Below are positions 1 through 64,000 of a DNA stretch of 64,000 bases, one piece after another. The number at the start of each line of letters is the position of its first letter. The first letter of the stretch is position 1. Origin of the DNA: Rosistilla ulvae. Lineage in GTDB: Bacteria > Planctomycetota > Planctomycetia > Pirellulales > Pirellulaceae. A program made the translations under genes and the position numbers. The notes beneath the pieces are model-generated. The model was not told where the DNA came from and ran no database searches. It worked only from the letters and a program-made list of their open reading frames with translations. The stretch lies in NCBI RefSeq assembly GCF_007741475.1, contig NZ_CP036261.1, positions 5,085,798-5,149,797 on the forward strand. Direction: 5' to 3'.

Positions 1-381
1 GAGGTCGACGAAGAGTATCGCAAACGATCGCCGCTGACCTATCTAGCCGACGCCAAAGGAGTCCGGTTGTCGATCAACGCGGGGATCCGCGACGGGCATG
101 TGGGAAGCGTCCCGGTCAGCCATTCGTTGTTGGCGTTCAACGAAGTCGCCGAAGCCGCGGATCGATTGTCCGAAGAACAAATCCGCGAATTAGTCCAGAC
201 GGCAAAAGTCCCCGCGGATCTGCAAACGGCGATCTCCGATCCAAGCTTCGGCGAGAAGCAGCCGTTGTTCCGCAGGACCTCCGGCAGCGCCACGGTAACC
301 CTCTTCGACGGCGGCCACGAACTTGTCGACAACGCCGCGATCGCCTGGATCAAGCAGACGTATGCCGCGAAGGGCGACTGA
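1..381 (+). CDS. alpha/beta hydrolase, C-terminal part (partial)
   Basis: The reading frame is open from the first base of the window and stops at TGA 379-381, so only the last 126 residues are visible. The segment AGIRDGHVGSVPVSHSLLAF has the look of the end of a prolyl-oligopeptidase or acetylxylan-esterase type alpha/beta hydrolase, in which a late Asp and His complete the catalytic triad (here probably Asp and His in RDGH). The nucleophile serine and any signal peptide lie outside the window. The next gene is convergent and ends 15 bases downstream. The substrate cannot be judged from this part. The fold assignment is fairly safe, the exact family is not. Confidence 0.6.
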   Translation, partial: EVDEEYRKRSPLTYLADAKGVRLSINAGIRDGHVGSVPVSHSLLAFNEVAEAADRLSEEQIRELVQTAKVPADLQTAISDPSFGEKQPLFRRTSGSATVTLFDGGHELVDNAAIAWIKQTYAAKGD

Positions 382-395
382 GCTTCGGAGACTCG

Positions 396-794
396 TTAAA
401 AAGCGTCACCGCTTTGCAGCTGGTAGAGCATTCGCCAGATGCGATCGATCTCGCCTCGTTCAATCACTTCGATCGGTTTAAGACCTTCAAAGGCAGCATT
501 GGGTTGATCCATCCAGGGACCGATCGCTTCTTGCTTGACGACATCTTCCAGAGCGGAAATGACGCGTTGCAACTCGGTTAGATTCTTCTGGATCACCGGC
601 GAAGGTGGTTGTCCCGATTCGAGACTGGCAAGGTTTCGAACCGAGGTGGGGACCAGTCTCGCAAAGACCTCCCGACTCATTCCCAGCTTCGAACGGAGCT
701 GGAGCGCGCGTCGACCGCGCGTATCCTCAACGATAGCCAAGCCGCCGGTACGCGAAGTTGCAGTGGAATGATTGTTGGGTGTTTTTTTCGTCAT
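396..794 (-). CDS. Xre/MbcA/ParS-type antitoxin of a RES toxin-antitoxin pair
   Basis: A 132-residue protein whose second half matches the toxin-binding DUF2384 pattern: a helix-turn-helix-like stretch (SREVFARLVPTSVRNLASLE) followed by the typical end with W..QPNAAFEGLKPIEVIERGE and a short C-terminal tail. In this family the antitoxin binds the RES toxin, blocks its active site and represses the operon. The ATG at 794 was chosen because GGAG lies nine bases upstream. A longer reading from TTG at 878 would overlap the toxin stop by 3 bp but adds an unrelated Cys/Arg-rich leader. The toxin gene lies directly upstream on the same strand. The 62 bp before this start contain a perfect palindrome that could be its operator. 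Confidence 0.85.
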   Translation of the reverse strand: MTKKTPNNHSTATSRTGGLAIVEDTRGRRALQLRSKLGMSREVFARLVPTSVRNLASLESGQPPSPVIQKNLTELQRVISALEDVVKQEAIGPWMDQPNAAFEGLKPIEVIERGEIDRIWRMLYQLQSGDAF

Positions 795-855
795 CTCTGA
801 GAACTCCGCCTGTCGAGATCGCCACCTACGGCCCGCGAGCCAACAGTACATTCTA

Positions 856-871
856 CATGCAAATTTGCATG
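856..871. promoter_or_regulatory. perfect 16-bp palindrome, candidate antitoxin operator
   Basis: CATGCAAATTTGCATG reads identically on both strands. It lies just after the toxin stop codon (875-877) and 62 bp before the preferred antitoxin start, which suits autorepression by the DNA-binding antitoxin, perhaps with a separate antitoxin promoter. The function is inferred only from the symmetry and position. Confidence 0.5.
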
Positions 872-874
872 CAG

Positions 875-1438
875 TCAAAGCTCGAGGTCGTTCGCCGAGA
901 GGACCTCGACCAAGCTTGATCCAACCAAATTATCGACGAAGACAACAAGATTTCGCCCCTTTGTTGCCGCAGCGGACGGAACGAGGATCGCCTCCAGGCC
1001 GATGGCTGCTGCGGCACTGCCGATCGCTTGCGTCGCGGGCATACGCCCTTTGTCGACGTCGGCCCGCCAATCGACGTGTGTAAATCGGGAGGATCGAAAT
1101 CGCCCTGCGGCCTGCACGTTGGCAGCGGTTAGGTCGAGAACGAAACTCAACTGGACATGGATTGCCACAAAGATCCGTGGCATCACGGTATGAGCCGCTA
1201 AGCCATGATAGCGAGCGGCTGCCAACGTTTCGGCCATCGCAACTTCAGGCGTAAGCGCGCCGTAGGTTGCACGGAGTCCGGGTGGATTCCAACGGCCGCC
1301 AAATCGGAAACTCCCTTCCCCCGAAAGGATATCCTTCGATCGGGAATGTCGAATCGAAACCGAGCGATAGATCGGCGCTGCGAACGCGTGAGCAAACTTG
1401 GCGAGCCGCTGGATCGAGTCTTGGTCCATCAGCTGCAC
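875..1438 (-). CDS. RES-domain toxin (NAD+-degrading family)
   Basis: A 187-residue RES-family protein: an early Arg in APIYRSVS, the signature GGRWNPPG near residue 50, and a conserved Glu in EVAMAETLAAA. Characterised relatives degrade NAD+ by phosphorolysis or hydrolysis and arrest growth. The GTG at 1438 or the ATG at 1429 could be the start and both give a complete domain. The stop codon lies 80 bp before the preferred antitoxin start. In this operon the toxin is transcribed first, whereas the antitoxin usually comes first in RES/Xre pairs, so the antitoxin may also have its own promoter at the palindrome between the genes. Confidence 0.85.
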   Translation of the reverse strand: MQLMDQDSIQRLAKFAHAFAAPIYRSVSIRHSRSKDILSGEGSFRFGGRWNPPGLRATYGALTPEVAMAETLAAARYHGLAAHTVMPRIFVAIHVQLSFVLDLTAANVQAAGRFRSSRFTHVDWRADVDKGRMPATQAIGSAAAAIGLEAILVPSAAATKGRNLVVFVDNLVGSSLVEVLSANDLEL

Positions 1439-1522
1439 GGATCCATCAAGCCGGAAACAGAACGAATGAATCGCTTCTGTTTACAACGCGTCAAGATGAA
1501 GGGATCGCGCGTGGTGACGTGA

Positions 1523-2731
1523 CTAATCGTTCGCTGGCGGCATTTGCAGGATCGCGTCGGCAAACGCGACTCCCATCAGAGCAAACGTTTTTGCACAGCC
1601 GAGGTAATGGTAACCGGCGTTGGAGGCGCCTCGATCCCATAACGCAGCTTCTGCGGGAGTGATCAATTTTGCTTCCATCTCTTTTAAGTACTCTCGCTGC
1701 TGCGCTTCGCTCATCGTGCCGTCGGCATTGGCGTGGTTCTTGTTTTTGGTCCGCAACAGATAGCCCATCTGCCGGACTTGATCATGTTTATCCTGAATTG
1801 CGGCCAACGGTTCGTCCCAGAATGGCGCCGTCGGTACGGCGGTCACATTGCCGCGGAACTCCGGCAACAGCGAAGGGGCCGCCATCGCTTCGCGGAACTG
1901 CAAATTGTCGCGATTCGCCGTGTTACCACCAACTCCCATCACGCCGATCACAAACGGCATCCGCGGTGCGTCGAGGTCTTTGCGAACATCGTGGATGAAA
2001 TCGGCCATCCAGTCGCTGTATTTGGCGAACCGATTTTCGGAACTCTCTTTTGGCAAGACCGGATAGACGTCCCGGTTGACCATGTCGTTAAAGCCTTGGA
2101 ACCAGACGAATCCGGCTAGCTCATACCCTTGCTCGGCGTCGTATTCGGGGTAGACGCGTTGGATATCCGCGAGTACCCGATCGACATGTGCGATCATCAA
2201 TCGGTAATAGTGGCCCGATCCGCTTTCGGGATTGCGATCGCGATCGATATCCTGCTGCGTCCGTTGGTAGACGCCAGCGCTCGGCGGACGGAAGTCGTAA
2301 TAGAGCGACTTGCCACCCCAGGCCGTTTTGATGATCAGCACCGGTTGATCGAAGGCTTCGTCCATCGTCAGCCCAAAGGTGAACTCGGGCCCGATCTTGC
2401 CACCGTCTCGCGCAGGATCTCTCCGCGATCCATACCCAGCCGTCAACTTGCCAAAGCCTTCGCCGTTGTTCGATCCCAGCCCGGTCAGATACGAAATCGC
2501 CACGTCGTCGAAAATGCGCGGTGTACCATCGGCATTCCGCATCTTCTGCAACAGCGGTGCGGTCGCAGGATCGTCGCCGATGTAATCAAACGTCTCGACC
2601 CTGGCATGCCCCTCCATGTTGGACTGCCCCGCCAGAACAAACACCTTGATTGGCGGCTTCGCCCCATCGCTCCAAACGCTCGTCAGCAACGGCATCAGAA
2701 AAAACGCGGCGATCGGTATAACAGTTCTCAT
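1523..2731 (-). CDS. secreted sialate O-acetylesterase-like (SASA/CE6) esterase
   Basis: A 402-residue exported protein. Residues 1-22 form a signal peptide (IPIAAFFLMPLLTSVWS). VFVLAGQSNMEGHA at about residues 30-44 is the block I GQSN motif with the nucleophile serine of carbohydrate-esterase SASA proteins, and the loop KTAWGGKSLYYDFRPP belongs to the same family. Such enzymes remove acetyl groups from glycans such as xylan or sialic acid. The following minus-strand genes encode a CBM9-like protein and a solute-binding lipoprotein, which fits a polysaccharide-utilisation setting, but the genes are separated by about 110-280 bp and may not form one operon. The exact substrate cannot be told. 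Confidence 0.85.
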   Translation of the reverse strand: MRTVIPIAAFFLMPLLTSVWSDGAKPPIKVFVLAGQSNMEGHARVETFDYIGDDPATAPLLQKMRNADGTPRIFDDVAISYLTGLGSNNGEGFGKLTAGYGSRRDPARDGGKIGPEFTFGLTMDEAFDQPVLIIKTAWGGKSLYYDFRPPSAGVYQRTQQDIDRDRNPESGSGHYYRLMIAHVDRVLADIQRVYPEYDAEQGYELAGFVWFQGFNDMVNRDVYPVLPKESSENRFAKYSDWMADFIHDVRKDLDAPRMPFVIGVMGVGGNTANRDNLQFREAMAAPSLLPEFRGNVTAVPTAPFWDEPLAAIQDKHDQVRQMGYLLRTKNKNHANADGTMSEAQQREYLKEMEAKLITPAEAALWDRGASNAGYHYLGCAKTFALMGVAFADAILQMPPAND

Positions 2732-3008
2732 GAAAAGCCTGCAGAAGAAAACGAGGGGGGCGACTGGTTGGACACCAACGCGGCCAACGGAAACATGATG
2801 CGCCGCCAGATCACAGCAGGTGATGATCTCGCAGAACCGATTCCCCCGAGAGTCAGCAGCGCATCCTACTCAACCGAACGCTTACCAAGCTATCAGAAAT
2901 ACCGGACAGCGCTGCAAAGAAACGGTCCACTCCCCGAACGCCGCCTGCGGGAAAACGCTGGCGGACCGAGGGGATGACTTTTGATGGAGAGAGAAAGAGA
3001 GGCGGCCG

Positions 3009-3686
3009 CTATTTGTCGCGAGCCAGTTCAACGGTGGCCCACAGCGTGGGGTCCTCTTGGCATGGATACTCCGGCCCCAGGGAGAGCGTCTGCCAACCGA
3101 TCTCTCGATCGACGATCGCGTACCACATGCTGATCCGGGGATATTCGCTGGGGTCAAACCCAGTCAATCCCTTGGTCGGAATCAGGCCACTCATCTCGTA
3201 GCCGTGTTTTTTCAGGTTGCTGTAAACCTGCAGCGAATCGGTATCGACGGGCGTCGGCAATTCTCGAGCCCGATGAATGTTAAGCATCCGGGCAACCGGT
3301 TGGTCCCGCTTGACGCTGGCACCAATCGGCAGAAAGGCGAACTGATGGCAATAGCGGTTGGCCCGGTGAATCCCAGGCGAATTCCGCGTGTCGATGTATA
3401 GATGCAGACCGTCGCTCTCCTCGACTCGCGCCTCGCGACACCAAGGCATCTGCGCCTTGCCGACAACCTCGACACGAAAGCCGATCCCGTTCTCGTTCCA
3501 CCCCATCCGCAGGTCGGCGTAGTGCGGCCGGCCAGCCAGCGTGCCAAAGGCAGGGATGCGGTACGATTCGTCCAGCCGCACACCGGTCTTGCCCCACTTC
3601 AGCGGGGCACGTTTCATCGCGACGGAAAAATCAAAAAGAAAGGTCGGATCAATCAGGGTTGATCCTTTTCCGACAGCGGTCGACAT
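3009..3686 (-). CDS. CBM9-like domain protein of unknown function
   Basis: A 225-residue protein without a signal peptide. The pattern with RPHYADLRMGWNENGIGFRV, an internal DGLHLYIDTRN segment and a late AIVDREIGWQTLSLGPEYP is what I associate with carbohydrate-binding-family-9-like (DOMON-type beta sandwich) proteins common in planctomycetes. The DGLHLYIDTR strand is a hallmark of such domains. No catalytic motif is visible. It lies between an esterase gene and a solute-binding lipoprotein gene, all on the minus strand, which suggests a connection with carbohydrates. The ATG at 3686 is the only plausible start. Confidence 0.55.
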   Translation of the reverse strand: MSTAVGKGSTLIDPTFLFDFSVAMKRAPLKWGKTGVRLDESYRIPAFGTLAGRPHYADLRMGWNENGIGFRVEVVGKAQMPWCREARVEESDGLHLYIDTRNSPGIHRANRYCHQFAFLPIGASVKRDQPVARMLNIHRARELPTPVDTDSLQVYSNLKKHGYEMSGLIPTKGLTGFDPSEYPRISMWYAIVDREIGWQTLSLGPEYPCQEDPTLWATVELARDK

Positions 3687-3797
3687 AGATAGATTCCAGC
3701 TCAGATTTGGCAGACAAAACCGACGATGCCTCTATTGTCGCAATCGTCGGCAAATCCGCAACCACTGGGATCGCAACGCCAGCGTCGGGGGGCTTGC

Positions 3798-5129
3798 TTA
3801 TAACCCGCGGGCTTCGTTCCAGGCGTTCTTTTGATTTTTGACATCCACCGATTCGCTGATCTTCTGCCAATCCGCCTTGGTCTGGGCGAGCGCTTCCTCC
3901 GCCGTCATCGATCCATCGAGAGCCTTTAATACCGCGGCGTTCAGCGCCGCCAGATATTCATCGGCGTGGGGAATCCGCAGCGGCGGATGCGCCAAGGTGC
4001 TCGAGAGGCTTGTCTGCGCAAGCCGATCGTATTGACCGGTGGCTGCCGATTGCATCCCGCTGCTTTCGATCGAGCCCAGTTCATCCCGAGCGACCGAAAC
4101 GTGTGGACTGACACGTCGCAGCACAGGATGCCCTTCGGTTGTCATCCAGGTCGCCAGGTTTCGCGCGGCGGATGATTGCCGGCAAGCCGAAGAGATGGCA
4201 ACGACCAATCCCGATCCCGACAGCAGCGACCGCGGCGGAATCGCCCCGTCGTTGGGATGCCACTTCCCCAAGTAGACCTCCGCCGCGACCGGGGCGTCGA
4301 AAATCCGCACCGACGCGTCGTCGCCAGCTTCTACCGATTCGATCGGCCAACCGATCGCAAGCTTCAAATCGCCAGCGACGATCTGCTGCCAAACCTCTTC
4401 TGCCGTCAACAGCTTCTCGGGATAGTGCTTTCGCGCATCGACCAACTGTTGCAACGCGCGGACATACGGTGGCTGATCGATCACCGGTTCAAAGCTGTCC
4501 CCTTCGAACAACCATGGCGTCACCGCGGCCGCTGCGGCGCGTCGCAGGAAGGCGGTTGCCGCTGCGCCGTCGGCCAACGCTTCGGCCGATTGCGGCTTGT
4601 CGCCACCAAGCGTCTCAACGAGCGCACCGTATTGTTCATAGGTCAGCGTCTGGTCCGATTCCACCTCCGCCACGTCATCGCGCACCAACGTCATGGCGAC
4701 GGGAGATCCGAGCGACAATCCGTAGATCGAATCGCCCCAACGCGTTTGCGTTTCTCGCAACTGAGGCAGGAAGTGCTGGTACTGCAGCGATTCGTCGGCG
4801 AGATATTTCTCTGGCAACGAAGTGATCAAGCCGGCTTTGACCGCCGTGCCCAACATCCGCGCCGGCATCACGATCAAGTCGTTGTTGGCTGCCACGTCGG
4901 CGAGTTCCTGTTCGCCGATAACGGTCGCCTGCAGCGGTTGCTCGGAAACGCCCTGCCATCCGGTCTCGATCCGGCGGGCAAACTCTTCGGATTCGTAGAT
5001 CGCCACCCGCAACGGAACTGTCGACGCCGCCTTAGGTTGGCTGTCGGATTCAACCTCCGCAGGCTTGGAATCACATCCCCACAACAACAGGGTCGGCAGC
5101 AGGCACAAAACGGAGCAAAGGAATCGCAT
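3798..5129 (-). CDS. extracellular solute-binding lipoprotein
   Basis: A 443-residue protein starting MRFLCSVLCLLPTLLLWGCD, a type II signal peptide with a lipobox ending in Cys 19. After a short linker it shows the two-lobed family 1 (sugar-type) periplasmic binding protein pattern: VPLRVAIYESEEFARRIETGW, then NNDLIVMPARMLG, later AIGWPIESVEAG and a C-terminal helical part rich in Ala and Leu. A reading from 5246 adds a 39-residue leader unlike any export signal, so the ATG at 5129 is preferred. No ABC permease or ATPase gene is adjacent. The divergent neighbour is a xylulokinase, so a sugar ligand is possible but not shown. Confidence 0.75.
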   Translation of the reverse strand: MRFLCSVLCLLPTLLLWGCDSKPAEVESDSQPKAASTVPLRVAIYESEEFARRIETGWQGVSEQPLQATVIGEQELADVAANNDLIVMPARMLGTAVKAGLITSLPEKYLADESLQYQHFLPQLRETQTRWGDSIYGLSLGSPVAMTLVRDDVAEVESDQTLTYEQYGALVETLGGDKPQSAEALADGAAATAFLRRAAAAAVTPWLFEGDSFEPVIDQPPYVRALQQLVDARKHYPEKLLTAEEVWQQIVAGDLKLAIGWPIESVEAGDDASVRIFDAPVAAEVYLGKWHPNDGAIPPRSLLSGSGLVVAISSACRQSSAARNLATWMTTEGHPVLRRVSPHVSVARDELGSIESSGMQSAATGQYDRLAQTSLSSTLAHPPLRIPHADEYLAALNAAVLKALDGSMTAEEALAQTKADWQKISESVDVKNQKNAWNEARGL

Positions 5130-5330
5130 GAGGACTGGTCTTGGGGTTCGTAAACGAAACGCAAAACGCGACGCGACCCCCGCGGGCCTGTCGCACGGGA
5201 AAACGGCAACCTGTCGTGGCAGGTACAACGTACCAAAGCTACGCATTATAGTATCGCTCGGTTCACTGCCGTCGATCGGGCATTACGGGAACCCCAGACA
5301 ACCTTTCCTCACCCACAGCGGGACAATGTG

Positions 5331-6851
5331 ATGGCTTATTATCTCGGGATCGATGTCGGCACCAGTGGAACGAAATCTTTGTTGATCGATGCGACGGGGA
5401 AGGTGCTGGCCGAAGCGGTCGCCGAATATCCGATGCATCAGCCCAAGCCGGGCTGGACCGAACAGGATCCCGAGGATTGGTGGCAGGCGACCGTGGCGAC
5501 GGTTCGCAAAGTCGTTCGCAAAGCCAAGGCGAAACCGGCCGATGTGCGAGCGATCGGGCTGAGCGGCCAGATGCACGGATCGGTCTTCTTGGACGCAAAA
5601 AACAAAGTCGTCCGGCCGGCGCTGCTGTGGAACGATCAACGGACCGTCGCCGAATGCGATGAGATCACTCAGCGTGCCGGCGGTCGCAAAGCGCTCATTA
5701 AGATGGTCGCCAATCCCGCGCTGACCGGCTTTACGGCGCCAAAGATCTTGTGGCTGCGAAATAACGAACCGCGGAAATTCGACAAAGTCCGCAAAGTCCT
5801 GTTGCCCAAAGACGAGATCCGCCGACGTTTGACAGGCGAATTCGCCGGCGACATGAGCGACGCCAGCGGCACGTTGTTGTTGGACGTGGTGAAACGTCAG
5901 TGGAGCAAAAAGCTGCTCTCCAAACTGGAACTCGATCCCGATCTGCTGCCCCCAGTTTTTGAATCCGAACAGGTCACCGGACAACTGACCGCGGCGGTCG
6001 CCGAGGAATTGGGACTGAGCACCGATTGCAAAGTTGTCGCCGGAGCGGGGGACTGCGCCGCCGGAGCGATCGGCAACGGGGTCGTCGAGCGCGGCGTCTT
6101 GAGCACGTCGATCGGAACCTCGGGCGTGATGTTCGTTCACAGCGACCAACCCGAATACGATGCCGAAGGCCGGCTGCACACCTTCTGCCACGCTGTCCAC
6201 GGCCAATGGCACATGATGGGCGTGAATCTGACCAGCGGCGGATCGCTGCAATGGTGGATCGACAACGTCGTCCAAGGACTAGCCGGAATTCCGAAAGGGA
6301 AACGCTACGAAGCGGCGACGGCCGAAGCGGCCGAGATCGCTGCGGGAAGCGGCGGCTTGAGTTTCTTGCCGTACCTGAACGGCGAGCGAACGCCGCACGC
6401 CGATCCCTCGGCGCGCGGAGCCTTCGTCGGACTGAACCTCACCCACACGCGAGCTCACATGACGCGAGCGGTCATGGAAGGGGTCGTCTTTGCGATGCGA
6501 GACAGTCTCGAAATCATCCGCTCGCTGAACGTTCCGGTCGATCAAATCCGGGTCAGCGGCGGCGGGTCGAAGAATCCGCTGTGGAAACAGATGCAGGCGG
6601 ACATCTTTGGCCAGAATGTCGTCACGCTCAACGCGGAACAAGGGCCGGCCTACGGCGTCGCGTTGTTGGCCGCGGTCGGCGACGGGGCTTACGATTCGAT
6701 CGGCGAAGCTTGCAAAGCGACGATCCAGGTGAAGGAGCAGACCAAGGTCGATCGCAAAGCGGCGTCGGCGATGGACGCCTTGTTCCCCATCTACCAGGAT
6801 CTCTACGTCGCCTTGAAGGACTCCTTTCAGAAGATCGCATCGTTGCAGTAG
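5331..6851 (+). CDS. xylB: xylulokinase (FGGY carbohydrate kinase)
   Basis: A 506-residue FGGY kinase: N-terminal phosphate loop GIDVGTSGTKSLL (residues 6-18), QMHGSV near 80 and WNDQRT near 100, both typical of xylulokinase, catalytic Asp probably in GAGDCAAGA near 239, and the C-terminal FGGY-family region FLPYLNGERTPHADPSARGA. It phosphorylates D-xylulose to xylulose 5-phosphate for the pentose phosphate pathway. A GTG lies three bases before the chosen ATG, so either could be used. There is no xylose isomerase or transporter operon here; only an orphan solute-binding lipoprotein gene is divergent, with 201 bp between the starts. MoaC follows 64 bp later. Confidence 0.93.
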   Translation: MAYYLGIDVGTSGTKSLLIDATGKVLAEAVAEYPMHQPKPGWTEQDPEDWWQATVATVRKVVRKAKAKPADVRAIGLSGQMHGSVFLDAKNKVVRPALLWNDQRTVAECDEITQRAGGRKALIKMVANPALTGFTAPKILWLRNNEPRKFDKVRKVLLPKDEIRRRLTGEFAGDMSDASGTLLLDVVKRQWSKKLLSKLELDPDLLPPVFESEQVTGQLTAAVAEELGLSTDCKVVAGAGDCAAGAIGNGVVERGVLSTSIGTSGVMFVHSDQPEYDAEGRLHTFCHAVHGQWHMMGVNLTSGGSLQWWIDNVVQGLAGIPKGKRYEAATAEAAEIAAGSGGLSFLPYLNGERTPHADPSARGAFVGLNLTHTRAHMTRAVMEGVVFAMRDSLEIIRSLNVPVDQIRVSGGGSKNPLWKQMQADIFGQNVVTLNAEQGPAYGVALLAAVGDGAYDSIGEACKATIQVKEQTKVDRKAASAMDALFPIYQDLYVALKDSFQKIASLQ

Positions 6852-6915
6852 ATTGAACGTCGACGATCGACGGCGATCGTCAAACGCCCCAATCGCCAAC
6901 GGATACGATCCGCCA

Positions 6916-7410
6916 ATGCCCCCATCCAGCAGCCACTTCGACGACGCGGGGAACGCGCGGATGGTCGACATCACCGACAAAGCGATCACAGTCCGGACCG
7001 CGGTCGCGGAGGTCAGCGTGCGGATGCAGCCCGAAACGCTGCAACAAGTTCGCGAGCGAAGTTTAAAAAAGGGAGACGTGTTGGCCGTCGCGCGGCTGGC
7101 GGCGATCAGCGGCAGCAAGCTGACGTCGACGCTGATCCCTCTTTGCCATGCGATTCCAATCGAAGCTGTCGCTGTCGATTTTCAGTTTAAAAATTCGGCG
7201 ACGCTCGTCTGTCGATCGACGGTGAAAACGACAGCTCGAACCGGCGTCGAGATGGAAGCCCTGACCGCCTGCAGCGTAGCGGCGCTGACCGTTTACGACA
7301 TGTGCAAATCGATCGACCGCGGGATCGAGATCGACGGCTTAAAACTGATGCACAAGTCGGGCGGAAAAAGCGGCGACTTCGATCGCGACACGCGCGAAGA
7401 AAGCCGTTAA
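6916..7410 (+). CDS. moaC: cyclic pyranopterin monophosphate synthase MoaC
   Basis: A 164-residue MoaC, the usual length. It contains MVDITDK near the start, the active-site segment IPLCHAIPIE, TGVEMEALTACSVAALTVYDMCK and KSIDRGIEIDGLKLMHKSGGKSG. MoaC converts 3',8-cyclo-7,8-dihydro-GTP to cyclic pyranopterin monophosphate in molybdenum cofactor synthesis. The ATG at 6916 was chosen because upstream in-frame codons add only an Arg/Asn-rich stretch. No other moa gene is nearby. The DMT permease gene starts 4 bp after its stop, so the two are probably cotranscribed, although no functional link is known. Confidence 0.95.
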   Translation: MPPSSSHFDDAGNARMVDITDKAITVRTAVAEVSVRMQPETLQQVRERSLKKGDVLAVARLAAISGSKLTSTLIPLCHAIPIEAVAVDFQFKNSATLVCRSTVKTTARTGVEMEALTACSVAALTVYDMCKSIDRGIEIDGLKLMHKSGGKSGDFDRDTREESR

Positions 7411-7414
7411 GTCG

Positions 7415-8311
7415 ATGTCTTGGATTTGGTTAAGCATTCTGTCGGCCCTCTTCTTGGGACTCTACGAGATCGCAAAGAAATCGGCGGTGCGCGGCAATGC
7501 CGTTCCGCCAGTGCTGCTGCTCAGCACATCGACCGCCGCGATTCTGTGGCTGCCGTGGATCGTGCTGTCGCAAGTTGCTCCCGACGCGATCCCTAACGAA
7601 GCGTTTCGCGTGACGACGCTTGGTCTGCACGAGCACTTGTATCTGTTTTGCAAATCGGTGCTGGCTGGCACCTCGTGGATCTTTGCCTTCTTTGCGCTGA
7701 AGCACCTCCCGTTGTCGATCGCGTCGCCGATCCGAGCGACCAGCCCGTTGTGGACGATTGCGATCGCGACGCTGTGGATGGGCGAAAGGCCCAGCGTGCA
7801 GCAGTGGGTTGGCGTGGCGATCGTGCTGGCCGCCTTCTACGCCTTCTCGTTCGTAGGCCTTCGCGAAGGGATCCGCTTCGATCGCAATCGCTGGGTCGGA
7901 TGCATGGTCGTGGCGACGCTGTTGGGTGCGTTGAGCGCGTTGTACGACAAATATCTGCTGCAGCGCGTCGGATTCGATCCGTCGACGGTGCAGGCTTGGT
8001 TTTCGATCTACTTGGTCGCCGTGATGACGCCGCTGTGCCTGTATTGGTGGTTTCGTGAACGAAGGAAATCGCCGTTCCACTGGCGGTGGCAGATCCCCGC
8101 GATCGCGATCGGTTTGTTGATCGCCGACTTCTTGTATTTCACCGCGATCGCCCAGCCGGACGCTTTGATTTCGGTGATCTCACCGCTCCGGCGATCCTCG
8201 ATCTTGATCGCCTTTGCCGCCGGGATCTTGATGTTTGGCGAAGTCAATTGGCGAGCCAAAGCTGTCTGCATCGGCGGGCTACTGGCGGGCGTCTTCCTAC
8301 TCAGCTGGTGA
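7415..8311 (+). CDS. EamA-family (DMT superfamily) permease
   Basis: A 298-residue integral membrane protein with about ten predicted helices in two EamA repeats: the first half ends near WMGERPSVQQWVGVAIVLAAFYAF, and the second has the matching FAAGILMFGEVNWRAKAVCIGGLLAGVFLL end. The SIASPIRATSPLW and SVISPLRRSSILI segments sit at equivalent positions in the two repeats, as expected for internal duplication. Members export or exchange small metabolites; the substrate cannot be inferred. The gene starts 4 bp after moaC. Confidence 0.88.
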   Translation: MSWIWLSILSALFLGLYEIAKKSAVRGNAVPPVLLLSTSTAAILWLPWIVLSQVAPDAIPNEAFRVTTLGLHEHLYLFCKSVLAGTSWIFAFFALKHLPLSIASPIRATSPLWTIAIATLWMGERPSVQQWVGVAIVLAAFYAFSFVGLREGIRFDRNRWVGCMVVATLLGALSALYDKYLLQRVGFDPSTVQAWFSIYLVAVMTPLCLYWWFRERRKSPFHWRWQIPAIAIGLLIADFLYFTAIAQPDALISVISPLRRSSILIAFAAGILMFGEVNWRAKAVCIGGLLAGVFLLSW

Positions 8312-8521
8312 AACGGCTGGCTCAAGCGAAACTTTTCTGGGCAAAACGCCCCATATGCCCGACAAGATTCACAACGAATTCTTTGCTAGCCGTTTTACGA
8401 TCTCCCCCGCGTTGCCTAGAATAGACCAACCTCCGCATCCTCGACGAAGTGCGGTTGCGCGAACGATTTCTCACCTCACCTCCCATTCAAAAACATCCTT
8501 TCGTGGCGGCGTAGCTTGTTT

Positions 8522-11500
8522 ATGAAGACCCGATCCAATCGAACAAGTGCATCCGGGCGGCGGCGAAACCGGCGTTTGACCCTGGAAAATCTTGCTCGTC
8601 GCGAATTGTTGGCAAGCGATTTGGCTGTCTGTTATCTCGATCAGCCCGTCGGCCAGCCGGCCGCTTTGCTTGCCGAAACGGTTGCCGAAGGGGAACCCGC
8701 TCGCGATTTGGTCGCGTTTGCGAAACAGTTGACCGAAGCCGGTGCAGTCCTTTACGGCGCTGGTTGGTCGGCGGAGACGACCGAACAATTGGCGGCGTTC
8801 GGCGATGGTGCGAGGTACCTGACCTATGTCGAAGCTGCCGACGCGGACCACTTGATCAACCAAGCGGGGCTCGACGCTGCGATCACTCAATTGCCGACCT
8901 GGATCTTTCCCGACGAATCGCGAGCGACGGGAGTGTTGACGCCGGACGAAGTCGCAACGTCAGCGGGAATCTTTATTCCCGCCGGAGCCGCACCAAGTTT
9001 CTTCCCCATCGACGACCTAACCGTGGGCATCGGTTCCCCGTTGTTTGTGCCGATCGACGGCTACGATCCCAATGGCGATGCGTTGAGCATCACGGTGACC
9101 AGTTCGGATCCTAGCTTGTTGCAGGTATCGGTCAATGACACAAACGCCAGCGTTCGTTTTTCAGTCGCCGACTTTGGCGAGATGGTATTCGAGCTGTTCG
9201 AGGATCGCGTCCCCGATGCCGCGGGGCGCGTGATCGAACTTGTCGACAGCGGCTTCTACGACGATTTGGACATCCACCGAATCGCGCCGGATCGCTTGAT
9301 CCAGTTCGGCGACCATGGCGGCACCGGAACGGGAGGTTCCCCGTTGGGGCCGTTGGACGACCAATATCACGCCGATCTGCAATACAATCGCGATGGCGTT
9401 TTGGGCTTCGCCAAGGTCGATGACGACAGCGGTGATTCCCAATTGTTTGTCACGGCGGGGGCTCAACGCCGACTCGATTTCCTCTATCCCGTCGTCGGGC
9501 AATTAGTTGAAGGACAGAATGTCCGCAATGCGATCAATGCGGTTCCCGTCAACGCTTTTGAATCGGTCGATGCCAGCTATCTCAACGCGTTTGGCCCCGT
9601 GACGATCACATCCGCGGAGATTTTCAACGACACCCAAAACCGATTGTTGATGCTGAAGCCGACCGGTGCGGGGACGGGACCGGTGAACGTGGAAGTAACG
9701 ATCACCGATCCGGAGGGGAACCAGTCGCAACAAACGTTCCTCGTTTCGGTCACCGCCGATGATTTCCAAGCCGACAACAACGCTGCGCCCTTTTTGAATC
9801 CGATCGCGCCGCCACATGTCGCTGCCGGCGAACAGCTTGTGTTGCAATTATCGGCAACCGATATCGAAAACGACGCGGTGGCCTTCGACGCCTATCGCTT
9901 GGGCGATGTCCCCTACGAATTTGCGATCGATCCACAGACGGGCCAGTTAAGTGTTTCGCCGCCGAGTGGATTTGTCGGCGAACTAGAGATTCTGGTCGGA
10001 GTGCGAAGAGCCGAGACACCCGCTGCCGAATCGCCCGATAGCCTTCTAAGCGATTTGCAGCGTTTGGTCGTCTCCGTCGATTCGACAGCTGATTTGATGC
10101 TGAACCTCGACACTGCCAGCGACACTGGTGTCAGCAATACCGACAACCTAACATCCGCCACATCGCCATCGTTTACCGTCACCGGAACCGAACCGGGCGC
10201 AACGGTTGAATTGATGATCGGCGAAGACGTGATCGGCAGCACCGTTGCCGAGGGAGCAAGCGTTTCATTTGGGGGTGTCGATCTGTCGGGACAAGCTGAC
10301 GGCGAGGTTTCGCTGCAAGTGCGTCAGACGTTTGATACCGTCGTCACGACGCTTGAATCTCCGCTGGTTATCACTCTGGATCGCATCGTTCCTTCGCAAT
10401 CGAACCAGGTGCTTAACGCAGGTGCTTTGGCCACGCGGCCGTTTTTGCTGGACATCGATCACGCCGAAGAAGGAAACGGTTTGGTGTACAGCCTGATTAC
10501 CGCGCCGACAGGCATGACGCTCGATCCCGCAACCGGTCGGCTTCAATGGACACCTGGTTCCACCGATGTCGGAACCCAAGCGGTCGACATCCGCTATACC
10601 GACCTGGCGGGGAACACGTTTGATGAAACACTGTCGATCGATGTCGCAGGCACACCGCAAGCGATCTTCCATTTGGGTGCCACCGACATCGCGGGAACTC
10701 CGATCGACCAAGTGGTTGTGGGGGATGAATTCCTGATAACCGTTCACGTCGCTGACAACCGCCAGTTCACCTCACGTCACGTTTTTTCCGCTTATCTCGA
10801 TTTGATTTTTGACTCATCCCACGCAGTCCCGGTCGGTGGCGATGCGATCGAGTTTGGGCCGACGTTTAACTTTTCGATCGACGGATCGATCAGTGGCAAC
10901 TTGGTCGACGAACTCGGCGGCGTGGCGGACGTCTTCGATATTCGGAACGCTTTGGTGGCGACGATCCGGATGCAAGCTGTCGCCCCCGGTTTGTTCACTG
11001 CCGTCGGAAGTGCTCCCGAGGGAATCGGGCACGAGCTGTTGATGGTGGATTCCCCCATCCCGGTCCCTGTCGAAGCAATCGATTTTGGACGTGTGGAGAT
11101 CGTGGTCGGCAAACAGCCGCAACCGATGCAGGTCGACTTCTCCAGCAGCATCGTCGCCGATCCGGCGCGAGACAACGTATCGAACCTAACGATCACCACC
11201 GACACGACGGGACTTGTCGATATCTGGGCCGACTTCAACCGCAACGGCAGCTTCAACGATCCGGGCGAACTGATCGTCAGCGATTTCTCTATCGCCAATC
11301 AAACGGCGATGGTGCCATTCACGATCCCTGCGGGGATGCTCCCCGGCGACATCGATGTCGTTTTTGGGATCTCCGCCGATGGAAACCTTTCGCTTTCCGA
11401 TGGCGATCGATTGAGCGGTATTCCCGTTGTCGATGGCGCGACGGCCAGTCCGTTTGTCGTTCATCTGGACGGACAAACAATCGCTTTCACCGCGTCACCC

Positions 11501-12337
11501 GACGGCGAATTGTTAGTCGAACAGGATGGCGTTACTCTATTCCGAGCTGCGGGAGCATCGTCGCTGGCATTGGTTCACGGCGACGGGGACAGCCAATGGA
11601 CGATCGGCGATCTCTCGTCGACGCTGCCCGGTGATGCGGCTCTCGCGATTTCAGCTGGCGGCGGCATCGATACGCTGACCACCGCGGGACTCGACCGCGC
11701 GCTCGACCTCTCCGGCAGCGAGCACCTGTTTTCAGGAATCGAAGCGATCGCGATCGAGGATGCCAGCCAATTGACGCTCGATCTCGGCGGCTTTACGAAA
11801 CTTGGTCCCAACGACGACCGATTGGATATCACGATTCCCGACCTCGATGCACTGCGTCTGCTGGGCCAATGGGAGATCGAATCGACCGAGACTCTCGCCG
11901 CCGGCCTGCTCCGCAATTTGATCTCCGGCGATGCCACGATCGGTTTAATGGGTGGTCACTTCTGGACCAACCCATCGGATCCGCTGGACGTCAACGGATC
12001 GGGAACTGTCGAACCGATCGACGCGTTAAATATTTTGAATGAGTTGACGCTGCGGCGATTCATCGACCACCAGACCAACGCGTTGCCGGAACTGGCGACA
12101 CTGACGGCCTTCCCCGGACGCTTCTACGACACGAATCGCGATGGCCGTCTAACGCCAATCGATGCTTTGCGGATTATCAATCGACTTTCGATTATCTCGC
12201 TGGCGGGCGAACAATTCAGCCAGCCGACCGATGCGGCTGCCTTTGCCGTTCCACCGACGTTGGCGATTGATCACTCGGGGCGCGACGACGAGGACGACGA
12301 ACTGGAAGCTCAACAGGTCGACGCCTACTTCTCATGA
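8522..12337 (+). CDS. large cell-surface protein with cyclophilin-like, cadherin/Ig-like and dockerin modules
   Basis: A 1271-residue exported protein. The N-terminus has an Arg-rich stretch then LTLENLARRELLASD, the planctomycete extracellular motif, instead of a simple signal peptide. Residues about 213-343 form a cyclophilin-type peptidyl-prolyl isomerase domain (HRIAPDRLIQFGD, DSQLFVTA). Around it are cadherin/Ig-like beta modules (PVNVEVTITDPEGNQ, NGLVYSLITAPTGMTLDPATGRLQWTPG). Residues about 1160-1226 carry two dockerin-like calcium repeats (DVNGSGTVEPIDALNILN and DTNRDGRLTPIDALRIIN). The tail is acidic (DDEDDELEAQQ). It is probably an adhesive or cell-wall protein. The ATG at 8522 is preferred over the TTG two codons earlier. 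The stop overlaps the following sua5 start by four bases. Confidence 0.85.
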   Translation: MKTRSNRTSASGRRRNRRLTLENLARRELLASDLAVCYLDQPVGQPAALLAETVAEGEPARDLVAFAKQLTEAGAVLYGAGWSAETTEQLAAFGDGARYLTYVEAADADHLINQAGLDAAITQLPTWIFPDESRATGVLTPDEVATSAGIFIPAGAAPSFFPIDDLTVGIGSPLFVPIDGYDPNGDALSITVTSSDPSLLQVSVNDTNASVRFSVADFGEMVFELFEDRVPDAAGRVIELVDSGFYDDLDIHRIAPDRLIQFGDHGGTGTGGSPLGPLDDQYHADLQYNRDGVLGFAKVDDDSGDSQLFVTAGAQRRLDFLYPVVGQLVEGQNVRNAINAVPVNAFESVDASYLNAFGPVTITSAEIFNDTQNRLLMLKPTGAGTGPVNVEVTITDPEGNQSQQTFLVSVTADDFQADNNAAPFLNPIAPPHVAAGEQLVLQLSATDIENDAVAFDAYRLGDVPYEFAIDPQTGQLSVSPPSGFVGELEILVGVRRAETPAAESPDSLLSDLQRLVVSVDSTADLMLNLDTASDTGVSNTDNLTSATSPSFTVTGTEPGATVELMIGEDVIGSTVAEGASVSFGGVDLSGQADGEVSLQVRQTFDTVVTTLESPLVITLDRIVPSQSNQVLNAGALATRPFLLDIDHAEEGNGLVYSLITAPTGMTLDPATGRLQWTPGSTDVGTQAVDIRYTDLAGNTFDETLSIDVAGTPQAIFHLGATDIAGTPIDQVVVGDEFLITVHVADNRQFTSRHVFSAYLDLIFDSSHAVPVGGDAIEFGPTFNFSIDGSISGNLVDELGGVADVFDIRNALVATIRMQAVAPGLFTAVGSAPEGIGHELLMVDSPIPVPVEAIDFGRVEIVVGKQPQPMQVDFSSSIVADPARDNVSNLTITTDTTGLVDIWADFNRNGSFNDPGELIVSDFSIANQTAMVPFTIPAGMLPGDIDVVFGISADGNLSLSDGDRLSGIPVVDGATASPFVVHLDGQTIAFTASPDGELLVEQDGVTLFRAAGASSLALVHGDGDSQWTIGDLSSTLPGDAALAISAGGGIDTLTTAGLDRALDLSGSEHLFSGIEAIAIEDASQLTLDLGGFTKLGPNDDRLDITIPDLDALRLLGQWEIESTETLAAGLLRNLISGDATIGLMGGHFWTNPSDPLDVNGSGTVEPIDALNILNELTLRRFIDHQTNALPELATLTAFPGRFYDTNRDGRLTPIDALRIINRLSIISLAGEQFSQPTDAAAFAVPPTLAIDHSGRDDEDDELEAQQVDAYFS

Positions 12338-13338
12338 CAGTCTCCCCCAACATGCGATCGGTCGCGGCAACCGATCGATCGATTGAAGCGGCATGTGAGT
12401 ATCTAGCCGCAGGCGAACTCGTCGGCGTGCCGACGGAGACTGTCTATGGATTGGCGGCCAACGCGTTGGACGAATCGGCGGTTCGCAAGATCTTCGCCGC
12501 CAAGGGGCGTCCAGACAACAATCCGTTAATCGTCCATCTGCCCGATGTCGCGGCGATGCGACAAGTCGTCCGCTGGCCCTTGGATCCGGTCGTGATGGAT
12601 CAATTCGAAGCGATCGCCGACCTCTGGCCAGGGCCGCTGACGATTGTGCTGCCCCGATCCGAACGCTTGCCCGACGCGGTCACTGCGGGGCAAGCGACCG
12701 TGGCGGTTCGGATCCCCAGTCATCCCGTGATGCAACAATTGCTTCGGCGCAGCGGGCTGCCGCTGGCGGCTCCCAGTGCGAACCGATCGAAATACGTCAG
12801 CCCCACGACGGCGCAACATGTTGTCGATGGATTGGGCGATCGCGTCTCGATGGTATTGGATGGCGGAGCTTGCACGATTGGATTGGAATCGACGATCGTG
12901 GCATTGGGGGAACAACCGCGGTTGCTGCGGCCGGGGGCGATCACGGCGGAGACGCTTGCCACGCGATGGAACATTCCCGTCGAATCGCTGCTGCCGGTCG
13001 ACCAGCGTCCCGTCGTCTTGGAGGCGCCTGGCATGATGCTTCAGCACTATTCGCCTCGAACGCCGCTGTTGTTTGCCGATCCATCCGCCTCGGTTCCCGC
13101 TGGCCGCGTGGGGCGGATCGCATTTGAGCCGCTGTCGCCCGAAGAAAGTAAAACCTTTGCCGTCGTCCGAGTGCTCAGCGACACGGGGGATTTGAATCGC
13201 GTCGGCCAACACTTGTTTGCCGCGATGCGGGAACTCGACGCGATGGGGCTCGATGCGATCGTGACCGATACCTGTGCGGCTGAAGGAGTCGGCCGCGCGA
13301 TCATGGATCGACTGAAACGGGCCGCCTGTCGCGAATAA
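12334..13338 (+). CDS. L-threonylcarbamoyladenylate synthase, Sua5 type
   Basis: A 334-residue protein with an N-terminal YrdC domain: GVPTETVYGLAANALDESAVRKIF followed by KGRPDNNPLIVHL, the nucleotide-binding KGR..NPL signature. LPLAAPSANRSKYVSPTTAQHV and GLESTIVAL follow, then a C-terminal Sua5 domain (LEAPGMMLQHYSPRTPL). It makes threonylcarbamoyl-AMP from threonine, bicarbonate and ATP for the t6A37 modification of ANN-decoding tRNAs. The length with the extra domain is that of Sua5, not the short TsaC. The start codon overlaps the stop of the surface-protein gene (ATGA), implying translational coupling between unrelated functions. Confidence 0.93.
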   Translation: MTVSPNMRSVAATDRSIEAACEYLAAGELVGVPTETVYGLAANALDESAVRKIFAAKGRPDNNPLIVHLPDVAAMRQVVRWPLDPVVMDQFEAIADLWPGPLTIVLPRSERLPDAVTAGQATVAVRIPSHPVMQQLLRRSGLPLAAPSANRSKYVSPTTAQHVVDGLGDRVSMVLDGGACTIGLESTIVALGEQPRLLRPGAITAETLATRWNIPVESLLPVDQRPVVLEAPGMMLQHYSPRTPLLFADPSASVPAGRVGRIAFEPLSPEESKTFAVVRVLSDTGDLNRVGQHLFAAMRELDAMGLDAIVTDTCAAEGVGRAIMDRLKRAACRE

Positions 13339-13386
13339 CCTCCGCCACCGGTTTGCATTAGAATATCGGCGAGGGCTCTGCTATTT

Positions 13387-15387
13387 ATGGTTCAACGACG
13401 CGACAAGACGACGATCGATTACATCGTGATCGCACTCAACCCTGCGTTGATCGTGACGATGATCGCCAGCCTCGTTTACTTCCTCACGCTGTGCATGTAT
13501 CGCGGCGATTTTATTGCCCGGATCAACTACATCCTGTTCCTGTTTATCGTGGCAGCCGTCGGGATCGCGCGGATCGCGATCGAAGAGGGACGCGGCCGAG
13601 CGATGGCGTTTGCGTTGGGTCTGGGAGCCGCGACGCTGCTGTCGACGATGCGTTTCGTCGGCGAAGGGATGCTGATGGTCGTGGGCCTGCTGACCGTGAT
13701 CTGGTACCTGGCCGATCGAATCACGATCGATTGCACGTTGATCGACGAACAATCCGATGCCAGCGGCGAGGGGCTGATGCAGGGCGGTCTGTTCGGTGGT
13801 GCCGCCAAACAGGAGAGCGACGTCTCGTTGGATGGCACGACACAAAGCTTGACCGATCGCCGCGATAACGATCAAGCCGCCACCGGCACCAACGATCCGC
13901 AGCGGCCCCGCGGAAAGAAGCGTGGCCACCGACCGGGGATGTGGATTTTGTACCTAGCGTTCGCCGCGATCCCACTGTACGGACTTGGCCAAGTTCTGTT
14001 GCCCGGCGACACCGCAACGCGCGATTCAGCGTTGAGAAGCTTGGCGATCTATCTTGCCAGCTCGCTCTTGCTGTTGGTCACAACCAGCTTCTTGGGGATG
14101 CGTCGCTATCTGCGGCAGCGTGGAGTCGACATGCCGGCCGGCATCAGCATCCGCTGGCTAGGATTTGGAGCCGCCTTGGTCGCCGGCCTGCTGATGCTCT
14201 GCTTCCTACTGCCTAAACCCGGCCAACTGCTGGCATCCCTGGAACTCCCCTCCTCGGTCAGCTCGCCCGAAGGACTGCAATCGAACAAGCAGGGCTGGGG
14301 CGACGAAGGAGTCGAGAAGGGAAAGCCGGAAAATGCAAGAGGAGGCGAAGGAGAGCAGGGTAGCGGCGGCGAGAAGCCTGGCGGTGACAAGTCCGGCGGC
14401 GAGAAGTCCGGTGGCGAGAAGTCCGGTGGCGAGAAGTCCGGTGGCGAGAAGTCCGGTGGCGAGAAGTCCGGTGGTGAGAAGTCCGGCGGTGAGAAGTCCG
14501 GCGGTGAGAAGTCCGGCGGTGAGAAGTCCGGTGGCGAGAAGTCCGGCGGTGAGAAGTCCGGTGGCGAGAAGTCCGGTGGCGAGAAGTCCGGTGGCGAGAA
14601 GTCCGGTGGCGAGAAGTCCGGTGGCGAGAAGTCCGGTGGTGAGAAGTCCGGTGGTGAGAAGTCTGGCGGTGAGAAAACTGATGACGAGAAGTCGGAATCC
14701 GGCGGCGAGTCGGCCGACGATTCGAAGGCGGCTTCCGATGGCAGCGATCCGAAATCGGAATCGGACGCTGGCGAGCCTCGCGATCAGCAAGGGAACTCCG
14801 CTTCGGAACCTCCTCCCCCGCCGCCAAGCGAGGGTTGGAAGATGCCCGACATTTTGTCGAAGCTCTCGGGCCTGTTGCGTTTCCTCATCTTCGCCCTCCT
14901 GGCCGGGATCGTCGCCTTTTACGCAATGCGTCACTGGGACGAGATCGTCGGCTGGCTGCGGGAACTATTTGGCGGCTGGGGAGGAAACGGTGCGGTCGAA
15001 CCACCAGTGGAAGCGGCAAGGACGATTGTCCCTCCGGCTCCGCCACGTCCCTTTTCGGCTTATGCCAACCCGTTGGACGATGCCTCGATCTCGATGGAGC
15101 GAGCCGTTGTGGTCTCCTTCAATGCGTTAAACGCTTGGGCTCGAGAGCACGATTGTCCGCGCCCCGAACAGTTGACTCCGACCGAGTTCACGCAGTTGTT
15201 AGGAGGGCGTTTCCCGGAACAAGCCCGCAACATCATGCTGACGGCAGAGATGTACAACGTGGTCGTCTACGGGAATCGGAACGTCAACCCGGCGCATCGC
15301 AAGACGCTGCAATCGCTCTGGTCGTTCATGCAGCAACCGGCGTCACGCCCGGCCGCGCGGTCCGGCCCTCCAAAAGTTAACCGATAA
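13387..15387 (+). CDS. membrane protein with EKSGG tandem repeats and C-terminal DUF4129-like domain
   Basis: A 666-residue protein. Residues 10-115 hold several transmembrane helices (NPALIVTMIASLVYFLTL, INYILFLFIVAAVGIA, MLMVVGLLTVIWYLA) and another group lies near 180-275. Residues about 338-428 are 18 uninterrupted EKSGG units, with degenerate copies on both sides (EKPGGDKSGG, EKTDDEKSES). A further helix (LLRFLIFALLAGIVAFYAM, about 495-515) precedes a Pro-rich linker and a DUF4129-like domain (NALNAWAREHDCPRPEQLTPTEF). DUF4129 often accompanies transglutaminase-type and MoxR-associated proteins, but none is adjacent here. The long charged repeat probably spans the cell envelope or binds a polyanion. 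The function is unknown. Confidence 0.8.
   Translation: MVQRRDKTTIDYIVIALNPALIVTMIASLVYFLTLCMYRGDFIARINYILFLFIVAAVGIARIAIEEGRGRAMAFALGLGAATLLSTMRFVGEGMLMVVGLLTVIWYLADRITIDCTLIDEQSDASGEGLMQGGLFGGAAKQESDVSLDGTTQSLTDRRDNDQAATGTNDPQRPRGKKRGHRPGMWILYLAFAAIPLYGLGQVLLPGDTATRDSALRSLAIYLASSLLLLVTTSFLGMRRYLRQRGVDMPAGISIRWLGFGAALVAGLLMLCFLLPKPGQLLASLELPSSVSSPEGLQSNKQGWGDEGVEKGKPENARGGEGEQGSGGEKPGGDKSGGEKSGGEKSGGEKSGGEKSGGEKSGGEKSGGEKSGGEKSGGEKSGGEKSGGEKSGGEKSGGEKSGGEKSGGEKSGGEKSGGEKSGGEKSGGEKTDDEKSESGGESADDSKAASDGSDPKSESDAGEPRDQQGNSASEPPPPPPSEGWKMPDILSKLSGLLRFLIFALLAGIVAFYAMRHWDEIVGWLRELFGGWGGNGAVEPPVEAARTIVPPAPPRPFSAYANPLDDASISMERAVVVSFNALNAWAREHDCPRPEQLTPTEFTQLLGGRFPEQARNIMLTAEMYNVVVYGNRNVNPAHRKTLQSLWSFMQQPASRPAARSGPPKVNR
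14401..14670. repeat. 18 tandem copies of a 15-bp repeat inside a gene
   Basis: Eighteen in-register 15-bp units (GAGAAGTCCGGTGGC with C/T third-base variants) encode EKSGG. Almost all variation is at silent Gly third positions (GGC/GGT), with one AGT TCT Ser change at the right end. Because the unit length is a multiple of three, copy gain or loss keeps the frame. The repeat leaves all six frames open, which creates false long reading frames on both strands. Confidence 0.95.
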
Positions 15388-15436
15388 TTAACCTGCGATC
15401 CGACTCGAAAAAGCCCCGTCCCACACGGCGCCGGCC

Positions 15437-15484
15437 GCCAAACGGTTCCGAAAGCCCCAAGTGTTCCTTCGCGAACCGTTTGGC
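15437..15484. repeat. inverted repeat with 12-bp arms before the histidine kinase gene
   Basis: GCCAAACGGTTC at 15437-15448 is perfectly complementary to GAACCGTTTGGC at 15473-15484, with a 24-base loop. It lies between the stop of the EKSGG protein gene and the kinase gene, 150 bp before the latter. There is no T tract, so it is not a classical terminator. It may be an operator or an mRNA hairpin. Confidence 0.5.
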
Positions 15485-15636
15485 TACATTAGAAAGACAA
15501 ACGTCCTGCCGAAGTCGCGTTGGCGGAGCCGGTGGGACTCCTGGTGATTTTCAAGATCGCCGCCGGACCAACAGTCGTGGGAACGTGATGAATCAACAAT
15601 CGAGAGCCGGAAGCAAGTAGGGTTGCAATCTTGGAT

Positions 15637-17037
15637 ATGCTGCGTGCGCTGTGGAAGGCATTGTTGATTGCTGGGCTGATCGGTTTGCTGCTGGGCGGAG
15701 TCACGATCGCATCGGTACCGCTGGAGTATCGCAGCCAGCTGGCAATCCGCTTTGCTGTCGCTTATGGCGTGATCGCTACCTTGGTTTCGATCTGGCTGGT
15801 TCAGCGGTCGACGCGGCACACGAAGGCCGAAAGCGAACTGATGTGGTGGGCCAACGACTTGGCCAACGGAGACTTGGCGTCGCGTGTGCGGACTCCCATG
15901 TTCAGCGGCGAACAAGCTCAACTGCTGCAACACCTCAATCGACTGCAAGAGTCGACGCGCGGCCAGATCGAACAATTGCAAGCCGATCGCCGCCGCAGTT
16001 TTATGGTGTTGGCTCACATGGTCGAAGGGATCGTCGCGATCGACGACGAACGCCGTGTTCTGCTGGTCAACGAAGCCGCTTGCCGTTTCTTGAAACTGAA
16101 CAAAGAAACCACCGTCGGCCGCAAGTTGTTGGAAGTGATCCGGGTGCCGGAAGTCACCAATCTGGTCAACCAGACATTAAGCACCAACGAAGATTCCGAG
16201 GTCGAACTTCAATCGACCGACATGCGACAACTGTTGGTCAAATCGAGCACATTGCCATCGGAATCGCGGCGTGGTGTCCTGTTGACGATTCACGACCAAA
16301 CGCAGCTCAAGCAGCTCGAAGCGATGCGGCGCGAGTTCGTCGCCAACGTATCGCATGAACTGAAGACTCCTTTGGCGGCGGTAAAAGGTTACGCCGAGAC
16401 GTTGCAATTAGGTGCGATCGACGACAAAGAAATCGCGCCTCATTTCGTCGACCAAATCCTCTCGCAAGCCGATCGACTGGAACGCTTGATCGCCGACATG
16501 ATGCATCTGGCCCGAGCTCAAGACCGCTCGCAACCCGCCGCCCCCGTCGACGTGCTGGTCTTCCCGGTGATCCAGGAATGCTGCGAAACCTACCAACCGG
16601 TCGCCGCCCAGAAGGAGATCGAACTGATTTTGGAACCGTTCGATGAAGCGTGCACGATCTTGGGCGAACGCGAAGCGCTGCTAACGGTCGTCAACAATTT
16701 GGTCGGCAACGCCCTGCGATACACTCAGGTTGGTGGTCACGTTCGCGTCAGCTGTCAGCCCGAAGAGGAACAGGTTTCGATCGCGGTGACCGATGATGGC
16801 CTGGGAATTCCCCACGAGGATCAGGAACGGATTTTCGAGCGGTTCTATCGCGTCGAAAAAGCTCGCGACCAGCAATACGGCGGCACCGGGCTCGGATTGG
16901 CGATCGTCAAGAACATCGTTCAGTCGTTTGGCGGTTCGATGCGGCTGCAAAGCAAACCGGGAAAAGGTTCGACTTTCGAAGCCGTCCTCCCCTGCTCCCC
17001 CGCGGCCGTCTCGTTGCAGACCGCGAAGTCCGGCTAA
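15637..17037 (+). CDS. PhoR-like membrane sensor histidine kinase
   Basis: A 466-residue sensor kinase. Two transmembrane helices (about residues 5-27 and 37-55) lead into a HAMP-like linker, a PAS domain (HMVEGIVAIDDERRVLLVNEAA), the dimerisation/phosphoacceptor box with His near 237 (FVANVSHELKTPLAAVKGY), and the ATP-binding boxes N (NNLVGNALRYT), G1 (DDGLGIP), F (ERFYRVE) and G2 (GGTGLGLAIVKN). The order and H box are those of PhoR-type kinases. No response regulator gene is adjacent, so its partner is encoded elsewhere. The ATG at 15637 is preferred; a TTG two codons upstream is also possible. Confidence 0.9.
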   Translation: MLRALWKALLIAGLIGLLLGGVTIASVPLEYRSQLAIRFAVAYGVIATLVSIWLVQRSTRHTKAESELMWWANDLANGDLASRVRTPMFSGEQAQLLQHLNRLQESTRGQIEQLQADRRRSFMVLAHMVEGIVAIDDERRVLLVNEAACRFLKLNKETTVGRKLLEVIRVPEVTNLVNQTLSTNEDSEVELQSTDMRQLLVKSSTLPSESRRGVLLTIHDQTQLKQLEAMRREFVANVSHELKTPLAAVKGYAETLQLGAIDDKEIAPHFVDQILSQADRLERLIADMMHLARAQDRSQPAAPVDVLVFPVIQECCETYQPVAAQKEIELILEPFDEACTILGEREALLTVVNNLVGNALRYTQVGGHVRVSCQPEEEQVSIAVTDDGLGIPHEDQERIFERFYRVEKARDQQYGGTGLGLAIVKNIVQSFGGSMRLQSKPGKGSTFEAVLPCSPAAVSLQTAKSG

Positions 17038-17163
17038 GCCTGCTCAATTCGCGACAAACGACTTCTATGTTGAATCAGGCGACGTTATCATCTTGTGAAG
17101 AGAGGACCTCACGCCCCTTGTGAGGATCCAATTCAACGAAGATTATCTGCTTGGAGACTGTCG

Positions 17164-18723
17164 ATGCGCTCGCGTTTTACTACCGGTGGCTTGTGCTTTC
17201 TATTGGGGCTGTGCTGTTCATTGTCGACAGCAAACGAGACGCCCGACCTGCCGGTGCTGGGCAAACGCGACGGGGCCAAACCTCGCAATGTCGTATTCAT
17301 CTTGACCGACGACCATCGCTACGACGCGATGGGTTTCATGGGGCATCCGTTTCTCGAGACGCCGCACCTGGATTCGATTGCATCCCAAGGCGTCCATCTA
17401 AAAAATGCGTTTGTGACGACCTCGCTGTGCTCCCCCAGCCGAGCTTCGATCCTGACCGGCTTGTACACGCACAAGCATCGCGTGATCGACAACAACCGAA
17501 CCGTCCCGGCGGGAACTCGATTCTTTCCGCAATATCTACAGCAAGCCGATTATTCGACAGCCTTTGTCGGCAAGTGGCACATGGGTGGCGAACACGATGA
17601 TCCGCGACCAGGTTTCGATCATTGGATCAGCTTTCGCGGTCAAGGAAACTACCTGGCTCCCAACCCCAAATACACGCTGAACGTCAACGGCAAACGGGTC
17701 AAACAGAAAGGCTACATCACCGACGAACTTACCGATTACGCAATCGATTGGCTGAAGCAACAACAGGGTTCCGAACAGCCCTTCTTTTTGTATCTGTCGC
17801 ATAAAGCAGTCCATTCGAACTTCACTCCCGCGGAACGACATGCCGGGCGATATGCTGATGCAGACCTGAGTTTCTTGCCGCGAGGAAAAGAGATTTCGGC
17901 GGCGAACAACGCGCCGCGTTGGGTCCGCGATCAACGCAACAGCTGGCACGGAATCGACTTCTCCTACCACAGCGACAACGGATTGGACTACCTGTACCGC
18001 CGTTATTGCGAATCGGTCCTGGCAGTCGACGACAGCGTCGGCCGCGTTATGGACCAACTGAAGGCGATGGGACTGTACGACTCAACGCTGGTGATCTACA
18101 TGGGGGACAACGGTTTCATGTGGGGCGAACACGGCTTGATCGACAAACGCGTCGCCTATGAAGAATCGATCCGCGTCCCGATGGTGATGCAATGTCCCGA
18201 TCTCTATGAAGGTGGGAAGGTCGTCGATTCGGTGATCGGCAACATCGATGTCGGGCCGACGATCCTGCATGCCGCCGGACTGGAGACGCCGGAATACATG
18301 GACGGCCAGAGTTTCCTCGAACTGCCGAACAAGCCCGAGATGGATTGGCGAAAGTACTTCTTGTACGTCTACTACTGGGAAAAGAACTTTCCCCAATCGC
18401 CGACTCAATTTGCGTTGCGGGGCGACCAATACAAATACATCACCTATTACGGATTGTGGGATGTCGACGAACTGTACGACCTGAAAGCCGATCCGGGAGA
18501 AACCAAGAACCTGATCAACGATCCCGCGATGCGATCGGTCGCCAAGGCGATGGAGAATCGCTTGTATGAGATGCTGGGCGATGCTGGCGGAATGGACATC
18601 CCGATGAACCAGCCGCGTGGCCGTTCGCAAAACAAACGCTGGGCGGAACGGGGCGGAAACGACGCAGCCGATTTCCCCGCAGCGATCGTCGTCGATCAGC
18701 CGCTCAATCGCGAAGCGAAGTGA
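17164..18723 (+). CDS. secreted type I sulfatase
   Basis: A 519-residue sulfatase with a signal peptide (FTTGGLCFLLGLCCSLSTAN). NVVFILTDDHRYDAMG holds the metal-binding Asp pair. The active-site signature CSPSRASILTG near residue 90 supplies the Cys that is converted to formylglycine. Later come GKWHMGG, a metal site in MGDNGFMWGEHG, and the C-terminal ELYDLKADPGETKNL typical of this family. It hydrolyses sulfate esters of polysaccharides such as algal or glycosaminoglycan chains, a trait greatly expanded in marine planctomycetes. Maturation needs a formylglycine-generating enzyme or anSME, not seen here. The ATG at 17164 places the signal peptide at the N-terminus; a longer reading from GTG 17095 does not. 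Confidence 0.93.
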   Translation: MRSRFTTGGLCFLLGLCCSLSTANETPDLPVLGKRDGAKPRNVVFILTDDHRYDAMGFMGHPFLETPHLDSIASQGVHLKNAFVTTSLCSPSRASILTGLYTHKHRVIDNNRTVPAGTRFFPQYLQQADYSTAFVGKWHMGGEHDDPRPGFDHWISFRGQGNYLAPNPKYTLNVNGKRVKQKGYITDELTDYAIDWLKQQQGSEQPFFLYLSHKAVHSNFTPAERHAGRYADADLSFLPRGKEISAANNAPRWVRDQRNSWHGIDFSYHSDNGLDYLYRRYCESVLAVDDSVGRVMDQLKAMGLYDSTLVIYMGDNGFMWGEHGLIDKRVAYEESIRVPMVMQCPDLYEGGKVVDSVIGNIDVGPTILHAAGLETPEYMDGQSFLELPNKPEMDWRKYFLYVYYWEKNFPQSPTQFALRGDQYKYITYYGLWDVDELYDLKADPGETKNLINDPAMRSVAKAMENRLYEMLGDAGGMDIPMNQPRGRSQNKRWAERGGNDAADFPAAIVVDQPLNREAK

Positions 18724-19054
18724 TCCGCGTGAAGCGTTAATACGGGACACGTCCCAATGAACTTCATGCTGCGGCGCCGCACTACGGCGTCGCTTTCTTT
18801 TGCGCCGCACGCGTCGGCGCCACCGCCCATTCTCATGTTGCGTTTTTCCGACACACGTCCCGCAAAGGCATCGTGTCGGGCTGTTCTTTGGCAACACGGG
18901 CCCGACGGCGAGCCGCAGAAACCGAGGTTTGATGGGTAAAAATCATGGTGGGGCTAACTTTGGCCCCCCTTTTGCTTACCGAGTCCGACACCGCGGAGGT
19001 CGCTTGATCGCGACCGCACGCCAACACTACTTCGGACACAGGCTAAGCTTCACG
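18724..19054. other. intergenic region between the sulfatase and haem peroxidase genes
   Basis: About 330 bp without a convincing gene. The only in-frame extension of the peroxidase reading (from 18800, or from ATG 18932 with GAGG four bases upstream) would add a basic leader of uncertain reality. I see no clear promoter hexamers, terminator or RNA here. Confidence 0.4.
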
Positions 19055-21259
19055 ATGCAAAAATCTCCAACCGCCACGGCGAAACAGCGCTCATGGATCG
19101 AACGTGCGGTCGCGCTGCTCCCTCGATCCACCCGACCCGGCAAACACGATAGCCTCGCTGCCGACCAACACGGCTTTTGCGTCGAGACGATGGAACCACT
19201 GATCGTGCTCTCGGCCAGCAGCCTCTGCGGGGCATCGATTTCCGAATTGGTTCACCCCGCCGAACCGCCGAGCCACGACTGCCAACCGGTTGCGGAAGTT
19301 GCGGACTGCAAACCAAGCGCTGCCAGTTGCGACGTGGACCTTTCACCGTGCAACCCGACTGAATCAACAGACAGTCCCAACGTCACGCACGACGATCTAT
19401 TTGATCCGCTGCCGCCGCACGCAAGCGAAGACCAAACGCCGCGCGACGATCACGCCCCCGGCAGCAAGCTGGCAAGCCGGTTAGTGCAAGATATCGAAGC
19501 GCTGCTGCGAGATTTCAAACATGAGCTGAGCGACTCGGGGACCACAAACAACATCCAACTGGTCCTGGCGCCAACGATCAACATCAATGGCGACAACAAC
19601 CAATTTACGCTCAACCTAACCGTTGACCTTTCGGGCGTGCAGATAACGCAAACCGATGGCCAGTATGGCAACCCGGCGATGCCAACAACTCCATCGGATC
19701 CCCCGATCGTCGATGATCCGATCGTCGACTTCCACGATGACTTCCGCACGATCGATGGAACTCAGAACAACCTGCATCACGACAGTGGCTTTGGAGCGAC
19801 AGGCAGCCAACTGCTTCGGCTCGCCCCGGCCGACTACGGCGACGACTACAACACACCTGCCGGATCGGATCGTCCCAGCGTACGAACGATCAGCAATCTG
19901 GTGAACGACCAGGTGACGGATCTGCCCAACGATCGTGACATCACCGACTTCCTGTGGGTCTGGGGCCAGTTCATCGATCACGACATCGACCTGAGCGAAG
20001 CGGACTCGGGGGAATCGTTCCCGATTGCGATCCCGCAAGGCGATCCGTTTTTTGATCCCTATGGCACCGGCACCGCACAGATGCCTTTCGATCGTTCGGG
20101 ATATGACCTGGATGCCGATGGCGTACGGCAGCAATACAATTCGTTAACGTCGTACATCGATGCGTCGCAGATCTACGGTTCCGATGCGGAAACCGAGACG
20201 CGGCTGCGAAGCTTTGCGGGAGGTCAATTGACCATGCCCGACCAGTTGCTGCCGATGGAAACCGACGAGCATGGCCAGCTGGGGTTCTATTCAGGCGATG
20301 TCCGCGTCGGTGAGAACATCGCATTGACCTCGATGCATACATTGTTCTCACGTGAACACAACCGGATCGCTGCGGAACTGGCGGCCACCGAATATCAAGG
20401 TCGCGATCTGAGTGACACTGCGGTCGACGAAGAGATCTTTCAACGAGCCCGTGCGATCGTTGGGGCTGAATTGCAACACATCACCTACAACGAATTCCTC
20501 CCCACGCTGCTTGGCGAAAACGCCTTAGACGCCTACGCGGGCTACGACGCGATGGTCGATCCATCGATCGCCACCGAGTTCTCGACTGCCGCGTTCCGGT
20601 TTGGGCACACGACACTATCGCCGGAACTGCTGCGTTTGGATCCGGACGGCAATGAGATCGCCGCGGGGAACGTCTCTCTGCGAGACGCATTCTTCTCTGC
20701 CGACACGCTGTTGGAAAGCGGCATCGCCCCCATCCTGCAAGGCGCCGCGGCTCAGGTAAGCCAGACGATCGATCCGTATGTGATCGACGACGTCCGCAAC
20801 TTCCTTTTCGGTGAACCCGGGCAAGGAGGCATGGACTTGGCTTCGCTCAATATCCAACGCGGGCGCGATCACGGGCTGTCCAGTTACAACGACACCCGGG
20901 AAGCGCTGGGGCTAGGACGGATCGACTGTTTCGAACAGATCAGCAGCGACGCCGAAGTAGTCACCCGACTGCAATCGGCTTACGAAAGTGTCGACCACAT
21001 CGATCTATGGGTTGGTGGACTGTCGGAAGATCATGTCGCCGACGGGAACCTCGGCGAGACCTTCCACACCATCATCGTCGACCAATTCGAACGCTTACGT
21101 GACGGCGATCGTTATTGGTATGAAAACGCTTTGTCGGCCACCGATCTGGGCATGGTGAAAGATACTCAACTTAGCGATATCATCCGCCGCAACACCACGG
21201 CCGACACGGTGCAGGACAACGTCTTCGTGTTGCCCGCCAGCGGTACCACGTACGCGTAG
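19055..21259 (+). CDS. exported animal-type haem peroxidase
   Basis: A 734-residue protein. Its N-terminal region carries ETMEPLIVLSAS near residue 50, a form of the planctomycete extracellular motif. After an Asp/Asn/Pro-rich linker comes an animal haem peroxidase (An_peroxidase) domain: the distal His region WGQFIDHDIDLSE, calcium-site-like TSYIDASQIYGSD, HTLFSREHNRIAAEL, and the proximal His segment AAFRFGHTTLSPELLRLD. NIQRGRDHGLSSYNDTREALGL is typical of the family. Such enzymes oxidise halides or organics with H2O2. The ATG at 19055 is chosen for its distance to the motif; an alternative at 18932 exists. The convergent cytochrome gene follows, with a shared hairpin between them. Confidence 0.88.
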   Translation: MQKSPTATAKQRSWIERAVALLPRSTRPGKHDSLAADQHGFCVETMEPLIVLSASSLCGASISELVHPAEPPSHDCQPVAEVADCKPSAASCDVDLSPCNPTESTDSPNVTHDDLFDPLPPHASEDQTPRDDHAPGSKLASRLVQDIEALLRDFKHELSDSGTTNNIQLVLAPTININGDNNQFTLNLTVDLSGVQITQTDGQYGNPAMPTTPSDPPIVDDPIVDFHDDFRTIDGTQNNLHHDSGFGATGSQLLRLAPADYGDDYNTPAGSDRPSVRTISNLVNDQVTDLPNDRDITDFLWVWGQFIDHDIDLSEADSGESFPIAIPQGDPFFDPYGTGTAQMPFDRSGYDLDADGVRQQYNSLTSYIDASQIYGSDAETETRLRSFAGGQLTMPDQLLPMETDEHGQLGFYSGDVRVGENIALTSMHTLFSREHNRIAAELAATEYQGRDLSDTAVDEEIFQRARAIVGAELQHITYNEFLPTLLGENALDAYAGYDAMVDPSIATEFSTAAFRFGHTTLSPELLRLDPDGNEIAAGNVSLRDAFFSADTLLESGIAPILQGAAAQVSQTIDPYVIDDVRNFLFGEPGQGGMDLASLNIQRGRDHGLSSYNDTREALGLGRIDCFEQISSDAEVVTRLQSAYESVDHIDLWVGGLSEDHVADGNLGETFHTIIVDQFERLRDGDRYWYENALSATDLGMVKDTQLSDIIRRNTTADTVQDNVFVLPASGTTYA

Positions 21260-21290
21260 CGCACCACCGTCGGCGGTGCTAGCGAACAAC

Positions 21291-21328
21291 AAAAAAAGCC
21301 AGGCGAACCGCTGATGTTCGCCTGGCTT
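21291..21328 (-). terminator. Rho-independent terminator of the small cytochrome gene
   Basis: A perfect 13-bp stem (AAGCCAGGCGAAC at 21296-21308 with GTTCGCCTGGCTT at 21316-21328) closes a 7-base loop. On the minus strand it is followed directly by a run of seven T (A tract 21291-21297). It lies 43 bp past the cytochrome stop. The plus-strand side has only a weaker ATTTT run, so action on the peroxidase transcript is possible but less certain. Confidence 0.85.
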
Positions 21329-21370
21329 GATGAATTTTAAGTGTTCGAAATCGAACTCTTCGGCATCGTG

Positions 21371-21730
21371 TTACTTGTGAACCGAATGGCACGCTTTGCA
21401 GTTTGCAGCCTTCTTCAACATCCCCGCTGCGTTTGCGTCGCCATCGACGGCAGCCTTGGAAGCTTTGACCAACGCTTCGGTCTTGGTCTTCCAACTCTCC
21501 GCATCACCCTTCTTGGGTGTTGCCTTCGCCATCGCAACCATCATCTCGTGCAACTTGGCTTTCTCTTCGTCGGATGCTTCACCGCCGGCAACCTTTTTGA
21601 TTAAAGGACCTTTAAAGCAGGTCTTCATGCATTCCTTGATCGAATGCTTCGGCTCGCCCTCGTCGGCGATCGCCGACAACGACAAGACCGCACTGATTCC
21701 AACAAGTCCCAAAACGGCAATCATTCGCAT
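21371..21730 (-). CDS. small exported c-type cytochrome
   Basis: A 119-residue protein with a signal peptide (MIAVLGLVGISAVLSLSAIA) and one haem-binding motif CKACH at residues 111-115, only four residues before the C-terminus. The C-terminal haem and preceding four-helix-like, Lys/Ala-rich region resemble cytochrome c'-type or related small cytochromes. GGAGAAG lies just upstream of the ATG at 21730, which fixes the start; a longer reading from 21757 only adds a non-export leader. Two further Cys (ECMKTCFKG) lie near residue 35. The electron partner is unknown; the convergent neighbour is a haem peroxidase. Confidence 0.82.
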   Translation of the reverse strand: MRMIAVLGLVGISAVLSLSAIADEGEPKHSIKECMKTCFKGPLIKKVAGGEASDEEKAKLHEMMVAMAKATPKKGDAESWKTKTEALVKASKAAVDGDANAAGMLKKAANCKACHSVHK

Positions 21731-22405
21731 GTTTTCTTCTCCAGGTTCGACCGGCAAGGATTATCTAAGCTAGCGAGCATTTTAATAGCCAACGGGGGGT
21801 AGCGGAATCAAGCCCTGATCAAATTTCGAGAAAGCTGAAGGCAGCCCCCCCGATTAGCGCAAATCTACATTGCCCCACGCCTTCCAAACCGAACGTTTCC
21901 CTATGTTCGTCGCGCTCCGAACGGCCTTTCGGAGGCGACCGGGGACCACGTGCCCTGCGACCCGCCCAATAAACCAAAAATTTTTCTGACGCGATATATT
22001 GGCGAATGATAGCGGATGGAAAACCTACACCAGTCAATTTAACCCCCAAAATCGCTAGTCATTCACAAACCCAAGCTAGGGGGCAATTCCGGCTCCTACG
22101 TCCGGTTAGACTAAATTTGCCGACTGGCAATACCGAAATGTTTGACATACCCAAGCCGGCCGTGTTAGATTATTTGATCGTAAATACAGTCGACTTAGCC
22201 CCGCCCCTATCCCACCTATTTAAGTACACACCGCAGAGCCGAAGCGCGTAACGCGGCAGTATCCAACCCGAATCGGTAACGCGGCGGACCCAATCCAACG
22301 TGGAAAAGGCCGGCACCCAAACGTAACCGAACAATCTGCCAGATCTCCAAAATCTGCAGATTTGCAAGTGATCGATCGTATCAATTTTGCCAGGAGTCTC
22401 TTGAG
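21731..22405. other. 675-bp intergenic region upstream of the DUF1501 cluster
   Basis: No coding region is convincing here. It contains the ribosome-binding region of the divergent cytochrome gene, a relatively A/T-rich centre, and one sigma-70-like promoter (annotated separately) about 235 bp before the DUF1501 start. I found no terminator, RNA gene or mobile element. Confidence 0.5.
22142..22171 (+). promoter_or_regulatory. candidate sigma-70 promoter of the DUF1501 cluster
   Basis: A perfect -35 hexamer TTGACA (22142-22147) is followed after 18 bp by TAGATT (22166-22171), four of six matches to the -10 consensus. It faces the DUF1501 gene and would give a leader of about 230 nt. This is a sequence match only. 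Confidence 0.4.
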
Positions 22406-23713
22406 ATGTTTAAGTGTCAAGGTAACGCAATCAGTCGACGTGGATTTGTCGCCGCAGGAGCCTTGGGAGGTTTGGGGCTGTCGCTGCCACAACTGCTCTC
22501 GATGCAACAAGCTCGCGCTGATCTGAAGCACTACGATTTCATCGAAGCCAAAGCGCAAAGCGTGATCCACATCTTCTTGCCTGGTGGTATCGCCCAACAA
22601 GAGTCGTTCGATCCCAAGCCATACAGCCCGATCGAATTTCGCGGTGAGATGAAGACCGTGAAGACCAACACGGGCGAAGTCTTCTCCGAATCGATGAAGG
22701 AAGTCGCTGGCATCGCGGACAAAGTCTGCGTCATCCGTTCGATGACTCACGGCGAAGCAGCTCACGAACGTGGCACGCACAACATGTTCACCGGCTACAA
22801 GCCCAGCCCGGCTTTGATCTTCCCAAGCTTTGGAAGCGTCGTCAGCCACGAATACGGTCCTCGCAACAATTTGCCACCGTACGTTTGCATCCCCAACCAG
22901 CCCAACGAATTTGCAGGTAGCGGATACCTCAGCAGCTCGTACGGCCCGTTTGCACTAGGTGCCGATCCGGCGTCGAAGAACTTCAAGGTTCGCGACCTGG
23001 ACCTCTACAAGGGTGCTGATGGGGAACGCTTCGCACGTCGCCAATCGGCGCTGGAAGTTATCAACCAAAAGTTTGGCTCGTTGACCAACGCCGACAACGT
23101 CGGTGCGATGAGCACCTTCTACGACCGCGCCTACAGCCTGTTGGGCAGCGAAGAAGCCAAGACCGCGTTTGACTTGGACAAAGAAGATGCCAAGATGAAA
23201 GCGGCCTACGGCGAAAACACCGCTGGCATGCGGATGCTGATGGCTCGTCGCCTGGTCGAAGCGGGCTGTCGCTTGGTCACGCTAACCTATGGCGGTTGGG
23301 ACATGCACTCCAACCTCACTGCCGGAATGAAACGCTCGACGCCGCCACTGGATCACGCGTTGACCCAATTGATCAATGACTTGGAACAGCGTGGCATGCT
23401 CGATTCGACGCTTGTCATGGTGACGACCGAATTCGGCCGCACACCTAAGATCAACAAGGATGCTGGCCGCGATCACTATCCAAAGGTCTTCAGCGTGATG
23501 TTGGCTGGTGGTGGTATCAAGGGCGGCACGGTCTACGGAGCGTCCAACGCAACCGCGTCGGAACCTGAATTCGATCCTGTGACTCCCGAAGATCTGGCGA
23601 CCACAATGTATCACCAATTGGGCATCGTCGCCGACAAGGAATTGATGGCTCCCGGCGACCGTCCGATCGAGATCATCGATGGTGGCAAGGTCATCAAGGA
23701 TATTTTGGCTTAG
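22406..23713 (+). CDS. DUF1501 exported protein, Tat signal
   Basis: A 435-residue DUF1501 protein. The N-terminus ISRRGFVAAGALGGLGLSLPQLLS is a twin-arginine signal. The mature part has the family pattern SVIHIFLPGGIAQQESFDPKP, HGEAAHERGTHNMFTGYKPSPA, GGWDMHSNL and MVTTEFGRTPKINKDAGRDHYP, with the His/Asp/Thr-Glu residues expected of the alkaline-phosphatase-like (sulfatase-like) fold. DUF1501 genes typically sit beside DUF1549/DUF1553 cytochrome genes in planctomycetes, as here, where three further exported proteins follow on the same strand. The biochemical function remains unproven. Two hairpins separate it from the next gene. Confidence 0.92.
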   Translation: MFKCQGNAISRRGFVAAGALGGLGLSLPQLLSMQQARADLKHYDFIEAKAQSVIHIFLPGGIAQQESFDPKPYSPIEFRGEMKTVKTNTGEVFSESMKEVAGIADKVCVIRSMTHGEAAHERGTHNMFTGYKPSPALIFPSFGSVVSHEYGPRNNLPPYVCIPNQPNEFAGSGYLSSSYGPFALGADPASKNFKVRDLDLYKGADGERFARRQSALEVINQKFGSLTNADNVGAMSTFYDRAYSLLGSEEAKTAFDLDKEDAKMKAAYGENTAGMRMLMARRLVEAGCRLVTLTYGGWDMHSNLTAGMKRSTPPLDHALTQLINDLEQRGMLDSTLVMVTTEFGRTPKINKDAGRDHYPKVFSVMLAGGGIKGGTVYGASNATASEPEFDPVTPEDLATTMYHQLGIVADKELMAPGDRPIEIIDGGKVIKDILA

Positions 23714-23721
23714 CCGATTGA

Positions 23722-23796
23722 TCAGCAGCGATTATGATTGAGAATCGCTGCTGAAAAGAACATTCGCTCGCCCGCCGGGAAAACCTGCGGGCGAGC
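23722..23796 (+). other. two consecutive strong hairpins after the DUF1501 gene
   Basis: Hairpin 1: TCAGCAGCGATT (23722-23733) pairs with AATCGCTGCTGA (23743-23754), loop 9. Hairpin 2: GCTCGCCCGC (23766-23775) pairs with GCGGGCGAGC (23787-23796), loop 11. Neither has a T tract, so they may stabilise the upstream mRNA end or reduce readthrough inside the cluster rather than act as intrinsic terminators. Confidence 0.6.
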
Positions 23797-23850
23797 CCTT
23801 CCAGCTCCGCGTGTTTCCCCCTCCCACCTTCGCCCGAGCAACCGATTGCC

Positions 23851-26346
23851 ATGCATCGCACCCGCTATCAGACCGCTGCTGAACGTCGAACAAGCTCTTC
23901 CTATCTGGTTTCGCGACAGATCGTGATGACGTCGTTGCTATTCTTCCTATTGGCTGGAGTTGCGGTTGCGGCCCAACCCCGTTTGACGGGATCGATCCCC
24001 CGCGGAATCCAACGCGGTACAACCCAGAAAGTCATCTTCACCGGTACCCGGATTAAAGATGGACGCCAGTTGTTGTTCGATATCCCGGGCATCAACGTCC
24101 TCTCGGTGACTCCCGTCGATAACAGCAAAGTCGAAGCCGAACTAGAAGTCCCCGCTGATACGCCGCCGGGCCTTTATCCCGTTCGCATGGTGACCGAAAC
24201 CGATGTCAGCGACATGATCATGTTCGCCGTCGGTGCGATGCCCAACGTCGATGAAGTCGAACCCAACAGCGATATCGAAACGCCGCAGCTGATCGAAAGC
24301 AACGTCACAATCGAGGGCAAAATCGCCACCGAGGATGTCGATTACTTCGCCGTTGATTTGAAGAAAGGGGACCGTTTGACCGCCGAGGTCGAAGGAACGC
24401 GATTGCGTCGCGGCCGCGGAGATCCCTTTTTCGATCCCTACATTGCGATCTTGAACAGCGACCGATTTGAACTCGCCTTCAGCGACGACGCCCCCCTGTT
24501 GCAACAGGACAGCGTTTGCTCGATTACGGCCCCAGAAGACGGTCGTTATATCGTCATGGTCCGTGACAGTTCGTTTGGCGGTCGTAACGATGCCTACCGA
24601 CTGCACATCGGTTCCTTCCCCCGCCCGGTCGCTGTCGTCCCCGCCGGTGGTGCCCCAGGTGAGGTGATCAACGCCACGTTTGTATCGATCGATGGCCAGC
24701 AGTGGACAGAATCGATTCAATTGCCAAGCGAACCGTCGGAATTATATCCCATCGTCGCTACCAATGAACACGGCAGCAGCCCATCGCCGAACTACGTTCG
24801 GGTTCAACCACAAGGCAACGTGATTGAACAAGAACCCAACAACTCTTTCAAAGAATCGACCGCCGGTACACTGCCCGCCGCATTTTGCGGAATCTTAGCC
24901 GAACCAGGCGACAACGATTATTTCAGTTTTGAAGCGAAGAAGGGGCAGACGGTCAGCATCCGATTGTTCTCACGCAAAGTCTTGCGATCCGAACTCGATG
25001 GCGTGATCAACGTCTACAACGCCAAAGGTGGCCGCGTTGGCGGCAACGATGACTCCGGCGGTCCCGACAGTTTCCTCGAGTACAAAATCCCTGCTGATGG
25101 AGCGTACCACGTTCGAATCAGCGATCACTTGGGCAGCGGTGGGCCTGGATTTGCCTATCGATTGGAAGTCGCATTGGCCGGGCCCGAACTGACACTGTCG
25201 CTCCCCGACCGCAAGCGTTATGAAGCCACGATGATTGCGGTCCCTCAAGGAAACCGAACCGCCGTGATGCTCAACGCAACTCGCAAAGGCTTTGGTGGCG
25301 CGATCGACATCGAAGCGTTGAACTTGCCTGCTGGAGTTACCGCGACCCCAATTCAAATGCCCGCCAACCGTACCACCGTCCCGTTGTTGCTGACCGCAAC
25401 AGCTGACGCACCATTGGACGGTCGCTTGGTCAACTTGGTTGGCAAAGTCGATAAACGGGATGACGTTGTGTCCCGTTTCGACCAACAACACCAAATCGTT
25501 GGTGGACGTAACAACGCGGTTCCTTTCGAGTACCGTTCCAATCGCGCTGCCATTGCGGTTTCGAAAAAATCCCCATGCACAATCGCCATTGTTCAACCGC
25601 AGGTGCCCGTTGTGCGAAACGGTTCAATGGAACTGACCGTTACGATCGACCGTGCCGACTATGACGCCGACGTGGCCGTTCGCTTGCTGTACAACCCACC
25701 GGGAATCGGATCCAGCGGAAGCATCAAAATCCCCAAGGGGAGTAACGAAGCAAAAATTCCGATCACTGCCAACGCTTCGGCAGCGATTGGCGAATGGCCA
25801 GTGATCGCGTCCGCCATCATCAGCGATGGCAACGGCTCTTATGAAATCGCATCGGACCCCATCACGCTGAACATTGCGGATAAGATCTTCACGTTCGGCT
25901 TCCCAAAGACATCCAGCGAATTGGGCGCCGACGCCAACGTCGTCGTCGATGTTGAAATCGGCCGTCCTTTCGAAGGAACGTGCGAGGTTGAATTGGTCGG
26001 GATTCCTGCAGGTGTGACCTGCGGAAATTCGAAGCAGACCATCACCAACGAGACCGAGCAGGTCGTCTACGCGGTCAAGGTCGCGGACAAAGCTCGCGTT
26101 GGCCAACACAAATCGTTGGTCGCTCGTGCCAAGATCGTTAGCGACAAGGGTGTGATCACGCAGACTCAAGGAACGGGCATCCTGCAGATCGACAAGCCGC
26201 TGCCCGCACCCGTTGCCAAACCAGCACCTAAAAAGGCAGCAGCACCAGCCAAAAAACCGGCAGCACCTAAACCAGCGGTCGAAAAACCGCTGAGCCGCCT
26301 GGAGCAACTCCGTTTGATGCGTGAAGAAGCTCGCGCCGGCAACTAA
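23851..26346 (+). CDS. exported protein with pre-peptidase C-terminal (PPC) type domains
   Basis: An 831-residue reading; the true start may be ATG 23926 (MTSLLFFLLAGVAVAAQ), which puts a standard signal peptide at the N-terminus. Two PPC-like beta domains are visible: the first around NVDEVEPNSDIETPQLIES...DVDYFAVDL with DAYRLHIG, the second around EQEPNNSFKESTAGTLPAAF...DNDYFSFEA with FAYRLEVA. The 'EPN(N/D)' start and 'D.DYF' strand are the PPC hallmark. The C-terminus is Ala/Lys/Pro-rich (PAPKKAAAPAKKPAAPKP). No protease catalytic domain is present. It lies between DUF1501 and DUF1549/DUF1553 genes, a recurring planctomycete arrangement, and is probably part of the same cell-surface system. 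Confidence 0.8.
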   Translation: MHRTRYQTAAERRTSSSYLVSRQIVMTSLLFFLLAGVAVAAQPRLTGSIPRGIQRGTTQKVIFTGTRIKDGRQLLFDIPGINVLSVTPVDNSKVEAELEVPADTPPGLYPVRMVTETDVSDMIMFAVGAMPNVDEVEPNSDIETPQLIESNVTIEGKIATEDVDYFAVDLKKGDRLTAEVEGTRLRRGRGDPFFDPYIAILNSDRFELAFSDDAPLLQQDSVCSITAPEDGRYIVMVRDSSFGGRNDAYRLHIGSFPRPVAVVPAGGAPGEVINATFVSIDGQQWTESIQLPSEPSELYPIVATNEHGSSPSPNYVRVQPQGNVIEQEPNNSFKESTAGTLPAAFCGILAEPGDNDYFSFEAKKGQTVSIRLFSRKVLRSELDGVINVYNAKGGRVGGNDDSGGPDSFLEYKIPADGAYHVRISDHLGSGGPGFAYRLEVALAGPELTLSLPDRKRYEATMIAVPQGNRTAVMLNATRKGFGGAIDIEALNLPAGVTATPIQMPANRTTVPLLLTATADAPLDGRLVNLVGKVDKRDDVVSRFDQQHQIVGGRNNAVPFEYRSNRAAIAVSKKSPCTIAIVQPQVPVVRNGSMELTVTIDRADYDADVAVRLLYNPPGIGSSGSIKIPKGSNEAKIPITANASAAIGEWPVIASAIISDGNGSYEIASDPITLNIADKIFTFGFPKTSSELGADANVVVDVEIGRPFEGTCEVELVGIPAGVTCGNSKQTITNETEQVVYAVKVADKARVGQHKSLVARAKIVSDKGVITQTQGTGILQIDKPLPAPVAKPAPKKAAAPAKKPAAPKPAVEKPLSRLEQLRLMREEARAGN

Positions 26347-26471
26347 GGTAACCGAATTGCCAATAGATTCGCTTCGATTGGTTTTGGCAGGTCAGGAAGA
26401 TCGCCACAGGAACAACCGACGGGCTGGGATGCCCACCGAACGTTAAAAGCAACGATAACGACCCTAAGGTA

Positions 26472-28940
26472 ATGATGATGCGTCGACTATCTCTGACACT
26501 CTCGGCAGTATTGTTGTCCAGCGCAGTTGCATGGGCCGCCGAACCGGCTGCACCTGCGGCAGCCAGTTCCGATGGCCCGGCCCCCTCGGCGACAGTTAAC
26601 CTGGCTGTCTATCCAGAAGAGATTTCGCTGGATACCGCTCGCGATTACCAAAACTTTATCGCCGTCGTGAAACGCGAAGACGACGTGACGCTGGATGTCA
26701 CCGAGACCGCAAAGTGGACATTGGCCAGCGACAAGGTCGCCAAACTCGAAGGCACCAAAGTCACTCCGTTGGCTGAAGGGGCGACCGAACTGGTCTGCAA
26801 TTATGGATCCAGCGAGATTCGCATCCCCGTGAAGGTCACGCGGCCGAGCGAGAAGCTGCCGATCAGTTTCGAAAAAGATATCGTTCCGATCATGACTCGC
26901 AGCGGTTGCAACACCGGCAGCTGCCACGGCGCGAAGATCGGCAAAGATGGCTTCATGATCAGCCTGTTCGGGTACGATCCCGCTGGCGATTACAGCCGCA
27001 TCACCCGCGAAATCGGCATGCGTCGGATCAACCTAGCCGTTCCCGCCGACAGCCTGTTCTTGACCAAAGCGACTGGCGCGGTAACGCACACCGGCGGCAA
27101 ATTGTTTGACAAAGAGAGCGTCTACTACGCGACCATCCTTGAGTGGTTGGAGAACGGAGCCCCCAACGACCCGACACCGCCACCCGCGGTTTCGAAGCTG
27201 GAAATCTATCCTCCTCAAGCGGTCATCGAAGGTGCGGGCAGCAAGCAAAAGTTCATCGCGGTCGCCCATTACGACGACGGCACCACACGTGACGTGTCGA
27301 ACCTCGCCGCCTTCATGACAAACAACGAAACCTCCGCTTCGATCGACAACGAAGGCAACGTCACCGCCGGTGCGCGTGGCGAAGCGTTCATCATGGCTCG
27401 CTTCGAAACGAAGACCGAAGGCCGCCAAGTGATCGTGCTTCCAGAAAACCTGAAGTACGAAGCACCGCAGATCACCGGCAACTACATCGATCAATCGGTC
27501 GGCAAGAAGCTGAACCAACTGCGGATCCTACCGAGCGGTTTGTGCAGCGACGAAGAATTCTTGCGTCGCATCACGCTGGACGTAACCGGCCAGATGCCCA
27601 CCGAAGAGGAATACCATGCCTTCATGACCGATACCGCGCCGCAAAAGCGGTCCGAGTTGATCGATCGCTTGTTAGAACGCAAAGAATTCAGCGAGATCTG
27701 GGCGATGAAATTCGCTCAGCTGTTGATGATCAAAAGCTCCAACCAAGTGAGCTACAAGTCGGCGTTCCTGTACAACCAATGGTTGACCGACAAATTCGCT
27801 CGCAATGTCCCCATCGACCAAATGGTTCGCGAAATGCTGGGGGCTACCGGTGGTACGTTCAGCAGCCCAGCAACCAATTACTACCAAATCGAAACCGACA
27901 CGCTCAAGCGAGCGGAAAACGTCGCCCAAGTCTTCATGGGAATCCGCACTCAGTGTGCCCAGTGTCACAACCATCCATTCGATCGTTGGACACAAAACGA
28001 TTACTACAGCTTTGCCGCGTTCTTCTGCCAAGTCGGCAGCAAAGGTGCAGAGGACTATCGCGAACGAATCATCTACAACCGTGGCAGCGGCGAAGTCAAA
28101 CACGTCGTCACCAACAAGGTCAGCCCACCCAAATTTCTGGGTGGTGAATTTGCCGACACCAAGGGCAAAGATCGCCGTGTTGTGCTGGCCGAATGGTTGA
28201 CCAGTCCAGAGAACCCTTATTTTGCTACCAGCATCGCGAACCGCGTCTGGGCTCACTTTATGGGCGTCGGAATTGTAGAGCCCGTCGATGACGTCCGAAT
28301 CAGTAATCCCGCCTCGAACCAAGAGTTGTTTGAAATGTTGGGAACCAAGCTGGGTGAATATAAATTCGACTTCCGCCAGCTCGTTCGCGACATCTGCAAT
28401 AGCGAAGCGTACCAACGTAGCGCAACGGCAAACGAAAGCAACAAGACCGACACACGCAACTTCGCTTATGCGACGGTTCGCCGGATCCCTGCTGAAATGC
28501 TGCTCGATTGCATCGGTCAGGTAACCGACACCAACGAGAAGTTCCGCGGTCTTCCACTGGGAGCCCGAGCCGTTCAAATCGCCGATGGTCGCACATCGAC
28601 CTACTTTTTGACGACGTTCGGCCGTGCTCCACGCGATACCGTCTGCGACTGTGAAGCGTCGACCGATCCATCGCTTTCACAAGCCTTGCACCTGCTTAAC
28701 AGCAACACCACCAGTGGCAAGATCACTCAAGGCAAAGTGATCGACAAATTGCTGGAAGGCGATGCGACTCCCGAACAAGCTCTCGATCGGCTCTATATCC
28801 GTTGCTTGGCTCGCAAGCCAACCGACACGGAAAAGGCCGAACTGTTGGCGACCATTGGAAAATCGCCCTCTCCCAAGGAAGGACTCGAAGACATTTTCTG
28901 GGCTTTGCTAAACAGCCGGGAATTTGTTTTCAATCACTGA
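26472..28940 (+). CDS. DUF1549/DUF1553 protein with Ig-like domains and haem motifs
   Basis: An 822-residue exported protein with a signal peptide (LSLTLSAVLLSSAVAWAAE). Two bacterial Ig-like (BIG2-type) domains are visible: VNLAVYPEEISLDTARDYQNFIAVV...LVCNYGSSE and YPPQAVIEGAGSKQKFIAVAHYDDG...GEAFIMARFE. Between them near residue 146 is CNTGSCHG, with four residues between the cysteines. DUF1549 follows (LRILPSGLCSDEEFLRRITLDVTGQMP), with a standard CAQCH haem motif near residue 495 and HPFDRW after it. DUF1553 forms the C-terminus (LAEWLTSPENPYFATSIANRVWAHFMG). Three consecutive ATGs (26472, 26475, 26478) follow AAGG; the last has the best spacing. The family is typical of planctomycetes, with no established activity. 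Confidence 0.9.
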   Translation: MMMRRLSLTLSAVLLSSAVAWAAEPAAPAAASSDGPAPSATVNLAVYPEEISLDTARDYQNFIAVVKREDDVTLDVTETAKWTLASDKVAKLEGTKVTPLAEGATELVCNYGSSEIRIPVKVTRPSEKLPISFEKDIVPIMTRSGCNTGSCHGAKIGKDGFMISLFGYDPAGDYSRITREIGMRRINLAVPADSLFLTKATGAVTHTGGKLFDKESVYYATILEWLENGAPNDPTPPPAVSKLEIYPPQAVIEGAGSKQKFIAVAHYDDGTTRDVSNLAAFMTNNETSASIDNEGNVTAGARGEAFIMARFETKTEGRQVIVLPENLKYEAPQITGNYIDQSVGKKLNQLRILPSGLCSDEEFLRRITLDVTGQMPTEEEYHAFMTDTAPQKRSELIDRLLERKEFSEIWAMKFAQLLMIKSSNQVSYKSAFLYNQWLTDKFARNVPIDQMVREMLGATGGTFSSPATNYYQIETDTLKRAENVAQVFMGIRTQCAQCHNHPFDRWTQNDYYSFAAFFCQVGSKGAEDYRERIIYNRGSGEVKHVVTNKVSPPKFLGGEFADTKGKDRRVVLAEWLTSPENPYFATSIANRVWAHFMGVGIVEPVDDVRISNPASNQELFEMLGTKLGEYKFDFRQLVRDICNSEAYQRSATANESNKTDTRNFAYATVRRIPAEMLLDCIGQVTDTNEKFRGLPLGARAVQIADGRTSTYFLTTFGRAPRDTVCDCEASTDPSLSQALHLLNSNTTSGKITQGKVIDKLLEGDATPEQALDRLYIRCLARKPTDTEKAELLATIGKSPSPKEGLEDIFWALLNSREFVFNH

Positions 28941-29168
28941 TCCGCGTGTAGAATAGATCGATACTACGCCGCCCATTGCGGCGTTTGCAAACGCGTCGTG
29001 CGAATGCCCGCCATCGACAATCGCTTTGGCGGGCAGCACTCCGGTTTCGGGGTGAGCGATGCGCTGCGAAACTACATCGATATCGCCGATCCGCCCCCAC
29101 TGTGCCCGCTTGTTGCGCGGTGAGGTTGGTTCGGATGATTCCCTCCCCACCTAAATGCATTCGCCGCC
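28941..29168. other. short intergenic region with two hairpins
   Basis: Between the DUF1553 and WD40 genes, CGCCGC/GCGGCG (28967-28983, loop 5) and TGCCCGCC/GGCGGGCA (29005-29035, loop 15) can fold into hairpins. There is no T tract and no reading frame of note. They may limit readthrough or protect the mRNA. Confidence 0.45.
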
Positions 29169-32100
29169 ATGAAACGAATCTCCTTTCTCCTGTTAGTCGC
29201 CTCGTCGTTTAGCACTTTGCACGCTGCCGATGAAAAGCCGACCGACAAGCCGAAGTTGAATTACATCGATCATGTTCTACCGATCTTTCGGCAGAGCTGC
29301 TTGAAGTGCCACAACGCGAACGATGCCAAGGGTGGTCTGGCCATCGACAGCTATGCCGCGTTGATGGAAGGTGGCGGCAGCGGTGAAGTTGTATTCGACG
29401 GGGATTCGGGCAGCAGCCGGCTGTACCAGGTGATGACTCACGAAGATACGCCTGTGATGCCTCCGAATTCGGAGCCGCTGCCGAAAGAGCAATTGGACAT
29501 CATCAAGAACTGGATCGATGGCGGTGTACTGGAAAACAGCGGCAGTAAGGCCAAGAAAAAGAAAGGCCCTTCGCTGACCTTCACTGCGATGGATGCGGGC
29601 GGAAAGCCCGACGTGATCACCATGCCAGAATCGGTCTGGCGGGTTCCTGTGATCACGACTCAACGCAGCGCTGCGGCGTCGGCGATCGCAACCAGTCCCT
29701 GGGCACCGTTGATTGCAGTGGGTGGCCAACGTCAAGTCTCACTTTACAACACCGACACCGCTCAGCTGGAAGGTGTGCTGCCGTTCCCCGAAGGTGTTCC
29801 GCAAACGATCCGTTTCAGCGTCGACGGCGCCTATCTGATGGTCGCTGGTGGCACGCACTCATCCTTGGGGGTTGCAGCGGTCTACGACGTGAAAACCGGC
29901 GATCGACTGTTCCGCGTCGGCGATGAATTGGACACCGCATTTGGTGCCGATATGAACGATAACATGTCGCGGATCGCGTTGGGTGGTCCGGAGAAGATGC
30001 TGCGGATCTTCGACACGTCGACCGGCGACAAGCTGTTCGATCTGAAAAAACACACCGATTGGATCTACTGTGTCGACTACAGTCCCGATGGGATCTTGGT
30101 CGCCTCGGGTGATCGTTCCGGCGGTCTACACGTCTGGGAAGCGGACACCGGGCGGCTGTACTTGGACCTGATCGGTCATACCGCGGCGGTTCGAGGCGTC
30201 TCGTGGCGAGCCGACTCCAATGTCCTGGCCAGCTGCAGCGAAGACGGAACCGTCAAGCTGTGGGAGATGACCGAAGGGAAACAGCTGAAAAGCTTCAAAG
30301 CGCACAACAGCGTGACCGGCATCATGATGGCCAAAGACGGCCGAATCGCGACCTGTGGCAAGGACCGCACGGTCAAACTGTGGGACGCCAACGGCGGTGC
30401 GATTGCTACGCTGCCCGCGTTTGGCGAACCCGCGTTGGAAGTCGCGCTGACCCACGATGGAAGCAAAATTGTCGGTGGAGATTGGTCGGGACGGACCGTC
30501 ATCTGGAGTGTGGCCGATCCCAAGCAAGCACATGAGATCGCCCCCAATCCTCCCACACTGGAACAACAGCAGAGCGCTCAAGCCGCGCAGGTCGCTGAAT
30601 TGCAGAAGGCTTTGACGGCATTGGAAGCGAAACAAGCGGCGGCTCAGAAATCAGCCGACGGATCCAAAGCGGCACACGACGCTGCGGTCGCCAAACTTGC
30701 ACAAACCAAAGCGGCACTCGCCAAGGCGACCGCGGACAAAGCCGCTGCCGAAAAACTGTTGGCCGATCTGACAGCTCAGAAAGCTGCCGAAACCAAGCGA
30801 TCGGACGACGCTAAACAGAAAGTCGCTGCGTTGACCAAACAAATGCAGGACGCCAGCGTGCAGATGCAGGCCAACAACAAAGCGATGACCGACGCCACCG
30901 CGCGACGTGATGCCGCCCGCAAAGAATTGCAAACCGTGAATACTGCGATTGCTAAACTGGCCGCTGACATGGACGCGCCGACCAAAGCCAAGGTCACCGC
31001 CGACGCAAAGCTTCAAGAGCTGACGAAGCTGCAAGCTGACGCCGCGGCTGCGGAGAAGAGCGCGGCCGATTCACAGGCCAAGACCGAAGCCGAACTCAAA
31101 GCGGCTGAAACCAAACTGGCGGCAACCAACAAACAGTTGACCGACCTCACCGCCGCAATCGGGGTTGCGACGCAACAGGTTGCCGCAGCGAAGGGCGAAC
31201 AGAAAAAGGGGACCGATCAGGTCGCCGATCTCAGCCCGAAAGTTGCCGCGGCTCAGACTGCCGTCGACGCCAAAAATGCTGCCGTCGCCGCGTTGCAAAA
31301 ACAAATTGCCGACACCAAGGATGAAGCTGAGAAGAAGTCGTTGAACGAACAATTGGTATCGGCGCAGGGCGAAGCCAAGGCGGCAACCGATGCAAAGGCC
31401 GCCCTCGACCAACAACTGGTTGCGGCCAATGCAACGAAGGCAGCCGCCGACAAAGCACTGTCGGAATTGAATGCCAAGATCGCTGCGATGGAGAAGCAAA
31501 AAACGGACAACACCGCTTCGCAGGCTGCCAGCCAAAAACAGATCGCCGATCTGGCGGGCACGCGTGACGCTGCCAAAGCCGAACGTGCAAAGCAAGCCGC
31601 CGTCGTGGCCAAGTATGCCGCGGACATCGGCGAGGTCTCCAAATCGCGTCAGGAAGCTGAAGCGCTGTTGGCAACGATGAACAAACAGAATGCCGACCTG
31701 ACGGCAAAACAGAAGGCGCTCACCGCGACCGATAACAAGGAAGAAGCAGCTCGCGTGGCAGCCGCAGCCAAGGTCGCCGAATTTAAAAAGGCCGTCGAAG
31801 CTGTCACGCCGATGGTCGCCGCCGCGAAGGCCGAAGAAACCGCAGTCGCCGCAAAGCTGTCGGAGCTCACCAAGAAGGCAGCGGCCCAGCCAGCGGAAGT
31901 CGCGAAATTTGCGGCTGCGATCAAACAGAACACCGCCCAGGTCCCAGTTGTCGAAAAACAGATCGCTGATTCCAAGGCAGCTCTGGACGCGGCAACGGCT
32001 GGTTTGGCAAAAGCGAAAACCGAAACCGACGGAGCTCGCGCAAACGTAGCGACCGCTCAACAGCGTCTCGAAGGCTTGAATACCGAATTCGTCGCGTTCC

Positions 32101-32435
32101 AAAGCACGGCGGCTAAATTGGCTCAAGCCCAAGCGGCTGCGGAAGCTGCGGCCGAAGCAAAACGCAAAGCGATGGAGGCCGAAGCCGCGGCTGCGGAAAA
32201 GGTCGCTGCGTCGATCGCCGCACGCGACGCCCAGTTGAAGCAGGTCGAAGAGAACATGAAAAAGCTGGAAGCTCAACTGGCAGAGATGCAAAAGGCTCAG
32301 GCCGCGGAACAACAGAACCTCTCGGGACTGAAGACCAAGGTAAGCGAGCTGGAAGCTGCCGCCGACGAAGCCCTTTCCGAAGCGGAAACGCAAAAGGAAA
32401 AGGCAGAGTTTTTCAAGTCAGCTTACGGCAGCTAA
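29169..32435 (+). CDS. planctomycete cytochrome-WD40 propeller-coiled coil fusion protein
   Basis: A 1088-residue protein. After a signal peptide (FLLLVASSFSTLHAA) comes a planctomycete-type cytochrome c domain with CLKCH near residues 45-49 and the distal VMPPNSEPLPKEQ segment that supplies the Met. Residues about 155-460 form a WD40 beta propeller; clear repeats include FDLKKHTDWIYCVDYSPDG, DLIGHTAAVRGVSWRADS and FKAHNSVTGIMMAKDG. Residues about 465-1085 are an exceptionally long, Ala/Lys/Gln-rich coiled coil (AEKLLADLTAQKAAETKRSD and similar). It closes the DUF1501 cluster. The coiled coil suggests a rod-like structure that could span the periplasm or oligomerise. The separate domains are familiar; the function of the fusion is not known to me. 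Confidence 0.85.
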   Translation: MKRISFLLLVASSFSTLHAADEKPTDKPKLNYIDHVLPIFRQSCLKCHNANDAKGGLAIDSYAALMEGGGSGEVVFDGDSGSSRLYQVMTHEDTPVMPPNSEPLPKEQLDIIKNWIDGGVLENSGSKAKKKKGPSLTFTAMDAGGKPDVITMPESVWRVPVITTQRSAAASAIATSPWAPLIAVGGQRQVSLYNTDTAQLEGVLPFPEGVPQTIRFSVDGAYLMVAGGTHSSLGVAAVYDVKTGDRLFRVGDELDTAFGADMNDNMSRIALGGPEKMLRIFDTSTGDKLFDLKKHTDWIYCVDYSPDGILVASGDRSGGLHVWEADTGRLYLDLIGHTAAVRGVSWRADSNVLASCSEDGTVKLWEMTEGKQLKSFKAHNSVTGIMMAKDGRIATCGKDRTVKLWDANGGAIATLPAFGEPALEVALTHDGSKIVGGDWSGRTVIWSVADPKQAHEIAPNPPTLEQQQSAQAAQVAELQKALTALEAKQAAAQKSADGSKAAHDAAVAKLAQTKAALAKATADKAAAEKLLADLTAQKAAETKRSDDAKQKVAALTKQMQDASVQMQANNKAMTDATARRDAARKELQTVNTAIAKLAADMDAPTKAKVTADAKLQELTKLQADAAAAEKSAADSQAKTEAELKAAETKLAATNKQLTDLTAAIGVATQQVAAAKGEQKKGTDQVADLSPKVAAAQTAVDAKNAAVAALQKQIADTKDEAEKKSLNEQLVSAQGEAKAATDAKAALDQQLVAANATKAAADKALSELNAKIAAMEKQKTDNTASQAASQKQIADLAGTRDAAKAERAKQAAVVAKYAADIGEVSKSRQEAEALLATMNKQNADLTAKQKALTATDNKEEAARVAAAAKVAEFKKAVEAVTPMVAAAKAEETAVAAKLSELTKKAAAQPAEVAKFAAAIKQNTAQVPVVEKQIADSKAALDAATAGLAKAKTETDGARANVATAQQRLEGLNTEFVAFQSTAAKLAQAQAAAEAAAEAKRKAMEAEAAAAEKVAASIAARDAQLKQVEENMKKLEAQLAEMQKAQAAEQQNLSGLKTKVSELEAAADEALSEAETQKEKAEFFKSAYGS

Positions 32436-32815
32436 ACCCGTTGCAGGACGAGCGTCGATCGGACTTCGTGTACGATCGACACGAGATATCCCTATCTTCC
32501 AAACGGTTTGTCCCGGTTAATCGTACGAGCGATCCCGTGGGCTTACCGTTTTTTCATTGGATGTCCCCGTCGCGAATCGCTAAGGTCCAGTTCTCCAGGC
32601 AACCGGGCGCTAGCAGGTCTTCGGTTTACTTACGTTACCGAGTGCGGAAGCGAGATACTGATCCGGATCGTCCACTCACTTGTTGGGCTGAGCGTCACTC
32701 GCCAACTTCAATGGGCCAACGAAAGCGACAAACGGCAATCGCGTGACGGCTGATCAGCGCCAACACAATCCAATTTGCCCGACGATCGATCCCGGACGAT
32801 CCATCTTCAAGAACG
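32436..32815. other. 380-bp intergenic region between convergent genes
   Basis: I see no gene, clear terminator or repeat in this stretch. The WD40-coiled coil gene ends on the left and the HEAT-repeat gene ends on the right, so both transcripts terminate here. Short open frames present have no recognisable protein features. Confidence 0.45.
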
Positions 32816-34093
32816 CTAGCGCACCAAAGCTTGGCGTATCCGAGCGGCGACGGCTGGATCCTGTTCGGTCGATAGCAGCGTGCGGAGTTCTTTTGCGACG
32901 TTCGGATCGTTCATCGTTCCCAACGCAGACAGCGCCCGCATCCGAACGCTCCGTTCCGCGTCCTCGGCTAACCAAAGCAACCAACGACGCGGGTCGATAT
33001 CGGATCGATTCGTAATCTCATCGATCAACGTCATCCGGATCGCCGCGGTGTTCGAAGCCAAACGGATCGCCAGGCTAAGATCGGCCGGTCGAAACCCGCG
33101 GTGAATCAATTCGCTGCGAGCGGCTTGAGCCAACGGTTTGCGGATGCTCGACAAAAGATCGATCACCGCGCGAGTCGAATACGCTTCCAACGCACCGTTG
33201 GTCGAATATCCGCCTGCGGAAAGGATCGGGGCCGAGCCGCCGATCGGCAGCGTCACCACAGCGTCACTTGGGGCGGTTCTGCTAGCCAACATCTCCGGCT
33301 CCAGCGAACTGGTTTCCACCAACTCCGGCGGTGCGGCCGGACGGGGGCGACCGGTGGGATCGACCCACAGATTTTCATCGAGCCCGTTTCTTGAAACGGC
33401 GGGCGAACCGGGTGAATCCAAAGCGAGTGGTTGAACGCTAGGCAGGAACTCCGATTCCTCGGTCAGTGCCACATCCAACGCTTGCGGTGGTCCCGCGGGC
33501 ATCGCTGCAGCGGGCAATGGTTGGGTCGATGCTACCAGAGTCGGCTCGTCTGCAACCGCGTCGTCGGGCAAACCGATCTGCGATAACAGCGACGTCGCCA
33601 ACCGATAACTGGTCTGGGCGCGTTGCAGGTCGATATCCAACGTATCGAGCAACGTTTGGTTCAACAGATCGGTCAACCAAGGGTAGCGATCCGGCGGTAT
33701 CTCGGGCAATCGGTCGGCGATTTGACGCGTCAATTCAAAATGACAAGCGGCTCCACTGACAGGCCCTTTCTGCATCGTCGCGTCTTGCATCGACTTCAGG
33801 ACTTCGAACGAAGCCCGCGCCACGCCGCGGTCGCGATGCGACAGCGATTGAACCAGGACGGGAATCCCTGGGACACCCAAATGTCCGATCGATTGCAATC
33901 TTTCGGCCTGGGATCCCAATGGAAGATCGTCGATGCCTTGGGTAAGCTGGTTCAACAAAAACCAATTGCAGACGCGCGGCACGACAAAGACCGTCAAAAC
34001 GGCGACCATCCCGATCGCGGCCCACCAGGGCCAACCGGAGAAACGCCGTCGACGCCGATAGGCGAACGGGTTGCTGGATTGGTGGTGGTTCAT
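32816..34093 (-). CDS. membrane-anchored HEAT-repeat protein of unknown function
   Basis: A 425-residue protein. A basic N-terminus (AYRRRRRF) is followed by one transmembrane helix (WWAAIGMVAVLTVFVVP). HEAT-like helices follow: QAERLQSIGHLGVPGIPVLVQSLSHRDRGVARASFEVL near the N-terminus, and DAERSVRMRALSALGTMNDPNVAKELRTLLSTEQDPAVAARI at the C-terminus. The middle is Pro/Ala/Leu-rich and probably disordered. The ATG at 34093 was chosen because the upstream extension to 34219 has no export or domain character. It is divergent from mnmE. No enzymatic motif is visible, and the exact role is unknown. Confidence 0.7.
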   Translation of the reverse strand: MNHHQSSNPFAYRRRRRFSGWPWWAAIGMVAVLTVFVVPRVCNWFLLNQLTQGIDDLPLGSQAERLQSIGHLGVPGIPVLVQSLSHRDRGVARASFEVLKSMQDATMQKGPVSGAACHFELTRQIADRLPEIPPDRYPWLTDLLNQTLLDTLDIDLQRAQTSYRLATSLLSQIGLPDDAVADEPTLVASTQPLPAAAMPAGPPQALDVALTEESEFLPSVQPLALDSPGSPAVSRNGLDENLWVDPTGRPRPAAPPELVETSSLEPEMLASRTAPSDAVVTLPIGGSAPILSAGGYSTNGALEAYSTRAVIDLLSSIRKPLAQAARSELIHRGFRPADLSLAIRLASNTAAIRMTLIDEITNRSDIDPRRWLLWLAEDAERSVRMRALSALGTMNDPNVAKELRTLLSTEQDPAVAARIRQALVR

Positions 34094-34236
34094 GCGGTGA
34101 CGGCTCCGGTGCGGTTGACCGCTGAATTCTTCTGTGATGTGAATAATAAGACAATAGCAGTATTGGAATTGCCCGGCGGATTGCGGCCTCACCAACCTCC
34201 GTCGCCAAGCAATTTCCAAGTGAGAAAGCCAGGATC

Positions 34237-35601
<1,365 letters not shown>

Positions 35602-35621
35602 CGACTTGCTAGCAACATCGC

Positions 35622-36149
35622 CTATCCAGCTGTCAGCACTTCGATCAACCCGCGGCAGAAATCGGGCAGGTCGTCGGGGCGTCGACTGGTGACATGATTG
35701 CGGTCGATCACGACGGCGGCATCTTCCCAAATCGCACCGGCATTGATCAGATCGTCTTTAATCCCGGGCGAACCGGTGACGCGGATACCTTTGTAGACGC
35801 CGGCGGAAATCGGAATCCAACCGCCATGGCAGATCGCCCCGATCGGTTTCCCCGCTTCATGAAAATCGCGAACGATCTGCAAAACCTTCGGGTCGCGGCG
35901 CAGTTTATCGGGCATGAAGCCACCGGGAACGACCAAACCGGTGAAATCGGCTGCATCCATATCGTCGATCGCCGCGTCGGAGGTGCAGGGATAGCCGTTT
36001 TTGCCAGCATAATTCGTGTTCGCTGCGGGCCCCGCGACCACCACCCTTGCTCCCGCTTCGATCAAACGCAGCTTCGGATACCAAAGTTCAAGATCCTCGT
36101 AGATGTCCCCGACGAAGACCAAAATCTTGTGTTTAGTTAATACAGGCAT
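35622..36149 (-). CDS. DJ-1/PfpI family protein
   Basis: A 175-residue DJ-1/PfpI protein. The nucleophile elbow AICHGGW holds Cys 107 and His 108, and an acidic residue in the DIYEDLELWYP segment (18-24) completes the family site. GLVVPGGFMPDKLRRDP and SRRPDDLPDF are further family features. Relatives act as intracellular proteases, glyoxalases or deglycases/chaperones and cannot be told apart here. AAGGA lies upstream of the ATG at 36149. It is divergent from the TIGR03009-type gene. Confidence 0.9.
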   Translation of the reverse strand: MPVLTKHKILVFVGDIYEDLELWYPKLRLIEAGARVVVAGPAANTNYAGKNGYPCTSDAAIDDMDAADFTGLVVPGGFMPDKLRRDPKVLQIVRDFHEAGKPIGAICHGGWIPISAGVYKGIRVTGSPGIKDDLINAGAIWEDAAVVIDRNHVTSRRPDDLPDFCRGLIEVLTAG

Positions 36150-36178
36150 GGGGTTCCTTCAGGAAAAACACGGCGGTC

Positions 36179-36190
36179 GGCCAATTGGCC
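36179..36190. promoter_or_regulatory. 12-bp perfect palindrome upstream of the DJ-1/PfpI gene
   Basis: GGCCAATTGGCC is a perfect palindrome 29 bp upstream of the DJ-1/PfpI start, in the divergent intergenic space. It could be an operator, but palindromes of this length also occur by chance in G/C-rich DNA. Confidence 0.25.
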
Positions 36191-36399
36191 CCGTCAAATG
36201 CAGGGTGAACATAGAAGCGTGGCATCGTACCAAGGGACCGCATGGGCCGCAAATTGCCATTCCAACAACCCTATCGATTCGACTATCGTCCCCTTAGATG
36301 GCAGCAATCGATCTTCGGAAACGTGGACCGATCTGCTAATGTTCCGCTTTGATCTCCAGAAAAGCTAAACCACCTACTACCATTCAAAGGGCGTCACGG

Positions 36400-37359
36400 A
36401 TGATGCGTTTGATTCGATCGATCGGCCTGTTGGGCCTGCTGTCAGCGGCGACCTGCCTAGCCCAGCAAGCGACTCCGGGGCAGCCGCAACCTGCCACAAC
36501 CCCCAATGCGAACGCGCAACCAACCGGCCAACCGTTTCCTGCCCTGTCGGCAGAACAACAAGCCCGGTTGGACCAACTGTTAACCGCATGGGAATCGTCC
36601 AGCAATTCGACCAAGCGGTTGTCGGCTAGTTTCAAGCGATGGCAGTTCCGCCCTTTGCAAGCACCTAAAGAAATCCACGCAACCTGGGCTCGCGGCGAAG
36701 TCAAATACCAAGCTCCCGCGCAAGGTATGTACCGCGTCGAAGAGATGTTGTTCTTCAACGGTTTCGACGACAAGAAGGCGCCGATCTACAAGAAGGAAGC
36801 AAACCAACCGGGTGATTGGTGGGTCTGTACCGGCAAGGAACTGCTGGAATTTGATCGCGCCAACAAGAAGTGCGAGATCTTAGAACTGCCCCCCGAAATG
36901 CAAGGGACTCAGATCGTTTCCAGCCCGTTGCCGTTTGTCTTCAACCTGAACGCTCAAGAGATGAAGAACCGGTATTGGCTCCAAGAACTGCCCCCAAAAG
37001 AACAAGGGGAGTATTGGTTGGAAGCGTGGCCCAAACATCAAAAGGACCGCGCTGAATTCATGAAGGTGATGATCATCATCGACGCCAAGCAATTCCTGCC
37101 CAAGGCGTTGGTCCTGTTCCCACCCAACTTTGATCAACGCAACAACCCCGAACGCGACGTCTACGAATTTGCGGACGTGCAACGCAACGGAAACTTGTTT
37201 TCCAAAGCGATGGAGGGAATCTTCGGTCAGAACTTCATCGATGTCTCGCCACCGTCGGACTGGAAGATCATTCGCAACAAGTTCAACGCGGGGGCGCCCC
37301 CCAAGATGGCTCAAGAAAACGGTAACGCTCCCCTCGGCCAAGCACCACAGAGTCGATAG
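36400..37359 (+). CDS. TIGR03009-type exported protein
   Basis: A 319-residue protein with a signal peptide (LIRSIGLLGLLSAATCLAQ) and a Pro/Gln/Asn-rich mature start. The core (STKRLSASFKRWQFRP, ATWARGEVKYQAPAQGMYRVE, WWVCTGKELLEFDRANKKCEILELPPEMQG) matches the planctomycete-specific TIGR03009 family and resembles LolA/LolB-like lipid-binding half-barrels in arrangement. The ATG at 36400 gives a standard signal peptide. The lipoprotein gene follows 156 bp later. A role in lipoprotein or lipid transport is an inference from the fold-like pattern only. Confidence 0.78.
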   Translation: MMRLIRSIGLLGLLSAATCLAQQATPGQPQPATTPNANAQPTGQPFPALSAEQQARLDQLLTAWESSSNSTKRLSASFKRWQFRPLQAPKEIHATWARGEVKYQAPAQGMYRVEEMLFFNGFDDKKAPIYKKEANQPGDWWVCTGKELLEFDRANKKCEILELPPEMQGTQIVSSPLPFVFNLNAQEMKNRYWLQELPPKEQGEYWLEAWPKHQKDRAEFMKVMIIIDAKQFLPKALVLFPPNFDQRNNPERDVYEFADVQRNGNLFSKAMEGIFGQNFIDVSPPSDWKIIRNKFNAGAPPKMAQENGNAPLGQAPQSR

Positions 37360-37515
37360 CGATTGCCGCATCGAAAAAATGGAACCTGCGGTCGCCGTCG
37401 ACATCTGTGTCGCTGCCCTCCGCAGGCCGAATGCGAATTGCCAGGCTTCCTTCGCTTCGCATCCCGTCCCGCCCGCTCCCCTCCTACCATCACTGCTTCG
37501 CTAAAAACAACGACG

Positions 37516-38466
37516 ATGCATGCTCGCCTCGAATTTTCCTGTCGTGTCGCAACGCTCATTGGGGTATTGGCACTTTCGTTGGCTACGGGATGCGGAACAA
37601 CAAAATCAAGAACCGCAACCGATCAACTGTTGTTGTCCGACGCCGTCGACCGCAGCATATCGGCGATCGACTTTCGTCCGCTGGCTGGGAAAAAGGTCTA
37701 TCTCGATACGACGTATCTGGCGGCGGTGAAAGGAATTCTGTTCGTCAACTCCGACTACATCATCAGTTCGCTGCGACAGCAGATCATCGCCGCGGGCTGT
37801 CTGCTGGAAGAAGACCGCAAAACAGCGGAACTGATCATCGAAGCTCGGGTCGGCACGCTTGGTGCCGATGGCTACCAAGTCAGCTACGGCATCCCCGCTA
37901 GCAACGCATTGTCGACCGCTGCGTCCCTGGTCGCCGAAGCGCCACCGGTTCCCACGATTCCTGAGATCTCGTTTGCGCGCCGCGAGTCGAACGAAGCGTC
38001 TGCAAAAATCGCGGTGTTTGCATACGATCGTGAAACCCGCAAAGCGGTCTGGCAATCGGGGATCTCACGCAGCGAATCGGATTCCCGCGACACATGGGTC
38101 CTGGGCGTTGGACCGTTTGAAAGTGGCACCGTGCGAGAAAGTACGCGTTTGGCCGGACGCGATCTCCCCTCGTCCCACAAGGAAGACCACTCCCATTCCA
38201 GTGGCGCATCGCCACTGCGGCCCCCCGTCGACCTCAACGCTCAAACTCGATTCGAAGATGGGTATCCGATCGTCCCCGGTGCGCCACCGCAACCAGATCT
38301 GATGAACGAATCGAGCGAGGCGGTCGTGTTGGATGCATCCCAAGGGGGAGAACTGAAAACCGTTTCGTTTGAAGAAGCTGCCAAACACGCCGATACACCG
38401 TCGGGCGAAGCTGCCAAGAAACCGGCGGGCAAGCCCGCAGAGGCAAAAAAACCAGCAAAGAAATAG
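37516..38466 (+). CDS. lipoprotein of a DUF6655-like planctomycete family
   Basis: A 316-residue protein with a lipobox (LALSLATGC) after a signal segment. The mature N-terminus TKSRTATDQLLLSDAVDRSI and GKKVYLDTTYL, with later NSDYIISSLRQQIIAAGC and EARVGTLGADGYQVSYGIP, matches what I recall as a DUF6655-type family; it may be related to OMP/Curli-assembly or secretion accessory lipoproteins. The C-terminus is Lys/Ala/Pro-rich (KKPAGKPAEAKKPAKK). The ATG at 37516 is set by the signal peptide. The function is unknown. Confidence 0.6.
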   Translation: MHARLEFSCRVATLIGVLALSLATGCGTTKSRTATDQLLLSDAVDRSISAIDFRPLAGKKVYLDTTYLAAVKGILFVNSDYIISSLRQQIIAAGCLLEEDRKTAELIIEARVGTLGADGYQVSYGIPASNALSTAASLVAEAPPVPTIPEISFARRESNEASAKIAVFAYDRETRKAVWQSGISRSESDSRDTWVLGVGPFESGTVRESTRLAGRDLPSSHKEDHSHSSGASPLRPPVDLNAQTRFEDGYPIVPGAPPQPDLMNESSEAVVLDASQGGELKTVSFEEAAKHADTPSGEAAKKPAGKPAEAKKPAKK

Positions 38467-38510
38467 CCGACGCATCTCGCTCCACAACTCGCTTTTCCCA
38501 CAGGCATCGC

Positions 38511-39548
38511 ATGTCCGACAAACCCTACCGTATTTTGATTTCGCGTTTGTCCGCGATTGGTGACTGCATCGCAACCCTGCCGATGGCCGCGGCGATCAAG
38601 GCGGCGATGCCCAACGCAACGATCACGTGGGCGGTTTCCTGCGCGGCCCGGCAACTCCTTGAGATCTGCCCCGACGTCGATCGCGTGATCTCCGTTCCCA
38701 AACGCTATCTCCGCACTCCCAGCGATCTGATGGCGATGCGTCGACAGCTTCGCCAGCAACCGTTCGACTGTGTGCTCGATCCACAAAGCCTTACCAAAAG
38801 CGCCGCCTTGGGATGGATGAGCAATGCGCCGCTGCGGATCGGATTTGCCAAACCGCGAGGCCGTGAACTAGCCCCATGGATGAACACGGTCTCCGTCGAC
38901 AGCGATCCCGATCTTCACGTGATCGACGCCCAAGCCGAACTGCTGCGACCGCTGGACATCGTGCCGGGCAAGCCGCAGTTCAACCTGAACATTCCCGACG
39001 ACGTCAGCCGTTGGGCCAAACAGCATGTGACGGAAACCGTCGGCGATCCCAACCCCGTGATTATGAATCCCGGAGCCGGTTGGGACAGCAAGATGTGGCC
39101 GGCGGAGCGGTTTGGGCAGGTCGCGGCGTGGCTTCGCAACGAACACAAAATCCCGACCCTGATCGTATGGGCGGGCCAACGCGAACGCGAATTGGCCGAA
39201 CAGATTCGCCAGGTTTCCGATGGCGCCGCGGTCTTGGCAGCCGACACGTCGCTGGTCCAGTTGGCCGCGGTCTTGAAACATACGAAGCTGTTTCTCAGCA
39301 GCGACACCGGCCCGATGCATCTTGCCGTCGCCGTCGGCACCCGCTGCGTCACGCTACACGGACCGACGCGGCCGGAGTTGTCGGGCCCTTATGGCCCCGA
39401 ACATCTTTCGATCCAAAAGGCTCGCTTCGACGGTACCAGTCGGCAGCGGCGCTCGGCCGACAACTGGTCGATGCGTGCGATCGAAGTCGTCGACGTTTGC
39501 GCCGGTTTGACACAAATGCTCAGCCGCTCATCGCGAGTGGCCGCATAA
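38511..39548 (+). CDS. glycosyltransferase family 9 (heptosyltransferase-like)
   Basis: A 345-residue GT-B protein of family 9. ILISRLSAIGDCIATLPMAAAI is the conserved N-terminal part, MNPGAGWDSKMWPAERFG is the typical inter-domain motif, and SSDTGPMHLAVAVGTRCVTLHG with the following GPYGPEH is the nucleotide-sugar region. Family 9 enzymes add heptose to lipopolysaccharide cores. Planctomycetes make lipid A-like molecules, so an outer-membrane glycolipid function is reasonable. The starting ATG at 38511 lies 44 bp after the lipoprotein stop. The acceptor and donor are not known. Confidence 0.88.
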   Translation: MSDKPYRILISRLSAIGDCIATLPMAAAIKAAMPNATITWAVSCAARQLLEICPDVDRVISVPKRYLRTPSDLMAMRRQLRQQPFDCVLDPQSLTKSAALGWMSNAPLRIGFAKPRGRELAPWMNTVSVDSDPDLHVIDAQAELLRPLDIVPGKPQFNLNIPDDVSRWAKQHVTETVGDPNPVIMNPGAGWDSKMWPAERFGQVAAWLRNEHKIPTLIVWAGQRERELAEQIRQVSDGAAVLAADTSLVQLAAVLKHTKLFLSSDTGPMHLAVAVGTRCVTLHGPTRPELSGPYGPEHLSIQKARFDGTSRQRRSADNWSMRAIEVVDVCAGLTQMLSRSSRVAA

Positions 39549-39700
39549 AGCCTGCCGCCGTCGGTCACAATGCGTTGAAACCTCCCGTCTACTAGGTTCC
39601 CGTCCGCCCCATCGGACGTTACGCTGATCGTGGGCCGCACGCTGCGCGTCTACGGGCTCACCGATCATCGATCGTGTCATTTCTCCTATAGGCTTACATC

Positions 39701-40792
39701 ATGAATTGGAAAAATATCGAAGGCCTCGACGGCGTGGAATCTCCGGGGCTGCTTGTCGATTCCGAAAAGATCCAACAGAACATCGATCGGATGATCGAAA
39801 TCGTCGGCGGTGCAGAGCACATCGACCGTCTGTTTCCGCATGTCAAAACGCACAAGATGCCCGAAGTCACGCGGATGCAGGTCGACGCGGGGATCACGAA
39901 ATTCAAAGCGGCCACCTTGTCCGAAGCTCAAATGGCCGCCGGTGCCGGTGCCAGCGAGGTCCTGATCGCTCATCAATTGGTCGGCCCCAAGCTCGATCGC
40001 TTGGCTACTTTGATCGAAGACTTCCCCAACACAAAGTTCGCCGTCCTCACCGACGACCCGCAAGCTGCCGACGCGATCAATGAAAAGTGTGGTGACGCCG
40101 ATGCTCCCTTGGATGTCTATATCGATATCGATTGTGGCATGCATCGCACCGGGATCCCGTTGGGCGCTCGAAGCGATGCATTGCGAGCGCACATCGATTC
40201 GCTGTCGGGACTGAATTTTGCTGGCCTGCACGTTTACGACGGCCATCTGCACGATCCCGATCTGCAACAGCGGACCGACAAAGTCAAAGAGATCCTCGGC
40301 AAAGTCGCCTTGCACGAGAAGGAACATCCGTCGCCGCGGATCATCGTCGGTGGATCGCCGACGTTTGGCATCTGGGCTGCGGAAACTTCCTGGCATCTCA
40401 GCCCCGGGACCACGCTGTTGTGGGATTTTGGGTACGGAGACGCCCACCCCGATCTTCCGATGAACATCGCCGCCGCGTTGATCTCCCGCGTGATCAGCAA
40501 ACCGGGGGAAGGGAAGGTCTGCATCGATCTGGGCCACAAATCGATCGCCGCAGAGATGCAGTTGGAAAAACGATTCCAGTTCCCCGACCTTCCCGATGCT
40601 CAACCGATCGGCCAAAGCGAGGAACACCTGGTCCTGCAAACGCCAGCTGCCGCTTCGATGCAAGTCGGCGATATCGTGATCGCCATCCCTCGGCATATCT
40701 GCCCGACAGTCGCTTTGCATTCGCATGCGACCGTGGTCAGCGGAGGCCGAGTGACGGGCGAGCGGTGGCAAGTGACCGCTCGCGATCGGTAA
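39701..40792 (+). CDS. PLP-dependent D-threonine aldolase / D-serine dehydratase family enzyme
   Basis: A 363-residue alanine-racemase-fold enzyme. SPGLLVDSEKIQQNI is the start of the barrel, HVKTHKMPEV near residues 47-56 holds the PLP lysine, and IDCGMHRTGI and the glycine-rich GGSPTFGIW bind cofactor phosphate. Near residue 330 the C-terminal site has HIC (H-x-C). As I recall, D-serine dehydratases of this fold bind zinc through H-x-C, whereas D-threonine aldolases use H-x-D, so the motif points towards a dehydratase-like metal site. Substrate choice cannot be settled from sequence. An AraC-type regulator gene follows 20 bp later and may control it. Confidence 0.8.
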   Translation: MNWKNIEGLDGVESPGLLVDSEKIQQNIDRMIEIVGGAEHIDRLFPHVKTHKMPEVTRMQVDAGITKFKAATLSEAQMAAGAGASEVLIAHQLVGPKLDRLATLIEDFPNTKFAVLTDDPQAADAINEKCGDADAPLDVYIDIDCGMHRTGIPLGARSDALRAHIDSLSGLNFAGLHVYDGHLHDPDLQQRTDKVKEILGKVALHEKEHPSPRIIVGGSPTFGIWAAETSWHLSPGTTLLWDFGYGDAHPDLPMNIAAALISRVISKPGEGKVCIDLGHKSIAAEMQLEKRFQFPDLPDAQPIGQSEEHLVLQTPAAASMQVGDIVIAIPRHICPTVALHSHATVVSGGRVTGERWQVTARDR

Positions 40793-40812
40793 ACCTTCGA
40801 CGAGGCTGACCA

Positions 40813-41643
40813 GTGAAAAAGCAAACGCGTCCGGTCGAGGTGACGATCCCCGCCTGTGGCGTGTTTGTTTTGGAAAGTCATCACGCCGCCGACTTCCAAA
40901 TGGAACCGTCGCGCCACCCCTTCACGGAGATCTTCCATGTGATGCAGGGATCTGGAAAGATCCAGATCGATCACTGCCACGTCGGGTGCCAGGCGGACGA
41001 TACGATCGTGATCCCACCGGGATGCGAACATACGATCATCGATGCTCCCGAGTTCCCACTTTCGCTCTACGGGATCTGCATCGCCACGGAACTCTATGCC
41101 TGGCAAGGCATCTCGCCCGACTGGTGTAAAGCGGGCGTACGACCGATCAACAAGCTCGCGTTGCCCGGAATCCGCGATGCCCTGCGACGAATGCTTTATG
41201 AGCAATCGATCCCTCGGCAAGGGAGCGACCTAACGATCGTGGGTCTAACGATGCAGTTGCTAGGCACATTGGCAGGCAACAACGCAAAGGCACCACCACC
41301 GCGCCAGCCACCCACACCACTTGCAGGGGCCGCCGAAGCGGTGGCGCACTATATCGAACAATTACATGGCCGTTTCTTTGAAGCAACCGATCTCGATTCG
41401 GCTGCAGCGCAGCTAGGAATCAGCCGCCGTCGGTTCACGCAATTGTTTCGACAATCGACAGGTCAAACCTGGTTGCAATTCCTAACCGACCGTCGGGTGG
41501 AGCACGCATGTCACCTACTGAAGCAAACCGATCGAACCATTGTCTCGATTGCCTTTGAGTGTGGCTTTGAAGACTTGTCGAGCTTCTACCGCGCGTTCAA
41601 GCGACGGTTACATGTCGCGCCTAACAAGTGGCGCAACCGGTAA
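40813..41643 (+). CDS. AraC-family regulator with N-terminal cupin domain
   Basis: A 276-residue protein. Residues about 10-85 form a cupin fold (HHAADFQMEPSRHPFTEIFHVMQGSG, VIPPGCEHTI) that would bind a small effector. The C-terminal 100 residues hold two helix-turn-helix motifs (DSAAAQLGISRRRFTQLFRQ and SIAFECGFEDLSSFYRAFKRR), the AraC/XylS pattern. It starts 20 bp after the PLP-enzyme stop and is probably cotranscribed, suggesting control of amino-acid or carbohydrate metabolism. No target operator could be identified. Confidence 0.9.
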   Translation: MKKQTRPVEVTIPACGVFVLESHHAADFQMEPSRHPFTEIFHVMQGSGKIQIDHCHVGCQADDTIVIPPGCEHTIIDAPEFPLSLYGICIATELYAWQGISPDWCKAGVRPINKLALPGIRDALRRMLYEQSIPRQGSDLTIVGLTMQLLGTLAGNNAKAPPPRQPPTPLAGAAEAVAHYIEQLHGRFFEATDLDSAAAQLGISRRRFTQLFRQSTGQTWLQFLTDRRVEHACHLLKQTDRTIVSIAFECGFEDLSSFYRAFKRRLHVAPNKWRNR

Positions 41644-42059
41644 CGCTGCACACTTAGCAGGCACCGGTTGCAAACGACGTATGCACATCCAACGTCGTCG
41701 CGTGTGGCCTTCGATAACGTGTCAATTAAATTCGCATTGCCGTCGCCTAATGCGCAACGCTCTCTGCTGATTTGAAAGCTGCAGTACCGCGAGACTGGCA
41801 CAAAGATTGCTATGTCAACGAAGTACAAAATTTCGTCCGTTGAGCACGGCATCGTTCCAACTTCTCGCCAGGCATTTGTGCTCGTCGTCCTGGAAACCGG
41901 ATCGCGTCAAAACGCGGTTGCCTGAAAGAAGATTCGTGCGGAACGTAATTTTGGTTCGTTGAGACGTGCGGCTGGACCATTTGCATACACGTTCGTGTAT
42001 CCCCGCCCGGTACGTCAAAAAGGATTTATATATTCTATTTTCACGGAGTCTTCGTAGAG
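41644..42059. other. 416-bp region with a sigma-54-type promoter
   Basis: This stretch separates the AraC gene from the DUF1559 gene. It holds a strong sigma-54-type promoter (annotated separately) and, near the gene, ATACACG/CGTGTAT arms (41985-42000, two central bases). No reading frame looks real. The leader from the promoter to the start codon is about 240 nt. Confidence 0.55.
41796..41811 (+). promoter_or_regulatory. sigma-54 (-24/-12) promoter upstream of the DUF1559 gene
   Basis: TGGCAC followed after five bases by TTGCT gives TGGCACAAAGATTGCT. This matches the -24/-12 consensus (TGGCAC, N5, TTGCW) in every core position and in spacing. It faces the DUF1559 pseudopilin gene. Sigma-54 promoters need an activator; I could not identify its upstream sites. 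Confidence 0.6.
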
Positions 42060-43073
42060 ATGAGATCGCAATCAAAGAAGTCCGCATTCACCTTGGTAGA
42101 ACTCTTGGTGGTCATCGCCATTATCGGCATCCTCGTTGGGCTGTTGCTGCCCGCGGTACAGGCCGCTCGAGAAGCAGCACGCCGCATGCAGTGCAGTAAC
42201 AACCTGAAACAACTCGGTCTGGCACTGCACAACTACCACGACACATTCAAGACTTTCCCACCCGCATTGTTGGGATCGGGACGCTATAACAACGCCAGCT
42301 ACCACGCGGCGCACGGCGGGATCAAAAACACGACAGGCTGGGCATTGCTGTTGCCTTTCTTTGAGCAATCGGCACTCGCAGACCAGTACGATTACAACGT
42401 CTGTTCCAGCAGTTCCAGCCCCTACGGCGGCGTTGTCGCTGGGGACGATACGATCAACGATGGACTCTACAACACGCCGCTCGATGCGTTGGTCTGCCCC
42501 TCGGATCCAAGCTCCGGTTTGGTCGTTAGCACTTCGGCTGGTAGCACCAGCATGTATTCGCGACGCAATGCGATTCGCACCAGCTATCTGTTTTCCGTTG
42601 GAAGCACGACCGACTACAGCGGCCCCTGGAACACCTATTCCGGCGACATCCGCCAAGGCGTCTTTGGGAACGATGGGGCTGCAAACTTTGCCGCCATGAC
42701 CGACGGCACATCGACGACGATCGCAATCGGTGAAGCGACCGGCGGCGCGTTTAAAACCTCGGCCGATTATGGCCCTTGGGGCATGACCGGCACACATACC
42801 TGCTGCCACGGGTATCTCCCCGGCGGCAGCACGACCGTGGTTTCTGAAACCTATGCCGCTGCGTACCGACAAAACTACAGCATCAACGGTGCCTACAACA
42901 ACGATGCGTTGGGTCGCACGTATGCGTGGGTCTTCAGTAGCAAGCATCCCGGCGGAGCCAACTTTGTCTTTGCCGACGGGTCGGTCCATCTGCTAACCGA
43001 AACGATGAACTATCTGACCCTGCAACAACTGGGCTACATCCACGATGGCCTGCCCGTTCCGTCGGACTATTAA
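42060..43073 (+). CDS. DUF1559 type IV pilin-like protein
   Basis: A 337-residue protein with a type III (prepilin) signal: basic KKSAFTLVELLVVIAIIGIL, with a conserved Glu (residue 5 of the mature form after FTLVE) and a long hydrophobic helix. The region after it (AAREAARRMQCSNNLKQLGLALHNYHDTFKTFPP) is the DUF1559 hallmark. A Gly/Ser/Thr-rich centre and the C-terminal FVFADGSVHLLTETMNYLTLQQLGYIHDG complete the family. DUF1559 proteins are heavily duplicated in planctomycetes and probably form pseudopili or surface filaments. The gene lies behind a sigma-54-type promoter and is followed by a hairpin element and a small lipoprotein gene. Confidence 0.93.
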   Translation: MRSQSKKSAFTLVELLVVIAIIGILVGLLLPAVQAAREAARRMQCSNNLKQLGLALHNYHDTFKTFPPALLGSGRYNNASYHAAHGGIKNTTGWALLLPFFEQSALADQYDYNVCSSSSSPYGGVVAGDDTINDGLYNTPLDALVCPSDPSSGLVVSTSAGSTSMYSRRNAIRTSYLFSVGSTTDYSGPWNTYSGDIRQGVFGNDGAANFAAMTDGTSTTIAIGEATGGAFKTSADYGPWGMTGTHTCCHGYLPGGSTTVVSETYAAAYRQNYSINGAYNNDALGRTYAWVFSSKHPGGANFVFADGSVHLLTETMNYLTLQQLGYIHDGLPVPSDY

Positions 43074-43076
43074 ACC

Positions 43077-43218
43077 CAATACCGTTCAACGAAGGAGCCT
43101 CGGACCGTCGAAGGAACTAGCGGCGGGATGTAGTGGACGAGGTTACGAGTCCCAGCGAATTTGGTCTGATGCAAAAGGACTCGTTACCTCGTCCACTACG
43201 CTTCGTTGAACGGTATTG
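43077..43218. repeat. 142-bp nested inverted-repeat element (MITE-like)
   Basis: Outer arms: CAATACCGTTCAACGAAG (43077-43094) and CTTCGTTGAACGGTATTG (43201-43218) are perfectly complementary. Inner arms: 43130-43152 and 43177-43199 pair over 23 bp with one mismatch, closing a 24-base loop. On the left the two arms are separated by 35 bp, on the right by one base. It lies four bases after the DUF1559 stop. It may be a small transposon derivative or a strong RNA hairpin. Confidence 0.75.
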
Positions 43219-43321
43219 CTATTAAACCGATCGAGACTTCAACGTCTGATTTTGTGGGGGCCAGCCGGCAACGTCGACTGGCCCCACCTCGGGCAGCACT
43301 ATCGAAAAAGGAAATCTATCC

Positions 43322-43780
43322 ATGCGTTACAACGTTATTATGATGCTCGTCGCGGCCGCCTGTGCCGGTTGTGGTTCTCCGTCGACAGGTCCCTCGACGG
43401 TCAGCGTGCAGGGGACAGTGACTCTCGATGGCAAGCCAGTCGAGGGGGCCGACGTCTATTTCATCAGTGGCCAATTCAGCAGCTCGGCAAAGACCGACGC
43501 CGCCGGAGTCTATGACCTGGTCGGCGGGGCGATTCCCGGCCCCAACACCGTCTACATCAGCAAGCTGTCGATTCCCGCGGGAGCGATGGCGGGTATCGAT
43601 GGAGCAATCGACGAGGGGCAGATGATGGCGATGGCGGGCGATCCGGCGCTCGCCCGATCAAAGTCGGGTCCCAAACAGCTGCTGCCGCCGCGTTACAGCG
43701 ATCCCGGCAAGACGGAGCTAAAAGTATCGGTCCCTGATGCGGGGGGCGAAGCCATCGACTTTGGCTTGGAATCGAAATAA
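43322..43780 (+). CDS. small lipoprotein with a carboxypeptidase regulatory-like fold
   Basis: A 152-residue protein with a lipobox (AAACAGC). The mature part, VSVQGTVTLDGKPVEGADVYFISG...AKTDAAGVYDLVGGAIPGPNTVYISKL, is an Ig-like/CarboxypepD_reg-like beta sandwich, a common planctomycete companion of DUF1559 genes. It lies 249 bp downstream of the DUF1559 gene, on the other side of the hairpin element, and may be part of the same surface system. The precise function is unknown. Confidence 0.8.
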   Translation: MRYNVIMMLVAAACAGCGSPSTGPSTVSVQGTVTLDGKPVEGADVYFISGQFSSSAKTDAAGVYDLVGGAIPGPNTVYISKLSIPAGAMAGIDGAIDEGQMMAMAGDPALARSKSGPKQLLPPRYSDPGKTELKVSVPDAGGEAIDFGLESK

Positions 43781-44036
43781 GAATCGCCTCGTTTCCTTAC
43801 GATTCCGACGATTCTGCCGCCGCGAAACGCTAACGGCTCGCTTTTTCCTTGATTTCTCGTTTCGCAACGCCCCGCAGGCTGGCTACAATGAAGGCATTCG
43901 TCTACGCGATCTCCGGTCGCGCTTGCGGGGTAAAAGGTTCGGCTGTGCGCGATCCTTCCCCGTCTGCGTTCGATCGCTTTTCTGCTCCCGAAGCTTCGTC
44001 CACTCCCCGATGCTCGAACCTTCTTCGAGGCTCTCC

Positions 44037-45632
44037 ATGAACTTTTCGTACCGAAAACCGGCGCTGCCATGCCTGGCCTTTCTGTTGCTCACCTCGTTTG
44101 CAACGGCAGCCGATCCGTCCGTTTTGTCGCCACATGAAGCGACCCATCTCGGGCTCGAACAGGCTTGGGGTAAAACGCTGCAAGCGGGCTCGGGGTTCGG
44201 TCGACTGGTCGATATCACCTTGCATGTCGACGAAACCCGTTCGCGGAAATACATCGATATCTTCGATGGCGATCAACTTGTATGGCGAACACCGACAGAC
44301 CGTTTGGATCCAGTGCGCGGTCGCCCGATGGGAGAAGAGGCGGTCCGCAAAGCCGCCGAGCGTGAGTTGATATTTCTCAAGGCACGTGGAATCAAGGGTG
44401 AGATCCGCGAAAAAGTGGTCCCACAAATTTGGCTCTACGCACTTGGTACCGATGGAACCGTTCAAGCACTCGACGCCGAAACCGGGGAAACAATCTGGGT
44501 CGAGCGAGCCGGAGATCCACGACAACCAAAGTTCTCGCTGGGCGTAGACGATGACTACGTCAGCTTTCTCTGCGGTGCCACGCTCATCCAACTGAACGCC
44601 GTCACCGGTGGCCTGGTTAACACCGAACCTTGCAAAACGGTTCCGATGGGCGGTGCGACCATCGTCGGCCAATACGTGATGAATCCCTCGACCACAGGTA
44701 TCGAAGGGCATTTCCTGGAAGACATCACCGAGCCCCCTTATCTGTCGATGACTTCGGGGCATGCGATCGCCAAACCGCGGCGGTTCCCGAAAGCGGACAT
44801 GCTCGTCTGGCCCACCAGCAACGAACTGGTCTATTGCATGGAGGTCACCGCAACACCATCGGAAATGTTCCAAATTCAAACCACTGGCAACGTCAACGGA
44901 CGCGTCGAAACAGTTGGCGAAGACCGGATCTACTTCAGCACCGCCGGTGGCCATGTCCACGGATTTAAGGTCACCCGAATCGCGACGCCACTTTGGCAAT
45001 ACAGCACCGGCGAACCGATGGTCGGCGACGTAATCGCTTTGGACAAAAATGTCTACGCTACAAGTTCCTATGGAAATCTCTATGCCTTCGACGCCGCCAG
45101 CGGCCAACTGGCGTGGAAGAACCCCGCGTCGCGCGTCGAAGAAGTGCTCGGTTCGATCGGCGACGCTTTAATCGTGCGTGATTCGTCGAACCATTTGACG
45201 GTCATCAACGCCCTAAACGGCTCCAGAGCGGCGACAGCATTGCAAAGCACGTTGCACCGTACGATCGTCAACCGTGGAACCGATCGCATCTATCTGGTCA
45301 GCGACACCGGGTTTGTCCAATGCCTACGGCCGATCGGACGCGAACTGCCCGACGTCAAACTCGCGATCGAATTTAAGACCGAAACCGAAAGCAGCGAACC
45401 GAGCAAACCGGCCGCGCCGAAGCCCAGCAACGACAACCCGTTTGGCGCCCCTGCCCCGGGCGGTGCCGATCCCTTTGGTGCTCCGGCTGGCGGTGGCGAT
45501 CCATTTGGAGCCCCCGCGGGAGGTGCCGATCCATTCGGTGCACCGGCTGGCGGTGCCGATCCGTTTGGAGCACCAGCTGGCGGTGGAGCGATGGACAACG
45601 CCGATCCGTTTGGTGCAGCCAACCCCTTCTAA
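44037..45632 (+). CDS. exported PQQ-like beta-propeller protein with DPFGAPAGG tail
   Basis: A 531-residue exported protein with a signal peptide (PALPCLAFLLLTSFATAAD). PQQ-type blades are visible: IWLYALGTDGTVQALDAETGETIWV, then KNVYATSSYGNLYAFDAASGQLAWK and a final blade near NHLTVINALNGSRA. The C-terminus is low-complexity: several near-identical units of DPFGAPAGG followed by a final DPFGAANPF. Such proteins scaffold complexes or bind peptides outside the inner membrane; no dehydrogenase domain is present. The ATG at 44037 is preferred because the long upstream extension is not conserved-looking. Confidence 0.8.
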   Translation: MNFSYRKPALPCLAFLLLTSFATAADPSVLSPHEATHLGLEQAWGKTLQAGSGFGRLVDITLHVDETRSRKYIDIFDGDQLVWRTPTDRLDPVRGRPMGEEAVRKAAERELIFLKARGIKGEIREKVVPQIWLYALGTDGTVQALDAETGETIWVERAGDPRQPKFSLGVDDDYVSFLCGATLIQLNAVTGGLVNTEPCKTVPMGGATIVGQYVMNPSTTGIEGHFLEDITEPPYLSMTSGHAIAKPRRFPKADMLVWPTSNELVYCMEVTATPSEMFQIQTTGNVNGRVETVGEDRIYFSTAGGHVHGFKVTRIATPLWQYSTGEPMVGDVIALDKNVYATSSYGNLYAFDAASGQLAWKNPASRVEEVLGSIGDALIVRDSSNHLTVINALNGSRAATALQSTLHRTIVNRGTDRIYLVSDTGFVQCLRPIGRELPDVKLAIEFKTETESSEPSKPAAPKPSNDNPFGAPAPGGADPFGAPAGGGDPFGAPAGGADPFGAPAGGADPFGAPAGGGAMDNADPFGAANPF

Positions 45633-45650
45633 CACGACGCTGCAGATCGA

Positions 45651-45717
45651 CTGCGGGGAATTGTGTCCCGCAGCGTACCCGGTTTGCATCGCGTCCCGTT
45701 TTCACGCGACGCGATGC
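45651..45717. terminator. two hairpins between convergent genes
   Basis: CTGCGGG/CCCGCAG (45651-45673, loop 9) and GCATCGCGTC/GACGCGATGC (45686-45717, loop 12) are perfect stems in the gap between the convergent PQQ-protein and MazG-like genes. No long T tract follows on either strand, so they are plausible but unproven terminators for both directions. Confidence 0.4.
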
Positions 45718-45720
45718 TCG

Positions 45721-46068
45721 CTAACGCCGGTCGTCGTATAACTTGGGATTGTTCCGATGACGATCGTGATCGCGAACCGTCTTCTTGACAAGATTCCGTT
45801 CGAAGGCGTCGCTCAGGTCGATCCCCATTTGGTTTGCCAAACAGATGGTGACAAACAGGATATCGGCCAGCTCATCCCCGGCATCCCCCGGGCTCTCGCC
45901 CGGTTTCGCCACTTGATCGCCAAATTGACGCGAGAGGATTCGAGCCAGTTCGCCCACTTCTTCGGTCAGCTGGGCGAGGTTGGTCAGTTCGCTAAAGTAG
46001 CGAACTCCCAACGTTTGAATCCAATCGTCCACCAACTTCTGTGCATCGGCAATCGTGATTTCAGCCAT
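45721..46068 (-). CDS. MazG-like nucleotide pyrophosphohydrolase
   Basis: A 115-residue single-domain MazG-type all-alpha NTP pyrophosphatase. The metal-binding residues are visible in LTEEVGELARIL (EExxE) and DAGDELADILFVTICLAN (ExxD). Members hydrolyse noncanonical or excess NTPs/dNTPs to NMP and PPi. The gene lies 17 bp downstream of the FG-GAP gene on the same strand, probably as one transcript. Confidence 0.88.
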   Translation of the reverse strand: MAEITIADAQKLVDDWIQTLGVRYFSELTNLAQLTEEVGELARILSRQFGDQVAKPGESPGDAGDELADILFVTICLANQMGIDLSDAFERNLVKKTVRDHDRHRNNPKLYDDRR

Positions 46069-46085
46069 CGTTGACCGTCGGTCCT

Positions 46086-47306
46086 TTACTTAGCAACATT
46101 CGTTAGCAGATGGGTTCCGCTTTTCCCGGCAACCGCGATGTCGTTGCGACCATCCTGGTTGAAGTCGGCGACAACGATTTGCAATCCGGTTCCAACCTGC
46201 CCTTCATCGATCGTGTGTCGCTGGAACTTAGCTTGTTTAGGATCGACGGTATAGTAGTACATGCATGGCACTTCTTGCCCTCCAGGATCATTGCCGTTGT
46301 GGGCGTAGTAGCGTTTCCCGGTGATCAATTCGGGCTTCCCGTCCCCGGTCAGATCGGCCCACGCCAAGGAGTGCGGTTGGCTGAATTCGCGATCGATTAA
46401 GTGCTCTTTAAATTCGATCTCGCCATCGGCGTCGACGCCGGTGTTCTGCCACCACAACAATCCGTAATCGTGCCCTTTGCCGAAGATGATGTCGTTGCGA
46501 CCATCCTCGTCGACATCGACGATCAACATTGGCAGGCTCGCGTGCAAGTCCCATACCTTGTGGAACTTCCACTCGCCCGACCAAGGATTCTCGGCTGGCT
46601 GTTCATACCAACCCTGGCCGACCAGGATATCGGTCTTGCCATCGCCGTTGAGATCCCCAACGCCGACACCGTGTCCATTTCCCGACTTGCCTATCATGGT
46701 TGGCACCAGCGAAAACGCGGCTTCCGATTTTTGATCCTTCTTGTCAGCCTGTTCCCCCGCCGCTTCCGATTTGGGTTTCAGCAGACCGACGTACATCGGA
46801 ACATCTTTGGCCCAACTGTTGGCGATCCATTCGGGGCGACCATCGCCGTCGAGATCCTCGAACAAAACCCCTTCATTTCGCGATTGCCCGGTATCGACCA
46901 ACAGATGTTTGTTCCACATCTTCCCAAGTTTCAGGCTCGGGTTGCCAGGATTCTCGAACCAGAAGACCTCAGTGGGAATGAACGATCCGGCGACCACATC
47001 GGGGCGACCATCTTGGTTGACGTCAAAGACATAGTCGCCGTTGCTCTGCACATAACCGTTCCAATCCTCGATCATCCGCAGCGGTCGCGGCGTCCACTCG
47101 GGATTCTTGTACCAGAAACGCCCGGCGACAAGATCCAACTTGCCATCGCCGTCGACGTCGGCTGCGGCGATCCCTTCATTCGCATCGACGGCCAATTGCC
47201 GCACCTGGAACGATGCGGGAGACTCGGCCATCGCCGACAAGGGCACTGTCGCCACCACCGATCCGATGGAGGCAAAAAAGGCGATCATCCGGCTTGTAAT
47301 TTTCAT
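46086..47306 (-). CDS. exported FG-GAP/VCBS-repeat protein
   Basis: A 406-residue protein with a signal peptide (MIAFFASIGSVVATVPLSAMA). Repeated calcium-binding DVDGDGKLDLVAG, DVNQDGRPDVVAG, DLDGDGRPEWIAN, DLNGDGKTDILVG, DVDEDGRNDIIFG, DLTGDGKPELITG and DFNQDGRNDIAVA segments mark an integrin-alpha-like FG-GAP/VCBS propeller of at least seven blades. The ATG at 47306 removes an Arg-rich non-export leader. It is probably cotranscribed with the MazG-like gene. Such proteins are common on planctomycete surfaces. Confidence 0.9.
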   Translation of the reverse strand: MKITSRMIAFFASIGSVVATVPLSAMAESPASFQVRQLAVDANEGIAAADVDGDGKLDLVAGRFWYKNPEWTPRPLRMIEDWNGYVQSNGDYVFDVNQDGRPDVVAGSFIPTEVFWFENPGNPSLKLGKMWNKHLLVDTGQSRNEGVLFEDLDGDGRPEWIANSWAKDVPMYVGLLKPKSEAAGEQADKKDQKSEAAFSLVPTMIGKSGNGHGVGVGDLNGDGKTDILVGQGWYEQPAENPWSGEWKFHKVWDLHASLPMLIVDVDEDGRNDIIFGKGHDYGLLWWQNTGVDADGEIEFKEHLIDREFSQPHSLAWADLTGDGKPELITGKRYYAHNGNDPGGQEVPCMYYYTVDPKQAKFQRHTIDEGQVGTGLQIVVADFNQDGRNDIAVAGKSGTHLLTNVAK

Positions 47307-47577
47307 GGGGGTAAAACCTAAGGGTGTGAGGAAGATCATAAGGTGGGAGCTGCGGTTGCCCGGCTGACGCAAGTATAACAAACGCCGTCGCGAACGGTTC
47401 AGCAAACAATTCTCACGATTTCGCCGCCGCAATTGTTTTTGGCCTGCAGAACCCGCAGCATCGGACTATTGTTGAAATACAGCGGGGCAAGTGTCGAAAA
47501 GCTAGGCCTTGTCCTGATTTTCCGCGATTCCAAGACGGTGACCGGTCGATCGATTACTTGGAAGGAGACGCTCCGAC

Positions 47578-48129
47578 GTGGAAACATCCTCCTTCCTGTC
47601 GAGCCTTCGAGGCACTCGTGTACTGAGGGACATTTTGATCGAAAAACTTTATCTGGAAGATCTCTGCAAAGGGGATCATTGGGTCAGCCCCAGTCAAACG
47701 ATCACGCGCGAGCATGTGCTCCGTTTTGCCGACCTGACCGGCGACCACGATCCACTGCACGTCGACGACGAATTTGCCAGCAAGTCGGCCTTTCGCCAAC
47801 CGATCGCCCACGGTCTGCTGGGGCTTTCGATCATGGCGGGGCTCTCGTCGAAACATCCCTCGGTCCATACGATCGCCTTTACCGAACTCGACGACTGGCA
47901 ATTCAAGCATCCCATCTTCTTTGGCGACACGGTCCACGTGGAGACCGAAATCGTGGCGATTCAGCCTTACGGACGTCGCGCCGGCAAGGTGACTTGGTTC
48001 CGCCAGCTGGTCAATCAGAACGGACAAGTCGTCCAACAGGGGAGCCTCGACACGATCGTCGCCGCTCGCCAACCTCGCAAATCGAAACGCACCGATCGAA
48101 CGACGACCAAGATTCAGGAATCGGTCTGA
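47578..48129 (+). CDS. MaoC-like hot-dog hydratase
   Basis: A 183-residue hot-dog-fold protein. ITREHVLRFADLTGDHDPLHVDDEFA is the MaoC signature with the catalytic Asp and His (in D..DPLH), and IAHGLLGLSIMAGL is the following helix. MaoC domains hydrate enoyl-CoA or act in polyketide/fatty acid pathways. GAAGGAG about ten bases upstream supports the GTG start at 47578. It is divergent from the FG-GAP gene and lies 160 bp upstream of the SecA-like gene; a functional link with export is not apparent. Confidence 0.85.
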   Translation: METSSFLSSLRGTRVLRDILIEKLYLEDLCKGDHWVSPSQTITREHVLRFADLTGDHDPLHVDDEFASKSAFRQPIAHGLLGLSIMAGLSSKHPSVHTIAFTELDDWQFKHPIFFGDTVHVETEIVAIQPYGRRAGKVTWFRQLVNQNGQVVQQGSLDTIVAARQPRKSKRTDRTTTKIQESV

Positions 48130-48289
48130 TCCCACGGGCGACGAATCGCATCGATCGCGCTCACCGTCGCAGCCCGTTTTACCGGCACGGATGCGACCAC
48201 TGGAATGTTGGTAATCTCGGCAAACTTGGTCTATCGTAGAACGGATAGATCTCGCGTCGCGGAACCCGCAGCCTCCAGAAACCGCCCCC

Positions 48290-50140
48290 ATGTTTTCATT
48301 GCCGATCCGTCCGACGACCTCCCGCCAACTGGCGCGGATCGATCGCCAATTGCGAACTCTTTCGAGCGTTTCGGATCGACAGCTCCGCGAGCAAGCGGCG
48401 ACGCTGCGGTATCGTGCCGCTGCGGGTGAATCGCTGCACCGCCTGTTGCCCGAGGCATACGCTCTGGTCGTCGAAGCGGCTGACCGCACCCTGGGCATTC
48501 GCCACTACGACGTGCAGTTGCTGGGCGGAATTCATCTGGCCAACCGCTGCGTTATCGAGATGGAGACCGGGCAGGGGAAGACGTTGACTGCAACGCTGCC
48601 CCTGTTTCTGCATGCGTTGCGAGGGCAAGGCGTTCACTTGGCAACCAGCAACGATTATCTAGCCCAACGCGACGCCGACACGATGCGTCCCCTGTTCTCG
48701 ATGTTAGGACTCACCTGTGGCGTAGTGGTCGATGGCATGGACGACTCGCAGCGGCGGCACAGCTATCGATGCGACATCACCTACGCCACCGCTGCCGAAT
48801 TGGGATTCGACTTCCTCCGCGATCGGTTGAAACGCCGCGCCGCAGCAGGAGCCTCCACGGCAGACCAATCGGAACTGCAGCCGGTCGGTCGCGAGCTCGA
48901 TTTCCTGCTAGCCGATGAAGCCGACGCGCTGATGATCGACGAAGCAAATACGCCGATGATCATTGGGGCGCCGGCGCGGATCAGCGATCAGAAACAGGCT
49001 CTCTACCAATGGGCGGCACAAACGGCTCCCGACGCGATCGAAAAACAACACTATCGATACAACCTCCGCGAGCGTTCGGTGGAACTATTGCCCGCCGGCC
49101 GGCAATGGGCGCGACAGCAATTGAGTGCGGGCTTGATGGACGGAAACAGCATCTTGGATCTGTTCGAAAAGCTGGAGCGGGCGATCACCGTCGATCGCGA
49201 TTTCCATCGCGACCAGCACTACATTGTCCGCGACGGTGAGATCGTGCTGATCAATGAAGCGACGGGGCGACTGGGCGAAGGGCGACAATGGCAGGACGGA
49301 ATCCAGCAAGCGATTCAAGCTGTCGAGCGGTTGCCGATCACCGCTCCAACAACCCACGCGGCGAAGCTGACGGTGCAGGGGCTGTTCCTTTCCTACCGGC
49401 ACCTAGCGGGGATGACAGGCACGGCGGTCGCTGCGGCATCGGAACTGAGGAAGGTCTACAAAACGAACGTCGTGCGAATCCCGCCCCTTCACAAATCGCG
49501 GCGGCAAGCGTTATCGACCCGCTACTTCGCCGACGATACCGAAAAGTATCAAGCGATCGTCGACGAGATCATCGCCATCGGGCATGCGGGGCGGCCGGTG
49601 TTGATTGGGACGCGGAGTGTCGAAAATTCGCAGCGTCTGAGCAAGCTGTTGCGCGACGCTAACGTACCGCATCAAGTGCTCAACGCTCACCAGCACGCAT
49701 CGGAAGCAAAAATCATCGCCCTCGCCGGCCGCGCGGGCCAAGTCACGGTGGCGACCAGCATGGCGGGCCGGGGAACCGACATCTGCCTGGACGACGATGT
49801 CGTCGATCGCGGCGGGCTGCACGTGATCCTTTCCGAGCTGCACGATTCGCCCCGCCAAGACCAACAGTTATGGGGACGCTGTGGTCGGCAGGGACAACCG
49901 GGAACCTACCGGCAATTCTTATCCTTGGACGATGCGATCTTGGACCAAGCCTATGGTGACCAGGCCGCTGCCGGTTATCGCACACATCGCCGCGGCAACC
50001 AAGCCGCATTGTTGTCGACAGCCCAACAGACGCTGGAACAACGGCGACGGCAAAACCGTCTGACGGCCCTCTACCATGAAAAACGTCGGCTCCGCGCGGT
50101 CTGGGAAATGGGTCGCGATCCGCTGTTGGATGTCATGTAA
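48290..50140 (+). CDS. truncated SecA-like ATPase of an unclassified export system
   Basis: A 616-residue SecA-like helicase-fold ATPase. Visible SecA-family motifs: Walker A-like EMETGQGKTLTA, TSNDYLAQRDA, Walker B/DEAD region ADEADALMIDEANTPMIIGA, LAGMTGTA, TVATSMAGRGTDI, and the arginine-finger region DQQLWGRCGRQGQPG. Housekeeping SecA has about 800-950 residues; here the reading stops soon after the second motor domain, with only a short Arg-rich helical tail, so the wing/scaffold domains and the zinc-binding C-terminus are missing. A substrate cross-linking region may be reduced. The PqqD-M50-HlyD gene starts 21 bp later, indicating an operon and a dedicated rather than general secretion role. 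Confidence 0.88.
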   Translation: MFSLPIRPTTSRQLARIDRQLRTLSSVSDRQLREQAATLRYRAAAGESLHRLLPEAYALVVEAADRTLGIRHYDVQLLGGIHLANRCVIEMETGQGKTLTATLPLFLHALRGQGVHLATSNDYLAQRDADTMRPLFSMLGLTCGVVVDGMDDSQRRHSYRCDITYATAAELGFDFLRDRLKRRAAAGASTADQSELQPVGRELDFLLADEADALMIDEANTPMIIGAPARISDQKQALYQWAAQTAPDAIEKQHYRYNLRERSVELLPAGRQWARQQLSAGLMDGNSILDLFEKLERAITVDRDFHRDQHYIVRDGEIVLINEATGRLGEGRQWQDGIQQAIQAVERLPITAPTTHAAKLTVQGLFLSYRHLAGMTGTAVAAASELRKVYKTNVVRIPPLHKSRRQALSTRYFADDTEKYQAIVDEIIAIGHAGRPVLIGTRSVENSQRLSKLLRDANVPHQVLNAHQHASEAKIIALAGRAGQVTVATSMAGRGTDICLDDDVVDRGGLHVILSELHDSPRQDQQLWGRCGRQGQPGTYRQFLSLDDAILDQAYGDQAAAGYRTHRRGNQAALLSTAQQTLEQRRRQNRLTALYHEKRRLRAVWEMGRDPLLDVM

Positions 50141-50161
50141 CGCCAGACAAAATTAAGCATC

Positions 50162-52408
50162 ATGTACGCCACCGGCAGCCCCACCAATCCGATTCCACTG
50201 CGCATGCGAGACGACCTCCGCGTGGTCGAGCACGTCTACCGTGGGGAAGCGACGTTTGTGATCGGCGACATGTTGGCGCTCCAGTACTTCCGACTCAACC
50301 CGCAGGAATACGCCCTGCTGGCCGCGTTAAATGGACAGAACAGCGCCAGTGATATCAAGGAACAATTCGAAGCGAAGTTCGCGTCCCACCGGATCAGCTA
50401 TCAAGAACTGCAAGCCTACCTGATCGACTTTCACAAAAAGGGCCTACTAGCCGGCGCGGTCTCCGATTCCGGAAGACATCTGCACCGGCTGGGACGAACC
50501 CGCAAGATCAAGCAACGGTTCAGCGAATCGAAAAACGTCTTGGCCTTCCGTTGGCGAGGGATCAATCCCGACCGAGCGTTTCAAACCGCAACGGCCCTCT
50601 TCGGCTGGTTCTTCAGCAAACCGATGGTGATCCTCAACGCCGCGTTGATGCTTTTTGCAGTCGCCTGGCTCGCGGCGCACGCCGATGAATTTGCCGCTCG
50701 CCTGCCCAGCATGCAGGCCTTCTTCTCGGGCAAGAACTGGCTGATGTTAGGCCTTGTGCTGGCCGGAATGAAAGTGCTGCACGAATTTGGCCATGGGATC
50801 GTGCTGACGAAATACGGCGGCCGCTGCCACGAACTGGGCGTGATGCTGTTGGTTTTCATGCCCACGCTCTACGTCAACACCTCCGATTCTTGGCGGATCA
50901 GCGACAAGTGGAAGCGAGCCGCGATCGCGGCAGCGGGCGTCTATGTCGAACTCTTTCTGGCGGCGCTCGCAACGTTTGGTTGGTGGCACAGCCGCCCCGG
51001 TGGATTTCAATACGTCTGTCTGAACGTGATGTTCCTAGGATCGGTCAGCGCATTTTTGTTTAACGGCAATCCGCTGTTGAAGTTCGATGGCTATTACCTG
51101 TTGTGCGATCTGATCGAGATCCCCAACTTACAGAAGCGTTCGCAAACACTTGTTCGCAATCTGTTCCTACGGCATGCGATGGGTGTTCGCGAAGGAGACG
51201 AAGATCTGCTGCCGACGCGAACCAAAATCTGGTTGGCCGGATATCTCGTCGCGTCGACGCTCTATCGTCTGTTCCTGATCTACGTGATCGCATTTCTGAT
51301 CGTCCGTTTGTTCCAGCCCGCGGGCTTGCAGGAGTTCGCCAAAATGTTCAGCTTCCTTCTGATCGGCCTGATGTTCGTGGTCCCCATCTTCGCCCTGGCC
51401 CGATACTTTTGGGTTCCCGGTCGCGTTCACAAGGTGCACCCCACGCGTGCCATCATCACCACCGTTCTGTTTGCCGCGGCGGCTGGGTTTGTTGTCGCAG
51501 TCCCGTTGCCCGACCATATCGTTTGCGATTTTGTCGTCCAACCGCGCGACTCGCAAACCGTCTATGTCCAGCATGACGCGGTGCTGCACGAGATCCACGT
51601 CGAGCCAAAACAACAGGTCCAGCGAGGAGACAAGATCGCGACGATGCGGAACCTGGACATCGAACTGGAGATCGCGGAACTCTCCGGTCGACTGATCGAA
51701 TTGGACAGCGAGCAACGGATGCTGCGGTTGGCTCGCTATCAGTCCCCCAGCGGCGCCGACGAATTGAGCAACATCCGCCAACAACGACTGACGATCGAAC
51801 AACGGCTTGCCCAACTGCGGCAGATCCAAAAGCAAATGGTTTTACGTGCCCCGCAATCGGGAACGGTGCTCCCGATGTGGTTGGATCAAATGCCGCACGC
51901 CGATCCCGATACGCTCGACCGATGGGACGGTTGGACACTGCATTCCGAAAACGTGGGTACCTCGTATTCGCGGGGCCAGCCGATTTGCAAGATCGGCGAC
52001 CTGGGGACTCCCGACGCGCGGTTGACGATCGATCAAAGCGACATCGAATTTGTAGAGCGTGGCCAACCGGTTCAACTGCTGTTGGATTCCCAGTCGGGTC
52101 GCGCACTGACCAGCCGCATCGAATCGATCTCCGAATCGGATACCGACCAGATTCGCGCCAACGTCACCCGAGAGTTCGGCGGCGCAGTGGAGACCAAGCA
52201 GGAGCAAGCGGCTTGGAACGGGGAGATCGAAGATCCGCAAAACGTCCGCGTCGCGGGAGCCGTCTATCAAGCAATCGCCCGGCTTCCGGAGACCGACCAG
52301 CCGCTGGAGGATGGGCTGCGTGGGACCGCTCGTATTGCTATCGGCAAGCGAACTCTGGCCGGCCGGCTGCAGCGGTTCGTCCAAAAAACATTCCGGATCG
52401 ATCTCTAA
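50162..52408 (+). CDS. PqqD-M50 site-2 protease-HlyD fusion protein
   Basis: A 748-residue polytopic protein. Residues about 10-100 resemble a PqqD-like winged domain (YRGEATFVIGDMLALQYFRLN, FHKKGLLAG). The middle, about 140-460, has several membrane helices with the zinc motif HEFGH near residue 205 and the second ligand region NPLLKFDGYYLLCDL near 305, as in M50 site-2 proteases. The C-terminal third is a HlyD/membrane-fusion-type adaptor: VQPRDSQTVYVQHDAVLHEIHVEPKQQVQRGDKIATM (lipoyl-like), a helical hairpin with heptads, then LRAPQSGTVLPMW and a beta barrel. It sits 21 bp after the SecA-like gene. The fusion suggests a channel or adaptor for exported, possibly processed, peptides. The exact function is unknown. 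Confidence 0.85.
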   Translation: MYATGSPTNPIPLRMRDDLRVVEHVYRGEATFVIGDMLALQYFRLNPQEYALLAALNGQNSASDIKEQFEAKFASHRISYQELQAYLIDFHKKGLLAGAVSDSGRHLHRLGRTRKIKQRFSESKNVLAFRWRGINPDRAFQTATALFGWFFSKPMVILNAALMLFAVAWLAAHADEFAARLPSMQAFFSGKNWLMLGLVLAGMKVLHEFGHGIVLTKYGGRCHELGVMLLVFMPTLYVNTSDSWRISDKWKRAAIAAAGVYVELFLAALATFGWWHSRPGGFQYVCLNVMFLGSVSAFLFNGNPLLKFDGYYLLCDLIEIPNLQKRSQTLVRNLFLRHAMGVREGDEDLLPTRTKIWLAGYLVASTLYRLFLIYVIAFLIVRLFQPAGLQEFAKMFSFLLIGLMFVVPIFALARYFWVPGRVHKVHPTRAIITTVLFAAAAGFVVAVPLPDHIVCDFVVQPRDSQTVYVQHDAVLHEIHVEPKQQVQRGDKIATMRNLDIELEIAELSGRLIELDSEQRMLRLARYQSPSGADELSNIRQQRLTIEQRLAQLRQIQKQMVLRAPQSGTVLPMWLDQMPHADPDTLDRWDGWTLHSENVGTSYSRGQPICKIGDLGTPDARLTIDQSDIEFVERGQPVQLLLDSQSGRALTSRIESISESDTDQIRANVTREFGGAVETKQEQAAWNGEIEDPQNVRVAGAVYQAIARLPETDQPLEDGLRGTARIAIGKRTLAGRLQRFVQKTFRIDL

Positions 52409-52609
52409 TTTTCTGAAGCTCTGCGGCCCCGATCGCTGGGAGGTGCGGAATTTGTTGCAAATCCGTTTCTCAATCGCCACCGATCGCAGCGAGGTCGGCT
52501 GCCGAGAACGATCTTGACCAATTTGCCGTGCTTGGCATATCGTCAGTATAGCGAGGGGTCTGGGACGACCCCGCTCAAAAATATATGCAAGCCAAGGAAG
52601 GCAAATGCC

Positions 52610-53761
52610 ATGGCCGATGAACCAAATGTGCCACTGCTGGATGTAGGACGAGGGAATGCCCCATTGCGTCAAGAGATGCTGGCGGCAATCGGAGACGTGA
52701 TCGATAGCGGACGTTTTCTCTACGGCCCCGACGTCTCGGCACTCGAAAACGAGATCGCTACGCTCAGTCAAGCAGATCACGCGATTGGATGTGCATCGGG
52801 AAGCGATGCGCTGTTGTTGGCTCTGATGGCTCTTGAGATCGGCCCCGGCGACGAAGTCATCGTTCCTAGCTTCACCTTCTTCGCAAGCGTCAGCTGCATC
52901 GAACGACTGGGAGCGACTCCAGTCTTCGTCGACATTTGCCCCGACACCTTTAATATCGATCACACAGCGATCGAAGCGGCGATTACTCCCGCAACACGTG
53001 CCATCATTCCGGTCCATCTGTTTGGCCAATGTGCGGCGATCGATAAGATCTGCCAAATCGGCGAAAAGCACGGCATTGCGATCATCGAAGACGCAGCTCA
53101 AGCGATCGCGTCGGCTTACCACAGCCGACCCGCTGGCAGCTGGGGACGGATCGGTTGCTTCAGCTTCTACCCAACCAAGAACCTTGGCGGCATGGGCGAT
53201 GGCGGCATGATGACCACCAACGACCCGCAAATCGCCGATCGTCTGCGATTGTTGTCGGCGCATGGCATGCGACCTCGCTACCACCATCGCGCTCTGGGGA
53301 TCAACAGCCGCCTGGACACTTTCCAAGCCGCTGTGTTGCGAATCAAGCTGAAGCACTTGCCCGAAGCGACGGCCAGTCGTCAAAAGAACGCGACGCGTTA
53401 CCGCGACATGTTGCAAGCCGCCGACCTGCACAAACAGTTCACGCTACCGACACTCGATCCCAACGCGTATCACGTTTGGAATCAGTATTCGATCCGCGTT
53501 CCCGATGGTCAACGCGACGCGCTTCGCGAGCATTTGGCCAGCCACGGCGTTGGATCGGAAATCTATTACCCCGTGCCGATGCACCAACAGGAATGTTTCG
53601 CTCACGTCGCGGTCGAACCGGGCTCGCTGCCCGAGACCGAACGAGCGGCGGCGGAGATCTTGAATCTGCCGATCTTCCCGGAGCTGGAAGAATCCGAACA
53701 GGAACGCGTCGTCAGCGTCTTGCGTGGGTTCTACGAAGGCCGCCAAAAAGCGGCTGCGTAA
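52610..53761 (+). CDS. DegT/DnrJ/EryC1/StrS-family aminotransferase
   Basis: A 383-residue PLP enzyme. IGCASGSDALLLALMALEIGPGDEVIVPSFTF, AIIPVHLFGQCAAIDKI, IIEDAAQAIAS, the PLP lysine near residue 189 in FYPTKNLGGMGDGGM, and LGINSRLDTFQAAVLRIKL match sugar-nucleotide aminotransferases that act on 3- or 4-keto sugars in surface-polysaccharide synthesis. GGAAGG lies upstream of the ATG at 52610; a longer reading from 52514 adds an unrelated leader. No neighbouring sugar genes are present. It borders the duplicated island on the left. Confidence 0.9.
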   Translation: MADEPNVPLLDVGRGNAPLRQEMLAAIGDVIDSGRFLYGPDVSALENEIATLSQADHAIGCASGSDALLLALMALEIGPGDEVIVPSFTFFASVSCIERLGATPVFVDICPDTFNIDHTAIEAAITPATRAIIPVHLFGQCAAIDKICQIGEKHGIAIIEDAAQAIASAYHSRPAGSWGRIGCFSFYPTKNLGGMGDGGMMTTNDPQIADRLRLLSAHGMRPRYHHRALGINSRLDTFQAAVLRIKLKHLPEATASRQKNATRYRDMLQAADLHKQFTLPTLDPNAYHVWNQYSIRVPDGQRDALREHLASHGVGSEIYYPVPMHQQECFAHVAVEPGSLPETERAAAEILNLPIFPELEESEQERVVSVLRGFYEGRQKAAA

Positions 53762-53830
53762 CGTTTTCCTTATCCAATCGCCGCGTGGCCTCCGCCGCCA
53801 CTCGGCGATCGAAGCTTGGCGTGCCAGCGA

Positions 53831-54207
53831 CGATTAAGACCGCAACAACGACAGATCGGTCGTTGTCGTCGTTTGAAGTCGCGCGTCGACCTCCGCTTTC
53901 GCGCTCCGCTGCGTCGCTGGCTTTTTAACCGCCAAGTTGTATTTCCCCAGCGGAACGCTGAAGGCCTAGCTTCCATCGTCGGCAGTCTCGATCTTCGCCA
54001 CCGGCTTTCCCTTGGCATCGGTCAGCGAGACAGTTAAACCGGGCTGGGCGATCGATCCTTCGAGAACACACCCCGCGATTCGACCGATCGGCTGAATCAC
54101 TTGTACCGGCAACGCGACAACGCACTCATCCGTTCGCCCCGCTTCGGTCAGAATCGTCAGCTCCAGCTGTTCGGGAACCGGCAAAGCTTTGGGCCAGTCG
54201 AGCTGCC
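53831..54207 (-). pseudogene. decayed 3'-end copy of the 1498-residue gene (left direct repeat)
   Basis: This 377-bp segment aligns without indels to 59477-59853, the 3' end of the large gene, in the same orientation 5646 bp away. By eye there are about 21 mismatches (around 94% identity). The copy keeps the final TAA (53834-53836) but has an in-frame TAG at 53966-53968 where the intact gene has TAC, and has no start, so it is a remnant. Its right end (54207) abuts a TTTTTGGGACAGCCAAAC motif that recurs elsewhere in the island. Confidence 0.9.
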
Positions 54208-54208
54208 G

Positions 54209-54227
54209 TTTTTGGGACAGCCAAACT
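54209..54227. repeat. copy of the GATTTTGGGGACAG-type motif at the island junction
   Basis: TTTTTGGGACAGCCAAACT begins two bases after the left repeat copy ends. Related copies lie at 58047-58070, 58104-58128, 58414-58440 and 58447-58465, all in the same orientation, so the motif is concentrated at this junction and in the noncoding part of the island. Confidence 0.6.
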
Positions 54228-54490
54228 CTTGGTTCCCAACGATGCTATTCTAGGAAGAACGCTCCTGATCGCGGCAAGCATTATGCGGATGTCCCCCTCG
54301 GACTCCCCGTTGGGTTACTTTCTGGAGGGCCTACTGGAGAAACGGCGTCGCTTCGCGTACGCTATCAACAACCTTGTCGCCCCCCTAATGGTGCAAGTCC
54401 GCGTGGCGGCATCGCGGTGCTCGGGCGACGTCCTCTATAGCCAAGGCAATCCTCGAAGCTTGCCATCCCAGTTTGCGATCAACCTGGTTC

Positions 54491-54853
54491 ATGACGAACA
54501 AACTTCCAGCACCGGCGCCCGATGACGGAGGAGATTTCCTGCTCTACCAGACCGATGACGGCTCCACCCGGATCGAGGTCCGGATGGCTGACGAAAACGT
54601 CTGGCTGTCCCAGAAAGACATGGCCGAGCTGTTTCGGACGACGCCACAAAACATAACCCAACACCTGGCAACGATTTACGAAGAGGGTGAACTGACCGAA
54701 GCGGCAACTTGTAAGGAATACTTACAAGTTCGATCCGAGGGCAAACGACAGGTACAACGGTCGCTCAAACACTACAATCTCGACGCCATCATCTCGGTCG
54801 GCTATCGCGTCCGCTCCCGTCGGGGGACGCAGTTTCGGATCTGGGCCACGCAG
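54491..54853 (+). pseudogene. truncated RhuM-like gene
   Basis: About 121 residues match the N-terminal half of RhuM-family proteins: FLLYQTDDGSTRIEVRMADENVWLSQKDMAELF, NITQHLATIYEEGEL, and LKHYNLDAIISVGYRVRSRRGTQFRIWATQ. Intact RhuM proteins continue (usually about 330 residues) after FRIWATQ, but here the frame changes to unrelated sequence at about 54853 and runs into the start of the next gene out of frame. RhuM-like genes are frequent in defence and mobile islands. It is therefore a remnant, not a working gene. Confidence 0.75.
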
Positions 54854-54906
54854 GCGAGACCTGAACTTTACCGAAAAAATCCAAAGTTAAGAAGCAGGAA
54901 TTGCGT

Positions 54907-57798
54907 ATGTCGACACTACATAGACAAGATCAGCGTGGAGCTCTTTGGCGAAGATGGGATCTTCACTTTCACACGCCAGCATCATTTGATTACGCAGACG
55001 GCAGCGTTACAAACACTGAAATTGTCGACGGCCTGCGTGCTGCCGGAGTAGCTGTCGTCGCCATCACGGACCATCACACAATTGATGTGGATCGTTTTGA
55101 AGAACTGCGACGAATTGCCGGGGATGATATAACGTTTTTTCCAGGCATCGAACTTCGCTGTGAACTCGGTGGAAAAGAGTCAATTCACTACATCGGAATT
55201 TTTCCAGAAACAGCAAACGTGCGAGACCTGTGGTCGAGCTTACAAGGCAAGCTCGACATAACACCTTCGCAAGTCACGTCAAAGACGAACGAAGGAGTCT
55301 GGGTACCATACGAAAAGGGATGTACGGCCATCCGAGATCTTGGCGGTCTCGTTTCCATCCATGCCGGGAAGAAGTCGAACTCCTTTGAGAACATAAAGAA
55401 CAATCCGCCCTTCAAGCAGCAGGTCAAAACGGACATTCTTCGTGAGTGCGTAGACATACTGGAAGTTCAGAGCGATGGAGATTGCACAGGATATCGTGAC
55501 ATTGTATTTCCATCGGTTCGTTTCCGACGACCGATTGTCGTTGGTTCCGACAATCACGACATTCGGAACTACTCAACTAAATGCTCTTGTTGGATCAGAG
55601 GGGACGCGACATTCGAGGCCTTAAAGCACGTATGTTGTGAGCCGGACGACCGTGTATATCTCGGGGAGATTCCTCCACTGCTTGAGCGGGTTGCCAGCAA
55701 TCGTACGAGATACATTCGTTCGGTCGAAGTTCGGAAGGTTGCCAATGCAAAACTCTCGGAAACATGGTTCGATTGTGAAATACCGCTGAACCACGGGCTA
55801 GTTGCAGTTATCGGTAATAAGGGCGGCGGCAAGAGTGCCTTCGCAGACATTATTGGCCTTCTTGGTGACTCCGACGCAGGGGATGACTTCTCGTTTTTGA
55901 ATGCTGACAAATTCTGTAAGGCGAACAACAACAAGGCGAGATCATTCACTGGAACGATGACCTGGGAAAGCGGTGGCGCATCCAAGCGGTTGTTGTCCGA
56001 GCGCATCACGGCCGAAGTGGAGTCAGTCAAGTACCTCCCTCAAGAGTACATCGAGGGTGTATGCAACGAACTCCAGGAGCACGACGGAGGCCGTTTTTCT
56101 GAGGAATTGGCTTCAGTTATCTTCTCGCACGTCGAACATAGTGATCGGCTCAAATGCAACACGTTTGACGAATTGTTGCAGTACAAAACCGCTGAGAAAT
56201 TAAAAGCAGTTGCAGTGCGAAGGGAATCGCTCAACACCTTGATTACTTCGTTAGTGGCTCAAGAACGACTTTCCTCTCCCTCACACATTCAGACTATCAA
56301 TGAACAGATTGCCAGCAAGAAGCGAGTATTGGATGCTCATAATGCTGCCAAGCCAGCGGAAGTTCCGAAGCCGGTTGAGGATGAAGCAGCACGCGCCAAG
56401 ACAGAGAATGCCGAGAAAACAATTGCGGAGCTGACAGCAAAAGCCGACGAGCTTCAAAAGAATTTGGAGACGGCGAATCAACTGTTGACTCAGGCCAACA
56501 GGCGAATCGCCGCAGCCGATCGATTGACGACCCGCCTCACCTCATTCGAGGCTGAAGTATCGATGCTGAAGGAACAGTCGGGCAAGGACTGTGCTGATCT
56601 TGGACTTTCGATCGACGACATCGTCAATATAACTGTTAATAAGACCCGAATAACAGAAGCCAAAGCCCTAGCGACCGAGCAATCTCAGACTCAATCGAAA
56701 ATCGTTGCACCAGAACCAGAAAATAGCCTTGCACGGCAGATCGCTTCCATTGAACAGCAAATGGCCGAGATTCGCAATGCATTGGCTGGCCCTTCAAAGA
56801 AGTACCATCAGTACCTCATTGAACTCAAGAACTGGCAAACTCGGCGGGACGCGATCGTCGGTTCAGAAGATAAGGACGACACGCTCATCTTCTATGAGAA
56901 GCAACGCGAGGACTGCGACGCCGCTGCCAAAGGTGTACCGTCTATATTGGATCAAGTCATCACGAAAGCCATTGAAGTCTACCACGATATAGACGCATTA
57001 GCTGCCGTGTACAGCGATCTCTACGCGCCCGTGCAGCGTTTCATTGAGAAACACCCTCTGGCCAAAACTCAGTTTCATATGTCGTTCGAAACTAAAATCG
57101 TGGAGCAACGATTCGCTGTAGACTTCCTGTCCCACATCGCACAGAATCGCAAGGGATCTTTTAATGGCTCGATCGAAGGGAGCGAGCGAATCACCGGTTT
57201 GCTCCGAGAAACCGATTTTAATACAGCAGAGAGTGCCGCCGAGTTTCTGCGTAAAGTGTGGCACGCACTACATAACGATCTTCGAAATGCACCACCCCAA
57301 CAGAGCCATGTGACGGATCAACTTGCGAAGGGATCGACGGCTCAACAGTTGTACGAACATTTGTTTGGCTTTGAATACTTGCGTCCATTCTTCACGCTTC
57401 GCTGGGCGGGGAAAGACGTTTCACAGCTCTCACCCGGGGAGCGAGGCACTCTCTTACTAGTCTTCTACTTGCTCATCGATAGAGCAGACATTCCGTTGAT
57501 TATCGATCAGCCTGAAGAGAATCTCGACAATCAAACAGTTTTCAACGTACTGGTGCCGAGTATCAAGGAGGCTAGATCGAGACGGCAGATCATAATTGTT
57601 ACTCACAACCCAAATCTAGCGGTTGTATGCGACGCCGATCAAATCATTTGTGCCTCGATTGATAAAGAAGACGGCAATACGGTTACGTATGTCGGGGGCG
57701 CTATCGAGAACCCCGGCATTAACAATCGAATTCTTGATATTCTCGAAGGAACCCGACCTGCCTTTGACAACAGAGACTCGAAGTACCATCCGAAGTAG
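54907..57798 (+). CDS. PHP-domain and SMC-like ATPase protein (TrlF-like, defence type)
   Basis: A 963-residue protein. The N-terminal PHP phosphoesterase domain has WDLHFHTPASF (residues 17-27), AITDHHTID, PGIELRCELGG and VVGSDNHDIR, giving a plausible metal centre. Residues about 303-311 (GNKGGGKSA) are the Walker A of an SMC/Rad50-like ATPase; a coiled-coil region lies near 440-640; the signature LSPGERG (about 840) and Walker B PLIIDQPEENLD (about 861-872) follow. This architecture matches proteins I know as TrlF-type ATPases. It is inferred to cleave or sense nucleic acid as a defence factor. GCAGGA lies upstream of the ATG at 54907. Base composition is visibly poorer in G/C than its neighbours, pointing to transfer. 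Confidence 0.82.
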   Translation: MSTLHRQDQRGALWRRWDLHFHTPASFDYADGSVTNTEIVDGLRAAGVAVVAITDHHTIDVDRFEELRRIAGDDITFFPGIELRCELGGKESIHYIGIFPETANVRDLWSSLQGKLDITPSQVTSKTNEGVWVPYEKGCTAIRDLGGLVSIHAGKKSNSFENIKNNPPFKQQVKTDILRECVDILEVQSDGDCTGYRDIVFPSVRFRRPIVVGSDNHDIRNYSTKCSCWIRGDATFEALKHVCCEPDDRVYLGEIPPLLERVASNRTRYIRSVEVRKVANAKLSETWFDCEIPLNHGLVAVIGNKGGGKSAFADIIGLLGDSDAGDDFSFLNADKFCKANNNKARSFTGTMTWESGGASKRLLSERITAEVESVKYLPQEYIEGVCNELQEHDGGRFSEELASVIFSHVEHSDRLKCNTFDELLQYKTAEKLKAVAVRRESLNTLITSLVAQERLSSPSHIQTINEQIASKKRVLDAHNAAKPAEVPKPVEDEAARAKTENAEKTIAELTAKADELQKNLETANQLLTQANRRIAAADRLTTRLTSFEAEVSMLKEQSGKDCADLGLSIDDIVNITVNKTRITEAKALATEQSQTQSKIVAPEPENSLARQIASIEQQMAEIRNALAGPSKKYHQYLIELKNWQTRRDAIVGSEDKDDTLIFYEKQREDCDAAAKGVPSILDQVITKAIEVYHDIDALAAVYSDLYAPVQRFIEKHPLAKTQFHMSFETKIVEQRFAVDFLSHIAQNRKGSFNGSIEGSERITGLLRETDFNTAESAAEFLRKVWHALHNDLRNAPPQQSHVTDQLAKGSTAQQLYEHLFGFEYLRPFFTLRWAGKDVSQLSPGERGTLLLVFYLLIDRADIPLIIDQPEENLDNQTVFNVLVPSIKEARSRRQIIIVTHNPNLAVVCDADQIICASIDKEDGNTVTYVGGAIENPGINNRILDILEGTRPAFDNRDSKYHPK

Positions 57799-58046
57799 GA
57801 ACCGATTCCATCGACATGCCGACATCGCACGCGATATTTTTCAAGATCGAGTGTTTTGTATTTAGCACGCCGCTCTATAGAGTCCTGGTACGTCACATAA
57901 CATCCTTGACGGCACCTCAAATCTGAATTCGTTCAGTCTCATCCAACTTGCCCGAGTTGTTTGAGCGGTTGTAGGGCTTTGTAGTTTTGCATGAAACGTG
58001 GGCGGACATTTAAGCGTTTTCCCGAGAGTGCCTCCTGCCTTAAAAA

Positions 58047-58128
58047 CGATTTTGGGGACAGCCAAACTTTGAGGTGACGCAGGCATTACCTTTTTTGGTG
58101 GGGCACCGATTTGGGGACAGGCAAATTT
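58047..58128. repeat. two copies of the GATTTTGGGGACAG-type motif
   Basis: CGATTTTGGGGACAGCCAAA (from 58047) and CACCGATTTGGGGACAGGCA (from 58104) are near-identical motifs 57 bp apart in the same orientation. Similar copies occur at 54209, 58414 and 58447. In other genomes such GGGGACAG motifs mark REP-associated elements, so they may be cis-acting repeats left by a small transposable unit. This is inference. Confidence 0.6.
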
Positions 58129-58413
58129 GTGCTCCGCGTGCGGTCGATGCGGATCGCGGATCGCTGTCCGCCATCGTCGTAGCGGCATACCATCCAGGGT
58201 GCTGCGACCCTTGCGGGGTCGAGAAATCGCCTGACGCACCCTACCGGTGGTATCGCTTCCGCTCAACCACCGGCTAATCGCTGCCACGCCTTAGGGCGTG
58301 GAATGACTGTCACAGCCCCCTCCATTTTTCCATTGCACTGCGCTGCGTTGAGATCTCTCCAACTGCCTTCCATTTGGTGATTGCAATAGCCAATTTGCAA
58401 TCGCCCCATTCGG

Positions 58414-58465
58414 CACCGATTTTGAGGACAGGCCAACGTTTTGGAATGATTTTGGGAAAGCCAAA
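58414..58465. repeat. two degenerate copies of the GATTTTGGGGACAG-type motif
   Basis: CACCGATTTTGAGGACAGGC (from 58414) and ATGATTTTGGGAAAGCCAAA (from 58448) are degenerate, same-strand versions of the motif at 58047 and 58104. The first keeps the CACCGATTT start of the copy at 58104. Confidence 0.5.
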
Positions 58466-58492
58466 AGGCAAACGGAAATCACTTCGAGCGCA

Positions 58493-58634
58493 TCAGGGCT
58501 GTAGGCTCGACCGTTTGCCCAGCCCAGGCTGCAGGCCTGGGAAGCGACGACGGCCTCACATCTCCTCAATCTCTCAGGGCCGCAGGCCCGACGGTTTGTA
58601 GCGACTAACAAATTGCTGGGCCTGCGGCCCTGAT
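58493..58634. repeat. cluster of 25-bp GGGC/GCAGGC-type repeats
   Basis: TCAGGGCTGTAGGCTCGACC (from 58493, continuing to 58517) is repeated directly as TCAGGGCCGCAGGCCCGACG (from 58574 to 58598) and in inverted form at 58615-58633. The direct pair differs at about four positions, and the outer inverted arms (58487-58507 and 58618-58638) differ at three. A palindromic CCAGGCTGCAGGCCTGG lies between them. They resemble extragenic palindromic repeats of planctomycetes. Confidence 0.55.
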
Positions 58635-58845
58635 GCGCGAGGACTCCCGGTCGCGGTAACCTTTAGTGGGTATCCCCTTTCGGTATTCACGCGTGCCGGA
58701 TTGTTTGCCTCGGCACACGCACAGATCAGGCCTGAACGTCGGCCGCAACGCGACGATCTTCCGTTTCGAAGTGTGATATCATCGTCGCCGACATAAATAC
58801 CACCAATCCTCGTTTCGAAGCATTTGACGACCGCAGGAAACCACG

Positions 58846-59472
58846 ATGAGCCGATTCAATAGCCGATTTGAAGATCCAGTCAGTATGTCCACTAGCGCGC
58901 GAACCATCTGCCAAGCATTGTTTGGGCTGTGGGTCGTGCTTGGCACGCTGAATGCCACACCGCTGTTTGCCCAAGCGGATCCCACCGATGCCACCACAAC
59001 TTTTCTTGTCGTTCGGCACGCCGAGCGAGATGGCAACTTGGACAAGCTGACGAAGACTGGCCTGCAACGTTCACAAATTCTTGCTTCGCTCGGCATTGCA
59101 CTGAATGTGCAAGCGATTTATTCGACCGATACCCAACGGACGAAAGGTACAGTGCAACCGCTGGCAACGGCTGCCGGTACCGAGATCCAAATCTATAAGA
59201 CACCGAGCGAAGATTGGATCGCTGAGCTTGCGCACAAACATGCTGGTGAAGTCGTTTTGATCGTTGGCCATTCCAATACAGCTGGCGTGATCGCGGGCAT
59301 GCTTGCGAAGCGAAAACACCTTGAGCTCGCCCACGACGAATACGACGCACTGTTTATCATTCGAGTATCCGCTTCCGAAACGCGATCCGTGCGGCTGCGA
59401 TACGGAGCTTCGTCTGCCGGGGCTTCGTCAGCCGATCCAGACAAGATGGGAACGCTTGTACCAGCTCGCTGA
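58846..59472 (+). CDS. exported histidine phosphatase family protein
   Basis: A 208-residue protein. A signal segment (TICQALFGLWVVLGTLNATPLFAQ) is followed by TTFLVVRHAERDG, the RHG-like phosphohistidine motif (Arg 57, His 58), and LIVGHSNTAGVIAGML, the second active-site His. The family includes phosphoglycerate mutases, SixA-type and acid phosphatases; the exported location favours a phosphatase. AGGA eight bases before ATG 58846 supports that start; an alternative ATG at 58885 would give a neater signal peptide but lacks a ribosome-binding site. It ends eight bases before the stop of the large convergent gene, at the right copy of the direct repeat. Confidence 0.85.
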   Translation: MSRFNSRFEDPVSMSTSARTICQALFGLWVVLGTLNATPLFAQADPTDATTTFLVVRHAERDGNLDKLTKTGLQRSQILASLGIALNVQAIYSTDTQRTKGTVQPLATAAGTEIQIYKTPSEDWIAELAHKHAGEVVLIVGHSNTAGVIAGMLAKRKHLELAHDEYDALFIIRVSASETRSVRLRYGASSAGASSADPDKMGTLVPAR

Positions 59473-59476
59473 ACGG

Positions 59477-59853
59477 CGATTAAGAACGTAACAACGAGAG
59501 GTCGGTTGTTGTCGTCGTTTGCAGTCGCGCGTCGACCTCCGCTTTTGCGCTCCGCTGCGTCGCTGGCTTTTTAACCGCCAAGTTGTACTTTCCCGGCGGA
59601 ACGCTGAAGGCGTAGCTGCCATCGTCGGCGGTCTCGATCTTCGCCACCGGCTTTCCCTTGGCATCGGTCAGCGAGACAGTCAAGCCTGGCTGAGCGATCG
59701 ATCCTTCGAGAACACGCCCCGCGATTCGGCCGATCGGCTGAATCACTTGCACCGGCAACGCGACAACGCACTCATCCGTTCGCCCCGCTTCGGTCAGAAT
59801 CGTCAGCTCCAGCTGCTCGGGAACCGGCAAAGCTTTGGGCCAGTCGAGCTGCC
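59477..59853. repeat. right copy of the 377-bp direct repeat
   Basis: This is the intact counterpart of 53831-54207, spanning the last 374 coding bases of the large gene and three bases beyond its stop. The equal length without indels suggests one duplication event, followed by drift in the left copy. Confidence 0.9.
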
Positions 59854-62800
59854 AAGCGTCATCGCCCGAATCGCTTCTCTGCGCCTGCATCGGTTTGACT
59901 TTTGCGTCGGTCGTCGCCGAGACGGGGACGACGCTCACGCTCGCCACGCCGCTGGGATTGGGTTGCATCTGAATCCGCACCGTCGTCTTGTCGGCTATCG
60001 ATTCACCGCGCGCGTAGACCTCGTCGGGAACCGCATCGTCCAACAGGAACCGGTGCTCGCCAACAACGCCTTGATTTCCGATCGTGTCGACCGTCGCCAC
60101 CCGCAATCGATGCTCGCCGGTACCGAAATGAGTCGGGATGGCGAGTTCCCAATCGGCTCGCTTCGCGACCACTTGCAGCGTCGCGTCTTTGCCACCCGAT
60201 GCGAAGTTGGTTTCGATAGCTCGCGATGTCGGCAGCATCGACTGCCACAAGAGCTCTTCGTTCCGAGCATCCCCCGCCAACACCTGCACCATCAATCGGT
60301 CGCGGTCGTCCAGACGGCGAGCTTTCACGACCGCAGACAACGGCGTGCCGGGAACGCTCGATGCCGCAGCGGTTATCTCAAGCGAAGGTGCCTGTTGCCA
60401 ATCGAGCCTGACGCGGCTCGCCTGACGCGGGAATCGCCCCGACAAGACGAAATAGCCAGGATCTCCGTTAACGCTGACGGGGATCTGCACGTGTGGCGCA
60501 CTTCCCTCTACGAATCGCAAATTTTTGGCGAACAACGGGCTTCGATCTTCACCGTCGGACGATTGAACTTGTAGCCGGCTGACACCAAAATCGATCAACG
60601 GCGCGATCGATGCCGGATCCAAATCGAGCCGAAAGTTAACTTGTGGTGCGGTCGATTCGCCCGACTTCAGTCGGACTTCCGATCGCTGCACCTGCAATGA
60701 AAGTTCGTTGTTACCGTTGGGGTGCACGACAAATTCTGCGTTTCCCAGTTCGAACACCTCTCGCGGATCGAGGACCTCGGCGGCGACATGCCATCGTCCC
60801 AAAGGCTTCCCCTTGCTCGCTTCGCTAACCGTTACGATCAGTGTCGGATCGGCATCGGTCTGTCTTTCTGCGCTTGCTTTTGCATTGGCATTCGCCGGCT
60901 GTGGCTTGGGAGCTGGAAAGCGAACCGGCGCGGCGGTTCCCGTTCGACATGCGATCGGTGGCGTGGTCAGCGTCCCTAGACTGTCGGAGCTGACCGAAAC
61001 AATCACCGCAGCGATCGTTGGATCGTTGCACGTCAGGTTCCAGTCGAGCGGTTGAGGTTCGCTGTCGGGCCACATCGGTAGCGTCACCTCACGTCCGATG
61101 GCGACCGCAGTGCTGCCAAAGTCGATCTCGACGGCGGGACGTGTTGGTTGTTGTGGCATCCCCAAGGGTATCAATTCGGATTGGTCGCCTCGCTTCAAAC
61201 GCAACCAGATCCCTCGGACAAACGACTCCGTCGATCCGCTGGCCGCGGCTGTCAACGCCAACCGCATCTCGCTGGCTTGGTCCGGCTTCAACGTCCCACG
61301 TCGCGGCTGCACATCGATGCAGTTGGCCGACGATGCCAGAAACTCGAATTCGACCGGGACCGCGTCCATCAAGTCGACTTGGTAGTGCAGGTTGATCTTT
61401 GCGTTGGGCGTGTCCCAATTCAATGCGTTCAAGTCACCGCGTACTGCAATGGGGAGCATCGCATCGCTGGGAGCGATCGAATGCTGTTGGGCGATCTTTC
61501 GATAGATCGGGATCGCATCGATCGTGGCCGTTTGTGCCACATAGTCGTTCAACCAATTGCGGTATCGAACGGCCGCGACTTGGGCGATCGCGTTGGCTTG
61601 TTGAGTCAAGTTTTGCAAACAGACAGCCGGTTCGGCGGCATCCATCTGCTGTCCCGTCATCGCGCCGGACAGCATGGAATTCGAAACGAGCTTCTCGCCC
61701 GAATCGAGCGTTAGTTCGGTCGGATTGCTGAGAATTTGAGCGCGGACAGCGGCGGGAACCGTGGCCGAAATCAAACCCGCCGTCGCCCCTTCGCTGCTGG
61801 AAATCTGCTCGCTGTGATTTTGAATCATCTGTTGCAACTGAAGCTCCAACGCTTCGGAAGCCTGACGCAGCAGCGCCAACTCGCCCGTCAAGATCCCAGC
61901 GTTGGTGGCGGTTCCGAGCCGGATCTTGCTGATCGCGGCGATCAAATCTGCCGCGCGACGTTGTGCGATTAGATAGTCGCGATCGTGATCCCAGTGAATT
62001 CCGACTGCCGCGTCGGTTGCGATCGTCTGGCTTGCAACCTTCAATCGCCGGATCGCCAAACTCACCGATTCCTCGGCCGCCAGCGCAGCGGATGATTCCA
62101 CCAACGACGTCTCCAATTGGCGAGTGACTTCGACTTCGGATGTCATGCCTGGATTCCAAGCCAACCGTTGGGCCAACACAAACTGTTCGGTCGCTTTGTC
62201 GATTCGAGGACTCAAGATCGCGATCGCCGATGGATCCGAACCCAACCGACCGTGGATGCGGAACAAACGCACGGCTTCAGCGATCCGTTGATCGGATGCA
62301 TTGGACGCCAACAACCTGTCGATCGCTTGCGTGATCGGAAAGGTCGGCGGGTTCTTCCAAGACTTCCGAACCGCGACGATCAATTCCAACGATTCGCGAT
62401 CGACGCGTACGCTGCGATCGAATTGCCGGATCAGCGCTGCGAGCGACAACGTGGCTTGGTCTTCCGAAAACGCACTTACGTATTTGGCAACCGCCTTGCC
62501 GATCAATGCGGGGCGATCCCCCGGAGCCGACTTGGCCAAGATCTCTTGTTGCGCGGCCAACAACTGTTTCGCGAGTTCGTCGACGTCGATGCCATCTTGG
62601 TCGCGGATCATCCGCGCCGCGGCCATCCGCAGCGAATCGGGACGCTGCTGGGCCCAACGAGCCAGCTCGGCATCGATCGCCGCTAAACATGTTGCTTCCA
62701 ATTGAGCGACCTCCGCTTCCACAGTGGCATCGGTATCGCCGCGACGCCACCCCGATTCGATCCGGCTGAGCCCTTCCGCCCAACCGCGAGCGGTCTTGGG

Positions 62801-63976
62801 GAGCCAAGGGATCTGTGTGTCGGCGAGGTAGATTTCGCGTTGCCGCCATCCGGCGACAAGCGCCGTTGGATAGCTTCGTTTCGCTGCCGTCGCTGGTTGT
62901 TCGATGGGACCGAAGAAGATTTCGGCGCCGCCGCGAATCCATTGGATCCGCTGTTCGGGCCCGATCTGCCCCGAGACCTCTTCGATCCGCGGCCCCGACC
63001 AGGTTATAGCTTCTTTCAACGAGACCCGGCCGTCGTGGTCGCGGTCAGCCGCTGCATCGCACAGCCCTTGAGTCAGCCAATAACACATCAAGCTCTGCGG
63101 CGTCGCTCGCATCCCGCGAGCCGGCCCTTGGTCCGAAGCGGACAACAGCAGATCGATTTTGGATAACTCGTTCAGCTTATATTGTTCTTTGATCGCAACA
63201 TTCAACTGCTTCAACCGCTCCGCCGAATCGCCATCATCGGCGACGGTCGGCCAATGCACCTCCAAGACCAGCAGCTTGTTTTCCGCGGGGGCTTTGTTCA
63301 GTTGACCAAGAAGATCGGCCAGCGAAATCGCCGTCTTGCGACGACTGGTCGGATCGTAGCCATAGAAGTAAACCTGCCCCTGATCGATGCGAGCCATCGT
63401 GCTGACGTGCAACACGATCTGTTGTCGCGAAGTGGTTTTAAGGAGTGCGTCGTGCCACGACGTTGCGGACGGCGTGGAGCTCGTTTCGACTTCAGCTGCG
63501 CCCTTTGCAGAAGCCGCGTTGGCATTTTTCGCCGCCGAGTCAGACGTCGCCGTCGCAGCAGCATCCGGCTTCGCAGCGGGCTTCGATTCCGCAGGCGAGT
63601 TCGTCGTTTTCGATTTTGATTTTGCAGTATCCGACTTGGCAGTGGATTCCGCCGCAGGAGTGACAAGCTGCGGCTGGGTATTCGCGGGGACCAGCCCCAA
63701 AAAAGGAGCGGCCAATGGCGGATGTGGCGCATCGACGCCTAAGGCTTCTTCGCCAGGTTGCAGATACACCGAGACCAGGACGGTGCGATGATTCGCCGAC
63801 GGCAGCGCGGCAAACGCCAGTATCGTGCCAGCTAGCGTCGCCAACAGACAGCTACCGATGGCCAGCTTGCGATAGCGAGACGGCCCCGCGTGCGGCATCC
63901 CGTTTCGCCAACGCGCACCGGTCGCCGTATCTTCGGTCGATGTGGGGTCGCTTGCTGTGGGTGACGTTTCGCTCAT
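59480..63976 (-). CDS. very large membrane-anchored protein with a degenerate caspase-like domain
   Basis: A 1498-residue protein. A transmembrane helix (LAIGSCLLATLAGTILAFAAL, about 38-58) anchors it; an Ala/Lys/Ser/Thr-rich linker follows. Residues about 180-340 resemble a caspase/peptidase C14 fold (QGQVYFYGYDP, AISLADLLGQLNKAPAENKLLVLEVHW, IDLLLSASDQGPARG), but the expected catalytic His and Cys are replaced, and an EF-hand-like DRDHDGRVSLKEA follows. A long middle part has no match I recognise. The end (about 1430-1490) is a carboxypeptidase regulatory-like domain (GRVLEGSIAQPGLTVSLTDAKGKPV). TGGAG nine bases before ATG 63976 supports the start. The 3' end is the duplicated site of the island. 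It may be a surface or periplasmic scaffold. Confidence 0.75.
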   Translation of the reverse strand: MSETSPTASDPTSTEDTATGARWRNGMPHAGPSRYRKLAIGSCLLATLAGTILAFAALPSANHRTVLVSVYLQPGEEALGVDAPHPPLAAPFLGLVPANTQPQLVTPAAESTAKSDTAKSKSKTTNSPAESKPAAKPDAAATATSDSAAKNANAASAKGAAEVETSSTPSATSWHDALLKTTSRQQIVLHVSTMARIDQGQVYFYGYDPTSRRKTAISLADLLGQLNKAPAENKLLVLEVHWPTVADDGDSAERLKQLNVAIKEQYKLNELSKIDLLLSASDQGPARGMRATPQSLMCYWLTQGLCDAAADRDHDGRVSLKEAITWSGPRIEEVSGQIGPEQRIQWIRGGAEIFFGPIEQPATAAKRSYPTALVAGWRQREIYLADTQIPWLPKTARGWAEGLSRIESGWRRGDTDATVEAEVAQLEATCLAAIDAELARWAQQRPDSLRMAAARMIRDQDGIDVDELAKQLLAAQQEILAKSAPGDRPALIGKAVAKYVSAFSEDQATLSLAALIRQFDRSVRVDRESLELIVAVRKSWKNPPTFPITQAIDRLLASNASDQRIAEAVRLFRIHGRLGSDPSAIAILSPRIDKATEQFVLAQRLAWNPGMTSEVEVTRQLETSLVESSAALAAEESVSLAIRRLKVASQTIATDAAVGIHWDHDRDYLIAQRRAADLIAAISKIRLGTATNAGILTGELALLRQASEALELQLQQMIQNHSEQISSSEGATAGLISATVPAAVRAQILSNPTELTLDSGEKLVSNSMLSGAMTGQQMDAAEPAVCLQNLTQQANAIAQVAAVRYRNWLNDYVAQTATIDAIPIYRKIAQQHSIAPSDAMLPIAVRGDLNALNWDTPNAKINLHYQVDLMDAVPVEFEFLASSANCIDVQPRRGTLKPDQASEMRLALTAAASGSTESFVRGIWLRLKRGDQSELIPLGMPQQPTRPAVEIDFGSTAVAIGREVTLPMWPDSEPQPLDWNLTCNDPTIAAVIVSVSSDSLGTLTTPPIACRTGTAAPVRFPAPKPQPANANAKASAERQTDADPTLIVTVSEASKGKPLGRWHVAAEVLDPREVFELGNAEFVVHPNGNNELSLQVQRSEVRLKSGESTAPQVNFRLDLDPASIAPLIDFGVSRLQVQSSDGEDRSPLFAKNLRFVEGSAPHVQIPVSVNGDPGYFVLSGRFPRQASRVRLDWQQAPSLEITAAASSVPGTPLSAVVKARRLDDRDRLMVQVLAGDARNEELLWQSMLPTSRAIETNFASGGKDATLQVVAKRADWELAIPTHFGTGEHRLRVATVDTIGNQGVVGEHRFLLDDAVPDEVYARGESIADKTTVRIQMQPNPSGVASVSVVPVSATTDAKVKPMQAQRSDSGDDAWQLDWPKALPVPEQLELTILTEAGRTDECVVALPVQVIQPIGRIAGRVLEGSIAQPGLTVSLTDAKGKPVAKIETADDGSYAFSVPPGKYNLAVKKPATQRSAKAEVDARLQTTTTTDLSLLRS

Positions 63977-64000
63977 CGGTCCACTCCAGAAAACGCGACG
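63977..64000. other. window edge upstream of the large gene
   Basis: Only 24 bases remain; they hold the ribosome-binding region of the large minus-strand gene. Nothing further can be said. Confidence 0.5.

Follow-up and report, generated by a model that had tools for sequence, protein, structure and literature searches.

How could a SecA-type motor act beside an intramembrane protease that carries an adaptor of its own? This question is raised by two adjacent genes in a 64,000-nucleotide stretch of the Rosistilla ulvae genome (the window), both on the forward strand, to which all coordinates below refer. The first (positions 48290–50140; open reading frame, Pfam, motifs) encodes a SecA-like ATPase of 616 aa, the short SecA, and the second (50162–52408; open reading frame, Pfam, NCBIfam, AF2 model) a 748-aa protein that joins an RRE/PqqD-like domain, an M50 site-2 protease and a HlyD membrane-fusion part (M50-HlyD). 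This arrangement, in which 21 bp separate the stop codon of the short SecA from the next ATG, had been proposed in a first-pass annotation and was borne out by the reading frames, Pfam and the motif positions. The composition had been called unreported, but the gene pairing was already published by Kamneva, Poudel and Ward in 2015, who reported "secondary SecA_DEAD" proteins encoded next to M50-HlyD, HlyD and GAF-HlyD proteins and proposed SecA as the ATPase and the M50 protein as a membrane pore (PMC4452313). The GAF protein was found in the majority of their loci and an OEP was sometimes included, while PqqD, RRE, RiPP, BBP7 and DUF3467 are unmentioned in the main text (PMC4452313); no experimental test of the module's role was found in the later literature. 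New beyond that description are the RRE-site-2-protease homology, the topology model, the deep-branching operons, the co-occurrence across the phylum and the DUF3467 neighbour. The pair is read here, tentatively, as a SecA-driven, leader-cleaving exporter.

The gene pair and the M50-HlyD protein

The two genes keep their order and a spacing of 20-odd bp in the two further genomes of the genus that were compared, and dN/dS values of 0.07–0.12 for both genes (three genomes of the genus) indicate purifying selection, so that the pairing is not due to chance. The window locus has no GAF-HlyD, HlyD or OEP neighbours, and GAF-HlyD and HlyD paralogues are encoded elsewhere in the R. ulvae genome. The form with short SecA and M50-HlyD alone was seen only in this genus among 40 genomes of the order. 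Two genes had been taken for the complete unit, which is not supported, as GAF-HlyD and HlyD proteins belong to the module in many relatives; the pair seen here represents a genus-level paralogue of a module widespread in planctomycetes and has no adaptors beside it. A DegT-type aminotransferase gene (Pfam) lies downstream of the pair.

The claimed PqqD-M50-HlyD fusion was confirmed for its M50 part (Pfam 6.9e-6; 26.0 bits, just below the cut-off of 27.2) and its HlyD part (2.8e-9, above cut-off), whereas the window protein itself scores low for the PqqD-like part (14.7 bits against a cut-off of 23.4). Pfam PqqD was matched by 21 of 23 homologous N-termini at E values up to 1 (best 4.3e-5), the scan covering 23 of 28 copies with five more divergent ones excluded, and the N-terminal profile gave TfuB1 (6jx3_B, E = 0.0036) as its best PDB match, with PqqD (3g2b) at E = 0.16. 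This domain (50183–50455) was modelled as strands followed by three helices, and from the weak single scores and the model together an RRE appears to be fused to the M50 site-2 protease. The membrane core with seven predicted transmembrane helices and the M50 site (50618–51499; AF2 model, hydropathy, NF041824) is followed by a membrane-fusion part of the HlyD/MacA type with an alpha-hairpin, predicted to be periplasmic (51500–52405; PF13437, Foldseek MacA). The catalytic motifs are intact: H207, E208 and H211 of the HEFGH zinc motif (50780–50794, residues 207–211) and N301, N303, P304, L305 and D309 of NGNPLLKFDG (51062–51091), which we take to be the second metal-ligand motif of M50 proteases, are invariant in 28/28 and 64/64 aligned proteins, the larger set being 63 of 66 named M50 proteins plus the window protein, with L159, L170 and L202 left out.

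The core profile matched the MJ0392 protease (3b4r_A, E = 0.0033), and residues 21–406 matched the daptide_HExxH model NF041824 at 1e-51. The same model was matched by the RRE and M50 part of all 14 proteins scanned from among the 64 aligned (best 1.1e-57); the daptide score of 177.9 bits is below the equivalog cut-off of 300. Because this is a model of the daptide RRE-site-2 protease, M50-HlyD probably binds and cuts a leader. The AF2 model of the protein (mean pLDDT 85.4) found MacA as its best Foldseek match (9qgy_G, 2.7e-13), and the matches shown are all adaptors, so neither the RRE nor the M50 fold is confirmed by Foldseek. The HExxH helix itself shows only weak hydrophobicity across the alignment (mean 0.45); it was counted as transmembrane on account of its position within the membrane in the model and in the M50 fold. 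Hydropathy and model both fit an N-in/C-out arrangement, which suggests a cytosolic RRE, seven transmembrane helices and a periplasmic adaptor.

Among 2022 small ORFs within 2.5 kb of the core genes, at 129 of 131 loci, no precursor-like family was found beside the loci. Clustering of these ORFs returned DUF3467 as the sole recurrent real family; the other clusters with at least four loci overlap the DUF3467 frame (77 of 81 members), as does one of the five clusters with three loci, and the three-locus clusters look local. DUF3467, a recurrent neighbour of the module whose name occurs in one listed paper, was considered as its possible substrate.

Spread of the module and operons in relatives

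Within an order-level sample of 40 genomes, R. ulvae included, M50-HlyD was present in 39 and short SecA in 38, one genome (G034) having the former and lacking the latter; these counts and the nine M50-HlyD copies of R. ulvae indicate that the module probably matters to these bacteria. SecA rows of this sample were dropped by eye when they were housekeeping (open frame >1100) or second pieces of genes, as was G011:C10, a housekeeping-like frame of 663 codons at a contig edge, and the rows kept include a few fragments (G018:C142, G026, G033). In a phylum sample of 99 genomes, M50-HlyD was found in 16 of 17 genomes with extra SecA and in 9 of the 82 others (Fisher 2.8e-11, relatedness ignored). 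Extra SecA here means any second SecA match per genome (16 genomes), plus G073, whose sole SecA match is a 663-codon frame beside the M50 gene; when G053 and G088, in which both SecA frames are long, are counted as without short SecA, the figures become 15/15 and 10/84. The co-conservation expected of the two genes is thus strong at the level of genomes and weaker in adjacency, with M50-HlyD within 8 kb of 30 of the 65 short-SecA rows in the 40 genomes.

Such figures bear on the possible, though rather doubtful, alternative that M50-HlyD is a leader peptidase and adaptor acting independently of SecA, either on its own or together with another ATPase, while SecA has a separate task and its short form lies nearby because both arrived with one ancient module. 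The M50 protein can do without short SecA, as is seen from 92 of 122 matches with no short SecA within 8 kb (40 genomes), from 9 of 25 M50-positive phylum genomes without extra SecA and from G034, and six of the nine R. ulvae copies are SecA-less. An ABC-ATPase-like family, one member of which was checked by Pfam, is encoded close to the core genes at 8 of 51 loci, the distance to M50-HlyD being 449 bp in L028; a different motor may therefore drive other units. Against a SecA-independent M50-HlyD stand the near absence of extra SecA without M50-HlyD (1 of 17 phylum genomes, G053, with an extra frame of 831 codons), the common strand of all 30 neighbouring pairs in the 40 genomes and the gene order of deep-branching genomes, where M50-HlyD directly 5' of SecA recurs across L213–L222 and is followed by SecA on one strand in 10 of 11 loci holding both.

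Two complete operons, L220 and L222, were found in these relatives, with the order OEP-HlyD-GAFHlyD-M50HlyD-SecA; the order in L223 is DUF3467-GAFHlyD-M50HlyD-OEP-SecA-HlyD. An ABC transporter is absent from the window pair and from the assigned genes of these three operons. Because only the longest frame was retained in ORF calling, some true genes gave way to antisense frames (for example at L213, L221 and L225); a tblastn pass recovered lost genes in 15 deep loci, and other neighbour counts are lower bounds. A further locus set comprised the best 80 of at least 561 loci. BBP7 is encoded divergently beside SecA in at least 16 of 39 SecA loci. The BBP7 porin was rejected as the outer-membrane exit and is regarded as a family-level neighbour, since R. 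ulvae has ten BBP7 matches and none was labelled in the deep-branching loci.

The short SecA and the proposed export route

Motifs, Pfam and alignment agree with the original description of the short SecA as keeping both motor domains and lacking the usual C-terminal third. The motifs GQGKT, DEAD, GRGTD and GRCGRQG are found at residues 94, 209, 493 and 529, respectively, and Pfam matched SecA_DEAD (5.9e-92), P-loop_SecA and, at full length, SecA_PP_bind, the preprotein cross-linking domain (PPXD; 48992–49318, PF01043 at residues 235–343, profile 2–110 of 110), and found no wing/scaffold domain. Aligned with the 1232-aa SecA of the same genome, the protein stops inside the long scaffold helix, its tail (50000–50137) consisting of the start of this helix, modelled at residues 571–606, and a DPxLD-type end; [DN]PxL[DE] occurs within the last 30 residues in 36 of 39 short SecA. 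The helical wing and the two-helix finger, parts of SecA that work with SecYEG, are missing. The ATPase residues have not been lost in relatives, the Walker A, DExD and GRGTD residues being invariant in an alignment of 37 of the 39 short SecA with one housekeeping SecA. A clade of secondary SecA apart from housekeeping SecA is a feature of the 2015 module; in the tree built here the window protein falls among short SecA, and L023 and L024 join the one housekeeping SecA included, on long branches. The AF2 model is poor (pLDDT 67, 8 sequences), and the reading of this protein is therefore based on sequence; the best Foldseek match to the model is 6sxh (2.1e-36), and E. coli SecA-N68 was matched as well (5k9t, 1.2e-35).

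The closest solved structures are SecA2 chains (nearest 6t4h_A, 4.4e-125; C. difficile by title), and with motor and PPXD intact the protein might be an accessory SecA2-type motor feeding special substrates to SecYEG, which M50-HlyD would process or sort during or after translocation. This is improbable given the shortened scaffold helix, the missing wing and finger, and NCBIfam SecA2 scores far below the cut-offs (TIGR03714, 494 of 930 bits; others, 502/1085, 427/725 and 382/1100). About as improbable is an unfoldase or chaperone serving the M50 substrate in regulated proteolysis instead of secretion, with the HlyD part sensing the envelope: the clamp and motor are retained and the C-terminal parts lost, and the GAF domains ahead of the hydrophobic segment of GAF-HlyD (single in 18 of 24 members) suggest signalling, but export fits better with operons that hold outer-membrane factors and two further adaptors. 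Decay of the pair into a functionless duplicate, to which the genus-only two-gene form, the absent adaptors and the GQGKT form (3 of 39 short SecA, all genus members) might point, is very improbable in view of the retained catalytic motifs and of the low dN/dS of both genes, which also disfavours a decayed SecA.

In the favoured SecA-driven exporter, the cytosolic RRE/PqqD-like domain of M50-HlyD would bind a peptide or small protein by its leader, the intramembrane M50 site would cut this leader, and the product would be passed to a periplasmic adaptor made of the HlyD part of M50-HlyD and of HlyD and GAF-HlyD subunits, both supplied in trans from elsewhere in the genome. A TolC-like exit would complete the route. 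The short SecA, with motor and PPXD clamp kept and the SecYEG-working parts gone, would act as a dedicated ATPase, feeding or pushing the polypeptide, possibly in direct contact with the M50 protein. A unit that recognises, cleaves and exports had been proposed at the outset, and it is made more plausible by the daptide protease homology, the N-in/C-out model with seven transmembrane helices and the adaptor/OEP operons of relatives. If true, a tripartite exporter without a SecY channel would have taken on SecA as its motor, and an intramembrane protease would at the same time be the inner-membrane component of the secretion machine. With the RRE homology, a module described in 2015 without function becomes testable through leader peptides.

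Comparison with known systems

As in the 2015 module, a SecA_DEAD protein from which most of SecA_SW is missing is encoded in the window pair next to a protein combining Peptidase_M50 and HlyD. The pair differs in having SecA first and M50-HlyD only, and is a variant and not a plain member of that module because GAF-HlyD and HlyD neighbours are absent. The daptide protease (MpaP/DapP; NF041824) is described as a site-2 protease with a fused RRE, which cleaves off the leader, and the aminotransferase families listed there for daptide clusters are other than the DegT type (PMC10036551). The N-terminal RRE and the intramembrane site-2 protease are common to both, whereas the window protein adds a HlyD adaptor, scores below the model cut-off and belongs to loci without a precursor-like family nearby. 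With SecA2 of accessory Sec systems and SecA-N68 the short SecA shares the DEAD motor and PPXD; unlike them, it terminates naturally within the scaffold helix, has a DPxLD-type tail and is encoded beside adaptors. Of the type I secretion system, the window pair has the membrane-fusion protein and lacks the ABC transporter. In peptidase-containing ABC transporters, a C39 domain joined to an ABC ATPase couples leader cleavage to ATP-driven export; the likeness is one of function and not of kinship, an M50 site and a SecA motor taking these places here. It is conceivable, if rather unlikely, that the module represents a separate class of secretion machine, in which SecA and not an ABC ATPase would drive peptides cut by an RRE-guided intramembrane protease through a hexameric adaptor of three HlyD proteins (M50-HlyD, GAF-HlyD and HlyD) and a TolC-like exit, without SecYEG.

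The short SecA and the adjacent M50-HlyD protein

The first gene of the pair (48290-50140, + strand) encodes a short SecA-like ATPase of 616 aa, in which SecA_DEAD, a complete SecA preprotein cross-linking domain and the SecA P-loop domain were recognized by Pfam, together with the motifs GQGKT, DEAD, GRGTD and GRCGRQG. When aligned to the 1232-aa housekeeping SecA of the same genome, its end falls inside the long scaffold helix, and the helical wing and two-helix finger are missing. These results confirmed the first-pass annotation of a SecA-like ATPase with both motor domains and without the usual C-terminal third. A similar C-terminal end was found in related short SecA proteins (e.g., the stretch AQRKVERKHFRDR...HHEKERKKMQREMGQDPYLD), the ending [DN]PxL[DE] being present in 36 of 39. 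The ATPase residues are likewise kept in relatives, with the Walker A, DExD and GRGTD patterns matched by all 39 short SecA and GRxxRQG by 37. The Walker A of the window protein is GQGKT (48569-48583), a form confined to this protein and its two genus orthologues, the other 36 of the 39 carrying GEGKT.

The second gene (50162-52408, + strand; ORF, Pfam and NCBIfam) follows on the same strand after 21 bp and encodes 748 aa, with an M50-type core bearing HEFGH and a HlyD-like adaptor, as first described. Pfam gave E values of 2.8e-9 for HlyD_3 and 6.9e-6 for Peptidase_M50, the latter slightly below the cut-off. The daptide intramembrane metalloprotease model NF041824 matched residues 21-406 (E 1e-51, below cut-off) and all 14 RRE+M50 segments scanned (best 1.1e-57), as did the YydH/LiaK protease model. 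HExxH and NxNPLxxxD were invariant in 28 of 28 and in 64 of 64 aligned M50-HlyD proteins. The proposed PqqD-like domain recurs, in that Pfam PqqD matched the N-terminal 91 residues of 21 of 23 members, but the scores are weak (E up to 1, best 4.3e-5). Against solved structures, the N-terminal profile found TfuB1 (6jx3_B, an RRE protein) at E 0.0036, followed by PqqD at 0.16 and unrelated proteins from 0.39. In the AlphaFold2 model (pLDDT 85.4, from 64 sequences), a small domain of strands and three helices is followed by a helical membrane core and then an adaptor, and the Foldseek matches shown were adaptors throughout, with MacA and MexA at the top. Modelled helices and hydropathy indicated seven transmembrane helices, the weakly hydrophobic HExxH helix included, so that the RRE would face the cytosol and the HlyD part the periplasm.

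Elsewhere in the window, a 965-aa TrlF family AAA-like ATPase (54901-57798, +; NF045780, 658.8 bits, over cut-off) with a weaker match to anti-phage Ppl is perhaps a defence gene. It is overlapped by a 192-aa frame (54473-55051, +) that resembles the start of a RhuM-type protein and for which NCBIfam gave nothing at or below E 0.001.

Copies and operons across Planctomycetota

SecA is matched six times in the Rosistilla ulvae genome, by the housekeeping protein and by five short ones, and there are nine M50-HlyD copies, besides weaker adaptor matches. A short SecA accompanies three of the M50-HlyD genes: the window pair, locus L023 (OEP-SecA-HlyD-HlyD-M50HlyD, OEP being the outer-membrane factor) and locus L024 (SecA-HlyD-GAFHlyD-M50HlyD-OEP). 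A direct neighbour of the complete L023 operon (L023 3361-5928, -) encodes a hybrid histidine kinase that bears receiver and Hpt domains. Of the two short SecA genes without a nearby M50-HlyD, one is in L022, where a BBP7 porin gene lies divergently next to it, and the other in L025. Since BBP7-SecA-GAFHlyD-HlyD-M50HlyD-DUF3467 stands in one locus in relatives (e.g., L095), L022 and L026 (GAFHlyD-HlyD-M50HlyD, then DUF3467) resemble the two halves of such a locus, and the window pair would then be an additional copy. Its two-gene, SecA-first form was found in the three genus genomes examined (G000, G001 and G002), with dN/dS of 0.07-0.12, and in the tree the window SecA formed a fully supported set only with its two genus orthologues.

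Among 40 related genomes, Rosistilla ulvae included, a short SecA was present in 38 and an M50-HlyD gene in 39, so co-conservation holds at the level of genomes, but 92 of 122 M50-HlyD matches had no short SecA within 8 kb. M50-HlyD lay within 8 kb of 30 of the 65 short-SecA matches (same strand in 30/30, SecA first in 28/30), giving at least one pair in 19 of the 40 genomes. When named Planctomycetota loci were collected through M50-HlyD and the best 80 kept, many of them cut by contig ends, 8 carried a labelled SecA frame. Of the 29 loci spanning 20 kb or more, 23 had a GAF-HlyD label, 19 a HlyD label and 3 a SecA label; the adaptors are thus the constant partners and SecA an occasional neighbour. 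Of 129 loci, 30 had a DUF3467 frame close to the core genes, and this small protein is a recurrent M50-HlyD operon neighbour (L026, G000:C1:2064857-2065117, L095 and others), also in deep loci L215, L218 and L223. BBP7 divergently adjoins the short SecA in 16 of 39 SecA loci, M50-HlyD-less ones included (L022, L093-L098, L100-L102, L113, L116, L118, L119, L127 and L128).

Across 99 genomes of the phylum, Rosistilla ulvae included, the RRE+M50 part was found in 25: in 16 of 17 with an extra SecA versus 9 of 82 others (Fisher 2.8e-11, kinship ignored). By coordinates, SecA/M50 pairs lay within a few kb in nine of those 16, Rosistilla ulvae not counted among the nine (G041, G043, G071, G073, G085, G106, G110, G121 and G124). 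Fifteen deep-branching loci (L213-L227) were re-read by tblastn, and SecA directly followed M50-HlyD on one strand in ten (L213-L222, eight genomes). The orders included HlyD-GAFHlyD-M50HlyD-SecA (L214, L216, L217), DUF3467-GAFHlyD-M50HlyD-SecA (L215, L218), OEP-HlyD-GAFHlyD-M50HlyD-SecA (L220, L222) and M50HlyD-SecA-HlyD-GAFHlyD (L221). An eleventh locus with both genes, L223, reads DUF3467-GAFHlyD-M50HlyD-OEP-SecA-HlyD; L224-L227 hold SecA without M50-HlyD. Pfam confirmed the ten scanned proteins of L220, L222 and L223, with no match for the GAF part of the L223 protein. No ABC transporter was among the assigned genes of these three operons.

Proposed mechanism

The RRE would bind a leader in the cytosol, as its homology suggests, and the leader would be cut in the membrane by the M50 site, whose catalytic residues are present in the sequence. 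The product would exit through an adaptor of HlyD parts and the outer-membrane factor, as the operons of relatives suggest. The earlier reading of a system that recognizes, cleaves and exports thus finds partial support in the RRE-protease homology and in operons with adaptors and OEP, but for the window pair the exit partners would have to act from other loci. The GAF part of GAF-HlyD precedes the hydrophobic segment, so this protein may report cell state to the machine. Energy would come from the short SecA, given its co-inheritance and its being the sole ATPase among the complete-operon genes. This step is the weakest, because many M50-HlyD genes, and 9 of the 25 M50-positive genomes of the phylum, have no short SecA; such units might use another ATPase or none. 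One possible alternative motor is an ABC-ATPase-like family, assigned by Pfam from one member (L109) and present close to the core genes of 8 loci out of 51 (L028 10710-11603 (+), L097, L101, L109, L112, L113, L114 and L123); the L028 member is separated by 449 bp from an M50-HlyD gene that has no SecA beside it.

Comparison with the published module

The first-pass note knew of no characterized system of such composition; the module itself was published in 2015 (PMC4452313). In that paper, Kamneva et al. proposed that SecA serves as the ATPase while the M50 protein forms the pore, and called the role of the module unknown. The literature searched, with subscription papers mostly outside it, yielded no later experimental work on the module among the papers listed; one of these, PMC5313232, contains the title phrase of the 2015 paper. 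The main text of PMC4452313 mentions none of PqqD, RRE, RiPP, BBP7 and DUF3467. As far as the searches go, what goes beyond print is the assignment of an RRE-protease, its predicted membrane topology, the conserved tail of the short SecA and DUF3467 as a neighbour, as well as the deep-lineage operons of four to six genes that include SecA and the co-occurrence count.
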